From: Siderastrea radians
Taxonomy: Eukaryota > Cnidaria > Anthozoa > Scleractinia > Rhizangiidae
NCBI GenBank assembly: GCA_964017195.1
Contig: OZ024892.1
Span: 7,779,366 to 7,843,365, forward strand
Length of the DNA stretch: 64,000 nucleotides
Direction: 5' to 3'
The notes below the pieces were generated by a model. The model saw only the letters and a program-made list of their open reading frames with translations, had not been told where the DNA came from and did no database searches. Position numbers and translations under genes: made by a program. Shown piece by piece: positions 1-64,000 of the stretch (positions are counted from its first letter, which is position 1; the number at the start of each line of letters is the position of its first letter).

Positions 1-979
1 TTTGTTTTTCTGATTAACTGTCTTTATAAATTTAAGACAACTTCATGTGAAATTAGAAAAGCCATGCCTTTTGTTAGTTTTTACGTCCTTTCCAAAGGAA
101 ATACTTAATCAATGGAGTACGTTACGACAGAGAATTCCAACAAAGTAATAAGATTTGCTAACGAAGATCTTTCCGTTAACCACAACCAGTAGCATAAAGT
201 ACCATTTATCCAGTGGATTCCCTTAACCGGGTCCGCCCAGCAGCTAGTGGTTTTCTTCAAAAAGGTTGCTTGGAAACGGAACCGTTCCCCTGGCAACATG
301 CTGCTATAACAATGCACTGATGCTGACGGACTTTAAATTGGATAGTTAAATCAGTGCTTTTTTGAGAACCTGCCACGCATCACCCTTAAACGTTCATCTA
401 CACTAAGCCAAATGGGAAAATGCAATTGTGATCGGGTGTTAATAAATTGTACATAGTTATTTAATTCAATTCTGCAAATTAAAGTATATCGTTTTTTTAT
501 GACTGTGCTTTGGTTGCGTAATTTCTGCGATATTTTACTCACGAATTGCAGCTCAAAATGGACCAAGACCCCTTCCACACTTAAACGTTTTGAAAAGCCT
601 CAGCTTTAATAAGAATCAACCATTAATTTGTCTTTTGTTAGTGTTAATTCTATACAAAAATGTGTTCAAAAGCGCTTTACAATTAGAGGTAACATATAAA
701 ACGAATAAGAGAATCACCAGCTAAGACTCACGTGAGAAAAAACTAAATTAAATGTCAAAATACTGGGTCATGATTCTTTTTAAAAAGAACCGTTCCATAA
801 TGAAGGCCCAGCTTGAGCCGAAAACATAGCGAACATGGACTTAGTCCACAGTTTGCGTTTGAAAATGTCTTCTGTCTACACTAAAACGATCGCCCTTTAC
901 GACAGTTAAAAAGGTCTCCGTTTTAATTTTTCCAAACCATTAATACGATTTGTTTTCAAATCTCCGATTTCAGCGTTTT
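1..979. other. AT-rich non-coding flank
   Basis: No gene, RNA or bounded repeat could be supported here. The sequence is AT-rich. From about 830 to 979 it contains wording such as a 'tctgtctacactaaaacga' stretch that resembles the far side of the adjoining palindrome (2582-2900) in style but does not pair with it base for base. This may be the decayed outer end of the same element. Confidence 0.4.
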
Positions 980-2581
980 AAGGTGTTTCGATACAGTTTT
1001 TTGGGACCATACCTAACTTTTAGAATCGGCTCTTAGACAGTCTTCTCCCTGTAAGATCAACGTGAAATTTGCACTACTTGTTGATTGTGGATTGGACTTT
1101 AGCGTGGTTTACATTTTGTGAAAATCGATGTTTCCATGACAACGATAAACGAAAATCCTCGAAAACAGCAAAATTGAAATTTTGCGCGATTCAGATTTCA
1201 CTTTGAAAACCAAATACCAATATCTTAAACTGTGGTGTATGGCAAACAAAATATACAAGAAGAAAATTCTGTATGTTTGTTTTGAAGTAAATCGGAAAAA
1301 CATTTTCAACCTTAGTTTTTGCTTAGTAATAGTAAATGCACCGAAAAATAATCAATGCTTTGATGAAATGCCTAGAAAATACTGTTAAAATGTGTCTTTT
1401 ACTTACTATTTTACGCCTAGAAAGTTTTGTTGAAACTGGTGTTCGCGATCACGATAACGAATTGTTTTTCTAAGATCATTCGCCTAATAATTTTGTGGTA
1501 ATTTTTGAATCTGAGCGCTTTTGCGAAAATCTTAAGAACGGCTCGATAGATTTTTTTAAAACATTAAACACGCGTGCTTGGCAATGTGAACAATTTTATT
1601 GTTGAGTCTTATTAACATTGATTCACTGGAACACTTTTAGATTTAACGTTAAAGAGGACGTATGAACCGACGGAAAAGCTTGCGTTACAATTTACGGTTG
1701 GTAAGTAAATGCTAATATATTCAAGGTATTGCGTAATACATTGCTTCGTGATTTTTATTTGGTTTCTTTGATCTTTATTGCACTGCAGATTACAACGTGA
1801 ATTAAAAATCACGTAGGAATGCATTGCGCATTACTTTGAATATATTAGCATTTACTTGCCAACTGTGAATGTGTAACGCAAGCTTTTCCATCGGTTCATA
1901 CGTCCTATTTCACGTTAAATCTAAAAGTGTTCCAGTGAATCAATGTTAATAAGACTCAATAATAAAATTGTTCACATTGTCAAGCACGCGTGTTTAATGT
2001 TTTAAAAAAATCTATCGAGCCGTTCTTAAGATTTTGGCAAAAGCGCTCAAATTCAAAAATTACCACAAAATTATTAGGCGAATGATCTTAGAAAAACAAT
2101 TCGTTCTCGAGATCGCGAACACCAGTTTCAACAAAACTTTCTAGGCAAAAAAAAGGGAGTAAAAGACACATTTTAACAGTATTTTCTAGGCATTTCATCA
2201 AAGCATTGATTATTTTTCGGTGCATTTACTATTACTAAGCAAAAACTAAGGTTGAAAATGTTTTTGCGATTCACTTCAAAACAAACATACAGAATTGTTT
2301 TCTTCTTGTATATTTTGTTTGCCATACACCACAGTTTAAGATATTGGTATTTGGTTTTCAAAGTGAAATCTGGATCGCGCAAAATTTCAATTTACTGTTT
2401 TCGAGGATTTTTTTATCGTTGTCATGGAAACATCGATTTTCACAAAATGTAAACCACGCTAAAGTCCAATCCAAAACCAACAAGTAGTGCAAATTCCACG
2501 TTGATCTGACAGGAAGAAGACTGTCTAAGAGCCGATTCTGAAAGTTAGGTATGGTCCCAAAAAAACGGTATCGAGACACCT
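980..2581. repeat. 1.6 kb palindrome (long inverted repeat, 44-nt spacer)
   Basis: Left arm 980-1758 pairs with right arm 1803-2581. Checked position pairs sum to 3561: 980 with 2581, 1559 with 2002, and 1749 with 1812. Spacing therefore stays in register with few net indels. The short reading frames in the arms (for example 1182-1388 on + and 2173-2382 on -) are mirror copies of each other and show no recognisable domain, so I do not call them genes. The arms could fold into a ~780-bp hairpin. Likely a palindromic non-autonomous DNA element or an inverted duplication. No target duplication was found. Confidence 0.85.
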
Positions 2582-3187
2582 TAATTGTTAATAATGTAAA
2601 CAACAGGCGAAAACGCTTTCACGTGGACGCCTGGACGGAATCACATTGGTGTGTTGTCAAAAATTTTCGTTTTCATCGAAAACGGAACAAAAGTCTTCGT
2701 CGACGACCTTTTTCAGATCGTTTTACCTGTACACAAAAACGATACGAAGCTTTACCTATAAACCTGTGAAATGAAATCGCCTCTACAACAGGTTCCACTC
2801 AGCAGATCCTTTTCAAAAATTCGTTTGGTGTGAATAGAACATGTAGTTAAAAAGAAACGTTTGCGTTTTCAAACAAAACGCATCCTCATTCCTTGTGGAC
2901 GGGGCCTAAAGGGTTACAACTCGTGTAAAGGTGTGTGAATTATGATACTTCGCGTGATCGTTACAAAGGGATGTAAAAGTTAATTTAAGATTAACGAAGG
3001 ATTTAACAACTATATTGCTCCCATTGAATGTTTCAAAAGCCGATATCGAAATTGGCGAAACGAAATCACTTAAGATGTTTTTCGGTCATACTGGCCCTCG
3101 ATACGCTTCATAAATTTTGCATCGCTCGAGTGGCGTTGTGGAAGCGCCATTCTTGTCAGCGACAATTTCAAAAGAAACAAGCCTGAA
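2582..3187. other. Intergenic; element end and 5' flank of zinc-finger pseudogene
   Basis: 2600-2910 is full of 'aaaacg' and 'gttttc' words and ends near a 'ttgtggacggggcctaa' stretch, typical of a TIR-element terminus, but no matching left end was found. 2910-3187 is plain sequence leading into the zinc-finger reading frame. No promoter could be assigned. Confidence 0.35.
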
Positions 3188-4385
3188 ATGGATTTGTCTG
3201 AACTCAAACATTGTGAAAGTTGCAACAAAATAATTCCTTTTAAAAACTTTGAAATTCACAAGGTTAATTGCGCGAGAAACACATCTGCTTCAAATGGGGC
3301 TCATTCTGGCCAAGCAGTGACCGTTAACAAGCAGAAAGTACGTTTTGACAAATTTCGAGCAGCAATCAAAATTACAAGAGAAGATAAAAAAGTGCGGAGT
3401 GCCGACCAGGGCAATCATCGGCCTAACAAATCTACAAAACAGCTTGCTACATGTAGATTCTGTGAAGTTATGTTGCCTGGAGTAATTGTGAGCGAACATG
3501 AAGAATATTGTCGCTCCAAAACTGATATATGCAAGAAGTGCGAGTGTTATGTGATGGTTAAGGAATTTGCACAGCATCTTGAGGATAATGTGAGGACAAA
3601 AACCCGCCCCTGCCGTGTGAATTTTGCGAGAATCTTTTTCCAGCTAACGAGCTTGTGATCCACCAGAACAAGTGTGTCAACAATGAAAGAGGGGAGAACA
3701 GAACTAGTTTGAAAGAAAATATTGATGGAGCAACGAAAACAGAGAGGGACAAGAAGCACGATAGCGAATCGAGACGAGACAAGGAGAAAATGAATGAAGA
3801 GAGACGAGAATTCGCTGAGCTAAACAGGGAGAAGAAAATCAGGGAACGTCCAAATTCACATCGAGAAAGTATCAGCATTGTCGCTTTGCCGTGTGAAGTG
3901 TGCGGAGAGCTGTGCCCTTCCGATAAACTAATGCAACATCAAATACAGTGCCAAAAGGAGAGAGAACGTGTGAGTCAAAGAAATCCGAAAACTGCGCAGC
4001 ACACTTCGCCCTGAGCAAACCAATCTGCGACCAGTAGATACGTCTCCTCGCAAAATGGTGGCACGAGATACATAGAGGTTCAAAGAGGCTACAGCCCAAC
4101 TATAGAATTCGAAGATGATAGTGAATCGCTGGAGGATAAAATAGATATTAGCACTGATTACACTTTAAGAGGCGAACAAAGTTCCAATAATTTCCCCCCG
4201 CCAAGACCAGAAACTTTCCATACCAGTGGTGACGTTGACGTTTCTGGTGTTCGATACATAGAAATCCAACGAAGTTACAGCCCTACGATAGAGTTTGAGG
4301 AGGAAACTGTTCCTGAAATATTCAGCCATAATATGTCGGCATTTTTTCGCGTTCGAGATCCTTGAAGGACGTTCGAACGTAGTTA
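3188..4385 (+). pseudogene. TRAFD1/XAF1-like TRAF-type zinc-finger gene, 5' half, disabled
   Basis: The reading frame starts at ATG 3188 with CESCNKIIPFKNFEIHKVNC, a C2HC finger like the first finger of TRAFD1 (FLN29). It continues with CRFCEVMLP..EHEEYC and CKKCECYVMVKEFAQHLED. Around 3590-3612 the frame shifts by one. The new frame gives PCEFCENLFPANELVIHQNKC, a charged K/E/R-rich linker, and PCEVCGELCPSDKLMQHQIQC. Family members act in innate-immune signalling as negative regulators; that role is family knowledge, not seen here. An in-frame TGA at 4012-4014 precedes two copies of a GxRYIExQRxYSPTIEFE motif (about 4057-4116 and 4246-4305). A second TGA lies at 4363-4365, and a 16.3 kb transposon interrupts the frame at 4385. 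The unbroken exon-like span of ~1.2 kb is compatible with a retroposed copy. Sequencing error could explain one lesion but hardly all of them. Confidence 0.75.
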
Positions 4386-4439
4386 CACTGCACGAAAAAA
4401 CGGATTTACAAGGATAGCAAAATCGCAGCAAATATGAAG

Positions 4440-5500
4440 TAAATACCATAAGTGATTAAATTTGATCGTATTTGGTCAAATTCAAATGTCATGTTTGCAC
4501 CACATTTGCATGAAAAGCAAATATGGTAAATACCGCGTTTACTCGATATTTATGCAACTAGCAAATGTGAACAGGAAGTACACATTTGAGACGGATTTAC
4601 TCCTACAGTAATTATGAAGTGAAGTTAAATATTTGCTGCCCCAAAAGATGGATTTGCATGGGTGGCAAATATGAACCAAATACCATGTTTGCTGTACTTT
4701 GATAATATTTGCACATCAGTCAAATTTTGTGTTTGGAACACATTTGCAAGCAAAGCAAAGTTGGTAAATACCGCGTTTACTCGATAGTTACCTGGACAGC
4801 AAATATGAAGCAAATGCCATGTTTGCTTTACTTTGGTCATATCTGCACGTAAATCAAATGACGTCTTTGCACCACATTTACAAACAAAGCAAAGATGGTA
4901 AATACCGCGTTTACTCGATAGTTACCTGGACAGCAAATATGAAGCAAATACCACGTTTGCTTTACTTTGGTCATATCTGCACGTACATCAAATGACGTCT
5001 TTGCACCACATTTACAAACAAACCAAAGATGGTAAAAACCGCGTTTACTCGATGTTTACATGGATACCAAATATGAAGCAAATGCCATGTTTGCTTTGCT
5101 TTGGCCATATCTGCACGTACATCAAATGACGTGTTTGCACTACTTTTACAAACAAAGCAAAGATGGTAAATACCGCGTTTACTCGATGTTTACATGGATA
5201 GCAAATATGAAGCAAATGCCATGTTTGCTTTACTTTGGCCATATCTGCACATAAATCAAATGACGTGTTTGCACCACATTTATAAACAAAGCAAAGATGG
5301 TAAATACCGCTTTTACTCGATGTTTACATGGATAGCAAATATGAAGGAAATGCCATGTTAATTTTTTCTTTGGTCGTATTTGCACATGAATCAAATCTCG
5401 TGTTTGGGCCACATTTACCAGTGAAGCAAAGAAGGTGAATACAGGTCTTTGCTCCATATTTACATACCGTAGCAAACGTGATAAATCTGTACACATTTAA
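4440..5500. repeat. Left subterminal tandem repeats of the CACTA-type element (~135 bp unit)
   Basis: The word 'cgcgtttactcgat' recurs at about 4537, 4771, 4907, 5040, 5178 and (as cgcttttactcgat) 5309. Within most of the array the spacing is 131-138 bp. Units also share 'gcaaatatgaagcaaat' and 'aaacaaagcaaagatggtaaat'. Such arrays next to a CACTA terminus are commonly transposase-binding sites; that function is inferred. Short frames in the array are repeat translations, not genes. Confidence 0.8.
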
Positions 5501-8500
5501 GACAAATTCACCCAAAAGTAATTATGACGCACGGTCAAATACAGTGTATATACTGCACGAAAAGATGGTTTTACCTGAAAAGGAAATATGACAAAAATGC
5601 CAGGTTTGCTTTCCGTTGGTCACATTTTCTTGCTCTTTTAGGCAAAACTTAACAATAACCGCGACAACAACTGTACTCTAAAGCATGTTCAGCAAAATGC
5701 CAATATTTATTCTTATTTCAGGGAGTGTTAGTCTTTTTACAAGCAACAGTTAATTTAGCTGACCGTAAAGATAATTTTAAGGGCTAAATACATGTATTAT
5801 CACCAAAGTTTTTGTATATCAACTAATGCACCCAAGTTCCCTATTTCAAGTACAGTTCTACTTGCAATTATTAATTCAAATGTACAATATCAAATCAATT
5901 TTTGTGGTCACAAAACTAACAGCACACTATAACACAAACCGATCAGTTTCTTGAATTGTAATCAGTGGTGACCAACAAATTCTTATTTTTTCATTACCAG
6001 ATCAAAGTGTCATGACTAATCAATTTCTCTTTTGTAAAAACTGCCACCTTAAGTGTAAGAATACTAAAATTGCACAACTAATGACACTTTCGTCAACAAA
6101 GTAAGGGTGGGAAAAGCAGAGTCATATGTTTCACTGGAAAGCTTTGCAAGAGCTAAACTGCATACATGTAGTTGTTTGAAAGCTGGTTAAAGCTAACACA
6201 GAAGTAAAAGGTTTAACAAACGATTCTTTATCTCTTTTTTGAAACCGTTTCCACTGCTTATTTTTAGTTGTAGTTTGAACAAAAAGAATTAACAGGTATC
6301 CACATCATAAGCTACAAACTTGAATTCAAAACTGATACTAACCCTGGGTTAGCTTAATCCTGTTTTAAGCAACTGTGCTCTGATCTATTTTCTGAATGTC
6401 TTACAGGTAAGAGATTCTTCAACAGAATGCACTTTTCACTGCTTACAACTAAGTGCACCAGCAGCAATTAATTATGAATCAGTCATTTCCAGCAGTGCTC
6501 ATTCCCCCCTTCACCAGGTCAACCCCTGGGCGTTAGGATTTTTAAAGAACAACCTGGCAAATGCCCCCAGCTAAGGTAAAAAAAAAAATACATGTATGTT
6601 AATTTCTTAGTTTTTGGGCTTACCTTCATTCTAGTAACCAAAGCTAAATTGAACTTGCCCAATGAAGTTATCACTAAAAGGAAGTTACAGTACTGTGACA
6701 TGAAAATCATGGGATGGCAAATGCCCTGGGGTAGACTAATGCCTGGCCCCGTGAGGGACAATAGGAAAAATGCCCCACTCATGCCTGCGAGAGGGGGGGG
6801 GGGGATGGGCACTGCTGGAAGTGACTGATGCATTACATGTATATATAATGACATTAAATTTCAGTGGAAGAGCTTATTATCACGCTAGTGTAGTAATGTA
6901 GTGAAAAAACAGTGTCCCCAATAAGCACTCTGTGCTAAATTCCACTTACATGTTTGAATGATGTTATGACAAGAACTGTAAAGTAGGCAGCTGAGCAGTT
7001 AGTTTTTCATATGAACACTGATCCCAATGACCTGTTAACTGAATGAGAAGGCTGGGTGGGAAACATTTGATGGAAGGCCTTGGGGTTGACAACTGGGAAG
7101 CAAAGGTTTGTGCACCAAGATCAAGAGCCGTTTATTTGCCCATCCAGCCTGACGTCAGTCAATTAGTAACCATAATTTTATGCTTGATTTGATTGAAAAA
7201 TTATGAAAACATCTTAGTGAATACTCAAGTGAAAATGAATAATTTTTGAATGTTCAGTTCCCTCTATAAACATGCCATTGGTGCATCATGGTAGTTGTAT
7301 GCAGCAAAACAAGTCCAAAATGAGCTTACCCAGAAGTCTTATTCAGTACATGAAATGAAATCCAGTAGTTTGTTTTATGATTAAAAATCATTCAAATCAT
7401 TGGGTCTTGCAACCTACACACCCTTAGAACCACAGGAAATGACCAAACATGCCACTTTAAATACAACAACCACGATACCTTCAAATTGTGATCAAAGAGA
7501 GAACTGGGCACAGCACATGTACACATGCTAAATGAACCAAAAGAAATGTGTGGGCCCAAATCCAGCCCACACATGCTAGCTTATTAGGTTGCTTTCTATG
7601 GAATTGCATTAACAAGGCCAAATATTGACTACTTTAGAACCAATTTTTGTTGTCAGCAGTTTTTCTTTGAAAATGTAAAGGGTTTAGCGTCTCCAGGAAC
7701 AGTGCAAGCATAAGGATTGCGTTCTTTTTTTGGATTGGCATAGTCTGTTTCATTAACAAGGACATTTGCATGATGGCATCATTGACTACAACTATCACAA
7801 TCAAATTAGTTTTTCCTTTCTTATTAAAATTGTGTAATCCCAGTGAAGTTTAATGACAATGGACCTAATTTGGGTGTATGAACAATGAGTGAGTCAGTGA
7901 GGCATGTTTGTTAGCGAGCCAAGAGTGCAAGATGCAAGGCACATAGTCACATGCAAGGCACAGTATAATATTAATATTAATCCTACTGTAGTTTTCTTTC
8001 CCTATATTCGATTACTCAGACCAGTGAGGCAGCAATTTCCTTTGATTATGAAGGTCATTTCTCTTCTCGATTGCTCTTTAATTTATCTGTCTTTATCCTG
8101 GAATTGGTTTGTTTTGTTTTGGTCATGGCAACAGTCATGATAAAAATGTAGCTTTGATTCCCATAAAACAACGAACGCAGTAGGCTTTTTGTCAGCATGT
8201 TGCATACAACAAACTTGTACTGTCTAAATAGGTGGATTTGCAGTGGTGTAACAGATGTAAGAGTAAGTCAAAACATCTAAATCGAGCACGACATACAACG
8301 TTCTTACATGTACATGTACACTGCTGAACTCAGCAACTGTTATATGACAGTTTGCTTAGGCTTCCATAAAGTGTTTGACCGCTGTGGATTTGCTGACTCA
8401 ATTGAATTTCTCAATTTTCTTCAGCATTGCATGCAAGAAACACTCCATTTCTAAAGCTGTACCCTCAGCCTTTTTCTTCAGAATTGTAGACTTACATGTT

Positions 8501-8844
8501 TGTGTTGCTTGTGCGACTGGCTGGCATGTTGGTGACCCTTAATCAGAAAAGAAAAACTGAATGATTCTCGTAGTTGTAGTCAAATGTGTCCCATTCTGAG
8601 CTGTGCTAGTGCATAGTACTTACACTTGTAAGATAACAATTTGGATCTTAAAATCATCATTGGTGTCTGCCTTTGATACCTAATGTTCAGCAGATAATCC
8701 CTGCTTTCCATGCACTTGTTCTTCTTGTCCGTCTTGACTAATTTGTTGCCCAATGCTGTTGTCTTTTTTTTTTTCTGTGAAGACACAACACAGTCAAACT
8801 AAACCATGATAACTAAAAGATACATGTCATACTGTTGTATTTTA
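5500..8844. other. Interior of CACTA-type element, no supported gene
   Basis: AT-rich, with poly-G/C runs near 6792 and 'cctggcaaatgccccc'-type segments at 6480-6830 that look like old dispersed repeats. No reading frame shows a recognisable domain and no RNA gene is seen. Confidence 0.4.
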
Positions 8845-9237
8845 AGGCTGCGATTTGTCGGCCACGATAAATTGGGAAGCAAATTGGTTTATGTACAGTG
8901 CAAGCACTGCACATGCATTTTTTTTCATAGTAAAAGCTTTTTTATAAAACGTTTTGGAAAACAAAATGGTAGGTGCTAGATAGTTAGTTTGTTTTCAGCT
9001 AAAATACTGCAGATATAATTTGTTTTGCCCCAATTCTTTTGTAGGTTGCATTTCCGTTCTTAAAATCGGGCCCGACACGTGAAAATCTGTGAAGCGGTCA
9101 CAGATTTTTCTGAATCGGCCGGCTTGTCGGATTGGAGTCGCGCCCCCATCGGATTGCCATTCACAGGCGCTGATTCGCTCCCCGATTTGTCGTGGCCGAC
9201 AAATCAGCCTGACAAGTCGCAGCATGTAAATTAGCCT
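8845..9237. mobile_element. 393-bp Harbinger-like MITE, TTA target duplication
   Basis: It starts AGGCTGCGATTTGTCGG and ends, on the opposite strand, with AGGCTAATTTACATGCTGCG. Both sides then share GATTTGTCGGCCACGA, the left copy being shorter by a deletion. TTA sits at 8842-8844 and 9238-9240. A TWA duplication with this end structure fits PIF/Harbinger-derived miniature elements. No coding capacity. Confidence 0.6.
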
Positions 9238-10687
9238 TTAGTTGCACACAAATATTTACTTTGCTCTGCAGTGGAGGCCGGTACTGTGGGAAAAACTAAA
9301 GTAGACACATTTTTAAAAGAGCAATTTTGAAAGTCACAAAACAACAATCAAGAGTAAACAATATCAATGAATGATTTCAAATGATTTTAGCAATCAGTGA
9401 GAATCAATGAAGAAAAAGGTTTGTGACCTTTATTAATTTAGATTGCTGATAGCAATGAAGAATGCTTGTTATTAATTGCCATAGATCCCAGAAGTTCAGA
9501 CTTTTAACAAAAACACACAAATAAAAAACAAGGTCACTTCTTAGGGCTATCTTCCTTCCAAAATAAACATCAAAACATAGAGACAAAATAATTTCAGTAG
9601 ACAAAATTAAACAGTAGATTGAGGCAAAGACTATTCTGCACCTGTCATTTAAAAACCCCGAACCCCCCCCCCCCCACCCCTCAGGCATGACCAGGGCAGT
9701 AACTTTTTATGCAAATGAAAGCCAGTGAATTCCCCGGTCCCCAGGGGAAAAGTGAATGGTGAACTCCCCACCCCCATACACGTATGTCCAACAAACAGGG
9801 TACTCCCTTTTAAATGCCAACTCATAACAAGGGATGAGAAATATGATGATAGCCATGAAATGAAAACATTATGTGGCAACACTTGAAACCCCTCCATGGA
9901 CAAGAAAAGACAACTATTTTAACATAATCTTTCTATTTTACATCTTGATGTCAGAAAATGCAAGATCACAACAAATTACAACTCATGTTTTAGCAATAGT
10001 CTTCTGAGAAGTTAGAATAACTCAAGCTTAACAAATGTATTTCTTGTCAAAATGAAAGTAGGTCATAAAGAAGCAATCCCCAGTTAGACACTAATCGAAA
10101 CAACACAAAACAACGCGTAAATTAATCATTAATATTAACATTGATAATAGCTTAACTTGTTCATCGATAGGTCAAGTCAGTGAGTTTAAATGCATAATAT
10201 TTTAATATCTATACAGTATCATTGAAAATATGCCCACCCTTCCTTACTAGACTTAAGAAATCTTCGGCTACAAGGGCCTTTTTTAAACCGGAAAGGCAGA
10301 AAGACGTTTCACAGAGCATTTTAATTTACACCTTTGTATCGCTTCGCTTTACGTGGGAGGCGGAGTTGATAAGTTCCACACTCTCTCTCTCTCTTGTACC
10401 GTTGTCTGGTGGCAACCGTACAACATGCAGCACTGTAAAGTGTTGACTGAGCGGTCACTTACGAGAATTTAGAATCCAGGCAATAACTCACAAAAGTGGT
10501 CACACTGTTGCTTACGGGAACGATTGCTTATGAGAACTTTTGATTACAGAGTTTAAGTGATGTTCAAATGGGGTTTCACAATGTTGGTTGTAACGTGAGC
10601 TGGTCGCTTACGAGAGTGGTCACAGGGAGGGCTTTGACTGTATTCTGATTGGTTACCTAGCAACTTGAGGTATAATGTTTTTGTTGC

Positions 10688-10735
<48 letters not shown>

Positions 10736-11288
10736 TATTATTATTATTATTTTAGTACATAAACCCATTTCAACAGCTGATACATGCATATAATGCCCAA
10801 GGCTGAAAACAAAACTTTAATTTAAGGGCAACTTTTTTCTGGCATGAGTGTTATTTAGCAAATCAACCCCTTTCGGCAGTTGGTATATTAGAGGATAATG
10901 CCCAAGGCTGAAAGATTGTCCAAACAATGAACAGTTGAGTATAACAGAGTGTCTTATTAAGTGTGTGTCGGTAAAGCAGATATTCATTGTTACAGTCAAT
11001 GTCATTAGTCAACATTATTTTTACCATCTCATTGACTGCCTCAATTAAAGATTACTCTTGTTGTAAATTCAAACTACATGTATCTAAGTATACAGTTGAA
11101 CCCCACTTAAGGATCTCAACCACTTTATCAAGATGCAACTACCTCATTATTATGGCTACTATCAATGGGATACAAAAGGATATGTAAGCATTGCTCATAT
11201 CCATGTTAAAATTAATATTCTCATTAAGTGAATTTGATTTACAGTGTACAAGTGTCACAAATGACCTTCTCAACCTTGTCTTTTTCAG
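9238..11288. other. Interior of CACTA-type element with old repeats
   Basis: Holds a poly-C tract and 'cccc/gggg'-rich dispersed repeat at 9655-9790, a block of 'ggtcgcttacgagagtggtcac' style repeats at 10440-10640 (a relative lies near 42370-42450), and two copies of 'aatgcccaaggctgaaa' (about 10792 and 10900). No gene recognised. Confidence 0.4.
10690..10753. repeat. (TTA)n microsatellite
   Basis: About 64 bases of nearly perfect TTA/ATT triplets, with one 'act' interruption. Confidence 0.95.
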
Positions 11289-11425
11289 ATTTCTTGCCTT
11301 TGTCAACTACCACTCATGGGGCACTGGAAAATATTTTAAAGAACTGGACATTTTCTTACAGGGACAACACATTTCTCACTATTTTGGATCGGCTTCGATC
11401 AGTATTTCATGAAAGCAAAATTTTG
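11289..11425 (+). CDS. Candidate internal exon inside the CACTA-type element
   Basis: A pyrimidine-rich tract and acceptor (ttgtctttttcag) end at 11288, and a GTAAGA donor starts at 11426. The 137 bases between them are open in the frame that gives DFLPLSTTTHGALENI.., with an aromatic and charged middle (NWTFSYRDNTF) and ending FHESKIL. I do not recognise the family. It could be an exon of the element's own gene or a captured host exon. No neighbouring exon with matching phase was identified, so this remains a candidate. Confidence 0.3.
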
Positions 11426-12774
11426 GTAAGAAAAACAGCATTGCATGGCAAGTTAGATACAAAATTTATTTAGAAAATCTCAGCTAATCCACATCAATTT
11501 GTTTATGAGGTCTGATTGAACGAGGATGCAAAGAAAACAATAAGAAGAAATCGATGTTTTCGGCTTTGCTTTTTTGCTCTATTACGAGTGAGATGATGGA
11601 GGCACTTCCTTTGTTAGAAGGACTGTCCACTGAGATGGCAGTTTTTTTTGTCACTCATTAAGTGTGATTTGGAAAGATATTTGAAGTAATATATCAAACA
11701 CGAGAAAGAGTGTTTCATCAGGATATCCAGACACCGAGAAGTGGGTTGAAAAAAAGAGGCGCAGCCGAGTTTTTTTGACTGACTTCGAGGTGTTTGGATA
11801 CCTGATGAAACACTCTTTCGAGTTTTTGATATGGCTTCTCAAACCATTCATAATTCTTGGAGAAATTCAAAGAAAAAGTTCACAAAATTTTATGCTAATT
11901 AAGATCCGGTATCCAAACCACTGTCACAGTTGTGGTTTCCTTTGTTTTCTCTTAATGAATTATGAATGAGTTTGAGAAGTTTTATTTCTATGTTCATTTT
12001 GCCAGTCCATAACTTATCTGATACAGGCCAGTCTCTCTTTGTAATGAGTCTTCTCAGTTCTCACAGCAGTAATGTTTGAGAAAAAATATGCAAGAATTGA
12101 AACTTGATTGAAGAATATTTGTTTCCTTGTGGCACTGGCAACCATTCCTGCTCTTAAGGTGACACAATTTTTATGAGCAGGACTGCCAAGATGACACATC
12201 TTTTGCCAGTTTGCATTTGCTGTTGATACAAGAAATAAATGTCGATAACTCATGATTTAGAGCAGTTGGTAAAAAGCAAAACAAAACAAACAAACAAATA
12301 ATCTAATGATAATGACCCGGCCCTGACTAAAAAAAAGAAAGCTCTGGTAAGAAAATCTTTGTACTAGGATAATTTCTTGAAGCAATACATGAATGTTAGT
12401 CTACCACCATGGTGAGTAGAATTAAGGATGCATACAGCCTGTATAACGAAGTCTCGGACTGGCAAAAGGAACATAGGAATATTAAAAAAGTTCAAAGCAG
12501 CGACTTTTAGTGATAGCAGCTTTTAGCTGCTGAATTCGTGATTAACCTGAGCCATAGCCTTCTCACTTCTCACTTCTCACTTCATATTGACATGCCCTGA
12601 GCAGTTGATGAAAAGCAAAGAAAAAAACAAACAAAAACAACAATAACAATGACAACAATTTATGATAATGACCTTGCCATGAAAACTTGAGAAGGCTATG
12701 GTTGGAAACCCTTTTACAAGTATTAAGATACTGCAGTCTTCAAACAGTTTGATAGCCTACTGTCAGTTGGCTAA
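11426..12774. other. Interior of CACTA-type element, no supported gene
   Basis: Contains a small inverted pair (about 11698-11735 with 11785-11825, 'cgagaaagagtgtttcatcagg' type arms around a short loop) and A-rich runs near 12280 and 12610. No coding or RNA gene seen. Confidence 0.35.
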
Positions 12775-12943
12775 GGCCCCGTTTACATGAGTTAACTCAT
12801 CCCGGGATGATTTTCATCTCATCCCGGGGTGACTTTCATCCCGTTGTCTGGTCATTTACCTGTGAGTATTTACGTGATTTGGAGCAAAAATGGGTTCGGG
12901 ACGAAAGTCGTCCCGGGATGAAATAACTCATGTAAACAGGGCC
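12775..12943. mobile_element. 169-bp Harbinger-like MITE, TAA target duplication
   Basis: Left end GGCCCCGTTTACATGAGTTA; right end on the opposite strand GGCCCTGTTTACATGAGTTA. Inside, both sides carry TCATCCCGGGATG palindromes. TAA flanks it at 12772-12774 and 12944-12946. The size, long TIRs and TWA duplication fit a PIF/Harbinger miniature element. Confidence 0.8.
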
Positions 12944-13513
12944 TAAGTACATGTAGACTTAGGGACATATACTGGAACGACAACCAATTGTTGAACGCAT
13001 ACACTCATTTTTCCCACGCTTGGCAATGGTCACTTGTATTTGCTACTAGCTCTCATTGGCTCATTTGATTGCCTGTGTCTTATGATTGACGAGAGTAATT
13101 GTTTTGTTTAGGTTTTATGACACCTGCTTCATTTGAAAATGATTATTGTTCTATGATGTAGCACCTGATCTGAGCTAACTCGTAAAATCTCCGGTTGGTA
13201 AATAAAAAGGCTCAAAACTGGTGGGTTGGTGCACCCACCATTCCTGGTGTGTTAAATGACTTTAAAGCCAATTATCTAACACTGCATGCCTCTTTATGTT
13301 AATGCCATGGTGTGTATGTAAATTTTTTGGCAAGTTTTAATGTTTGGATGGAAGCCAAAATATGTTTGGTTTGAAAGCTGCCAAAAAATACATTCAGTAA
13401 CAAGACTAATAATTTCTATAAAGAAAGAGAAAAGAAAAAAATGGACATATTAACAATTTTTTTGTCGCTTTGAGACAAGACCAACACTGCCTCTTGCATA
13501 GCAGTCATCTTTA

Positions 13514-16500
13514 GGCAGTCAGTGAAGCCTTTTGCAAACAAAAAATGCTGATCGTTCATGTCTGGCAGATTTTAGTACAAACAGCTCTGTGTTTCATACT
13601 TTTCAAAGTTAAAGGCAATGAACAAGATAAGTGAAAAACAAAAAGCTTAAAGCCAGGAAGAAAGATCCAAAGTCAAGATCTCATTTGAAATCAAGAGAGA
13701 ACCTTTTTGTAAGTGCAACATGCCATGAGAAAGGAATTTCATCCGCCAAGTTCATACATCGCAGTCACAAATCGAATGTGACAAGAGATGAGTGACATTT
13801 TCTGTTTGTTCTAGTATTCACTGTTGGGTTTTCAAAATGTGGTCATTTTTAGGAAACCCACTGCAAAGATGCAGTCATCTTTAGGCAGTCAGTGAAGCCT
13901 ATTGCAAACAAAAAATGCTGATCTTTCATGACTGGCAGATTTTAGTACAAACAGTTCTGTGTTTCATATTTTTCAAAATTAAAAGCAATGAATAAGATAA
14001 GTGAAAAACAATAAGCTTAAAGCCAGGAAGAAATATCCAAAGTCAAGATCTCATTTGAAATCTAGAGAAAAACCTGTTGTAAGTGCAACATGTCAGAAGA
14101 AAGGAATTTCATTAGCCAAGTTCATGCATCGCAGTCACAAATCGAATGTGACAAAAGATGAGTGACATTTTCTGTTTGTTCTAGTATTCACTGTTGGGTT
14201 TTCAAAATGTGGTCATTTTTAGGAAACCCACTGCAAAGATGCAGTCATCTTCCCTTGTAAAAATTTGACCGAGATCTCGGCGAGATCGCGGCAATCTCGC
14301 CGAGATCGGCGAGATCTCGGCGAGATAGCCACGATCTCGGCGACATTTCAAAATTTCGCGCCGAGAAAAGTAGCCCGCGGTGAGATCGCGGCAATCTCGC
14401 CGAGATCGCGCCAAGATCGGCGAGATCTCGGCGAGATAACCACCATCTCGGCGAGATTGCGAAATATCGCGTCGAGATATCTACCCCGCGGCGAGATCGT
14501 AACGCGATCTCGCCGCACCAAACCCGTTCGTGGCGAGATAACCGCGATCTCGGCGAGATATCCAGCGAGAAGTGAGATTGCAACACGATCTCGCCGCGAC
14601 AAACTGGTTCGGCGCGGATAGCCGCGATCTCGGCGGATAGCCGCGATCTCGGCGATTTCATGTCGAGATTTCTACTGTTGCAACGCAGAGACTGTCTCGA
14701 TCTTTGCGAGATTTATCTCATAGAATCTCGATATCGGTAAGATTTCTCTCAGGTTTTACTGCTGCAACTGCCATTGTATTTGTGCAAATCTCCTGACCCT
14801 GTACCCATAGTTTCAAACAAGCGCGACCAGCGATCTATTTCGAGGGTCGGCAAGAATCTGAAATAAATCAGCTCACAAATTAATTTACCGGCTTTTGAGA
14901 TCAAAATAACAACAAGCAGCAACGAGCAGCAACGAGCAAAATAACAACGATCAGAAACGCTGTTTTACATGTGAAGTCATTTGATTTCATCAGACCACTG
15001 ACGTCTATTTGTTGTCACTTACCAATGATGTATGCAGAGGACTTCGTTTGTCATGTCCGTCATCTCTTTGTTGAACTTTCTTTATAAACCACTACGGAAG
15101 AGTTAGGCAAGGATTTTAAAGACAGATACCTGTGACTAATTTGTTGTCGTTCTGAATTTGACTTTTTTCGCTGCTTGCCGGCCATGAGCTTACCTGATAC
15201 CGTAAAGTCGCGCCAAAAAATCCCGCCTTGACTCCCGCCGTTGTGTTAATGGGGCAATGTGATTGGTTGATTCAATCACACCATCGGCGAGCGTAAGCCC
15301 AAAAAAATCGAGAACTTTTCCACAAAACTTAAGCTTACAGAAGTGGGAAATGGCTTCTTTTTGTTGAATGTACAGGGGAAAATTGAAATGTTAAACATGT
15401 TATTTTTTACTACGGAAAACAACATGGTTCTTTCAAGTTTAAAGCAAGAGCTAGAGCGTTTTGGAAGATATACAAGAAACTGTTGCACAACTAAACAAGC
15501 CACACTAAAGGACCTAAAGTGTACTGGGAATGAACTTATATATTATGGACAAAGCTACAGTTGAGGAGTGAACACTCAGGTTAAATGCTTTCAAGACTTT
15601 CAGAACGTTTGTAGTCTACACAGCTTAATCAGTAATGCCGCGATGGAAGCCACCAAATGGGTTTCTTCTCCACCGGGAATCAGTCCTTCGACGAGTTTTG
15701 TAGTTGCCCAAGCATTCAACGTGTGAGACAAAGGTCAGTGAGTTTTACTTTTCTCAGACAACATCATCAGCATGTACAGCTTTTCCTTGCCTTGATTTTT
15801 CCCCTTTTATCTCGTCGGCTGACTGTTGACCTTTATTTTAATTGGTGATGTTGATTTCACTCAAGTAAACTGCGGGTCTTTCACAGAAACATGCTCCTTC
15901 GTGAGAATATTAATTAAGCTTAAAAAAATCTTCGCTTGACTTTCCTGTAAAAATGTGTGGGGATGAGGTATAAATAACCTAACTTACCGGTAACAAATTT
16001 GATATGAGCCAAAACTTCGGCATTCTTTTTGCATGAGTTCAGAAATAAAATTTTCGCCATCTTCCCCAGATTTGCGTAAACAGTCAGGTGACAAGTCTGA
16101 CAAATTTAAGAATTTGCGGCAAGTTGCAGAATCTTATACTGAAAATGGTTCCTTCTTAACTAGTTTTAGATGCAAAACAGTGACAACTCAAATTTTGCGA
16201 TCGAATATTTCACGAGCTTCGCAGTACATGACAAAATAATCTCAAGATTTGCGTGACCACAATTTGGCGAGCAGCCAATTTCTCAGTGCAAGACAAGGAG
16301 ACGCCACAAAAACACTTTATCCAGTCTAATTAGATGTTGTTGTCATTTAGAAGGCCTTTTGTTTTCAATTGAACTATCCAAAATAAAGTACCAAGATAAG
16401 GGAAAATAATAGGATTATTAACTAGATTGATTTATTGGATTGTTAGGTTTATACCAGAACGGAAAATGGTCATCCCTGTTCATAGCTGCATGATCATTCA

Positions 16501-18932
16501 TATTTCAGTGTTTACATTCACAAACGAGTTTGAAGCGCAAGCGGCGCAGACAGATGTTTTCAATAGATTCACCACATTTGCTAATATTTGGCGATTTAGT
16601 TTGTCAGTTCCTTGCTAGATGAACAAACCTGAGTTTCTGCACGGCCATTATTCAATACTTTGTCTTGACTACAAATAAATCGCTCTCCCTGAACCGAGAA
16701 CACATATCGTTTACAGGTGAGCGTATAAAATGCAGTGCGAACAAACACAAAAACGCTCAAAACACCATCAAACTCTTCCTGTTCGTTGGTTTATTCTCCT
16801 GCAGATCGATGCTACAGATTTCACAGCTAATAAGGTGGGCACTTGCCTCCTTCCACCAGCGTGGGGAATGACAACTAATGGTGATCGATCAGCTGAAGTA
16901 AAAACACGTGCACGTGAACTATTCTTTGTCTCCTCGTTATTGTCACGTGGAAACAGTACCATATAAAGGATAATTTAATTTCAAAACACGTCCAAGGCTG
17001 AAAACAATCTTGTTAACAATTCCTGGAACTGCAATATAGGACATAGTTTTGTCAGCGTCTGGTAGTTTGATTAATTGTTAACGTAAATGTAAATATCGTT
17101 CTCATCGAACCTAATTTGGCTGCAGAGAATTTCGCTTCTCGACGGGATAACAGTAAGATTTTGACCGCCAGGAATTTCGTTTCTCGCCGCAAATCCCGGC
17201 AAGACTCCCACCGAGGCCTCGCCGCGAAACTGCCCGCCGAGATATCCATATCTCGCCGCGATATCACCACGCGATCACGGCGCGTTTTGGCCGCCGAGAT
17301 TTCCGTATCTCGCCGCGATCTCGCCGCGATCTCGCCGCGATTCTCGCCGAGATCGCGGCGAGATCTCGTAAAAATTTTCACAAGGGTTTAGGCAGTCAGT
17401 GAAGCCTATTGCAAACAAAAAATGCTGATCTTTCATGACTGGCAGATTTTAGTACAAACAGTTCTGTGTTTCATATTTTTCAAAATTAAAAGCAATGAAT
17501 AAGATAAGTGACAAACAAAAATTAAAGCTTATTAAGCCAGGAAGAAATATCCAAAGTCAAGATCTCATTTGAAATCTCGAGAAAAACCTGTTGTAAGTGC
17601 AACATGTCAGAAGAAAGGAGTTTCATTAGCCAAATTCATGCATCGCAGTCACAAATCGAATGTGACAAAAGATGAGTGACATTTTGTGTTTGTTCTAGTA
17701 TTCACTGTTGGGTTTTCAAAATGTGGTCATTTTTAGGAAACCCACTGCAAAGATGCAGTCATCTTTACGCAGTCAGTGAAGCCTATTGCAAATAAAAAAT
17801 GCTGATCTTTCATGACTGGCAGATTTTAGTACAAACAGCTCTGTGTTTCATACTTATCAAAGTTAAAGGCAAATTGAACAAGATTAGTGAAAAATAAAAA
17901 GCTTAAAGCCAGGAAGAAAGATCCAAAGTCAAGATCTCATTTGAAATCTAGAGAAAAACCTGTTGTAAGTGCAACATGTCAGAAGAAAGGAATTTCATTA
18001 GCCAAGTTCATGCATCGCAGTCACAAATCGAATGCGACAAAAGATGAGTGACATTTTCTGTTTGTTCTAGTATTCACTGTTGGGTTTTCAAAATGTGGTC
18101 ATTTTTAGGAAACCCACTGCAAAGATGCAGTCATCTTTACGCAGTCAGTGAAGCCTATTGCAAACAAAAAATGCTGATCTTTCATGACTGGCAGATTTTA
18201 GTACAAACAGCTCTGTGTTTCATACTTATCAAAGTTAAAGGCAATGAACAAGATTAGTGAAAAACAAAAAGCTTAAAGCCAGGAAGAAATATCCAAAGTC
18301 AAGATCTCATTTGAAATCTAGAGAAAAACCTGTTGTAAGTGCAACATGTCAGAAGAAAGGAATTTCATTAGCCAAGTTCATGCATCACAGTCACAAATCG
18401 AATGCGACAAAAGATGAATGGCATTTTCTGTTTGTTCTAGTATTCACTGTTGGGTTTTCAAAATGTGGTCATTTTTGGGAAACCCACTGCAAAGATGCAG
18501 TCATCTTTAGGCAGTCAGTGAAGCCTATTGGAAACAAAAAATGCTGATCTTTCATGACTGGCAGATTTTAATACAAACAACTCTGTGTTTCATACTTTTC
18601 AAAATTGAAAGCAATGAATAAGATAAGTGAAAAACAAAAAGCTTAAAGCCAGGAAGAAATATCCAAAGTCAAGATCTCATTTGAAATCTAGAGAAAAACC
18701 TTTTGTCAGTGCAACATGTCAGAAGAAAGGAATTTCATTAGCCAAGTTCATGCATCGCAGTCACAAATCGAATGTGACAAAAGATGAGTGACATTTTGTG
18801 TTTGTTCTAGTATTCACTGTTGGGTTTTCAAAATGTGGTCATTTTTAGGAAACCCACTGCAAAGATGCAGTCATCTTTAAGCAGTCAGTGAAGCCAATTG
18901 CAAACAAAAAATGCTGATCTTTCATGACTGGC
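13514..18932. repeat. Tandem array of a ~370-bp unit, interrupted once
   Basis: Unit starts (ggcagtcagtgaagcc or cgcagtcagtgaagcc) fall at 13514, 13884, 17391, 17768, 18140, 18510 and 18880. That is six near-complete units and one partial unit, spaced 370-377 bp apart from the insertion at 14252-17386. All units share 'attcactgttgggttttc' and 'aaacccactgcaaagatgcag'. Frames such as 18048-18257 and 18257-18547 are just unit translations; the unit length is not a multiple of three in all copies and no domain is seen. A satellite-like expansion within the CACTA-type element. Confidence 0.9.
14252..17386. mobile_element. 3.1 kb TIR element with CGAGAT palindrome arrays, nested in the 370-bp array
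   Basis: It starts CCCTTGTAAAAATTT and ends, on the opposite strand, CCCTTGTGAAAATTTTT. It splits a 370-bp unit. Comparison with the intact junction in other units (gcagtcatctttaggcagtc) shows that only TT is duplicated at the target. Both ends are packed with the word CGAGATCTCGGCGAGAT and its complement (14265-14750 and 17150-17372). Frames reading RSRRDLGEI on either strand are translations of this motif. The interior (14760-17110) has no recognisable transposase. The superfamily is not assigned: a 2-bp duplication with CCCTTG ends does not match a family I can name with confidence. Confidence 0.8.
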
Positions 18933-20095
18933 ACTTCTGTTAAATGGTTTTAGTGAGAAAATGCTCATTTGAAAGAGAATGAAAACGGTAAAGAAAGGTA
19001 CAGATTTCATTTGTCAAAGCAAAAATGTTTTCCGGGGGTGGTACTTGACTCATGTTTGGGTGTAGGGGTACCGCTGAAGATCTGATACCCTGACCCTGTT
19101 TAGGACAAAAAGCCGTAAAATACCAATCCCGTTTAGGACAACACCCTCCATTTTAGGTCCCTGTTTAGAACAATTGAAAAGAAATACACACTTTCTTCAC
19201 GTTCGAGACAATTTTGCAGGAATTTGGAGACTGGGCGGCAAACGTCAGGTTTCCGATCTATGACTGGCTATGTATAAGTGACAGCGGTGACAATCGTGCA
19301 GCCATACCTTGTTTAGGACGCGTTCATACCCTGTTTGGGACAAACTCGCATAAAATTATATACCCTGTACAGGACAGAGAGGCCAAAAACCTTACCCTGT
19401 TCAGCGGCAAAATTTTAGATATGTTGAATATCCTTTCTGGCTGACTCAGTTTGGAGTCCTTAAGCATCACCATATGCCTGAGCACTTTTGGGATATGCAA
19501 CATAATAAGCATATTGAGACGAAAAGATTTAGGAAAATGTTGTGAAATATGCAACATAATTACCAGATTGAGGCAAAATGATAAGCAAATGTTGTGCATC
19601 CTTGCTAATTCAAACATCGTGGAGTTCTTGAATCATTGTATGTCTGGGCACTTCTGGGATATGTAATATTCAAAGTCCCTCTGGCATAGAAAACATTTTT
19701 CTTTGTTCTTCTAATAAATCCACCTCCAAAATCCACTAGGGGTTGATTAGCACAAAGGACACGCGAGCGGACGCGAAAATTGCGTGTGGCGTGAAAACAT
19801 GACGCGCACGTGATCATTATCCCATTGGAATCCCATAGTGCGTTTGATTGACCTCGTTCAAGACTGAATTATCCAATGTGAGAACGAAAACTACTAAGAT
19901 TTGCAATTTGTTTGGAGGGAAATAATTCGCCATTTTAAGTACGTTTTCAGCCCTGATTTACATACTTGTGCACTTTCTTACAGAGGTCAAAAAGGATTGT
20001 TTAGGACAAATTTGCTGATTAACAGTACACGAAATATGACTTGAAAATCTTCGGGTTTCATAAAAAAAAAAGAGTAGGTTGGCGAAAATGGAAAT
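18933..20095. other. Interior of CACTA-type element with a dispersed 'tttaggacaaa' repeat
   Basis: 19030-19420 repeats phrases such as 'ccctgtttaggacaaa' and 'gtttgggtgtaggggt'. The same phrases occur in both arms of the large inverted repeat (about 48390-48560 and 49150-49335). This is a dispersed repeat family. The reading frame at 19214-19444 is a translation of it. Confidence 0.6.
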
Positions 20096-20684
20096 GGTTA
20101 CATTTGCTCCATATTTGCTTCTGGGGTAAATAAACCTAAATTTGCTGACTTGGTGTAAAGTTGGTGCAAATAAACAGAATTGCCATAATGATAGCAAATG
20201 TAAGGGTAAGATATCCAAATTTGTTTATTTGCTACTCAAGTAAATGTGACAGTACTTTGATTTACGCCACTTGTTTGCGTGTTCGGAGATGAGTATGTTT
20301 GCTCCTTTAGTAAATATGGGATAAATAAACCTAAATTTGTTTATTTGCCACTCAAGTAAAAGTGATGGTAATTTGATGCAAATAAGTTGATTTTCACCGT
20401 GTTTGCTTAGATTTACGGACTCCGTAAAAGTATGAATTTTTAAGGGTAGCAAAACTTCAGCAAATAAATGTGAAATTTGAAAATTTACCTTGATGGCAAA
20501 ACTGACACAAATCTGATGCAAACTTCGTGTTTACGTTACATTTGCGCCTAATTTCAGCAGGAGCAAGTGTGTGTCTTTGCTTCGACAATGCCGCCTGTGC
20601 AAATTTGTGACAAATTTAGAGCCCTAAATTTGCTACATATTTACTTCAGTTGCAAAGCTCGGTAAATCCGTCTTTTCGTGCAGT
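20096..20684. repeat. Right subterminal repeats of the CACTA-type element
   Basis: Repeated words 'taaataaacctaaatttg', 'gtttatttgccactcaagtaaa', 'gcaaat' and 'gtaaat' run up to the right terminus. They mirror the composition of the left subterminal array without being an exact copy. Likely terminal binding sites; function inferred. Confidence 0.65.
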
Positions 20685-20685
20685 G

Positions 20686-20990
20686 TTACTCCTCAAGGTT
20701 CGACCAAGGGGAAAGTCGCTTTTTGAGCACGGAAGAAATTAATCCTCATAAATTAACGGTATCTCCGAGCCCTCCATCTAAACAAGTACCACTTGAAGAA
20801 GCAGTGCCTTTATATTCTGTTTCTGTTTCAGTCTTTTACCTTTATTATTTCCTCAAGTTCTCGAGCAATAAAAAACCATCGTGCACGATCGAGAACTTTT
20901 CAGCTACTTTTGGAGTCTGACAACTTCACTGAAAACAGTTTGAACTTTGACGCCGGAAGAAAACCCTATCCTGCATTGCGAAGCTCTTGA
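20686..20990 (+). pseudogene. TRAFD1/XAF1-like zinc-finger gene, 3' half, disabled
   Basis: This continues, in frame, the exon interrupted at 4385. It reads SSRFDQGESRFLSTEEINP, then a Ser/Pro-rich stretch to LEEAVPLYSV. Near 20825-20850 the frame shifts again to SSSSRAIKNHRARSRTFQLL.. ending NFDAGRKPYPALRSS and a stop at 20988. The C-terminus has no zinc finger, in keeping with the low-complexity tail of this family. Assigning it to the same gene rests on frame continuity across the transposon and on the TTA duplication. Alternatively, the C-tract at 20827 (tctgtttcag) could be a splice acceptor rather than a frameshift site. Confidence 0.6.
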
Positions 20991-23720
20991 AGAACGAGGG
21001 TGTCTCGAGCAACTTTAGTGATCATAAAAGAAAAAGAATTTAATGATCATCATCAAATTTCGCCTCATCATATCGATGCAATATAACAAATGAGAATTAA
21101 AGAAATGATCACCATAGATGAATTGCCTTTATTTTTAAACACGTTCTCTTAACTAGTAAACAACAAAATGTATGGATACCAGTAAGGAGAATTTGCATAG
21201 TTCAAGGCACGAGTTAGTAGACTGTGGACCCAAACGAAACTCAGCTCAGCCATTTTCTTAACTCAAAAGCTCGATAATCCAACCACCTTGATAATGCTAC
21301 CAACGAACCACAGTTTGGAGCAAGCTGTTGTCTTTACAAATTTATCCTTTAAATAAAAAAAAATGTCAACAGTGTCGTTTAATTGTATCCGATAGCCAGT
21401 TAGAGCGGTTTTCAATCGAGTGTCGAAAGTAGTTCCCGTTTTCTTTGGGTTTGCCTTACTAAGCTCTGTGGTTGGTCAAAAAAACTCGTGCCACTTTCTT
21501 AGCCAATGGGAACTGCAACCAAAACCAATCGCAACATGCTCGTACGCGTTTTCCCGCGCTTGACCGCTAGCTACATGTATTTGCTTCCCGTTCTGATTGG
21601 TTCATTGTTTTGTACATGTTCATTGTGATTGGCCAGTATCACTACTTAGGTCTGACATAAAGGACACTCAATTGAAAACCGCTCCAAAACATTATTTCGT
21701 CCGGCCAGTAAATCATGCTACCTTTCGCTGTTGTTTTTTCGCTTTGCGTTTTCTTCATTTTGTAGGTTAATAGCCTGTTAATGGAGCTATGTCATGGTAT
21801 TTTCATTCGTCTTTCTGATCTGACAGAATTAATTTTCACATCGAATTGAAGGAAACCTCCAAATAATAGTTTCAAAACGTGGAAAAACACCAAAGAAGTA
21901 ATAATAATAAAACCAAAACTAAACAAGGAAGGTCACGACTGAGGGAGATTAAGACGGATTACAAATAACAAACTTGAAAAAATGCTCCCAATTTTTTAAG
22001 ATGCGTTATCCGTGACGTAGCTCTACTTGTTTCTAGCCTTCTATTAATTGGTCGCATTACTGAGTTAACTGTGAGTTAGAATTGCAAAGTTTGGAATTCT
22101 AGGAGCAACCTTTTAAAGGCATTTTAGCAACTTGTTTTCCCCGACTTTCAATTAGAAGAGAAAAGCTCAGAAACGATGACAAGCGGTTGTATTCGAGGCT
22201 AACGCAAAACGGACAGAGCAAACCAGCCCTTCTATTCCTAATATTAATTATACTTTAAATTATTGCAACTAGTAAGTTACATCTTTACTTTAATCAATTT
22301 AAAATATTGTAATAAGTTTTGTAATATTATATTATATATCTATTATTAATTTTATATATTTTTCTGTAAGATTGGTGTAATTCAGTCCTATTCCTACAGG
22401 GTTTCAATACAAATTTTTGTTGAATAAAATCTTTTTTTTTTTTTTTACGTTTTGTCTTCACATAACATGACTTGAAACATCGAATTACAAATTAACGTAG
22501 ATCTGTAGAGAAGATATCTGTATGCAAATATTCTTCATTTTTGGTTTTGTTACTCAAATGAAATATCCTCTCAACCATAAGAGCTCTTTGTTTCAATAAC
22601 CAATATATAAATATCAATAGGTGACTGATCGAAACACTTTTCTCATAGGCTTGCCACCCTTTGTTTCTCTACTTTTTATTCAGCATATTCTTCTTCGTAA
22701 TGTGTCAGTCAAATCCAAGGGCTCTTATCCCCCCCCCCCTCCCCTCTCCCTCTCCCTCCCGGGCAAAGACCCGGGTAGTTGAATTTTTTTAAGGGTTTAG
22801 TACAATTCCTGACTGTATTGGCAGTTTACACGGTCAAATACCCCACAAGTTAGGGCTTCACAGAGCGGCAAATTCTCCCACCCTCTTGAGGAGAAGGTGT
22901 TGAAGCTAGTATTTAACAAAATTTGCCTATGTTCCAGACGTTTTTTAACCATATATTCAAATTTAATATTCAAACAGTAGACCGTTTCTACAAAATTTTA
23001 GTCCCCTGAAAATTTTAATAGTTAGAAAGAGCATTTACACAGCAGCATGTAGATGAGTTGCGTGCAGGCTTAGGGCGCGTTAAACGAGTGTGCCGAGCGT
23101 GTCCGGGATTTCGTTTAGCAGGTTCGAGTCTCGCGTTCGACAATTAATCTTTTTTCTCTTTTATTTCTTGGCTGAGGCAATTCAAGGCACTAGAAGAGAA
23201 CTTTTACCGCAACAAGTATTTTAAGAGCCATGTTACATAACGCTGATGTAATTATCACGCGATGCGTGAGACTGTCACACCCAAATGCAGTCGCGTGACA
23301 TTGTTCTAATTGTTTCAATCATTTCTTTTGCAGTCTTCAGAAACAACTATACATGCAGAATATCTGTGGAAAAAATGAAGGTGAGGTGTCTTTTAATCTT
23401 GAAGCTAGAGCGATTTAAGCAAGCCCGTATCATAGACAACCTTGGACAAAACCCTTGACAGATCCGCCTGTTTCCAATAGCGACGCCTTAATTGGAAACT
23501 GCAAGACCTGCACAAATTGCTCCCCTCTCCACCCCCGTACAATGCTGTTTTGGCATGATGCTTGCCCATACAAACCTGTGGTCTTCAAAACAACATTGAA
23601 AGAGGGGAGGGGGGAGGACAGATACTTATGCAGTAGTTTGAGAGGTTTAATTAAAAACAATAGGAAAATCCAGTACGGGTGTGTTTTCAATTTGTCTCAA
23701 GTAGTTTTGTCCGAGGTTGT
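20991..23720. other. Mostly non-coding, with one MITE and low-complexity tracts
   Basis: Apart from the MITE at 21403-21684, this holds AT-rich sequence (22200-22440, with a T15 run at 22433), a C-rich tract at 22730-22760, a weak tRNA-like stretch (about 23068-23140) and a possible 47-bp exon (23334-23380). None of these last items is strong enough to call. Confidence 0.35.
21403..21684. mobile_element. 282-bp MITE with ~24-bp TIRs
   Basis: Left end GAGCGGTTTTCAATCGAGTG; right end on the opposite strand GAGCGGTTTTCAATTGAGTG. The interior has CCAATGGGAAC and 'ctgattggttcattg' segments. The target duplication is not clear, so the superfamily is left open. Confidence 0.65.
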
Positions 23721-25372
23721 AGCTATCTCTTCGCCGATCATCAGCGGCGATGCAGTTCTCTCTGAAGATGGAAGAACGGTTGCTTAATCATTCTATAAGG
23801 AAACAAAGGCTGAATAACGCCAGCTTTGCAAATGAACAAAAAGAAACAATTCGAATTGCAAAGAAGTTTACATTTCGCCAAAGCTAAATCTATATTCAAA
23901 GAAATCTTATCCTATAGTAAAACTAGATTCTATTCAGGAATAAGGAAAAGACTAGCAGCTAAAAATATAACTAAGACGACTGGTCTATTATGAAACGGGA
24001 CGCTATTCACAAAGTACAAAACAGCGACTACAGCTAAGAATACAACGAGTATAACAGAAACTTTCGTTCGCTTTTGCTTGTATAAATACAGAAACGCTAA
24101 TTTAACTTACGTTGTACGTGGGCAACTCGAATCAAAACGGCATTAACTTAAGATGTAGGTGATTGCAATGTGACATTTTCAGCTTTTGTTTACGTGTGTG
24201 ACAGTTTCGCTTTTGTTCAATTACCGAAAACTCGTGTGCTCGTGTTAGATGTGCAAATGACTTTTATGCCTTTATTCAGCTAGCTAGATTATTAGCGAAT
24301 TCAATTGTGATTTAAATAAACTTGAGAAAAATTTTTCTTCAGTTCAGGGTATTTTAGTGATATTTTCAGTTTGAAAACTTGAGTTGCAAAGTTTAGGATG
24401 CGTCTAATAACCGATTGCGTCTTATAACCGAAAAAGGACGTATAATTATATAAAGTGTCCGGTCAGATAAGAGGTGTGACCGAGCTAAATGTATTTGGCC
24501 GGTCATCTTGACCGGTGAATGTCCAAAAATTACTTCCAGCCCTATAAACCAGTTTTCATATTGTCCAGTTACTCTTTGACTTCCCGACTTTAAATCTGAA
24601 AAAGCGAAACACTAGTACTATAAAAAAATACTTCACTCCTTGAAAAACAGGTTGAAGAGTTACAGAGTTCAACGAGCTCCAGTGCCTCGTTGCGCTTTTT
24701 GTACTGACGTCTACTATGTCCAGTATGTCATCTGATAATCAAAATCGTCGTTTTGAATGATTAGGAGAATGGAGATCATAACGTTTTACACTAAGAAACC
24801 CATATTCAGCTTCACATTTCTCAATCTATCAATTCTGAAATAGGCATCAAATAGGCATCAAAAACTTTTTTCTTTTGTTTTTTGTTTTATTATTTTTACT
24901 TTAACATTTAGATAGAAGACTTTGGGGGAAATGTTAAATCAGTCTATCATTAAAGTAGGATTCGATTATAGTTTCTTCCAATTTAGTTGGAATTATAATT
25001 CAAGTGATCAGAGAGTCACATATTATGTGACAGTTTCGCTATACAGAATGACAAAAAAATACGCCAAATGGGTTAATATGTAGAAATTAACCTTATATAA
25101 AGCTAGCTATCTTTTCGCCGATGATCAGCGGCGAGGTAGTTCTCTCTGTATATGGAAGAACGGTTGCTTAATCATTCTATGAGGAAAAAAAGGCTGAATA
25201 ACGCCAGCTTTGCAAATGAAACAAAAAGAAACAATTCGAATTACAAAGAAGTTTACATTTCGCCAAAGCTAAATCTATATTCAAAGAAATCTTATCCTAT
25301 AGTAAAACTAGATTCTATTCAGGAATAAGGAAAAGACTGGCAGCAAAAAATACAACTAAGACGACTCGTCTA

Positions 25373-26253
25373 ATATATAGATTTAGCCAAGCCTAAAAGC
25401 GGAGCCCCCCTTTTTGTTTTGTCTGTTTTTTTTCTGTTTGTTTGTTTTTTTTGTTTTGTTTTTGCTGGCAGTTATTAATTTGTGAAAATACTCTCATTCA
25501 AGTCATTAAATTAAAAAAAAACAAACAAACAAACAAACAAACAAAAAACCTGCTCCCGCTGAGTGTCGAACCCGGCTCGTCAGCGTGAGATGCCGGTGAC
25601 AAGTCCACTAGGCCATGGGCATTTAACGATAAATCTAAAGTTAATTTTAATACTTATTTCTTTCTTCGTGACAAGCTGCCTATCAGCGTGAAAATGCTGG
25701 TGTTTTTCCTGCAAAATGTGTTCGAAACGCCGTAAAAACCATGGTTGTGGACAGAAAAAAACCAAAAAGCACTAGCTCTGCTATATTTGGCGTCGAAACC
25801 GCTGCGAAAAGCTGTGAACTTAAGCGGTGTACCGACCGAGTTTGAACAGAACCGACGAGGCAAATTTGAACTTTTTGCCTGAACTTTATCGCCTAATTTC
25901 TTTCGCCTAAATTGAACTTTTCCCCTTCCACCAAAAAGATAACTGAGTATTCCTTGAACTTTTTTTTCCATTAACAAATTTGTTTTTGACTTTTGTTGTT
26001 TTTGCTTGTTTTGCTACAACGCGGGTCAACATGCGATTTCGCGCCAAAAACACACGGGATTCAGCACAGGTTATATCCCGTGTATGAAGAGTATTGGTAT
26101 CCCTGTGGTGCGGACGGACGGACGTACGGACGGACGGATGTACGGACGGACGGTCACGTGACTATTACGTCACTACCAAAATTTTTTGGCTTGACAGGTT
26201 ACCAAATTTCCTTAGCAATGGAGCTCCGCTGACGCGCTAGCGCGCTGGCTCCG
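25373..26253 (-). mobile_element. 881-bp retroposon-like insertion, CTA target duplication
   Basis: Comparison with unit 1 (gactggtctattatgaaacg) shows an insertion flanked by CTA at 25370-25372 and 26254-26256. There are no terminal inverted repeats. On the minus strand it begins CGGAGCCAGCGCGCTAGCGC, carries a GGAC/CCGT-rich block (26105-26155) and includes a tRNA-like segment. The minus-strand orientation is inferred from the tRNA-like boxes. The frame at 25993-26232 is a repeat translation. Confidence 0.6.
25546..25622 (-). ncRNA. tRNA-like segment with A and B boxes (SINE-type promoter)
   Basis: On the minus strand the A box TGGCCTAGTGGAC (25603-25615) and the B-box-like GGGTTCGACAC (25563-25573) are spaced as in a tRNA. 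A T6 run (25546-25551 on the complement) follows, as a Pol III terminator would. The acceptor and T-stem do not pair well, so this is a tRNA-derived relic or SINE head rather than a working tRNA gene. Confidence 0.45.
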
Positions 26254-26271
26254 CTATTATGAAACGAGACG

Positions 26272-26439
26272 CTATTCACAATACTCATATCCACGTGCGA
26301 AGTCAAAATAAGATCCAAAACGACTGATTAACACTCAAAGTGATATTCTCCGGAGGATTACGTAATAGGGGGTATAAAACTGATGAGATAACAAGTTTTC
26401 TTGCTCAGTTTCTCTTCCAGCGGACAGAGTGAAGAACGA
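26272..26439 (+). repeat. Split direct repeat A1
   Basis: Runs from CTATTCACAATACTC to GAAGAACGA. It matches A2 (33378-33551) throughout, except that A2 has a 6-bp insertion in the run GGATTA..CGTAATAG. It contains the element's presumed promoter. Confidence 0.92.
26373..26412 (+). promoter_or_regulatory. TATA box and initiator-like motif in repeat A1
   Basis: TATAAAA lies at 26373-26379. About 30 bp downstream, a TCAGTTTC stretch (about 26405) could serve as an initiator. The leader ATG follows at 26489. The same motif is present in A2 near 33484. Promoter role inferred from position. Confidence 0.5.
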
Positions 26440-26488
26440 TTTTTTCCCCGAGAACCTCGAACCGCACGACTTTTACGTACTTTTGGAG

Positions 26489-26731
26489 ATGGCAGCGAGA
26501 CGTGTTCAATTTCCTCAAGCCCCACAAGACGCTCCTCCGAATGCTGATCGTGGTGACCGACAGGATGCTCAGCAGCAGGCAGACGGTCAGGATGTCCCTC
26601 GTGGTGATGGTAACGCTCAGCGTGTTGGTCAGGCTGATGGACAGAATCTTCCAGCGCCAAATGTTCAGGCACCGCCGGCCCAACAACCTGGACCTGTACA
26701 AAATGCTGATGCGCAAGGTGGAGAACTCGAG
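26489..26731 (+). CDS. Leader exon (81 codons) of the DIRS-order element
   Basis: The ATG at 26489 has G at -3 and G at +4. The product, MAARRVQFPQAPQDAPP.., is rich in Q, D, P, A and G with no fold I recognise, and it ends GGELE. The frame runs on into intron sequence, but a splice donor (GAG|GTGAAT) follows codon 81, so the exon ends in phase 0. All three downstream ORFs start in phase 0 at strong acceptors, so this exon can be joined in frame to any of them: Gag at 28607, RT-RNase H at 29470, recombinase at 31809. None of the downstream exons begins with an ATG at its acceptor, which supports a shared spliced leader. The disordered composition resembles N-terminal Gag segments. Splicing is predicted, not observed. 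Confidence 0.7.
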
Positions 26732-26779
26732 GTGAATATTGTTTTTATATGCTTTTGTTTGCATTTAAGAGGTTTTAAT

Positions 26780-28115
26780 ATCCCAGACTTGCGGGTGCCC
26801 GTTGTCAGGGTTTATTGTGTCCTAAATTGTGGGCGAGGTTCCGCCGAGGTTTTTGTGGGATGAAAGCATTGTCGCAGATTTGTGAACTGCTTGTTATCAA
26901 GTTTATTGTGCCTTGAATTGTGAGCGAGGTTCCGCCACGTTCTTTGTAAGACAGAAGCATTGTCGCAGATTTGTGAAATGCTTGTTATCAAGGTTTATTG
27001 TGTCTTGAATTGTGAGCGAGGTTTCGCTAAGTTCTTTGTAAGACAAAGCATTGTCGCAGATTTGTGAAATGCTTGTTATCAAAGTTTATTGTGTCTTGAA
27101 TTGTGAGCGAGGTTCCGCCACGTTCTTGGTAAGACAGAAGCATTGTCGCAGATTTGTGAAATGCTTGTTATCAAGGTTTATTGTGTCTTGAATTGTGAGC
27201 GAGGTTTCGCCAAGTTCTTTGTAAGACAAAGCATTGTCGCAGATTTGTGAAATGCTTGTTATCAAAGTTTATTGTGTCTTGAATTGTGAGCGAGGTTCCG
27301 CCACGTTCTTGGTAAGACAGAAGCATTGTCGCAGATTTGTGAAATGCTTGTTATCAAGGTTTATTGTGTCTTGAATTGTGAGCGAGGTTTCGCCAAGTTC
27401 TTTGTAAGACAAAAGCATTGTCGCAGATTTGTGAAATGCTTGTTATCAAAGTTTATTGTGTCTTGAATTGCGAGCGAGGTTTCGCCGAGGTTTTTTGTGG
27501 GATGACAGCATTGTCGCAGATTTGTGAAGTGCCTTGTTGTCAAAGTTATTGTGTCTTGAATTGTGAGCGAGGTTTCACCGAGGTTTTTGTGGGATGACAG
27601 CATTGTCGCAGATTTGTGAAGTGCCTTGTTATCAAAGTTATTGTGTCTTGAATGGCGCGCGAGGTTTCGCCGAGGTTTTTGTGGGATGACAGCATTGTCG
27701 CAGATTTGTGAAGTGCCTTGTTATCAAAGGTATTGTGTCTTGAATTGCGAGCGAGGTTTGCCGAGGTTTTTGTGGGATGACAGCATTGTCGCAGATTTGT
27801 CAAGTGCCTTGTTATCAAAGTTATTGCGTCTTGAATTGCGAGCGAGGTTTCGCCAAGCTTTTTGTAAGATTAAGGCACTGTTGCAGATTTGTGAAATGCC
27901 TGTTACCAGAGTTTATTATGTCTTGAATTGTGAGCGAGGTTTCGCCAAGCCTTTTATAAGACGAAGGCATTGTCGCAGATTTGTGAAATGCTTGTTAGCA
28001 GAGTTAATTGTGTCATGGATTGTGAGCGAGGTTTCGCCAAGTTTCGCATTGTTCCAGATTTGCGAATGTTTGTTCTCAAGATTTGTTGTGTCGAGCTATG
28101 GGCGAGGCTTCGCTG
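26780..28115 (+). repeat. 92-bp minisatellite inside the leader intron
   Basis: About 15 units share 'gtgagcgaggtttcgcc' and 'gcattgtcgcagatttgtgaaatgc'. For example, tgagcgagg falls at 26921, 27013 and 27104. Later units drift. The long frames across it (27626-28285 on +, 27361-27818 on -) are translations of the repeat. It lies wholly in the intron between 26732 and 28606. Confidence 0.93.
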
Positions 28116-28606
28116 ACAATTTGTATGACAAAAGCATGGTTGTCGTTTGCAAGTTTATTTCTCGAGTCCATTGTGACTTCAGCTGCGGGCGAGATCTCGG
28201 ATTCGGTTGTGGGTATAAACTACCCGGCGGAGAGTCGTACCCGAGTTATACAAGTGTTTATTTTACAGTCATCTATGTGTTTTGAAAGGCTGAGTTGTAG
28301 TCTGCAAATGTTGTGGTAGTTGTTGATTTGACATCAGGGCTGTGCAATGTTTTTGTTGGGACACCCCTTTTTCTGTCAGGTGTTAATTGTTGAGTATTTC
28401 CTCGTTGGCTAGGTTTAGACATGTGTCTTTGGTGGCAGGCGATTTGCAGAAGTAAAAGAAAATGATAATAAGAGATTTAACTGAATTAATTGTGTTTTGG
28501 AAGCACTTTGTTAATTTGCTATACATCAATTACCATTGGAGGTGATATTATAGCCTTGAGTTGGTTAGCATCTGATAGCCTGTTTGTTTTGCCCCTTACT
28601 ATTTAG

Positions 28607-29134
28607 AATTTGAAAGAAAAGTACCAGGAACTTAAGCAGGCAATGGACGTGTTGACAAAGTCTTCGGTGGACAACCTGCTAAAACGTATCATGAACCTGG
28701 CATCGCGCCCTATAGTTGAGTTTAATAGGTTCGAAGCCATGGAACTGGTCGAGGGACTGAAGAATGCAGTCCATGATACCCACCATGAGAAGGAGGGATA
28801 CTACAACCTTGTCCATGAGACTGTGCGGGGGAAATTAGAGCTGCCTAACGATCAGTTTCGTAACTATATTTTCCCATTGCTTGGAGACAAGGACCATGAA
28901 AAGGTGCTTGATGTCATCTCGAAAGTAGAGAAGTCAAACCGACGACAGTATGGGAGAAAATCTAATTCTGAAGCCCGTGGAAATAGGGGAAATAGCTCGC
29001 TTTCTGGTCCAGGTCTCCGTTGCTTTTACTGTAATAAGCTGGGCCACATTAGAGCGCGTTGTCTTAAGAGAAAAAGGGATATGCGTACACTGTCTGATAG
29101 TGGTAATGGTATTTCTGCCGATGTTAGAAAGTAG
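28607..29134 (+). CDS. Gag-like exon with CCHC zinc knuckle
   Basis: The acceptor ..ccccttactatttag ends at 28606. The frame opens at once in phase 0 with NLKEKYQELKQAMDVL and stops at 29132-29134. The first ~100 residues are helical and charged (KSSVDNLLKRIMNL.., VEGLKNAVHDTHHEKEGYYN). A basic, Ser/Gly-rich linker follows, then CFYCNKLGHIRARC, a C-X2-C-X4-H-X4-C zinc knuckle typical of retroelement nucleocapsids, and a basic tail (LKRKRD). Joined to the leader it gives about 256 residues. Its likely role is to package the element RNA. It lies directly upstream of the RT exon with a 335-bp gap that reads as intron. Confidence 0.8.
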   Translation, partial: NLKEKYQELKQAMDVLTKSSVDNLLKRIMNLASRPIVEFNRFEAMELVEGLKNAVHDTHHEKEGYYNLVHETVRGKLELPNDQFRNYIFPLLGDKDHEKVLDVISKVEKSNRRQYGRKSNSEARGNRGNSSLSGPGLRCFYCNKLGHIRARCLKRKRDMRTLSDSGNGISADVRK

Positions 29135-29469
29135 TGCTTTGGCTTTTCAATTTAATACGCTTATTATGCTAAATGAGATTAGCGTCTGGTTGACTTCTGA
29201 TGTAAGGAACATGAAATAAAGTGCTACACTGTATTTTCTTTTCTTGTTGACACTCATGAATTTGTGATCTCTTGTCACTTATTGTAGTCATCATAATGTG
29301 GGTCATTAATAAGTCATAGGGTTTTGACGGCTTTGAAAAAGAGTATCTAAATCAACTCCCCCGGTTACACTGGGTCAAAGCTGTCATCTCTCTGCTGACT
29401 TGGGGTTCGTCGCCATAGGTGTTTCTCATCTTCCTCATTTGGTTCTCTCTCTTTAATTGTCTTTGTTAG

Positions 29470-31728
29470 ACAAACGCGACAACCTTTGGCTGGGAATGGG
29501 AACGAGATGTTGAATTTGACGCCCGTGTCTCTTATGTGCAAACACTTCCTCAGAGGTCAGTTCATTGGGTTGACTGGCGAGGGAACCCCATCAGCGGAGG
29601 GATGACAGCGAACCTGGGAATGGAATCGACTGTTCGTAGTGTAGCTCATGGAGAGACCCTTGGCAATGTAGAAGATTTGTTATTTAGAGACCCAGGTTAT
29701 TTTAGAGCAGGCGAGCTGCATAACCATCTAGATTCGTGGAGAGCAATTATTGGGGATTTTCCTTCCCCTCAGGAGTCTGAGATCCTCCAATTAATTGAGA
29801 GCAAAGTTTCAATCTTTCCATACTTCCGGAGTTTCTCTGGCTCTTTTAAGGGTGAGACGTATGAGTCTGATCACCCTCCAAGGAAGGCGTTTTTGAATAA
29901 TGCGTCATGTAAACCCTTTGTGCAATTTATTCAACGAACATTGCTCGAAAGGATGGAAAATGGGGCGGTATCTTTAGTTGGTAAAGTGGGTGTGGTGGAG
30001 CCCCCTTATTTAGTTCTCCCTTTAACAGTGGAGCCATCGAAACCACGCCTCTGTCATGACGCTCGCTTTCTAAACTTATGGATGACAGACAAGCCCTTTA
30101 GCTTGGACAGTATAATGGATTTACCGCGTTATGTTTCACGTGACTCTTTTCAAACAGTCTTAGACGACAAATCTGGTTATGACCATATCCTATTGACAAA
30201 TGACAGTCGTACGTTTTTTGGAATTCAGTGGGGCGGATGGTACTTCACATATAACACATTACCCTTTGGATGGAAGATCTCTCCTTTTATTTATCACAGC
30301 ACAGGCCTGGTTGCAACCAATTTCTTTCGGTCACTGAAAATACCATGTCTTTTGTACATCGATGATCGCCATAATGGGCAACTCCAGGTCCCTTTAAACA
30401 GCGGAGCTTATTTGGATATCCCAGATGATGATGGGAAAAGATTCGCAGCAGCTAAATCCGCGTTATTTATTGTGGCCTACTATTTGATAAGCCTTGGTTA
30501 TTTTTTGGGTTTGAAGAAATCCATTTTGAAACCCGAGAAAGTTGTGCCCTATTTGGGCTTCTTGGCAGATTCATCCCTTGAAGTATTTCATCTTATCCCA
30601 GAGAAGAAATTAAAGTTTCTGCGGTTGATCCGCGAAGTGTTGCAGGCTGAGGAGGTATCTGTTAAGACACTTCAGCGCTTAATGGGAAAATGTGTGTCTT
30701 TTTCTAAGGCAGTCCCGGCGGCGCAGCTCTTCACCAGAGAAATGAATGCAGCCATTTCTAGAGGTTTACGCACTTCTAAACCCGTGCGTCTTTGCGGTGG
30801 TTTAAGAGAGGAAGTTTCTCATTGGATGTTCCTGGAGGAGTGGGATGATCCTTTACCCTGGAGGGATGAGCGACACTCACGAGTTTCGATAGCTACTGAT
30901 GCTTCGAATACTGGTTGGGGAGGGACCCTGGTCTCTCCGTTTTCCCAAGAGGTCTCAGATTATTGGTCACGAGAGGAACAGTCCTTGGATATCTCCACGA
31001 AGGAAGCGGTTGCTGTAGAAAGAGCGTTGTTAGCTTTCCAGGATCAAGTGAAAAATTCTTGGGTGGATGTGAGCGTAGATAACCAGGCTGTCGTTCACTC
31101 TTGGAATAATTATGGAGGGCGGAGCAGGTCACTTAATAATGCTATGAAGAGGTTATTCTTTACAACATCTGCTCTTAATGTTTCTTTGCATCTTTCTTAT
31201 ATTCCTAGCGCTGAAAATCCAGCTGATTTGCCTTCCCGCCGTTTGTCTGCAATGGACAGTCAGTTGTGTCCTGCACTGTGGGAGGTTGTCCAGTGTCATT
31301 TTGGGGGCCCAGATGGTCACACTTGTGACCTTATGTCTCTTGATTCCAATGCGATGAGGGACAAATCTGGAAGAATTTTGCCGCATTTTACATTGTTCCC
31401 TTCGCCCGGGTCATCTGGAGTCAATTTCTTTTCCCAAAACCTTTCCAGTGGGGAGACGTTTTTGGAGAGGCCATATGTGTTTCCTCCCCTGGTGTTAGTT
31501 GGCCCTGTGTTACGACATCTCAAGAACCACAGAAGGTCTTGCACTGTGGTTGTTCTAGATGTTTACCCCCGAAAATACTGGTGGCCATTGGTTCAGTGCT
31601 ATTCGGTTAAGTCATTGAAGCTTGCCAGAAAAGGTGATACTGGAGCTTTACTCATACCTTCAAAGAAAGGATGGGTTCCCCACTCTGGGATTCCAGGAGA
31701 TTTGGTGGCCTTTGCTGTTAAATTTTGA
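29470..31728 (+). CDS. Reverse transcriptase-RNase H exon of the DIRS-order element
   Basis: The frame opens right after the acceptor ..tctttgttag (TAG at 29467-29469 is in frame) and runs 752 codons to TGA at 31726. RT motifs: KPRLCHDARFLN, then LDDKSGYDHI (30160-30189, first catalytic Asp), LPFGWKISPF, and YIDD (30355-30366, catalytic Asp pair). The RNase H domain has ATDAS (Asp 30898), KEAVAVERAL (Glu 31003), VSVDNQAVVHSW (Asp 31078) and SAENPADLPSR (Asp 31225), so the D-E-D-D set is complete. A C-terminal segment (FPPLVLVGPVLRHL.., DVYPRKYWWPL) resembles the tail after RNase H in DIRS-type polyproteins. It copies element RNA into DNA. The first ATG in frame is 29602, inside the domain lead-in, so a spliced leader start is more likely. 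Confidence 0.9.
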   Translation, partial: TNATTFGWEWERDVEFDARVSYVQTLPQRSVHWVDWRGNPISGGMTANLGMESTVRSVAHGETLGNVEDLLFRDPGYFRAGELHNHLDSWRAIIGDFPSPQESEILQLIESKVSIFPYFRSFSGSFKGETYESDHPPRKAFLNNASCKPFVQFIQRTLLERMENGAVSLVGKVGVVEPPYLVLPLTVEPSKPRLCHDARFLNLWMTDKPFSLDSIMDLPRYVSRDSFQTVLDDKSGYDHILLTNDSRTFFGIQWGGWYFTYNTLPFGWKISPFIYHSTGLVATNFFRSLKIPCLLYIDDRHNGQLQVPLNSGAYLDIPDDDGKRFAAAKSALFIVAYYLISLGYFLGLKKSILKPEKVVPYLGFLADSSLEVFHLIPEKKLKFLRLIREVLQAEEVSVKTLQRLMGKCVSFSKAVPAAQLFTREMNAAISRGLRTSKPVRLCGGLREEVSHWMFLEEWDDPLPWRDERHSRVSIATDASNTGWGGTLVSPFSQEVSDYWSREEQSLDISTKEAVAVERALLAFQDQVKNSWVDVSVDNQAVVHSWNNYGGRSRSLNNAMKRLFFTTSALNVSLHLSYIPSAENPADLPSRRLSAMDSQLCPALWEVVQCHFGGPDGHTCDLMSLDSNAMRDKSGRILPHFTLFPSPGSSGVNFFSQNLSSGETFLERPYVFPPLVLVGPVLRHLKNHRRSCTVVVLDVYPRKYWWPLVQCYSVKSLKLARKGDTGALLIPSKKGWVPHSGIPGDLVAFAVKF

Positions 31729-31808
31729 TTTGCTGGGTAAATAACGACCTAGTATTTCCAACCATTAAACTGGTGGGTCGACTGACTTTTGGTCCTTCTT
31801 CGTTCTAG

Positions 31809-33164
31809 GAGCTTCCAGCTGTTGTGGCTAAACTGTTTGTTTTGTCAGTGCGGTGCCCGGTTTGCGCTCATGCCAATGACCAGGATTTTCGTTTCTGTCA
31901 AAGATGCGGATATAAGAGGAAGCAGTTGAGTGTGCGGCCGGTGAACGCAGTTGAAGTTGATTTGGATGGGATTGACAAGCGTTTTCAGCAACTGACTAAT
32001 TTTGACCGTGCGACTAGTTATTCTAAGCAGAAGGATTCTCTTCAAAAAGAGTTAGAGAATTTCTTGGCGGCTCTTCCTGGCAAACCCGGCATATCTACAG
32101 TAACTCCTCGGGACTTGTACCGCTTTCTCATTTACAAAGATAGACATGGGAAAACGCAAGTACATCGTAATGGTTGTAGTTTTCTGGGTCAGCGAGGTAC
32201 TCATTCGTGTGGTTGCCCGGTTAGACTTTCATATAAGACGGTGGACTCCTATATTGGAAAGCTACGCGCTATTTTTCATGCCAGTGGTAGGGACGGCGAG
32301 TGGGATACACGACTTGGTCTAGGAAATCCGGCTGCTGATAGGTTACTGAAGGATTATTTGCGTCTTGTTACTGCCGAACAGTTACAAGCGAGGGTTACTC
32401 CGAAACAAGCTACTCCATTTTTTGTAGACAAATTGACGCAACTTTCTTTGCACTTACAGACGAAACTGACCACGGAAGCTTTATCGCCAATGCAGCGTTT
32501 CATTGTAGCTCGAGATCAAGCTTATTTTAAATGCGTCTTTTTCAGTGGTGACCGTCCAGCCGATTTGGGACGGGTTAAAGTCCAAGAGATCTTGCGTTTC
32601 CCTAACGATGATGGTCTTCTCTTTAACCATGTATGGGGGAAGACCTTAAGGGATGGGGATGAAAATGTTTTTGGTATCAGGCGAAATCCTCAAGTGGTAA
32701 TTTGCCCCATTAAAGGTATAGAGGATTACATCGCAGTTACGCGACGGCTCAAAATAGATCTGACTACGGGTTATTTATTCCGTCCGACGAACCCTGAAGG
32801 AGGAATTGTGGACTCCCCGTTTGGGTCCTCAACTGCAGAAGCTCGTCTTAAGGTGTATCTGAATGAAATGGGGGCAGACGATGGGGAGACCCTTCATGGT
32901 TTCCGGGCTGGTTGTGCTATTACGCTGGCATTGACAGGCGCAGACATTGCAGAGATTATGGACCATGTGGGCTGGACAAGGCGTCATACCGCCCACTATT
33001 ATCTTCAATTGGCTAAAGTTTTGAATCCCTCTGGTGCTTCAGCAAGATTGGCGTCGAATGAAATCTCGGAAGTGATCAATCCGTGGCAGGACGTTAATGA
33101 ACTGAAGCGTTTCGTTTGTGCTTTTCCTACTGAACAATCTAGTAAAAGAGCCTTGTCAGATTGA
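31809..33164 (+). CDS. Tyrosine recombinase exon with N-terminal zinc fingers
   Basis: The acceptor ..ccttcttcgttctag ends at 31808. The frame then opens in phase 0 with ELPAVVAKLFVL and runs 451 codons to 33164. CPVCAHANDQDFRFCQRC is a CX2C..CX2C zinc ribbon, and a second Cys/His cluster (HRNGC..HSCGC) follows near 32164-32220. Catalytic residues: Arg in SGDRPADLGRVK (32553), His and Arg in HGFR (32895 and 32904), His in DHVGW (32964) and Tyr in HTAHYY (32997-33002). It integrates the circular DNA product by site-specific strand exchange without target duplication. It is on the same strand as and downstream of RT, as in Ngaro and PAT. The adjacent B1-A2 junction is its expected substrate. 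Confidence 0.9.
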   Translation, partial: ELPAVVAKLFVLSVRCPVCAHANDQDFRFCQRCGYKRKQLSVRPVNAVEVDLDGIDKRFQQLTNFDRATSYSKQKDSLQKELENFLAALPGKPGISTVTPRDLYRFLIYKDRHGKTQVHRNGCSFLGQRGTHSCGCPVRLSYKTVDSYIGKLRAIFHASGRDGEWDTRLGLGNPAADRLLKDYLRLVTAEQLQARVTPKQATPFFVDKLTQLSLHLQTKLTTEALSPMQRFIVARDQAYFKCVFFSGDRPADLGRVKVQEILRFPNDDGLLFNHVWGKTLRDGDENVFGIRRNPQVVICPIKGIEDYIAVTRRLKIDLTTGYLFRPTNPEGGIVDSPFGSSTAEARLKVYLNEMGADDGETLHGFRAGCAITLALTGADIAEIMDHVGWTRRHTAHYYLQLAKVLNPSGASARLASNEISEVINPWQDVNELKRFVCAFPTEQSSKRALSD

Positions 33165-33313
33165 TGTCTATTTAAGTGTACTGAATCAAATTCAACGATC
33201 ATTTTGTTGAGTTTTGAGATTTGGGGGAGTAAGTTTTGGGGTTGGGTTATGAATTTGGATGGTTTTTGTGTTATTGGGGTGTATAGTTTGGAGTGAGTTG
33301 CCATTTGGGGCGC

Positions 33314-33385
33314 GATCAATATTCTTTTCCCATATCTTATTAACTGAGCATGAATAGGAGGATTGTTGAATAGAATACTATTCAC
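33314..33385 (+). repeat. Split direct repeat B1
   Basis: Identical over 72 bp to B2 (33638-33709), from GATCAATATTC to TACTATTCAC. Its last 8 bp (CTATTCAC) are also the first 8 bp of A2, so the B1-A2 junction is the sealed circle junction. Confidence 0.92.
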
Positions 33386-33551
33386 AATACTCATATCCAC
33401 GTGCGAAGTCAAAATAAGATCCAAAACGACTGATTAACACTCAAAGTGATATTCTCCGGAGGATTATAATTACGTAATAGGGGGTATAAAACTGATGAGA
33501 TAACAAGTTTTCTTGCTCAGTTTCTCTTCCAGCGGACAGAGTGAAGAACGA
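33378..33551 (+). repeat. Split direct repeat A2
   Basis: Matches A1, with one 6-bp insertion. After A2, positions 33568-33589 are the reverse complement of 26450-26472 just inside A1 (one base missing), forming an internal complementary pair. Confidence 0.92.
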
Positions 33552-33637
33552 CCCACCCGCCCACCCCAAGTCGTGCGGTTCGGGTTCTCCTAACTCTTTC
33601 CCTACTGTTTTTCTTTTGGTTCTCACTCAGCCCGCTG

Positions 33638-33709
33638 GATCAATATTCTTTTCCCATATCTTATTAACTGAGCATGAATAGGAGGATTGTTGAATAGAAT
33701 ACTATTCAC
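33638..33709 (+). repeat. Split direct repeat B2 and right end of the element
   Basis: Identical to B1. The right flank AAAGTACAAAACAGCG follows directly, matching the uninterrupted target at about 24015 and the diverged copy near 35110. Confidence 0.92.
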
Positions 33710-35205
33710 AAAGTACAAAACAGCGACTACAGCTAAGAATACAGCGAGTATAACAGAAACTTTCGTTCTTTTATACTTGTATAAATACAGAAACGCTAAT
33801 TTTAACTTACCTTGTACATTTGTAACTCGAATCAAAACAGTATTATCTTAAGATATAGGTGATTGCAATGTGACATTTTCAGCTTTTGCTTACGTGTGTG
33901 ACAGTTTCGCTTTTGTTTAATTACCGAAGCTCGTGTGCTCGTGTTAGATGCGCAAATGACTTTTATGCCTTTATTCGGCTAGCTAGATTATTAGCGAATT
34001 CAATTGAGATTTAAATAAACTTGAGAAAAATTTTTCTTCAGTTCAGGGTATTTTAGTGATATTTTCAGTTTAAAAACTTGAGTTGCGAAGCTTTGGGATG
34101 CGTCTAATAGCCGAGTGCGTCTTATAACTGAAAAAGGACCTATATATGAAGTGTCCGGTCAGATACGAGGTGTGACCGACCTAAAATGTATTTGGCCGGT
34201 CATCTGGACCGGTGAATGTCCAAAAGTTATTTCCAGCCCTGTAAACCATATTTTATATTGTCCAGTTGTAAACTCTTTGACTTTCTGACCTTAAATTTGA
34301 AAGCAAAACACTAGTACTATAGAAAAATACTTCACTCCTTAAAAAACAGGTTGAAGAGTTACAGAGTTCAACGAGCCCCAATGCCTTGTTACGCTTTTTG
34401 TATTGATATCTACTATCTTCAGTGTGTCATCTCATAATTAAAACCGTCGTTTCAATGACCAGGAGAATGGAGATCACAAAGTTTTACACTAAGCTAAAAA
34501 CCCATATTTAACTTCACATTTCTCAATGTATCAATACATAGGTATCAATGAATAGGTAGACGACCAAAATTTTTAAACTTTTTCTTTTGTTTTTTGTTTT
34601 ATTATTTTTTACTTTAACATTTAGATAGAAGACTTTGAAGGAAATGTTAAATCAGTCTTTCATTAATGTAGGATCCGATTATAGTTTCTTCCAATTCAAT
34701 TGGAATTATAATTCAGTTTTTCCGGTGATCAGCGAGTCACATATTAGGTGGCTATACAGAACGACAAAAAATAAGCCAAATGGGTTAATATGTAGAAATT
34801 TCATCTGATATAAAGCTAGCTATCTTTTCGCTGATGATCAGCGGCGAGGTAGTTCTCTCTGTATATGGAAGAACGGTTGCTTAATCATGCTATAAGGAAA
34901 CAAAGGCTGAATAACGCCAGCTTTGCAAATGAAACAAAAAGAAACAATTCGAATTACAAAGAAGTTTACATTTCGCCAAAGCTAAATCTATATTCAAAGA
35001 AATCTTATCCTATAGAAAAACTAGATTTTATTCAGGAATAAGGAAAAGAATAGCAGCTAAAGATAAAACTAAAACGACTGGTCTATTATGAAACGGGACG
35101 CTATTCAGAAAGTACAATACAGCGACTACAGCTAAGAATCCTTCTACCAGAAACCTTCGTTCTTTTATGCTTGTATAAATACAGGGACGCTAGTTTGACT
35201 TACGG

Positions 35206-37328
35206 CTTTTTATCTATTGAAGGTTTCGTATTTTCAGTAGCTAAACGGCCTAAAATAATCAAAAGGACAGGTTTACAGAAAGGTCTCTTTTTATTCAAAA
35301 TCAAGAAAAAGTGCAAACAATACAATTCAAAAGCAAACATAAGCGACAACTGATTTAACTCCAAATAGAACAACGGTAAACAACTGTTTGAATGTATTAT
35401 TTCCATGTTTGCGGGTATGATGACGTCATGGATACCAAAAAAGCATTTAAACGGAGAGGATATCTGTTTTGTTCTATCTTCTTGCAGAGCCTGGAGAGGA
35501 AACACATTGGAACTAATCAACCTTTTAGAAAACCGAGCAGAGGTAAGATGTGCTAAAGTGATAATTTTCTTTATGTCAAATTGAGATCATGAATCGTTTT
35601 TACAAGTTTTCATCAAGCAAGGGTCCCCGGGAAATTTTATATTTTTCAATGAAATTCTTGCTTTTCTTAAGAAAATTGAATCCGGTAAAGTTCCTAAACC
35701 CTCGTCACTTTTGGATTTTACTGATTTTTTTTCTATTGCTACTCTCGGGGTCGTAATTTCGAGAGTTAGCTTAGGAAGGGTTAGTTAGGAAGCAAAAGCA
35801 CGTATCGTTTTTGGGCCAATTCTTATTAGTAAAATCCGGTGCAGTATTTGGCGATTGTGCGATTTCGCCATAGTAGACTATTATTTATCACTTTTACGTC
35901 ATAGATACCAACCACGTGAATAACAGGCAATTTCCTTAACTTGGACGAGCATAATTGAGTACAGTGTCCATTCCAGACAAAATTTATTTAGTCAATAAAT
36001 TACACAACTTAGACGCAGAGAGATGGCACTGAAAGCGTGAATTAACTGTCCAGTTTCTTTACCGTTTGCGTGAAATCTGTTTGCAAGGGAGATTGCAGTC
36101 CGTTGAACCATCCCGTTTTGTTGTTTAGTCTTAAAAGAGGACAAAGAATTAAAGAAAAAAACGCAAATATCCAGTCACTTCAGCAATGCGATACTCAGTT
36201 ATCCTTGTTTTCTACATTGCCTCACTGATACCAAAGAATGAGTCCTGAGATTTATTTCCTTTTTTTGATTTACAGAGTCAGGATCTTACGTACAAATCAA
36301 TCTTTTACTATTTGTTGTTTTTCTTCAGTAAGAGTTACTGGAATGTTGAAAACAAGACAGTATCACAAAAGAATGTCCCTGTTTTCAACTAATTAGTCGA
36401 TTTGAATAATGTAGTGCTGCTTGAACATAAAGCTTTGTGAACAAATCAGTAGATTTTAAATTCGGGATTTGAAGGTATTCCTGCAGTTCTGAAGAAAGAG
36501 GGGATAACGGAGTCATCAGAGTAATAATATGAAATAATCAAAACTCTTTTAATTGTGGTGGAGAATCAATACACAAATTTGTTGTTTGATGCGGGATAAT
36601 GTGATTGCAAAGCTGACTGAATTGATCACTGAGAAGTATTGATTTTTTTATGTCAGAAAAAAAATGCTTTGAAATTCCCAGTGAAATAAGGCAACAGAGA
36701 AATAGAACGAAAAGACGCTATTTTTTATCTACCTGAAATCAAAGTGAAATTTCTAGAGGTAGAAGAGAGTTGTTGGGTAGACAGGAAGAGTTAACTCAAG
36801 CGGAAGGAATTAATGAACACTGTGTGATATTGAATGGATGCCTTTTAGATTCGGTATACTTGATGTACATTTGAAGCTGTTGAGGAAATATACAAATATA
36901 AATTACGCATGAAACAATTAATAAAAGTGTTTTGATTATGTCATAATATTTTTCTGAAGGTCACGAAAGCTATGATCCTATGGCAGCAAATTCAGGCCGT
37001 ACTTGGCTGAAGGGCCTAAACACGTAACAGGAAGCCGCCGTTCTCGTGCAATTCGATTAGATAGTTTCATTAGTTCTTTGTTATAAGAAGTCGTGCCCTT
37101 TCTTGTTGTTATCATGTAAAGGTCTCTTTCTATGAGTTTAAGAGGCAAGCACAATTAAGGTAAGTCCATGTTATCTTGGTTTCCAAAAGCGTTTAACATA
37201 AAATGGTACAGAACTAGGTTGACTGCAAGTTAAAATAGTATTCCGGCAAGATGCTCGGGTCCAGCTGTCTTGCTAACAGCAAGTTAAGTTTCGCAGTAAC
37301 GCAGGACGTGACCACGTAGTTACGATAA
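35206..37328. other. Non-coding, AT-rich
   Basis: No recognised gene. A 55-bp segment at 35488-35542 has a good acceptor (cttcttgcag) and donor (GTAAGA) and is open in two frames, but it has no partner exon. The rest shows no repeat or RNA structure I can support. Confidence 0.35.
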
Positions 37329-37544
37329 TTGTCGACAACTCAACCAATCATTCCCACACTCGGGAAAAACGGTCAAGAACTTAGTTGTCGACAACTGAGT
37401 AGTTTCCCTTTTCGAAAAGGGAAACTGTCTAGTTGTCGACAACTGAAAATTTAGCGTTTATTTGTCTACAACTAATCCCACACACAGCGCTTTTTAGTTG
37501 TCGATAACATTTCGTTTTCGACAACAAATAGTTGTCGACAACTA
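37329..37544. repeat. Cluster of perfect palindromes around TTGTCGACAA
   Basis: AGTTGTCGACAACT occurs at 37383-37396, 37431-37444 and 37530-37543, the last extendable to 16 bp. A 10-bp core copy lies at 37329-37338. Decayed copies lie near 37462, 37495 and 37517. Between the first two full copies, and separated from each by exactly 4 bp, is a perfect 26-bp palindrome at 37401-37426 with half-site AGTTTCCCTTTTC. This could be a set of protein-binding sites or the terminal part of a small palindromic transposon. Confidence 0.85.
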
Positions 37545-39651
37545 AATGTCTAGTCTGTGGAGGTTTTTAATCTTTGGCGAAGATTAGTTTGAGCAATACA
37601 TTGATCATTAGCGCACAACAGGCTCTGTCCAAAGTTAATAAAAAAATCTGGTTATCAAGCTCAGGAAAATCCTATGTTTCACGTTTTTGTTACCGTTTTT
37701 AGCCTTCGTAAGAAACTTAGGCCACAAAAAAAAATGCAAATTAGGCTAAGGGTAGATAGTGAATTTATCCATGGATTATTATTAACTGTAACCGAAGACC
37801 ACATTTCAACGAGATTTGAGCGCCTGCGGTGTCGCTTTAAATGTTCGCGATAACGCCTATTCGGACTTACTGACTTACAAAACGCATGCAAAGTGAAAGA
37901 AAAATCCTTTAAGATCTGAAATATTTTGGCATCAGATGTTAAAAACAGAATTGTCTTGAGCAAAGCGCGTGGTTCGCTCCACGCGCCAGACGTCCCAGGA
38001 GAGAAAGCAAAGAAAATTTTAGGTGAGCGGGAAAATGAAACTCCTCTTTCAAAAGACGGCCTAGAAAGCAGTATAAACTATAGCGTGAAGTGTATGATGC
38101 CCAGCGAAAGCAGAAAACAGTGTGTTAGTGCGGTGTGATGATCAAGATTAATATTGTGCGCGAGAGATAACAACAGCTTACTCAACTAGGAGCCGACTAC
38201 CCAAGCAGAGCAGAAAGTGTTAGCTCAAGATTATTGCGTTTATTTTTATTCTAATGCTCGATAAACAACAACAGTTAAATAAAAATAAAAATAACCACCG
38301 AAGTACAATAATAGCTGAATGCAAGTTAGTAAATGTTTAAAAGCGGCAAGTTTAGGTTAAAATCCTGCTCGACAGATAACAGCAGCTCAATACAGAACTG
38401 ACTACCCAGGTGAGACAAACTACTTGACAGATAACAATAGTTCAATACAGAACTGACTACCCAAGTAAAGCAGTTTGCTCGACAGATAACAACAGTTCAC
38501 TAAAAAACTGACTAGCCATGACCAAGCGAAACAAAGAAATTCAGTGCGATCAAATATGATGGCTTATAATAGCACACATAGTCAAACTCATAACTTCAGC
38601 TTCAACTTACCAGTGCTCTTTTGCTTGCGTTGATCATTGGGGATTACACGCGAGTCCCGCGACCTCGTATTTCCCACCAATTCGTTTCAATCCGGTCAGA
38701 AGACTAAAATACCAGCTCTCCAAGAGTCTGAAAAATTTCTTTTGGGTTCGAAATCATCTATCCTCGTGATATGCCAAGGACAGAAACTGTGGCACCGGAC
38801 ATCCATAATTCCAGAAATAAATTATAAACGATTTCGAGAAGGCTCCGCACTTCATCTATTCGTCATATTTGCGCGCGTAGAAATCAAAATAAACGGCCTG
38901 ATCAGTGACCGATGTCGATTTTTCTTTTCTGCCATTAAATGGTACTTACCAAAATCAATTTGCAGGGCTTTGTAAAGAGCATCGAGAACCGGAATCGATA
39001 AACAACTTACAATTTACGCTTGCAGAATTCGCTTGCAGTAATTCATTGGCATTCGGGCGACAAAATGCAAATTCTTCGTGAGAGTCTTAGCTACAAAATC
39101 CAATGAAATTTTACCAATCACTATGAGGTTTCAAAAAGGTTTGCAAACCGTTTCAACAAAGGAATTACCATAAAATTGGACGAACACATTACGCGCCGCG
39201 TGGCGGTAACTTATGATTGACAAAGCAAAAGCAGAAACTGTGTGATTCAAATAACACTGTCTTGTCTCTGCTTTATGTTCGGGACGGACCATTTTATTTT
39301 TGAGGGGGGTGGCTGGGCAAATGCGAAAAACATTTCCTGCACAGCTTTTGCAGAAGAAAGAAATATCGTGCATAGCAGCACAAAGCAAAGAAATATATTG
39401 CAAACTAGTGAAATAAAATTCATGCGAAGGCCTCCAAAGCTTTTAGTCACGAATAAATATATTTCTGTAGAAAAAAAACTGCCCACCCTCCCCCCCCCCC
39501 CCCACACCAAATCAAAAATATAATGGTCCATCCCTTCCATTTTCTGGCAGATGGTTACAACTCATGTACAAGATTTTAGAATAAGACCTCCTGGACTGAT
39601 TTTTTTTTTTTTTTGCGACCAAAGCCTCTATATTTTTTTTGGCTTTATGTA
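37545..39651. other. Non-coding, with a short tandem repeat and homopolymer runs
   Basis: 38350-38520 has about three copies of a ~60-bp phrase (gacagataacarcagttcaatacagaactgactaccca). A C15 run lies near 39488 and T runs near 39600 and 39635. Frames at 38637-38975 and 39242-39540 show no domain. Confidence 0.4.
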
Positions 39652-42600
39652 TCAGTCCGGGCCACAACCAGAACTGGATATATAGTTTCCTGCAGTTTGA
39701 TTGGTTCAGATGCTGAACCAAAACATTGGCTTGACCGCGAAAGGACTAAGTTCCAGATAAATTTCTCGTGCAAGAAATACAGAATGCTTGTAGGATTACC
39801 GTGAAAATCAACCTTAGTACGGATAAATCTAGACGATTTCATTTGTCCAAGGATTCACTTCACAGATATCAAGATGCTGAGGGCCCAGCAATCTTTTTGT
39901 ACAAGCGGTACGCAGGCGACCGGTGCAGTTAAACGTTTGGACGTGCGTGAATATTTCAAGAGACCGAAGCAATAAGCCGAGAAGAAAACACCGATAGAAC
40001 GCATGTTTTGCAGTGAAAACGGCTTGAGTACCGATACATACTCAGTCGATGAGCTTTTAAAAGTCGAGTACTACTCTATATGTGTGTTGTGAGCGAAGAT
40101 AATTCGCCCTGGAGTGGTTCATTCTATTCTGCACCGGATGCATTACCCTACTCGCTTGAATACAACCTTGATCGAACAAAACTCCTGAAGTATTCTAGAT
40201 CTCTTGCTAGACATTAATTTATCAGAGTTCGAATAGCTGAACCTGTGGGACGAAACATCTTGGACACACGGTAACTGGTACGTACACACGAATTCCACTT
40301 GCCAGGTCACATGCATACAACGCTTACGAGTTTCTGTCTTTCGTTCACTGTAAACCCCAATGTAATTGGCAGTAATGGCTAGCTTGGGTTTAGATACCGT
40401 GCCTACGTGAGCAAAATTTGACAAAGGCATTTCACGTGGCAGAAATTGATATTTTGAAACAACCCTGAGAAACTGAATCCTTTACCTATCAAAAATGAAA
40501 TGGATGTGCAGAGTGCATTGTATGTTGCAAATAATAATACTAATAATAAATAAATATGTAAGCTTAAATATATAAATAAATAAATTGGTTTTCACAGAAG
40601 ACAAGAAAAGAAGTTTATTTTTATTTGTCCCTTCGCTTATTACTCACATCTTGTAATGTGAAAATGGTCTGTCAATATAGGTGATCCAGATAAACTAAAA
40701 TTTGTGATAGGCACATGAAGCCTCCAGAGTGTTGGCAGTGTATGCTCGATTAGATGGTATGCGAATATTCCGTATAAAATATGAGAGCACTTTTATATCA
40801 GTAAATTCCATATTTTCCCAAATAAGCATCCCCAGTTTTTATTTAATAGATGCCTGTGTCCAACGGACATTAATTTGAAGGAAACCTTTATTTGAGGTGT
40901 ATTTTTAGGCATATTTGAAAGCCCCATTCCTTGTCCTCATATGTACTAAACACACAAACAAAAGCAAACTGAAAAACATTATTTAACTGTAACTATGTCA
41001 AATGGACAGCAGACATAATTTCAATATTTATAGGATGAGCCAGCGAGCGCTTATTCAAAGGAGGCTTTTATTTGAGGGGAGGCACTTATTTAATTTTTCA
41101 CAAATCATGACCAGTTGGATAGTAATTTGTGTAATTGGCTGGTGACCAGTCTTATCTACACAACAGAGTGGCTACTCACAGAGTGGCTATTAACTACTCA
41201 GCATTAATTTCAAGTCGTTTGCATTTGCTGCAGTTTGCAGTTTGTTTTTGTTTTTTTTTAAGAGCAGTTAAACATTCAAATTATTAGAATTACCAATGAC
41301 TAGAAATGACAAGAGATAAACATGACGAACACTACACTCAACCTTTGTTGTCTCATTAGTCGTCTACAAAAAGCAGGCCAGGGGAGGGTGGTGCCTACTC
41401 AAGGGGAGGCACTCGTTTCAAATTTACGATAAGGCTGGGGCACTTGTTGTTTTCAAAGAAACCTCAAACACCGGGACACCACCAAAAGAACTATTATTTT
41501 AAAATGGCCTCATCCAACTGGCATTATAAGTAATCAACAAAGCCAGCTTATACTTATCTGGGGTCTAGCATTTAAATCCAGAAAACAAAATAAGAATTTG
41601 ACGCAAAATGGACTGCAATCATTTGGTATTCAATTTACTAGATCAATATTAATGTGGTTTTCATGAGTCATTTTTGGAATTCAGACCATTTTCATTCACC
41701 TGTACTGACAGATGGTTGGGGAAAATATAATTTTACTAGAAAAAGCCACATATCAATTTTGAAAAATATGGATGTCGTGAGTTGAAAGTTCATATTCAAA
41801 GTAAATTTGAGATTTTATCAGGTGGAAAGAAGGAAGCGATGCCATTAATTCATTTCATATTTTTCCTCAATTGACTGTGAACATTTTCACCATTTATAAG
41901 TTTTAATGAGCTCATTCAGTGTCCCAGTGTTTAACTGTTTCAATTCATTAAGAGCATAAATTCAAAGTTCCGAAACCATGAAAATATGAGTTATTCTTCA
42001 GCCATGTTTCACACTTTCCATCTTGCAGGTCATAACCTGAAGTAAAAGGAAGAATAAATTAAAACATGCCAGTAAGAAAGTTAATGCATTTGATATCACA
42101 GAAAATAAAATACAGAATCACTAGGGTATACAGTAGTATGTATTCTTCTAATCACAGAAATGAAAGGGATATCATGAAGGGATAGCCAGTGCACTAATTA
42201 ATACATCTGTGTTTTCATTTTCTAAAATGTAAATTGCAAATTTAGACTAATGCATAACATAAATGGTAATGGTTCATACATTAGTGAGCTGCTTCTGTGA
42301 TAGGCAATAACAAGTAAGCTTATTTGGTATTATTACAACAACACTGGTGGTAAGTACAAGTTTTATGATAAAAGCCATTCTCGTAAGCGACCAGCTCTAG
42401 TTGTAACCACTTGTATGAATTGCCGAGGTGGTCGTTTACGAGAGCTTCGGTTGTATTATTTCTGTTGTCAAAAATTGATGTTTTTGAAGAGGGACTCTCG
42501 CTCTCATCCCAATCTGTGTGCCCTTTCCCAGAACACAGATCACTTACAAAATGAACATGGCGTGAGCAGTCCAGTCGATGTATCACTTTACAAACAACAC

Positions 42601-43041
42601 ATAGCGCAACTCATTGTTGCATCTTCAAAAGCACAGCACTATGTGAAGAAGTCTTGCACTACAACTAAAATACTACCAAATACAAGCAAATTTCATGTAG
42701 ATTTCAAAAAAGTTTTTTGAAAGACCAGAAAAATTGTTACGTACCTTCTTTCTTTAGATGTTTGGCACCTGGTCAGGCAAATTTGTGCGCTCAGTAACCC
42801 CCAATTTCAATCGTTTCACGTCTAAATCGCATGCGAAACTTCAACGGACGCCATTTTTTTCACTCTGGTCTGTTTCGTTATTGTTCAAACGCAAGGTTCC
42901 CAAAGTACTGTGGGAAAAGGGCATTTCAAGGCCTAGAAAAGAGCTGAGAAGTGACCCAACATCGTGTCCCTTCGTGTGGGCGCCATCTTGGAAAGTTCGA
43001 TGACGTCACCATATATCCAGTTCTGGTTGTGGCCCGGACTG
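39652..43041. mobile_element. 3.4 kb TIR element with TGTAT target duplication
   Basis: Left end CAGTCCGGGCCACAACCAGA, continuing to about 31 bp. The right end on the opposite strand is identical over this length. TGTAT flanks it at 39647-39651 and 43042-43046. The interior has no recognisable transposase. It holds 'tttatttgagg'-type segments (40800-41110, 41395-41460) and a 'gtcgtttacgagagc' repeat near 42430. Probably non-autonomous. The superfamily is left open because a 5-bp duplication with CAGTCC ends is not diagnostic. Confidence 0.75.
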
Positions 43042-43046
43042 TGTAT

Positions 43047-44193
43047 TCGAAATCAGTGCGGCCATGATAGGCTTCTGGTGAGGCATTTATTGCATTGTGG
43101 AAGCTATCGAACGCTTGCTTTTTTTACGCAGCGAGAACGTGCGTAAGAACGGGATCGGAAATGTTAACGCTGGAGAAAAAAATCTTTTGAAATCACGCAA
43201 ACAGTCGGGATTGATTTATTTGATTTTCAAATGACTCAGATGCTGCATGAAGAATTGTACTGCCTGTCATTACCACAACGTTAATGGCCTCGCGTCTAGA
43301 GCAAAATGTTCCCTCAGGCTAGTTGGCTAATAAATTGGTTCCAGTACTTTTCCATGGAGCGATTAGTTTTTTCTTGACTTGATAGCTTTTTCCAGGTGGA
43401 ATTTTAATCAGAAATTTCGGGTTATGACCCTACTTTGATAGGACAATTCCTATTTACGAAATGTCTTAAATTATCTTGAAATCAATAGAATTGCATTGCG
43501 TTGACGTGAACCAAGCTTTATCCGTTTTATGAGTTTGAGCGTGCGGTATTTCTGTTAGTGCGTTACATGTTTTTCTGCGTTTTCCATGTGAAAATTTTAG
43601 AAAATTCGGGTTATAATCTTGATTTACTTACAAATGGTCACTTTTCTCGAAAGGAAAATTAAGTTGGGATGGTACCCTAGAATTCGAGGTTTAGGTCGCA
43701 AAAATCATTTTTTTGAAAACGGCAAAATTGTAGCCTTTAGTCAATTGTGAATACTATCGTGAAAGTATTTCACTTAATTTCCAGCATTAATTCAGTGAAA
43801 CTGACGAAATCTGAACAGCAGTACGGATTTTTCCATAGCAACGGCCATAGCAACCATTGTTTACATTTATTAAATGCAGAAAAATGACGTTGTAAAAGGA
43901 CCCCCACCCCCCTGCTTCCCTGCAGAAACCGACGTCAGTGTTCTTCTAGAGAAACACCTGCCGGAGAAGAGGAGAGATTTTTGGTGTCCGCGTTTTCATT
44001 GGCAAAACAAGTCCTATTTCTTACTTAAAACATGTTTTTCTGAACAGGAAAGTCATTCAACTTAAATTTCAATGTGACAAAATTCATTTGACAATAGTTT
44101 TAGGGCAATAAGCGACGAATTACTGTCGAGAATTCATTCCTTTGTCTTTAAGACCGTTTTTGTCGAATAACAGAATTTCCTGGAATAGAGGAA
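43047..44193. other. Non-coding flank
   Basis: AT-rich, with no supported gene. The small frame at 43874-44065 (..ETDVSVLLEKHLPEKRRDFW..) has protein-like composition but no recognised family and no clear start or splice context. Confidence 0.35.
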
Positions 44194-44741
44194 TAGCCTG
44201 CGAATACAGCCGCCTCTCATTCACGTCCCGCAACGAAGAGCGAAACGGGAAGAGAGACGTCTGCGATTCACCGCCAAAAATTCCATACTGATGACGTAAA
44301 TCTGTCCAGAATCCGGACAGGAACGCTGATTGGACGAGCGGACATTTTTGCATAATTAGCTCTATAATTATTCAGTGTTGTGATGTGAGAAATTCAGAAC
44401 CAATATGGCCGCTAATAGTGAGAATTCGTCTCGTCCTTCCTTGGAAAGTTTTCGCCTCTGCGTACAATCTATCTGTCCGAAGTTCAATGTTTCATCGTTA
44501 AAAGAAAGTCAGTTTCAGGCTCTTTATAGTTTTATCTGCGGTGAAGAGGTTTTTGTTAATCTGCCGACTGGATCAGGCAAGTTGCTAATATTTCAACTCG
44601 CGCCACTCGTACACACGTGGATGCATTATCGACGGGAGATTTACGTCATCAGTATGGAATTTTTGGCGGCGAATCGCAGACGTCTCTCTTCCCGTTTCGC
44701 TCTTCGGGACGTGAATGAGAGGCGGCTGTATTCGCAGGCTA
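44194..44741 (+). mobile_element. 548-bp Mutator-like element carrying a helicase fragment (9-bp duplication)
   Basis: Left TIR 44194-44303 and right TIR 44637-44741 match over ~105 bp with one 5-bp indel. Both begin TAGCCTGCGAATACAGCCGC, read inward. ATAGAGGAA is duplicated exactly at 44185-44193 and 44742-44750. A 9-bp duplication with long TIRs is the signature of Mutator-like elements. Between the TIRs lies the start of a RecQ-like gene rather than a transposase, the arrangement called Pack-MULE in plants. Confidence 0.8.
44405..44636 (+). pseudogene. RecQ-like DNA helicase, N-terminal fragment captured in a TIR element
   Basis: From ATG 44405 the frame reads MAANSENSSRPSLESFRLCV.., then FNVSSLKESQFQALYSF (RecQ motif 0, with the conserved Gln) and VNLPTGSGKLLIFQLAPLV (Walker A). 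The last residue of the Walker A box is Leu (GSGKL) where Ser or Thr normally binds Mg2+, so ATP hydrolysis would be impaired. No motif Ia onward is present. The frame runs on into the right TIR to 44812 and has no helicase sequence beyond ~76 residues. RecQ proteins unwind DNA during repair. This copy cannot do so alone. Confidence 0.75.
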
Positions 44742-44750
44742 ATAGAGGAA

Positions 44751-46134
44751 CTCTTAACAAAGATATCTCCCTTTTACCTATGCGTTATTTATCGTTATTT
44801 CCAAACCACTGACAGTTGGGCAGCTAAAAGTGGCAAGGTGCAAGTTCAACTAAAGAAGATTGTATTTTGGTACGTTTTATTGGACTAGGTATAGTTACCA
44901 TGGCAACACAGCTGGTAGTAAACCAGCATTAAATAATGGGTTTGATTTATTTTCAGAAAATCCAGTCGTTAGATTTTTTCCATCATTTGTCTCTAGAAAA
45001 CTCAGAAAAATACTGGCCTATTGACTTTGGTCTCGTAAAATTTTGACAGAGATATCTTCTGTTATTTTGTGTTTTGCATTTTAACGTTTTCTGAACATGT
45101 CCTCTGTCAGATTTCAATTTTTGTTTGCAAGCGAGCTAAGCGTGTTCCGAACTATTATTCTACCAAATTTGATGAAATTCTACTGAGCGATTCCGTAGAA
45201 ATCAGTGCATTTCCACTAAATCGTACAGTCACAATTTTCTGGTTAACTGCGCATGCGCTGCATTTGACAGGATTATTGATCTTTTCTCGATCCATACAAA
45301 CAATCCCAGAAAGGCAGGGTATTTTCCAAGAGTATTACCTTTAATACATTGAAAAACAAACGTTTTTGACACATAACAAACTGTTTGATTGTTAAGACGG
45401 AAAAAACGCTTGCACAATCTTCACTGAACAAAATGAAATGATCGCTGTACAGGCGCCAACAGGCCACATGTTTGTTTTTCTCAAAGCCTTGTGTGCGTGC
45501 GCTTATTCACGTCAGCAGTACAAATCGTAGAGTGCGCGCAAGCTGTTTTCAGAAACCTTAAAGTATTGTTTTTTCGGTGCAATGAACCTTAAAAAGAGTA
45601 TACAGGTTTGAAATACATCTCTCTAATTGACACTTTGTCTAATAATTATTTCCTGTTCAGAAGTTCTAAGAAAAAAGTTTTAAAAAATTGAATGAAGGAA
45701 AACTGGCTAATTTTTGAGGTTCATTGCACAGTCATGGCATTTATGTACAAATATGTTAGAGTTGGTTTGATACTTTTCCAACCGTGCATTAGTGAGTTAT
45801 CGTTGTTACGTGAGCATCACTTTTTCTAACTTAAGACGCTAGTTTATCATTAACTGTTGTGACATGTGACCTGAAAAGACTCATATTGATGTTAGGGCGT
45901 GAAGCCCTATAAAGTGATGGTAGAAGTTTCCCACGAAGTTCTCCTCTAAAAAAGTTCATCTTTTAGGGTACCATTTTACCTTAAAACAGTCAGGGTATGC
46001 TCCTTTTATATTAACGGCTCTTTCTTCCAGCTGTTGAAGAATTTTCACAGTCGAGGGCAAAGTTAAACCTCGGGCCTACAAGCAAAGTCACACCCCACCC
46101 TATTAGGGTTCCAAAGCAAAGCAGTTACATAACA
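44751..46134. other. Non-coding
   Basis: The frame at 45069-45344 shows no recognised domain. No repeat or RNA gene can be supported. Confidence 0.35.
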
Positions 46135-47917
46135 GCTTAAGAGGAAGTTTCCAGAAAAATCGAACAAAAATGATTTGTTGCGGCAAGGCTAAAAAACAGA
46201 AAGTTCGCTCATCTTCTACATATAGGTAGCCCTTAGTAAAACTAAAAACGTTATGTTGTTTTTTTCTTCAAATATTTTTATTTTTCTGAGAAATACGAAA
46301 TTTTCGATTTCACGTCTAGACTCGATTCAGAGGGTCTAAACTGGGTTGAAAATCGACCATTTTCATTCGATTCGCATGTCAAAACGATCAAGCGCAGAAA
46401 AAAATTAATACAACCGGTTGATTGCATGACTCTTCCTTGTCCAATGAAGCATAGTTTCAAGAGTTTTGGTTTAATCTAATTATTCTACGGTAAACAAAAC
46501 CAGACTATTCTCACGCGCCATGAAAGTCGGTCGGTCAAAAGAATCGTCATTTTCACCATGTGCCATATCTCGGCATTCCTTGAGATGAAGGTATTTCAAC
46601 TGTAGAAGGATGATACTTCCAAAATATACAAAGTTTGGTTTGGGCCAATGATTAAGCACTTGTCAAAAAATTATTCAAAATCGTACAAAAACGGCACAAA
46701 ATCTGTGACGCCAGCCTTCGAATGCGTGACCAAAAGTATTACCACCGTATTTGTTATTTAAGAGCCGTTTTCTGAGAATATCGAGAATCGAAAGACACTC
46801 ACAAAAAATCGAATTTTTTTTTATTTTGCCAAAACATCCCTTTGGGTAAGCTAATTCAAGAAAAAATAATCCAAAGTTCCAACGAGTTATTTAATGGACG
46901 AAAATTTAAAAAGTTCGAAAAATGCATAAAATGGCGGTTTTAGGGTCTCTAAACGGCTCAAATTCTCACTCAACTTTAGGAAGCCAGTGAGAGCGTAAAA
47001 AAGATTCTTTTAAAACGAAACAAACCACGAACATTATTTAACCGTTCTACTTTAAAACTGTGTAATAAATTTGCCAATGTTTGGTTTCGAACATTTTCAA
47101 GCGGCGTTTTTATCGAGCCGCTCTTAACCTTGTTTATCACAAGATAAAATGAAGGCCAACTTCGGCAGCTTAAAACGGCATCTGGTATGTATCGTTCAAT
47201 GATTAAGACTACACAGAAAGAAAGCTCTGTCATTGTACTTTTCACCAGGAAAGTTACAGCTTTGGGAATCAAATACTTCCCCGTCAGTAAATTTTTACTA
47301 TTTAGTGATCTGAGCGGGTAGAATTATATGCAAATTACAGATTTAATTCCTGGAATACTGCTAACAATTACAAAGGTCGTTTAAGATAGGCTCACCATTA
47401 GTTACACATGCACGCACAATGTTTTTCCTGATCTTTGAAAGAAAGTTCTGCTTTCTTGAGTCTTGCTGAGTCTTATTATGTTAAAACAAAGCAGATTTTT
47501 AACGGCATTTCAACAAGACAGGAATCCTCTCATTCAACTTAAGCAAGATAACATCGAAAACACAGAGAAACGACGTACTATGCCGCCTACCTTGCCAACC
47601 GAAAACGCAACAATACAACAGAACAACATTCCAAACTGTAAACAAACGAATTTTCAGTTTCCTGATTGAGCGAAGATATTTTAAACTCATGGCCTAGAGG
47701 AATACTCGGAAAGACAGGTGACCGCTGCACTGACCCGCACGTGTCACACCACACTAACAGAGAGAGTCACGTATTCGATTTTTGTTATGTGATTTGAGAT
47801 AAAAACTTGGTGGAAAGTTAAAAAAGAAAAAAAAACTTGCAACAGATAGCTAGTACTTTGTTGGATTACATGTTAGCACAAGCTCCACACAGGAGGTTTT
47901 ACGGTCACGACTCTCTC

Positions 47918-47926
47918 TATTTAAAG
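47918..47926 (+). promoter_or_regulatory. TATA-like box upstream of the left-arm ORF
   Basis: TATTTAAAG lies 116 bp before the ATG at 48042. The mirror copy lies near 49942-49950 on the minus strand. Promoter role is a guess from position. Confidence 0.3.
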
Positions 47927-48041
47927 CGCGGTAATTTCGCAATGTACGTGCTGTTGTAATTTTACTACTAATTTAATTACAGCTCATGAAATAAAATAAA
48001 TATTGCAGTAAGTTAGATTCACAGTGTGTAAGTACTGATAT

Positions 48042-48317
48042 ATGGCGTCGTGTAGTTTTTCCACTCTTCTGGAGAGGGTTACTGCCTGTGGATTAGGCAG
48101 TTGTTACCCAGGCCACGTTGAAGTTGTTTCCCTAAAAGAATGCACAAGACACATCTCGCGGCGTCTTCAATTGCAGGGACTAAGTGCAGATAAAGCGGTT
48201 GACAGTGAATTCAAGTTGTTGTTGGCCCGAGCAGGTAATGTTATTGCATTTTGTTTTGGAATTACTGTGCTCGATAATTTTGGCCACAGATACTTCATAG
48301 CACTCGACGTCCCTTAA
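48042..48317 (+). CDS. 91-codon ORF in the left palindrome arm (function unknown)
   Basis: Begins MASCSFSTLLERVTACGLGS and includes HVEVVSLKECTRHISRRLQLQ and DSEFKLLLARAG. A possible splice donor (GCAG|GTAATG at 48234/48235) would end the exon after ARAG, so the true protein may continue elsewhere. The sequence is not low-complexity, and it is conserved with its mirror copy with only a few residue differences, but I do not recognise the family. It is transcribed, if at all, toward the palindrome centre and toward its twin. Confidence 0.4.
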   Translation: MASCSFSTLLERVTACGLGSCYPGHVEVVSLKECTRHISRRLQLQGLSADKAVDSEFKLLLARAGNVIAFCFGITVLDNFGHRYFIALDVP

Positions 48318-49550
48318 TCTAGGTTCTGCAGAGTCGCGCTACTCCTGTGCCCTCCTGCTCCCGGGAGGCGGGGGGAACAGGGTCTTTTGACCAACGTTTG
48401 GGTGTAGGTGTGACGCTGCGGGTTTGACACCCTGGCCCTGTCTAGGACAGAAAAACGAAATGGAATGTCGATCGTACCGACCATACCCGGTTGGGAAAGA
48501 TGCGCATAAATAAATTTATCATGTTTAGGCACAGAGACCAAAACCATATCCTGTCCAGCGGCACACCCCAGTATAGACCACATTAGGCAGTAACCCTTCT
48601 TTCCGGGGGGGGGGGGAGTGCCGTGCTTAGCCTTAACTCGCTCAACTGTACCACAATATTCATCGACGATAGCACGATGTGATTATTGAACTTCCCCTGA
48701 TGTAATCTTACTTGGCAGCAGTTTGAGCGAGCGTGACGCGGAAGCCACGCGGGCACATGCGAGAACTCGCCCACATGATACAATTTCTCGCTTTGCTATT
48801 TGGTTTTTGCGTCGTGAGGTTGGAAGCCTAGAGTTCAAAGTATATTTATCTTTGATTTTTGGTTATTTAGGCATTTTTTCAATAGAAGAGTCTAAGCTTT
48901 CAACCCCATGACGCAAAAACCAAAAAAGGGCTAGCTAAAATGGCAAAGCGAGAAATGATATCATGTGGGCGAGTTCTCGCATGGGCCTGCGTGGCTTCCC
49001 CGTCTCACTCGCTCGAACGGCTACTAAGGAAGATTGCATTGAAGTTCAATTTTCGGCGGGTGAAATTACATCGTGCTATCGTCATGCTAAACACGGCACC
49101 ACCAGCCCCCTCCCCCCGCCCGGAAGAGAGGGTTCCTCCCTTATGTGGACTATACTGGGGTTTGCCGCTAGACAGGATACGGTTTTTGGTCTCTGTCCCT
49201 AAGCATGGTATATAATGTTATTCCCGTCTTCCCCAACCGGGTATGGTCAGTACGATCGACACTCCAATTCGTTTTTCTGTCCTAAACAGGGCCAGGGTGT
49301 CAAACCCCGCAGGGTCACTCCTACACCCAAACATTGGTCAAAAAAAAAAAAAATAAATACACTTTATTTCAGTAGGGTGCATGCATACATACATACATAA
49401 TAACAGTCAAACTGTAGTCTCCCTTATGGCCCTACGTCCAGGTCGAATTGGAATTTGGAAATGTTGGTTTTTATGCAGGGAGGAAAACCGGAGTAACCGG
49501 AGAAAAACCCTCGGAGGGCAGGGGAGTGGCGCGACCCTGCAGAACCTAGA

Positions 49551-49826
49551 TTAAGGGACGCCGAGTGCCATGAAGTATCTGTGGCCAAAATTATGGAACA
49601 CAGTAATTACAGAACAAAATGCAATAACATTACCTGCTCGGGCTAACAACAACTTGAATTCACTGTCAACCGCCTTATCTCTACTTAGTCCGTGCAATTG
49701 AAGACGCCGCGAGATGTGTCTTGTGCATTCTTTTAGGGAAACAACTTCAACATGGCCTGGGTAACAACTGCTTAATCCACAGGCAGTAACCCTCTCCAGA
49801 AGAGTGGAAAAACTACACGACGCCAT
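49551..49826 (-). CDS. 91-codon ORF in the right palindrome arm (mirror copy)
   Basis: Mirror of the frame at 48042-48317, starting MASCSFSTLLERVTACGLSS. The frame stays open over the same length and ends in the same place, although several residues differ (for example G to S, Q to H, A to R, C to S). It points toward the centre, so transcripts from the two copies would be convergent and could pair. Function unknown. Confidence 0.4.
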   Translation of the reverse strand: MASCSFSTLLERVTACGLSSCYPGHVEVVSLKECTRHISRRLQLHGLSRDKAVDSEFKLLLARAGNVIAFCSVITVFHNFGHRYFMALGVP

Positions 49827-51119
49827 ATATCAGTACTTACACACTGTGAATCTAACTTACTGCAATATTTATTTTATTTCATGAGCTGTAATTAAATTAG
49901 TAGTAAAATTACAACAGCACGTACATTGCGAAATTTCCGCGCTTTAAATAGAGAGAGTCGTGACCGTAAAAACTCCTGTGTGGAGCTTGTGCTAACATGT
50001 AATCCAACAAAGTACTAGCTATCTGTTGCAAGTTTTTTTTTCTTTTTAACTTTCCACCAAGTTTTTATCTCAAATCACATAACAAAAATCGAATACGTGA
50101 CTCTCTCTGTTAGTGTGGTGTGACACGTGCGGGTCAGTGCAGCGGTCACCTGTCTTTCCTAGTATTCCTCTAGGCGATGAGTTTAAAATATCTTCGCTCA
50201 ATCAGGAAACTGAAAATTCGTTTGTTGTTTTCGGTTATCGTTTTCGGTTTTCGGTTCGGTTCGGTTTTGCGTTTTCGGTTGGCAAGGTAGGCGGCATAGT
50301 ACGTCGTTTCTCTGTGTTTTCGATGTTATCTTGCTTAAGTTGAATGAGAGGATTCCTGTCTTGTTGAAATGCCGTTAAAAATCTGCTTTGTTTTAACATA
50401 ATAAGACTCAGCAAGACTCAAGAAAGCAGAACTTTCTTTCAAAGATCAGGAAAAACATTGTGCGTGCATGTGTAACTAATGGTGAGCCTATCTTAAACGA
50501 CCTTTGTAATTGTTAGCAGTATTCCAGGAATTAAATCTGTAATTTGCATATAATTCTACCCGCTCAGATCACTAAATAGTAAAAATTTACTGACGGGGAA
50601 GTATTTGATTCCCAAAGCTGTAACTTTCCTGGTGAAAAGTACAATGACAGAGCTTTCTTTCTGTGTAGTCTTAATCATTGAACGATACATACCAGATGCC
50701 GTTTTAAGCTGCCGAAGTTGGCCTTCATTTTACCTTGTGATAAACAAGGTTAAGAGCGGCTCGATAAAAACGCCGCTTGAAAATGTTCGAAACCAAACAT
50801 TGGCAAATTTATTACACAGTTTTAAAGGAGAAAGGTTAAATAATGTTCGTGGTTTGTTTCATTTTAAAAGAATCTTTTTTACGCTCTCACTGGCTTCCTA
50901 AAGTTGAGTGAGAATTTGAGCCGTTTAGAGACCCTAAAACCGCCATTTTATGCATTTTTCGAACTTTTTAAATTTTCGTCCGTTAAATAACTCGTTGGAA
51001 CTTTGGATTATTTTTTCTTGAATTAGCTTACCCAAAGGGATGTTTTGGCAAAATAAAAAAAAATTCGATTTTTTGTGAGTGTCTTTCGATTCTCGATATT
51101 CTCAGAAAATGGCTCTTAA

Positions 51120-52877
51120 ATCAATTTAATCGCAATACTAGCAATACTAAGGCATAAATCAACATAAATATGTTCACCTTTGCTCGATTTTGATGTCCTG
51201 ACCGTTGCAATACGTTTCTTTCCTGTCATTTCTTCAATGGCTTCCCGTTCAGTTCGCATGCTCTTGTCGACTCTTGGACGCGAATCCGTCTTGCGACTGG
51301 TGAATTTGAAGCAACCACTGCTAGGTTTTTATCCAAATATGTATCGTCATGATTAACGTGTGCTACTTATGTTACTTGATTAAGCCATATTTCAGGAAAT
51401 AACCGGCAAAGCGTTTTCAATGAGCCACTTTGCAGTGCCCGTTGGAGAGGAATTATCACAGATTGGCGAGCAAACCGGGCAAAAGGTGGATTCAGCAATG
51501 GTATCCAGAGGTATGAGGACCGCTAAAGACAAGAACGGCGAGTGCCTTTTTAATAGCAACGAGTTTCTTACAAGCCGACAGGTTGCTAGTTTCTTTTCAC
51601 GCCTGGCCTCAAAGCGAAGTGTTGATGTTGGTACTGACTCTGAGTCGCAAAGTGACGACGAAGACCAAAACGAAGCAGAGAAGGAAGCCCGGCAGAGGCA
51701 GACCCTAAGAAACGAAGTGATGACTGACATTTCAATCTAGCATGCGCATCCAATCGTGTATGATGCTCATAACATCTGTGACCTCGTCAAAAATTCAAAG
51801 CTTTCAAAGTTTTCTATCAAAATGTTAGATGACATTTGCTCTTCTTTTGGACTTGATGTATCAAAGATCAACGTCAAGAAAAAGAAGCCATAGATAGATT
51901 TGTTGACAAACGTTGTCATGGGCTGCCACTGCCAGAAGAGCGCTCACTGACTAGTGATGGTCACTTGTACGCTTGAACAGTGCAATCCGAGTCCCAAAAT
52001 TTATTTAAATCTCTCGACATCTCTGGCATAAACAGGCCGCTGCTAAGATTATTTTCGCGTCTATGTCGTTGTCAAGTATGCGAAATTTAGTGTCCGGTAG
52101 CGATGCTTTTAGTTATGTAAACCATGCTTGTTATAATATCATCGAGAAACAAAATTATCGGGTACAAGAACGGTGTATTTTTGACCATTTTTAGGAAGCC
52201 CAAAACAACCTTTATTTTATTTCATTTTAAACGCCAGAGCTTTCTGTTTGTATCGAAAGGAGGCAGAACCGGGACCGAAGGAAACCGAGCCTTGATCGTT
52301 TGTTAAAAAAACAACAACCACAAGAAAAATAATGGTGATTGTCTTTTTTTCTCTCTCTGATTTTGAACGTAAGCAGAACTTATAAGTTAAGCAAATCACG
52401 TAGTAAATACGAGTTTGTGATAATTCATCTCCAAACACTTTCGAACCATGGGTTTAGCTGAAATTCAAGACCCTACCCCCACCCCACCCCCTTAAGTACA
52501 AAAAACTGTCACGCTTGTCTCGGAAGTATGCTAATTACTTCGCTTTTCGAATAATAATGGCTTCCAAAGTGGCTCATTGAAAACGCTTTGCCGGTTATTT
52601 CCTGAAATATGGTTTAATCAAGTGACACAAGTAGCGCACGTTAATCATGACGATACATATTTGGATAAAAACCTAGCAGTGGTTGCTTCAAATTCACCAG
52701 TCGCAAGACGGATTCGCGTTCAAGAGTCGACAAGAGCATGCGAACTGAACGGGAAGCCATTGAAGAAATGACAGGAAAGAAACGTATTGCAACGGTCAGG
52801 ACATCATAATCGAGCAAAGGTGAACATATTTATTTTTATTTACGCCTTAGTATTGCTAGTATTGCGATTAAATTGAT
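51120..52877. mobile_element. 1758-bp TIR element with TTAA duplication, in the right arm only
   Basis: TIRs of 312 bp (51120-51431 and 52566-52877) begin ATCAATTTAATCGCAATACT. TTAA flanks at 51116-51119 and 52878-52881. The uninterrupted site is visible in the left arm (complement of 46750-46775: ctcTTAAataac). TTAA duplications occur in piggyBac and Kolobok elements. The interior has no recognisable transposase. The frame 51420-51740 (..GEELSQIGEQTGQKVDSAM.. with an acidic SESQSDDEDQNEAEKE tract) may be a remnant coding piece. Confidence 0.85.
51420..51740 (+). CDS. 106-codon ORF inside the TTAA element (function unknown)
   Basis: The start MSHFAVPVGEELSQIGEQTG overlaps the inner end of the left TIR by a few codons. 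The C-terminal third is acidic (SESQSDDEDQNEAEKEARQR). It has no transposase motif and no known domain. It may be a partial exon of a captured or decayed element gene. Codon quality is better than in neighbouring frames, but the evidence is modest. Confidence 0.3.
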   Translation: MSHFAVPVGEELSQIGEQTGQKVDSAMVSRGMRTAKDKNGECLFNSNEFLTSRQVASFFSRLASKRSVDVGTDSESQSDDEDQNEAEKEARQRQTLRNEVMTDISI

Positions 52878-53492
52878 TTAAATAACAAATACGGTGGTAA
52901 TACTTTTGGTCACGCATTCGAAGGCTGGCGTGATTTTGTGCCGTTTTTGTACGATTTTGAATAATTTTTTGACAAGTGCTTAATCATTGGCCCAAACCAA
53001 ACTTTGCATATTTTGGAAGTATCATCCTTCTACATTTGAAATACCTTCATCTCAAGGAATTCCGAGATATGGCACATGGTGAAAATGACGATTCTTTTGA
53101 CCGACCGACTTTCATGGCGCTTGAGAATAGTCTGGTTTTGTTTACCGTTGAATAATTAGATTAAACCAAAACTCTTGAAACTATGCTTCTTTGGACAACG
53201 AAGAGTCATGCAATAAACCGGTTGTATTCAATTTTTTCTGCGCTTGATCGTTTTGACATGCGAATCGAATGAAAATGGTCGATTTTCAACCCAGTTTAGA
53301 CCCTCTGAATCGAGTCTAGACGTGAAATCGAAAATTTCGTTTCTCTCAGAAAAATAAAAATATTTGAAGAAAAAAACAACATAACGTTTTTAGTTTTACT
53401 AAGGGCTACCTATATGCAGAAGATGAGCGAACTCTTTTTTTTAGCCTTGCCGCACCTTGTTGAATTTTTGTGGAAACTTCCTCTTAAGTCTT

Positions 53493-54879
53493 GTATCTAT
53501 AAATTCTGTGGTTGTTTTGAACTAAAATTATTTTCCGGAACACTCGCTGCATTAAGTCTTTTTTCCCTTACAAGGACAGACTCGACCGTTCTCTCATGTC
53601 TAAAGTTGTGTACAAGGCCAGCTGCTGGGACTGACTTTCACACAGGGAAGACAAAACGCCGATTGCATGACAGACAAGAAATTCTGAAGAATTTACAGGC
53701 GGCGCAGAGTCTCTCACCTTCCCTTCCCCCTATCCAGCAGTGAAAACAACACCAGATATAAAACTATTTTAGTGCGCCAATACTGACAAACGCTGACAAT
53801 TCCCAAGTAATCACTAAGCTTTGTAACAGCAAATAAACATTTTAACGCTTACCTTTACATAAGTTCTATACGCCGCAAAACTCAAAAAGAGGAATTTAAA
53901 CTCCTTTCTCTGACAGACTTTTAACATTGGCCTTTGCTGATCTACTTTGCACAATTAGCAGTTCCTGTAGGTAATGAATGTCATCATCTGGCAACTAACT
54001 TAGTATCAATAACATGAGATATAAAAAAATAGAATGTATCAGCTAAGACCACGCAACGCTATCGATAACAAGTTGTTGACAGGCAACTTGATATAATACG
54101 GGTTTTGTTAAACGGTCACGAAAACGATAACAATTGTTTATATTTGTATTCTCCTGGTCCTACAATCTGCGTGCTAAACGTCCGATATGGCGCACTGTCA
54201 CGATCTGTCACCGTATTCCCTTTGAAAACAGTCGTTTTATAAACACGTCTGCAGCGATTCTAATGTATTTTGTCAATACTACCCTGAAGTTGTCTGCGAT
54301 CAAAGATGGAAAATTAAATTCGACTCAAAAGATCTTCAGTAAAAGTCACGTTATGTAGTTCGTGGTTTCCGGTGACCTTTTATGGACAATTTGCACTTCC
54401 GGTATGTAAGGAATTAAACGTATGTAAACATATTATATTACGGGACGTCCGATATAGCGCACTGTCACGATCTGTCACCGTATTCCCTTCAAAAACACGT
54501 TTTATAAACACGTCTGCAGCGATTCTAATGTATTTTTTGAATACTACCCTGAGAAATAAACATTTCAACGTTTACCTTTACTTAACTTCAATACGCTGCG
54601 AAACTCAAAACAACAAAATTACGCTCCTTTCTACGGTTACTTTTTTCTATCTGGTTACGTCATAGCGAAAGATGGAAAAAAGGTAATATCACGAGCAAAT
54701 TGTCCGGTATTTGAGAGATTAGCTTTTAATCTAACGAGCCTGATTGTTTAGGGGCCGCGTGGAGACTAAGTGAACTGACTAGCACGAATTCAGGAATGCG
54801 CGTTGCATTTTATGAGTCGACCGGACGTGCCTAGGCACGTCGTGCCGCCTAAAAAACTGAACATTTTAAAGCGCTTACG
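53493..54879. other. Non-coding, with direct repeats
   Basis: A ~110-bp segment containing 'actgtcacgatctgtcaccg' and 'cacgtctgcagcgattctaa' occurs at about 54177-54290 and again at 54445-54552. A second phrase (taaacatttyaacgyttacctttac) occurs near 53835 and 54556. Frames 54134-54358 and 54372-54665 are translations of these repeats. Confidence 0.5.
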
Positions 54880-55071
54880 AAGAGCTGTCGTGCATCAGCC
54901 AATGCAGATCACATTACCTCAACGGGTCACAATATTAAATGGGAACACTTTGATGTCTTAGCAACCGGACGTTCGGATTTGCATTGTAAAATAAAAAATA
55001 CTTTGTTGATCCGTGATTTACAGCCTGCCTTGAATGAAAACGTTGGCAGTGAGAAACTTTTTCTTTATTAG
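54880..55071 (+). pseudogene. Penelope-like element, C-terminal GIY-YIG region remnant
   Basis: The frame reads ..DHITSTGHNIKWEHFDVLATG, then HCKIKNTLLIRDLQPALNEN and GSEKLFLY with a stop at 55069-55071. This block is familiar as the C-terminal end of the endonuclease region of animal Penelope-like retroelements. The upstream part of the protein is absent. Downstream, 55200-55230 has a small hairpin (GTATGTTGAAGCATAC) followed by CGAAACGTTAAG, as in the 3' tails of such elements. 5'-truncated copies are normal for this class. Confidence 0.6.
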
Positions 55072-55188
55072 CTAGGTTTTGTTTTGTTTTGCAGATTTCA
55101 TACTGGTCTCTTTGTTAATTATTTTTCATTTCAATGGTTAGGTCCCAGTCTTTGTCTTTGCGTTTAAATTTATTTGTAATTTTCCCAA

Positions 55189-55221
<33 letters not shown>

Positions 55222-56931
55222 GAAACGTTAAGTTCACAAATCAATGTTTTTGCAACATGCGTTTCTTGTCATGTTCGTCACCGCAGTTTGCTTTTTATTC
55301 CTATGTTACAATATTTCGAAAAGGTTTCACCTTTAGTAGAAAGCTTGTGATGTGCTTTACAAGATGAGGTACATATTATGGGTTGCGGCCCTGCTGGGGG
55401 CCTGTGACGTCATCCACGGATAGCCGCCATTTTGGGCGCCATCTTGGATTTTACCGAAAATTAGAAATTGTCAAAAAACGTTATAAATTGGACATTTTTG
55501 ATGCTGGACACGTAGAGTAAGATATAATTAAACTTTTTTCTGCTTTCTGTTGACATTTTTTGCATTTTCACCTAAAAAGGGTAAAAAACACTCATGTCTC
55601 TTCAAAACTGGCTCGACCACCTGCTACTTATGACGTCATTTCTCGTAAGCATAGGAACCAATTCTCACCAAACCTGTGTCAAAATGTGGCTAAGGAATAT
55701 GCGCACAGCTACTGAAAACGGCAGGTCTAGATATTAATTCGTCTTGGAAAATTCAAGAAAAACCTTATGGGGGTGGCATACATCCCCCCCCCCCCACCTT
55801 GAACGCCCGAGGGTTAACTCAACCTTGTCGGTAAAAACAACCAAGTGAGTTGGCTGTTTTTTATGCTTTAGTCGTCATGATTTAATTCAACTGAAGAAGA
55901 TTACTTTTCTTGTGTGTGTTAGTTGACAGGTATAACGAGGCAAAAACTATTCTTCGTCCCTGTTAGTTTCACACCTGAGAGGGATCATGAATTTACATGA
56001 TTTTTCTCTTCTGCTGCTGTGGGTATGGTGCCAACAAATCTGGGTAAGTTTATGTGATCAAGAGAGGAGTAAAGGGCAAGAGAGCTACTCACCCATATAG
56101 GCTCTATCCCCATCGTAACCGCTCTTAAGTTATTTTTAGTAGCTGAAGAAAATGGCGGAAAATTCAAATTTTAAATAACTTATTGAGTTTTAAAGCAGTA
56201 ACGATGAAATTTTGCAGCAATGCAGAACTCGTAATTCTGTAAAAGTTCGTGATTTTAGTTTCCAAATTTGAAATATTTTGCCGGGAAAATGATGTCCCAA
56301 AGTAGGCGATAAATTTTGCTTTTAGTAGTATGGGATATCTTATGACGGTTTTTGTAAAAAGGCTCTCAAAACTGAAAAAAATATATATGTTTATCTACTC
56401 ATAAGTTTTGAAATTTGAATTTCCCACTATTTTGTTACTAAAATGACTGAAGAGGGATCATGATGAGAATAGAGCCTATATCGGGGATTAACTCTTACTT
56501 ACTTACTTAGGCCTTTTTAAGCCATGTGGCGTATAAGGCCCCTTTATCCTCTCTTGATGTGATTTATTTAATGCTCAGAAATTTATTAGATAGCAATTAA
56601 GTAAATGCCATCACATGAACAATTTTTGCAAAATTAAAGTCGATACCGAAGCAGCATGCCTTTTTACAATTAATCTGGATTACCTGTGCATTGTCGCCGA
56701 AAGAATTTTTTTTATCTTCACGATAATATTTTCAGTTTTAATTGATACATCGGTAGTTACTCAATGATATTAACCTGTGTTCAGTCTATTTCTTAAACAA
56801 TTTCAAAAGCTCTCTCTTGGACCGCTGCAACATAATTCTTAGCTACAATTCTCGTCACTTTTGTCAATCAAGCAATCAATCAATCAATCAATCGATCAGT
56901 CAGTCAGTCAGTCAGTCAGTCAGTCAGTCAG

Positions 56932-56962
<31 letters not shown>

Positions 56963-57163
56963 GGCAATCAGGCAATCAATCAATCAATCAATCAATGAAT
57001 CAATCAATACAAAGCCGGTAATCATGTGTAAACTATTCTTCCCCATAAAGTTAAGTTACCCTTGACAATATTGCCGATCGACATTCTTGCCTAGCCCGGC
57101 GATTTTTTCCGTTGTGTATTAAATGTGGTTAGCGTCACAGGAAAGCAATTTTCTTCTACACAG
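55072..57163. other. Mostly non-coding, low-complexity tracts
   Basis: Includes 'gccgccattttgggcgccatcttgg' near 55425, a C run at 55784, an 'acttacttacttaggccttttt' segment (56499-56520) like the tail of a dispersed element, and the microsatellite below. No supported gene. Confidence 0.4.
56866..57008. repeat. (CAAT)n/(CAGT)n compound microsatellite
   Basis: Tetranucleotide runs switch from CAAT to CAGT and back. The Q-S-I-N-rich frame over it (56817-57065) is a translation artefact. Confidence 0.95.
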
Positions 57164-57209
57164 GCTGTCTATGAATGCTCTTCGAACTGTACCATAATAG
57201 AGCCTGTAG
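57164..57209 (+). CDS. Candidate exon 1 of 3 of an unrecognised host gene
   Basis: Acceptor ttttcttctacacag ends at 57163 and donor GTAAGT starts at 57210. The 46 bases code AVYECSSNCTIIEPV plus one base, which is phase-compatible with the next candidate exon at 58415. The Cys pattern is suggestive of a small Cys-containing motif but too short to name. Any earlier exons are not identified. Confidence 0.35.
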
Positions 57210-57946
57210 GTAAGTTACAAAACATACGTATTGACGTCTCAAAAGAGAGGCAGTGTTCAGTTGAAAATTTTGCGCCGTTTTTGTTGTGCTCCTCCCGTTC
57301 AAAACAAAAATGCAAACTTTCTTATTACATTGTCGTTTGAAAGATAAAGAAAAGATATATTCAACTTTAGAATCCACAATTATTGAAAAGCCAAGTAAGA
57401 CGAAGATTCAAGCTTTTTTCATTTATTTTAGCAGTTTGTTCTTGTCGCGGTGTTGTTGCATGTGCCCGAGCTGATCACGCAATCGTGTTTTTGAAAAAAT
57501 TTTCAACAAAAAAGCTAGCTGAGTTTGCGTCTGACAGTTAACAAAACTACATAAACATACCATTTCTAACTTGTTTATCTCAAGCAGCGATTTATGGCTA
57601 CGAAAGTCCATATTTTGATAATTTTTCTCCTCAAACACGATTTGATTATGTGTTCAAACATTCGCGTTATAACACTTGACAACCTGTAAGAATTCGTTTT
57701 TCAATCAGTGCAAGAAATTCTAGGTTGTTGTTGTTTTTTTTTGCCTGAAAAATGATTGAATCGTGATACAAAACGAATTGCGATTTGAGACGGCAATACA
57801 GCATTATATTGACGGCGTTGGAAGAACTGGCCGTCATTATTATCCGAAAATCGCAATTAGTTTTCCAGTTCACTAGAGTCACAGAGAAAAGCATTTCGCC
57901 AACTAATGAAACTTCGCTCGCCTAGTTTTCATGTTAGTTGCCACGG

Positions 57947-58231
57947 ATGATAAAATTCTACAGAGCAAAACAGAACGAAAAAATGAAGAGTAAGTTCAGG
58001 ATTGCAAAGATGGAAGCGGATTTCGGCTCATTAAATTTGATTCCGCGACATAAAGTCAAGAATAATGAAAATTGCCATCCCAAAACTTTGAAGCTCCTAT
58101 TTTCTGTCAAGTTTCTATTTCTCTTTTTTTTTTCATCACTTTTGGCGATTGTTTACTTTCTTTTCAGTCAAGATAATGAACTAAGCTTACAATATAAATG
58201 TCCCTGGCCACTTTATATTAGCTTTTTTTAG
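57947..58231 (+). CDS. Doubtful ORF with a hydrophobic segment
   Basis: From ATG 57947 the frame has a basic start (MIKFYRAKQNEKMKSKFRI..) and one strongly hydrophobic stretch (LLFSVKFLFLFFFSSLLAIV) that would span a membrane as a signal anchor. It then stops after ~95 residues. The T-rich DNA under the hydrophobic stretch can produce this by chance, and the frame lies in the proposed intron between 57209 and 58415. Confidence 0.15.
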   Translation: MIKFYRAKQNEKMKSKFRIAKMEADFGSLNLIPRHKVKNNENCHPKTLKLLFSVKFLFLFFFSSLLAIVYFLFSQDNELSLQYKCPWPLYISFF

Positions 58232-58414
58232 TAGTTTAGTATTAACTGTTTGGCACAATGAAAGGTCAGCTTTCAGATACGGATAGTCTGTGACGATTCT
58301 TACCGTTATTCTAGAACTTTGACCCCTTGAAGTCAACTCGGCCATCGAAAATTATTTCGATGCCTATTTAGTTTAATTTGTCCCGGTTTTCGCCCTTTTT
58401 ATTTCGGAAAACAG

Positions 58415-58649
58415 TCGCAGTCGCATTGGAATGTGATGGCGGAAGAGTAGACGTGTGCAAGGAGTATTCTACCTCTTGGAAAGTAGCTCGGATCAGCTCG
58501 GATCATTTACAACTGTCTGATTGTGGCGAAGAACAACCTCAAGTTGGCGACCAGTTGTTGTTGTTTGTTAGCCGCGGGAAGCTGTACAACTATGGCAAGT
58601 ACGAGCTGGTGAAAGTGGAAAAGGTTACAGAAACAGCTGATGATAAAGG
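58415..58649 (+). CDS. Candidate exon 2 of 3 of an unrecognised host gene
   Basis: The acceptor ..cggaaaacag ends at 58414 and the donor GG|GTAAAC is at 58649/58650. The frame reads VAVALECDGGRVDVCKEY, then TSWKVARISSDHLQLSDC and GDQLLLFVSRGKLYNYGKYE, alternating hydrophobic and polar as in a beta-rich domain. I do not recognise the family. It enters with two bases of a codon, matching the single base left by 57209. It leaves with two bases, matching the single base before GCC at 63776. An alternative acceptor six bases downstream (58420) keeps the same phase. Confidence 0.45.
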
Positions 58650-58828
58650 GTAAACTATCTATTTATTGTACTATTTCTTTCCCAATTATAACCAAGTTTA
58701 ATTTTGTTGTGGAAGCGCGGTAGTGAAGTGTCCATCGATTGGGACTCTCGATCTGACGATCGCGAGATCAGAAGGTCGGTGGCTTGAGGCCTGGTGACTG
58801 CATTGTATCGTGTTTTTTCCTTAGTCAA

Positions 58829-61236
58829 AACCTGGAAAGCCGATTAAACTATCCCCCGATTAGCAGTTAATCCACGATTAATTTCCTTATCTCTAGAATA
58901 ACTAATCCAGGGATAAAAAGGCGTTCCTGAAAGCAGAGTTATTCCTCGTTTATTAAACTATCCCTCGGTTAAACTTATATCAAACCGGTTAAACAAGTTA
59001 CCAGCATATAAAAGCGCGGGAAAACGACAGAGCGGGAGAAAAAAGTCGACCCCGATACTCGTTTTAACGATCGATACCTGTTGTAGTCTATTGTCGATAT
59101 TTGACCGCGGTACGATTTGCCCGTTGTCTGGTTGCGACAAAACAAAACTTCAAACCTTTCCTCAAAGAAAAACAAAGTGGAAATCACGGTTCAGTGCAAA
59201 GTGATGCTGATTCGAGGTGAAATGAAACCTATATCTGAAAATCGGTGAGTTCTGTACCTCTTGATTCTTTCAGCAATCGAAACTATTTTGAGCTTTATGC
59301 ATGGTTCAATTTTACCTGTTACCATGCCCCCCCGGGCAACCCCGGGGACAAGTCCAGCCCTTCAGTCCCGGGGGTGGGGAATTGTTTGAAGCGGTCTTGT
59401 CCCGGGGGTAGGGGGACGGGGCAAATCGAAAATAACTTCTTGTTGTTCTTGTGAAGTACGTCACTTCTCGGTTGACGCCGAACCGCGTGAAGAAGACTGC
59501 CGATTTCCAGGGAGAATCTCTAAAACTTGTAGCAGACTGGTTAGTGAAGAATAATCTCTCAAAATTAAAATTTGTATTCGAAGGAACTTTTATTATAAAT
59601 TGTTAAACGAATGTGCGTTTGATGCGTACTCGAATGGATGGCGTTCTTCACAAACAAAGAAATATTTCTTCAGCGTATTTATGTATAAGACGACTTAAAT
59701 AGACTCTATATGAAAACGGATGCACGGCTTTATATTAAACAGAGGTCTCAGTCCAGTGTTCATTCTTATGAAACAAGCTAAGAAAACTCCTTTAAAAAGC
59801 TGCCATCAATTTGTTCACAGGCCTCGGCTTGTGAGTATGTGCTATATTTAGAATAAATCACGTGGCAAAGACCATTTCTTTACTCGCTAGCCGTATGCCA
59901 GTGCGGTTAGATTTTTCTGCAGTTTTCTTTTTCAAAGGTAGTGTTCATTTTTTATTACATCATACATGTAGTGTCTTTCATTCAAGAAACTCTAGAAAAG
60001 CATTTGAGTTCTTGTCAAAACGTCTGGTTCTGCTATTGTACGGATCTATGTTTTCTACACAAAGCAACGTATTTGTGGTCGACGAGGAGTCCCAGGGGTG
60101 GGGAAATGTCTCTTTTTGCGTGCCCGGGGGTGGGGAATAGACCGCCAAGTGTGAACAAAATTGCAAATCCCTGGGGGTGTGCCCGGGGGGGGGGATGGTA
60201 ACAGGTAGAATTGAACCATGCATTAAGCAAGCAAGACTTGCCCCTCGGAAAAATGTTAACAATAAAGTACTGATTTGTGCCGAATAAGTGTCTTTGATAT
60301 TTGTAGCCTATCTGCTTTGTTACGTTCGCTTGGTACAGAAATTTGACATTTTGTTTTTGTTCTAAATCAGTGAAAAACCTCTGTTTCAGTGTCTGCATTG
60401 TTTGAGAACGACAACAACTTCGCTTTAATTAATCGTCAACATTTTTGTCTTATATTTAAGTTACGTTATTTCAATAAAACATCTCCTTCTGCTTTTGCAA
60501 ACTTGCCATAAATATTTTATTTCATTCAATAATTCTTCTGTAGAAACCCAAAACCGGCAAATTGTTCCGTGAAAAGTTGATTATTCGCGCTATCGCTTGC
60601 GATGAAAGATGGCTTCGAAATTCATGGTTTTCAGTTTCGTTTTATCATAAGCTTACTCGTCGTCCTGAAGATCGGTTCATAAATTCTGCTTTGTGAAGAT
60701 CCTATTTACTGAAGCCACATTTCCAGAGTTACTGTTTAATAGAATTTTATAGAGCTATTGATGGAGTTGATTAAGAGTGTTCTATGATATAAGCTTCTAC
60801 TAAAATCGAAAACTCGACTGCACGATTTGCGTGTTTGTGGTCTTTTTTGCTCCATCACATTTCGCTGCAGGTTTTTGCGCCCAAAACTCAGTCGATTACC
60901 TCTCGAATTTGTGCCGACAACAAAATTATTTGTTACTTAAGTTGCTGAGAGTAATTTATCTACCAAAAATTGCCTTCTTTCTTTTTCCTTACTCAATTAA
61001 ACTGACAATATCGCAAAATTTAAGTGCGCCATTTTGTTTGTGTTGATCAAGTTTTTGCCCTGATTAGTGAGTTAATCGACCTCGCTAGGTGGATTAAATT
61101 TAGCCCCTCGTTTATCACTTGGTTAGTGTTAATCGTGCTTCCAAGAACAGAATCTAACCGAAGGATAAATTTTTATTCTCGATTAGCGAGATTTAACTCT
61201 CGATTAACGCTAATCGGCTTTCCAGGAACCGGGGCC
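58829..61236. repeat. Repeat region bounded by inverted CCTGGAAAGCCGATTA
   Basis: CCTGGAAAGCCGATTA at about 58829 is mirrored by TAATCGGCTTTCCAGG ending near 61236. Both flanks carry many 'taatc/gatta' words (58850-58990 and 61060-61220). Probably an old TIR element of ~2.4 kb, with no clear target duplication and no recognised gene. It lies inside the proposed second intron. Confidence 0.5.
59298..60222. mobile_element. 925-bp Harbinger-like TIR element, TTA duplication
   Basis: TIRs begin TGCATGGTTCAATTTTACCT on the left; the right copy on the opposite strand has one mismatch, then a poly-C run. TTA flanks at 59295-59297 and 60223-60225. G/C-rich 'cccgggggtgggga' segments recur inside (59370-59420, 60090-60190). 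No transposase seen. Confidence 0.7.
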
Positions 61237-61296
61237 AGGTGTATAAATGGGTACCGGCTAGCTGTTAGGGAATCCTAACAGAGAAGCTGGGGGGGG

Positions 61297-63317
61297 TAAC
61301 CCTGCGATGGACTAGCATCCCATCCAGGGGGGAGTTGATTGTGATGCTCCTAGTACCTTTATGCTGGGTATCCTGTGATGGACTAGCATCCCATCCAGGG
61401 GGGAGTAGTAATACGCCTAGTCACTTTATGCTGGGTATCCTGTGATGGACTAGCATCCCATCCAGGGGGTGGTAGTAATACTCCTAGTCACTTTATGCTG
61501 GGTATCCTGTGATGGACTAGCATCCCATCCAGGGGGTGGTAGTAATACTCCTAGTCACTTTATGCTGGGTATCCTGTGATGGACTAGCGTCCCACCCAGG
61601 GGGAAGTAGTAACACTCCTAGTCACTTTATGCTGGGTATCATTTGATAGTCTAGCATCCCATCCAGAAGGGAATAGTAATGCTCCTAGTCCATTTATGCT
61701 GGGTATCCTGTGATGGACTAGCATCCCATCCAGGGGGGAGTAGTAATTCTCCTAGTTACTTTATGCTGGGTATCTTGTGATGGACTAGCATCCCATCCAG
61801 GGGGGAGTAGTAATACTCCCAGTCACTTTATGCTGGGTATCTTGTGACGGACTAGCATCCCATCCAGGGTGGAGTAGTAATACTCCTAGTCACCTTATAC
61901 TGGGTATCCTGTGATGGACTAGCATCCCATCCAGGGTGGAGTAGTAATACTCCTAGTCACTTTATGCTGGGTATCCTGTGATGGACTAGCATCCCATCCA
62001 GGGGGGAGTAGTAATACTCCTAGTTACATTATGCTGGGTATCTTGTGATGGACTAGCATCCCATCCATGGGGGAGTAGTAATACTCCTAGTTACATTATG
62101 CTGGGTATCCTGTGATGGACTAGCATCCCATCCAGGGGGGAGTTGATTGTGATGCTCCTAGTACCTTTATGCTGGGTATCCTGTGATGGACTAGCATCCC
62201 ATCCAGGGGGGAGTTCATTGTGATGCTCCTAGTACCTTTATGCTTGGTATCCTGTGATGGACTAGCATCCCATCCAGGGGGGAGTAGTAATACGCCTAGT
62301 CACTTTATGCTGGGTATCCTGTGATGGACTAGCATCCCATCCAGGGGGTAGTAGTAATACTCCTAGTCACTTTATGCTGGATATCCTGTGATGGACTAGC
62401 ATCCCATCCAGGGGGGAGTAGCAATACTCCTAGTTACATTATGCTGGGTATCTTGTGATGGACTAGCATCCCATCCAGGGTGGAGTAGTAATACTCCTAG
62501 TCACTTTATGCTGGGTATCTTGTGATGGACTAGCATCCCATCCAGGGTGGAGTAGTAATACTCCTAGTCACCTTATACTGGGTATCCTGTGATGGACTAG
62601 CATCCCATCCAAGGTGGAGTAGTAATACTCCTAGTCACTTTATGCTAGGTATCCTGTGATGGACTAGCATCCCATCCAGGAGGGAGTAGTAATACTCCAA
62701 GTTACAATATGCTGGGTACCCTGTGATGGACTAGCACCCCATCCAGGGGGGAGTAGTAATACTCCTAGTTACATTATACTGGGTATCCTTTGATAGTCTA
62801 ACATCCCATCCAGGGTGGAGTAGTAATACTCCTAGTCAGTTTATGCCGGGGATGCTGTGATGGACTAGCATCCCACCCAGGGGGGAGTAGTAATACTCGT
62901 AGTCAGTTTATGCTGGGTATCCTTTGATAGTCTAACATCCCATCCAGGGTGGAGTAGTAATACTCCTAGTCAGCTTATGCTGGGGATCCTGTGATGGACT
63001 AGCATCCCACCCAGGGGGGAGTAGTAATACTCCTAGTCACTTTATGCTGGGTATCCTTTGATGGACTAGCATCCCATCCAGGGAGGAGTTGTGATGCTCC
63101 CAGTCACTTTATGCTGGGTATCTTGTGATGGACTAGCATCCCATCCAGGGGGGAGTAGTAATACTCCTAGTCACTTCATGCTGGGTATCCTGTGATGGAC
63201 TAGCATCCCATCCAGGGGGGAGTAGTAATACTCCTAGTCACTTTATGCTGGGTATCCTGTGATGGACTAGCATCCCATCCAGGGAGGAGTTGTGATGCCC
63301 CTAGTCAGTTCATGCTA
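61297..63317. repeat. 67-bp minisatellite, about 30 copies
   Basis: The unit contains 'gatggactagcatcccatcc' and 'tttatgctgggtatcctg'. Starts at 61444, 61511 and 61578 show the 67-bp period. Copies near 61320 and 62140-62220 are a few bases longer (ttgattgtgatgctcc). There are no unique spacers, so it is not a CRISPR-like array. It lies in the proposed second intron. Confidence 0.95.
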
Positions 63318-63719
63318 CGGAAACCGGAATTAAGCGCCAGCCTTGACGAGCCTCATAACTTGTTCAATCGAGTGCATTGGACACATTACTTTACTTTTTT
63401 TTGTACGATTTCGTATTCCAGAAATCAACTAATTAACCAGTAACAAGAAAGTAGTATATACTTAAAAGTGAAAATAGACTGCGAGTAGTCTCTAATTTTG
63501 GCGACGGCGATTGCAGGCGGGCGATACTCGCAGTCTAAAGTGAAAACTTTTTAGAGACTCGTCTGTGGGTGGAGTGCACACACACTATAGACTATGACTT
63601 TACTTTCATGACTTTTAATGCACGTTCGGTAACACTTAAACATGTACAAGTGTAAGCGCACAAGTGTGACCACTATCTGCATTAAGTGTCTTTTATCTAT
63701 GTTTTCGTTTTTGGCCTTC

Positions 63720-63761
63720 TTTTATTATTATTATTATTATTATTATCATCATTATTATTTA
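63720..63761. repeat. (TTA)n microsatellite
   Basis: About 42 bases of TTA triplets with a CATCAT interruption, ending 13 bases before the acceptor of the last candidate exon. Confidence 0.9.
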
Positions 63762-63774
63762 TGCTTAATTCCAG

Positions 63775-64000
63775 GGCCCCTGTCTGCCATGTCACTCTGG
63801 TTAGAAGAATAAGAATGTCTCTCACGATAGACCAACACACTTGCTTGATTGCCCAAACGTTTCCGCATTTTGATCAAGTCTTCTTGCGTAACAAATGCGT
63901 CCTGACATGTGGTGGGCAGAAAGATGGACTGGGCGGAATCTTGGCTTTTGGGGCCAAACGTTTATCCATCGATCAAACCTCCAAAATAGAAATGTCTGGA
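63775..64000 (+). CDS. Candidate exon 3 of 3 of an unrecognised host gene, runs off the window
   Basis: The acceptor ttaattccag ends at 63774. The frame is open from there to the end of the window: APVCHVTLVRRIRMSL, DQHTCLIAQTFPHFDQVFLR, then KCVLTCGGQKDGLGGILAFG and SIDQTSKIEMSG. About 75 residues without a stop, with varied protein-like composition, is notable in this AT-rich sequence. The first base completes the codon left open at 58649. I do not recognise the family. The exon is incomplete at the window edge. Confidence 0.5.

Follow-up and report, generated by a model that had tools for sequence, protein, structure and literature searches.

A DIRS-order retrotransposon of Siderastrea radians probably expressed from one leader exon and three alternative terminal exons

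Iyer and Aravind (2012, PMC3537659) reported DIRS1-type retroposons with an ALOG domain from marine animals, among them Nematostella and Acropora, and the element described here resembles them in combining a zinc-knuckle Gag, an RT-RNase H and a recombinase with a zinc ribbon and an ALOG domain, as well as in the size of its terminal direct repeats (159 bp in the Ectocarpus element). The animal copies in that paper are described as inactivated, whereas the frames of the present copy are open, and the shared leader exon proposed here would account for the missing N-termini; the main text of the paper contains no word beginning with intron or splice. PAT and Ngaro elements likewise have the order A1-B1-A2-B2, a tyrosine recombinase, an RT-RH and separate ORFs, but the parts of their descriptions cited here report frame overlap or frameshift and no splicing of the element (PMC6681497, PMC3266345, PMC3783388). 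For this kind of element, no description of a layout with one leader and three terminal exons was found.

The element lies within a 64,000-nucleotide stretch of the S. radians genome (the window; contig OZ024892.1), to which all coordinates refer. An earlier note on this DNA had called it a DIRS-order retrotransposon, and this holds, as an RT-RNase H, a tyrosine recombinase (in place of a DDE integrase) and split direct repeats (A1 - genes - B1 A2 B2) are all present. The inverted terminal repeats of DIRS1 proper are absent; the ends are direct split repeats, and there is a lone short internal complementary pair. The element is a variant of the known ALOG/DIRS class, of the ALOG-recombinase type, and its proposed splice layout is the new part. 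The ends and repeats are as follows.

26272-26439, + strand: repeat A1 (left end, promoter side), 168 nt, recurring as A2 at 33378-33551; left boundary common to other copies
26373-26379, + strand: putative TATA box TATAAAA within A1, from sequence
26450-26472, + strand: 5' UTR stretch complementary to 33568-33589
33314-33387, + strand: repeat B1, overlapping the first bases of A2, from repeat comparison
33378-33551, + strand: repeat A2, from comparison with A1
33568-33589, + strand: 3' stretch complementary to 26450-26472
33638-33711, + strand: repeat B2 (right end); most other copies' alignments stop at 33704-33711

The TATA box suggests that one promoter in A1 may drive all expression. In the related family L033, ATAAATA was found in a block resembling A1 and is followed by the same TTCTTGCTCAGTTTC as in the window, and the 14-mer GAACCGCACGACTT of the complementary 5' stretch recurs in the 5' UTR. 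A single direct-repeat pair was detected in L032 and likewise in L033, and none in L034 within the DNA fetched for it. An Rfam search of 25800-34200 (E up to 0.1) yielded no hit, and a tRNA scan of the window with the bacterial setting found none. The predicted transcribed features of the element are listed below; slashes mark splice sites.

26489-26731, + strand: leader exon, 81 codons, ATG start, ending ..GGELE in phase 0; leaders present in other families
26732-26737, + strand: 5' splice donor gtgaat, rank 2 of 495 GTs; GAG/GTG or GAG/GTA in the 5 families with a leader found
26810-28044, + strand: tandem array in the intron, 13.5 copies of a 92-nt unit, small inverted repeat GCGA-GGTT-TCGC in most units, from repeat analysis
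28604-28606, + strand: 3' acceptor 1 (TAG) of gag, rank 5 of 443; TAG or CAG at the matching place in 6/6 families, with competing AGs in L034
28607-29134, + strand: gag terminal exon, 175 codons and stop, CCHC zinc knuckle; ORF and domain evidence
29215-29220, + strand: candidate poly(A) signal of gag (AATAAA), present between gag and RT in 6/6 families
29467-29469, + strand: 3' acceptor 2 (TAG) of RT, rank 8 of 443; 13/13 loci, with competing AGs in L047
29470-31728, + strand: RT-RNase H terminal exon, 752 codons and stop, YIDD motif (by eye); Pfam, AlphaFold and fold matches
31764-31769, + strand: candidate poly(A) signal of RT, the variant ATTAAA; 10/10 loci have this or AATAAA between RT and recombinase
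31806-31808, + strand: 3' acceptor 3 (TAG) of the recombinase, rank 2 of 443; 10/10 placeable loci, 3 others dropped
31809-33164, + strand: tyrosine recombinase terminal exon, 451 codons and stop, with zinc ribbon, ALOG and catalytic domain; Pfam

The RT exon matched Pfam RVT_1 (2.5e-06) and RT_RNaseH (0.0038), both below the curated thresholds, and its AlphaFold model (pLDDT 90.6) gave fold matches to the CaMV, foamy, MMLV and Ty3 RTs in a comparison that barely reached residues 593-752. An inactive N6-adenine methylase domain, a feature of the ALOG-type retroposons of Iyer and Aravind, was sought in the C-terminal 191 residues of RT, most of which the fold comparison barely covers, and a viral polymerase match below threshold was the sole hit. 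The recombinase matched ALOG (1.7e-21) and Phage_integrase (7e-07), both above cut-off, while several zinc-ribbon families gave matches near residues 13-36, all of them under their cut-offs; the same N-terminal arrangement of zinc ribbon and ALOG was found in the L032 recombinase. R249, H363 and R366 were invariant and Y398 nearly so in a 25-row alignment.

All 495 GTs and 443 AGs in 26440-33164 were ranked using coarse splice-site matrices that are not specific to this species. The donor and the acceptors were among the element's best splice sites, and the chance of three random AGs all falling within the top 8 is by arithmetic about 4e-6. The earlier note had placed an 81-codon leader ending in phase 0 at a GT donor (26731/26732) and acceptors ending at 28606, 29469 and 31808; these coordinates are right, and all three frames open in phase 0 straight after a pyrimidine-rich YAG, which in the window is an in-frame TAG. 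As a designed feature the TAG did not stand, and its role as a functional stop was rejected: across families TAG (21) alternates with CAG (8 of 29 acceptors), which leaves the frame unclosed, and the kept feature is therefore the splice site and not the stop.

Among 23 other near-identical copies fetched, the donor GT was retained in 19 of the 20 still having that stretch and the AG in 23/23 at each acceptor, but per-segment identity among the copies is mostly 96-99%, so that site conservation among them alone is no evidence of selection. They are also too young for a within-family selection test (dN/dS-like values mostly 0.6-1.1, and 1.6 on five changes) to be informative on the splice sites. 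The decisive comparison was instead made with other families in this genome, whose RT identity is 49-70%. A leader was found in 5/6 families searched, each ending LE/GT in phase 0 (53-96 codons with LE at the end in the other families, n=4), and not within the DNA fetched for L054. Where homology begins, a YAG in phase 0 was found at 6/6 gag, 13/13 RT and 10/10 recombinase starts placed, a count (29/29) that is partly by construction, since exon starts were set at the phase-0 AG where homology begins, with competing AGs at the L034 gag and L047 RT starts, and that comes from related loci, about seven lineages judged by identity. Of nine short recombinase stretches, three (L040, L042 and L046) were dropped, as no intact recombinase start was seen in them. 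The donor, acceptors and phase are thus conserved in related elements even at 49-50% protein identity, as anticipated. Furthermore, of 12 database recombinases that run on upstream of the exon start, 8 have hydrophobic residues and then Q ahead of it, and comparable gag and RT examples were seen by eye. We consider it probable from these comparisons that Gag, RT-RNase H and recombinase are made from one leader exon spliced to three alternative terminal exons.

The intron behind the leader, 938-1974 nt long across 20 copies, may have a role of its own. Arrays with hairpin-bearing units, a new observation here, were found in 5/6 introns examined (L054 being the exception) and may mark genomic RNA that stays unspliced. 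We give an even chance to the reading that they are ordinary minisatellites or DNA-level enhancers and not an RNA signal, as tandem arrays arise readily and an inverted repeat in DNA may be a binding site for dimeric proteins. In line with such a reading, the outer pair is non-standard in 13/17 units of the window, the strict 5-bp hairpin count did not exceed that of shuffles in the window (4 vs a mean of 2.6) and L034 (1 vs 3.2), and two of five covariation measures on 29 distinct 14-mers failed to exceed shuffles. Against it stand the recurrence of the arrays between introns, pair-preserving changes (C-G to U-A between families, G-C to A-U within L033) and the other three measures, namely paired cells, doubly changed cells and covariation score, which were higher than in all 500 shuffles; paired cells amounted to 83.4% with all 29 14-mers and to 86.2% with 26, three poorly pairing ones being excluded. 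Strict hairpin counts were above shuffles in L032 (12 vs 1.1), L033 (13 vs 3.5) and L053 (26 vs 3.5), and also in the array-free L054 (11 vs 3.0).

The candidate poly(A) signals behind gag and RT, new here, appear to mark both as terminal exons. ATTAAA is also present inside the window's RT and recombinase exons, and the stretch after the recombinase, 33165-33720, showed no poly(A) signal. The exons could conversely be joined in series, leader-gag-RT-recombinase, into one polyprotein mRNA, as is suggested by some gene models of other anthozoans (P0013, P0016 and P0094) that fuse RT sequence to the recombinase start. This is very improbable: gag and RT of the window lack a phase-0 GT above 3 bits, the RT ends (GDLVAF in the window, ADLWAF in L032, LWAFRV in L034) show no visibly kept donor, every ORF closes with a stop codon of its own, and a poly(A) signal follows both gag and RT.

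The earlier note had also claimed that the three ORFs lack an ATG start, and related elements show no conserved start codon. The first Met in the window is codon 13 in gag, 45 in RT and 228 in the recombinase; between families its position varies (RT 45/76/14/33; recombinase 228/67/232), and Met13 of gag swaps with L, I or V. The coding stretch ahead of it is conserved, as judged from the sequences compared: RT codons 1-44 gave dN 0.41-0.84 with dS 1.34-1.43 or saturated, and recombinase codons 1-227 gave dN 0.23-0.43 with dS saturated. RT codons 1-44 evolve faster than the remaining RT; residues 11-40 were modelled at a block pLDDT of 86-93 (AlphaFold). Translation of unspliced RNA by internal initiation at a downstream AUG or at non-AUG codons would fit the gag Met at codon 13 in several families and searches that showed no spliced product. 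No leader-fused protein was found among the matches listed in three protein searches (120 of 434, 63 of 63 and 120 of 426), in which other families' leaders would be hard to recognise, nor any processed genomic copy with leader-gag or leader-RT junction probes, run without a positive control. We nevertheless regard internal initiation as having very little chance of being right, since the stretch preceding the first Met is conserved, the first Met of the window's recombinase follows both its zinc ribbon and its ALOG domain, and there would be no explanation for the conservation of the leader, the donor and the pyrimidine-rich YAGs. Also very improbable is a 5' exon from outside, i.e. a trans-spliced leader (cnidarian trans-splicing is known from Hydra) or a host exon, with the element's own leader ORF unrelated, for which the acceptors alone would suffice, but which is at odds with an in-element ATG leader ending LE/GT in phase 0 in 5/6 families and fitting the acceptors in phase.

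Sequence comparison supports the leader, the donor, the three acceptors and their common phase, a coding stretch ahead of the first Met, the poly(A) signals and, in several families, the hairpins. Actual splicing, the choice of acceptor, the use of the poly(A) signals and the functions of the hairpins and of the shared N-terminus are inferred. Under the preferred reading of one leader and three alternative terminal exons, RNA polymerase II would initiate in A1, giving a primary RNA with a single donor at the end of the leader, which holds the sole start codon, and three acceptors in competition, with a terminal exon behind each. Choice of acceptor 1, 2 or 3 would yield leader-Gag, leader-RT-RNase H or leader-recombinase, the first two as complete short mRNAs owing to the poly(A) signals behind them. 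RNA escaping both splicing and early polyadenylation would be the genome; only this RNA would retain the intron, and the small hairpins arrayed there would be suited as a packaging mark.

A shared leader would account for the start-less look of such recombinases, and suggests a rule for annotation, namely a leader ending LE/GT and frames opened by YAG. The model also opens to experiment the question of how a DIRS-order element keeps translation apart from the packaging of its genome. In retroelements, the Gag:Pol ratio is commonly set by frameshift, readthrough or proteolysis; here, host choice of acceptor and poly(A) site would set the ratio of three proteins at once, and on genomic RNA none of them could be read from the start of the leader.

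Retroviruses and foamy viruses have one major donor, several acceptors and a genome-marking sequence downstream of the donor, and foamy virus Pol is made from spliced RNA. The present element differs from them in its integrase class, in that no env was seen, and in that neither Gag nor Gag-Pol would come from genomic RNA. Tentatively, and with less confidence than the splicing itself, one may suppose an anthozoan tyrosine-recombinase lineage that makes all its proteins from spliced mRNAs only, with one leader and three terminal exons (at least gag and RT having their own poly(A) signals), the same N-terminal tag on each and intron hairpins marking the genome, which would have recreated the retroviral logic of donor plus packaging signal independently; if so, the tag could recruit the enzymes to Gag particles with no need of a Gag-Pol fusion. 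Among LTR elements, copia and BARE1 with their spliced gag RNAs and Cer1 with its cerv mRNA splice an extra product, the unspliced RNA being the genome, from which Gag and Pol are readable (PMC3735527, PMC10309623); in the element described here, by comparison, Gag, RT and recombinase can be reached from the leader start through splicing only, and the leader would be common to all three.

The DIRS-order element encodes a leader, a Gag of 175 codons with a CCHC knuckle, an RT-RNase H of 752 codons and a tyrosine recombinase of 451 codons that carries a zinc ribbon and an ALOG domain. Counting the window's own, at least 24 long copies with 95–100% identity exist in the 805-Mb assembly (24 of 280 candidates were scored). 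Porites, Oculina, Exaiptasia and Actinostola are among the sources of the named protein matches, which makes a stony coral or a closely related anthozoan the probable host. The features, all on the forward strand, are as follows.

26272 to about 33711: whole element, bounded by split direct repeats arranged A1, B1, A2, B2
26489–26731: leader exon, donor at 26731/26732
26810–28044: tandem array in the intron, 92-nt unit x 13.5, with a small hairpin in most units
28607–29134: gag exon
29470–31728: RT exon
31809–33164: recombinase exon

A 5' UTR stretch (26450–26472) is complementary, one base short, to 33568–33589 between A2 and B2, and its 14-mer core is present again in the 5' UTR of the related family L033; these stretches could pair the genome ends or have a role in priming. 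Outside the left end lies a short CGGA repeat (26111–26153). Elsewhere in the window, by eye, two overlapping Cys/His-rich ORFs (3074–4014) appear zinc-finger-repeat-like, repetitive low-complexity ORFs on both strands (14223–14712) resemble a minisatellite, and an ORF at 44384–44812 resembles the start of a RecQ-type helicase.

The earlier note had described a phase-0 leader at a GT donor and three ATG-less, phase-0 frames behind pyrimidine-rich acceptors, and this layout was present as claimed, both in the sequence and in the splice-site ranks. The leader begins at an ATG and runs in phase 0 up to the donor, GAG/GTGAAT, and the gag, RT and recombinase frames lie directly 3' of pyrimidine-rich TAGs. 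On coarse splice-site matrices the donor came second among 495 GTs, and the three acceptors took places 2, 5 and 8 among 443 AGs. Translated from the leader ATG, unspliced RNA would give only the leader and intron read-through (124 residues; 26489–26863). Of 23 other copies, 20 could be tested at the donor and 19 of these keep the GT; the AG of each acceptor is kept in 23 of 23. This is weak evidence because the copies are young and evolving close to neutrally; the RT frame was full-length in 4 of the 23.

An RT search of the same genome recovered further families, down to 49% identity. Long loci (L032, 63%; L033, 70%; L034, 49%), two 5' regions (L053 with L055, 50%; L054, 62%) and nine pairs of small windows were compared, together about seven lineages grouped by identity rather than by tree; the small recombinase windows L040, L042 and L046, without intact start, were dropped. 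A leader was present in five of six families (window, L032, L033, L034 and L055) and was not found in L054, where a piece like another reverse transcriptase, by eye, lies upstream of gag (L054:534-1049), perhaps as a nested insertion. The five leaders span 53–96 codons, look Ala-, Pro- and Gln-rich, start with MA (in L055 picked by likeness, an earlier in-frame Met being present) and end in phase 0 with LE directly at GT. All placeable exon starts followed YAG in phase 0 (gag in 6/6 families, RT 13/13, recombinase 10/10), a phase that is partly by construction because starts were placed at phase-0 AGs where homology begins, with competing AGs at L034 gag and L047 RT. The preceding tracts were 61–100% pyrimidine, against 50% for the element. 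Donor, acceptors and phase, whose conservation in relatives had been proposed as a check, are kept down to 49% RT identity, and the element anatomy is confirmed and conserved. The triplets were 21 TAG and 8 CAG, and at CAG no stop closes the frame; what survives of the acceptors as first described is the AG opening each frame, the TAG as in-frame stop being replaced by CAG at 8 of 29. Among 12 database recombinases that extend past the exon start, eight have apparently pyrimidine-coded residues ahead of it, with Gln as the last one; three others are joined gene models, and P0091 differs. Inspection by eye showed comparable cases for gag and RT in database proteins, P0122 being ambiguous.

The stretch ahead of the first Met is coding: RT codons 1–44 and recombinase codons 1–227 show less protein-level than silent-site change between families, although RT codons 1–44 change faster than the remaining RT. 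In the AlphaFold model of the RT (mean pLDDT 90.6), residues 11–40, upstream of the first Met, had block means of 86–93, and solved RTs aligned to it, several from residue 25–35 on and others from 57–79. The recombinase zinc ribbon (13–36) and ALOG domain (67–187) both lie N-terminal to the first Met at 228. That the frames lack a start codon of their own was borne out in relatives: no start Met is conserved, the first Met shifts from family to family, and the residue at the place of gag Met13 may be Leu, Ile or Val instead.

Two features are absent from the earlier note, the intronic arrays treated below and poly(A) signals behind gag and behind RT. Because of these signals, the gag and RT exons each have the appearance of an independent terminal exon. 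AATAAA occurs in the gag-RT gap of 6/6 families (at 29215 in the window copy; chance per gap 0.04 to 0.22, first-order model). The RT-recombinase gap holds AATAAA or ATTAAA in 10/10 loci (AATAAA in 8; chance per gap 0.05 to 0.51, first-order model), in each with one hexamer 30–75 nt upstream of the acceptor; the loci counted are related to each other and the L053 gap is partly covered. Weighing the other way, ATTAAA is all that the window copy has behind RT (31764), this hexamer also turns up within the RT and recombinase exons there, and 33165–33720, behind the recombinase, showed neither AATAAA nor ATTAAA. The recombinase acceptor's U-rich tract may also serve the RT poly(A) site as its downstream element.

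Judged from sequence, the best and a quite probable explanation is that a single leader is joined by splicing to each of three alternative terminal exons. No leader-fused Gag, RT or recombinase was seen among the protein matches listed (best 120 of 434, 63/63 and best 120 of 426), where N-termini were inspected in those RT matches that extend furthest among the 92 that could be aligned and, by pattern, in 120 recombinases. None of 63 matches to a fused query spanned >68% of it, and with RT none of the best 120 of 426 spanned >90%, which corresponds to the RT part alone. A pattern search (≤3 mismatches, no positive control) found no genomic copy with a leader-gag or leader-RT junction; such absence is compatible with unspliced RNA as the source of the genome, but also with a lack of splicing.

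Array units elsewhere measure about 31 nt (L032), 43–46 (L033), 50 (L034) and 45 (L053), and no array was found in the L054 intron. Array sequence differs between families, and intron length ranges from 938 to 1974 nt among copies of the window's family. The unit hairpins are listed below.

Window: GCGA-GGTT-TCGC, weak
L033: GGCGA-GGTT-TCGCC and GGCAA-GGTT-TTGCC
L032: GGTGA-NNNN-TCACC
L034: GUGGU-ACG-GCCAC
L053: GCGGG-12 nt-CCCGC

Across 29 distinct 14-mers from the window, L032 and L033, gathered by similarity to the hairpin consensus, which favours pairing, 83.4% of cells pair and 12 are changed on both sides, 8 of these stemming from one between-family difference. Pairing, doubly changed cells and covariation score were each matched by 0/500 shuffles; the numbers of doubly changed pairs (reached by 227/500) and of pair types (242/500) were nothing unusual. 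The array may have a DNA-level role or be a plain minisatellite. Retroviral packaging signals sit downstream of the donor, and by this proposed likeness the intronic array might mark genomic RNA, as is suggested because it is present only in unspliced RNA.

The kind of element is known already; three-way leader splicing was not found described within the literature searched. No spliced DIRS-order element was recognised by title and abstract start, a scope outside which most subscription papers, probably including the main group reviews, fall, nor in the available text of PMC3266345, PMC4157794, PMC6681497, PMC8547959, PMC9210276, PMC3783388 and PMC12477816. Iyer and Aravind (PMC3537659) described the ALOG class from hosts that include Nematostella and Acropora and judged the animal copies to be inactive; words beginning intron or splice are absent from the available text, whereas leader splicing is predicted for the window element. 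Spliced RNAs are known, from the parts available of PMC3735527 and PMC10309623, for copia, BARE1 and Cer1.
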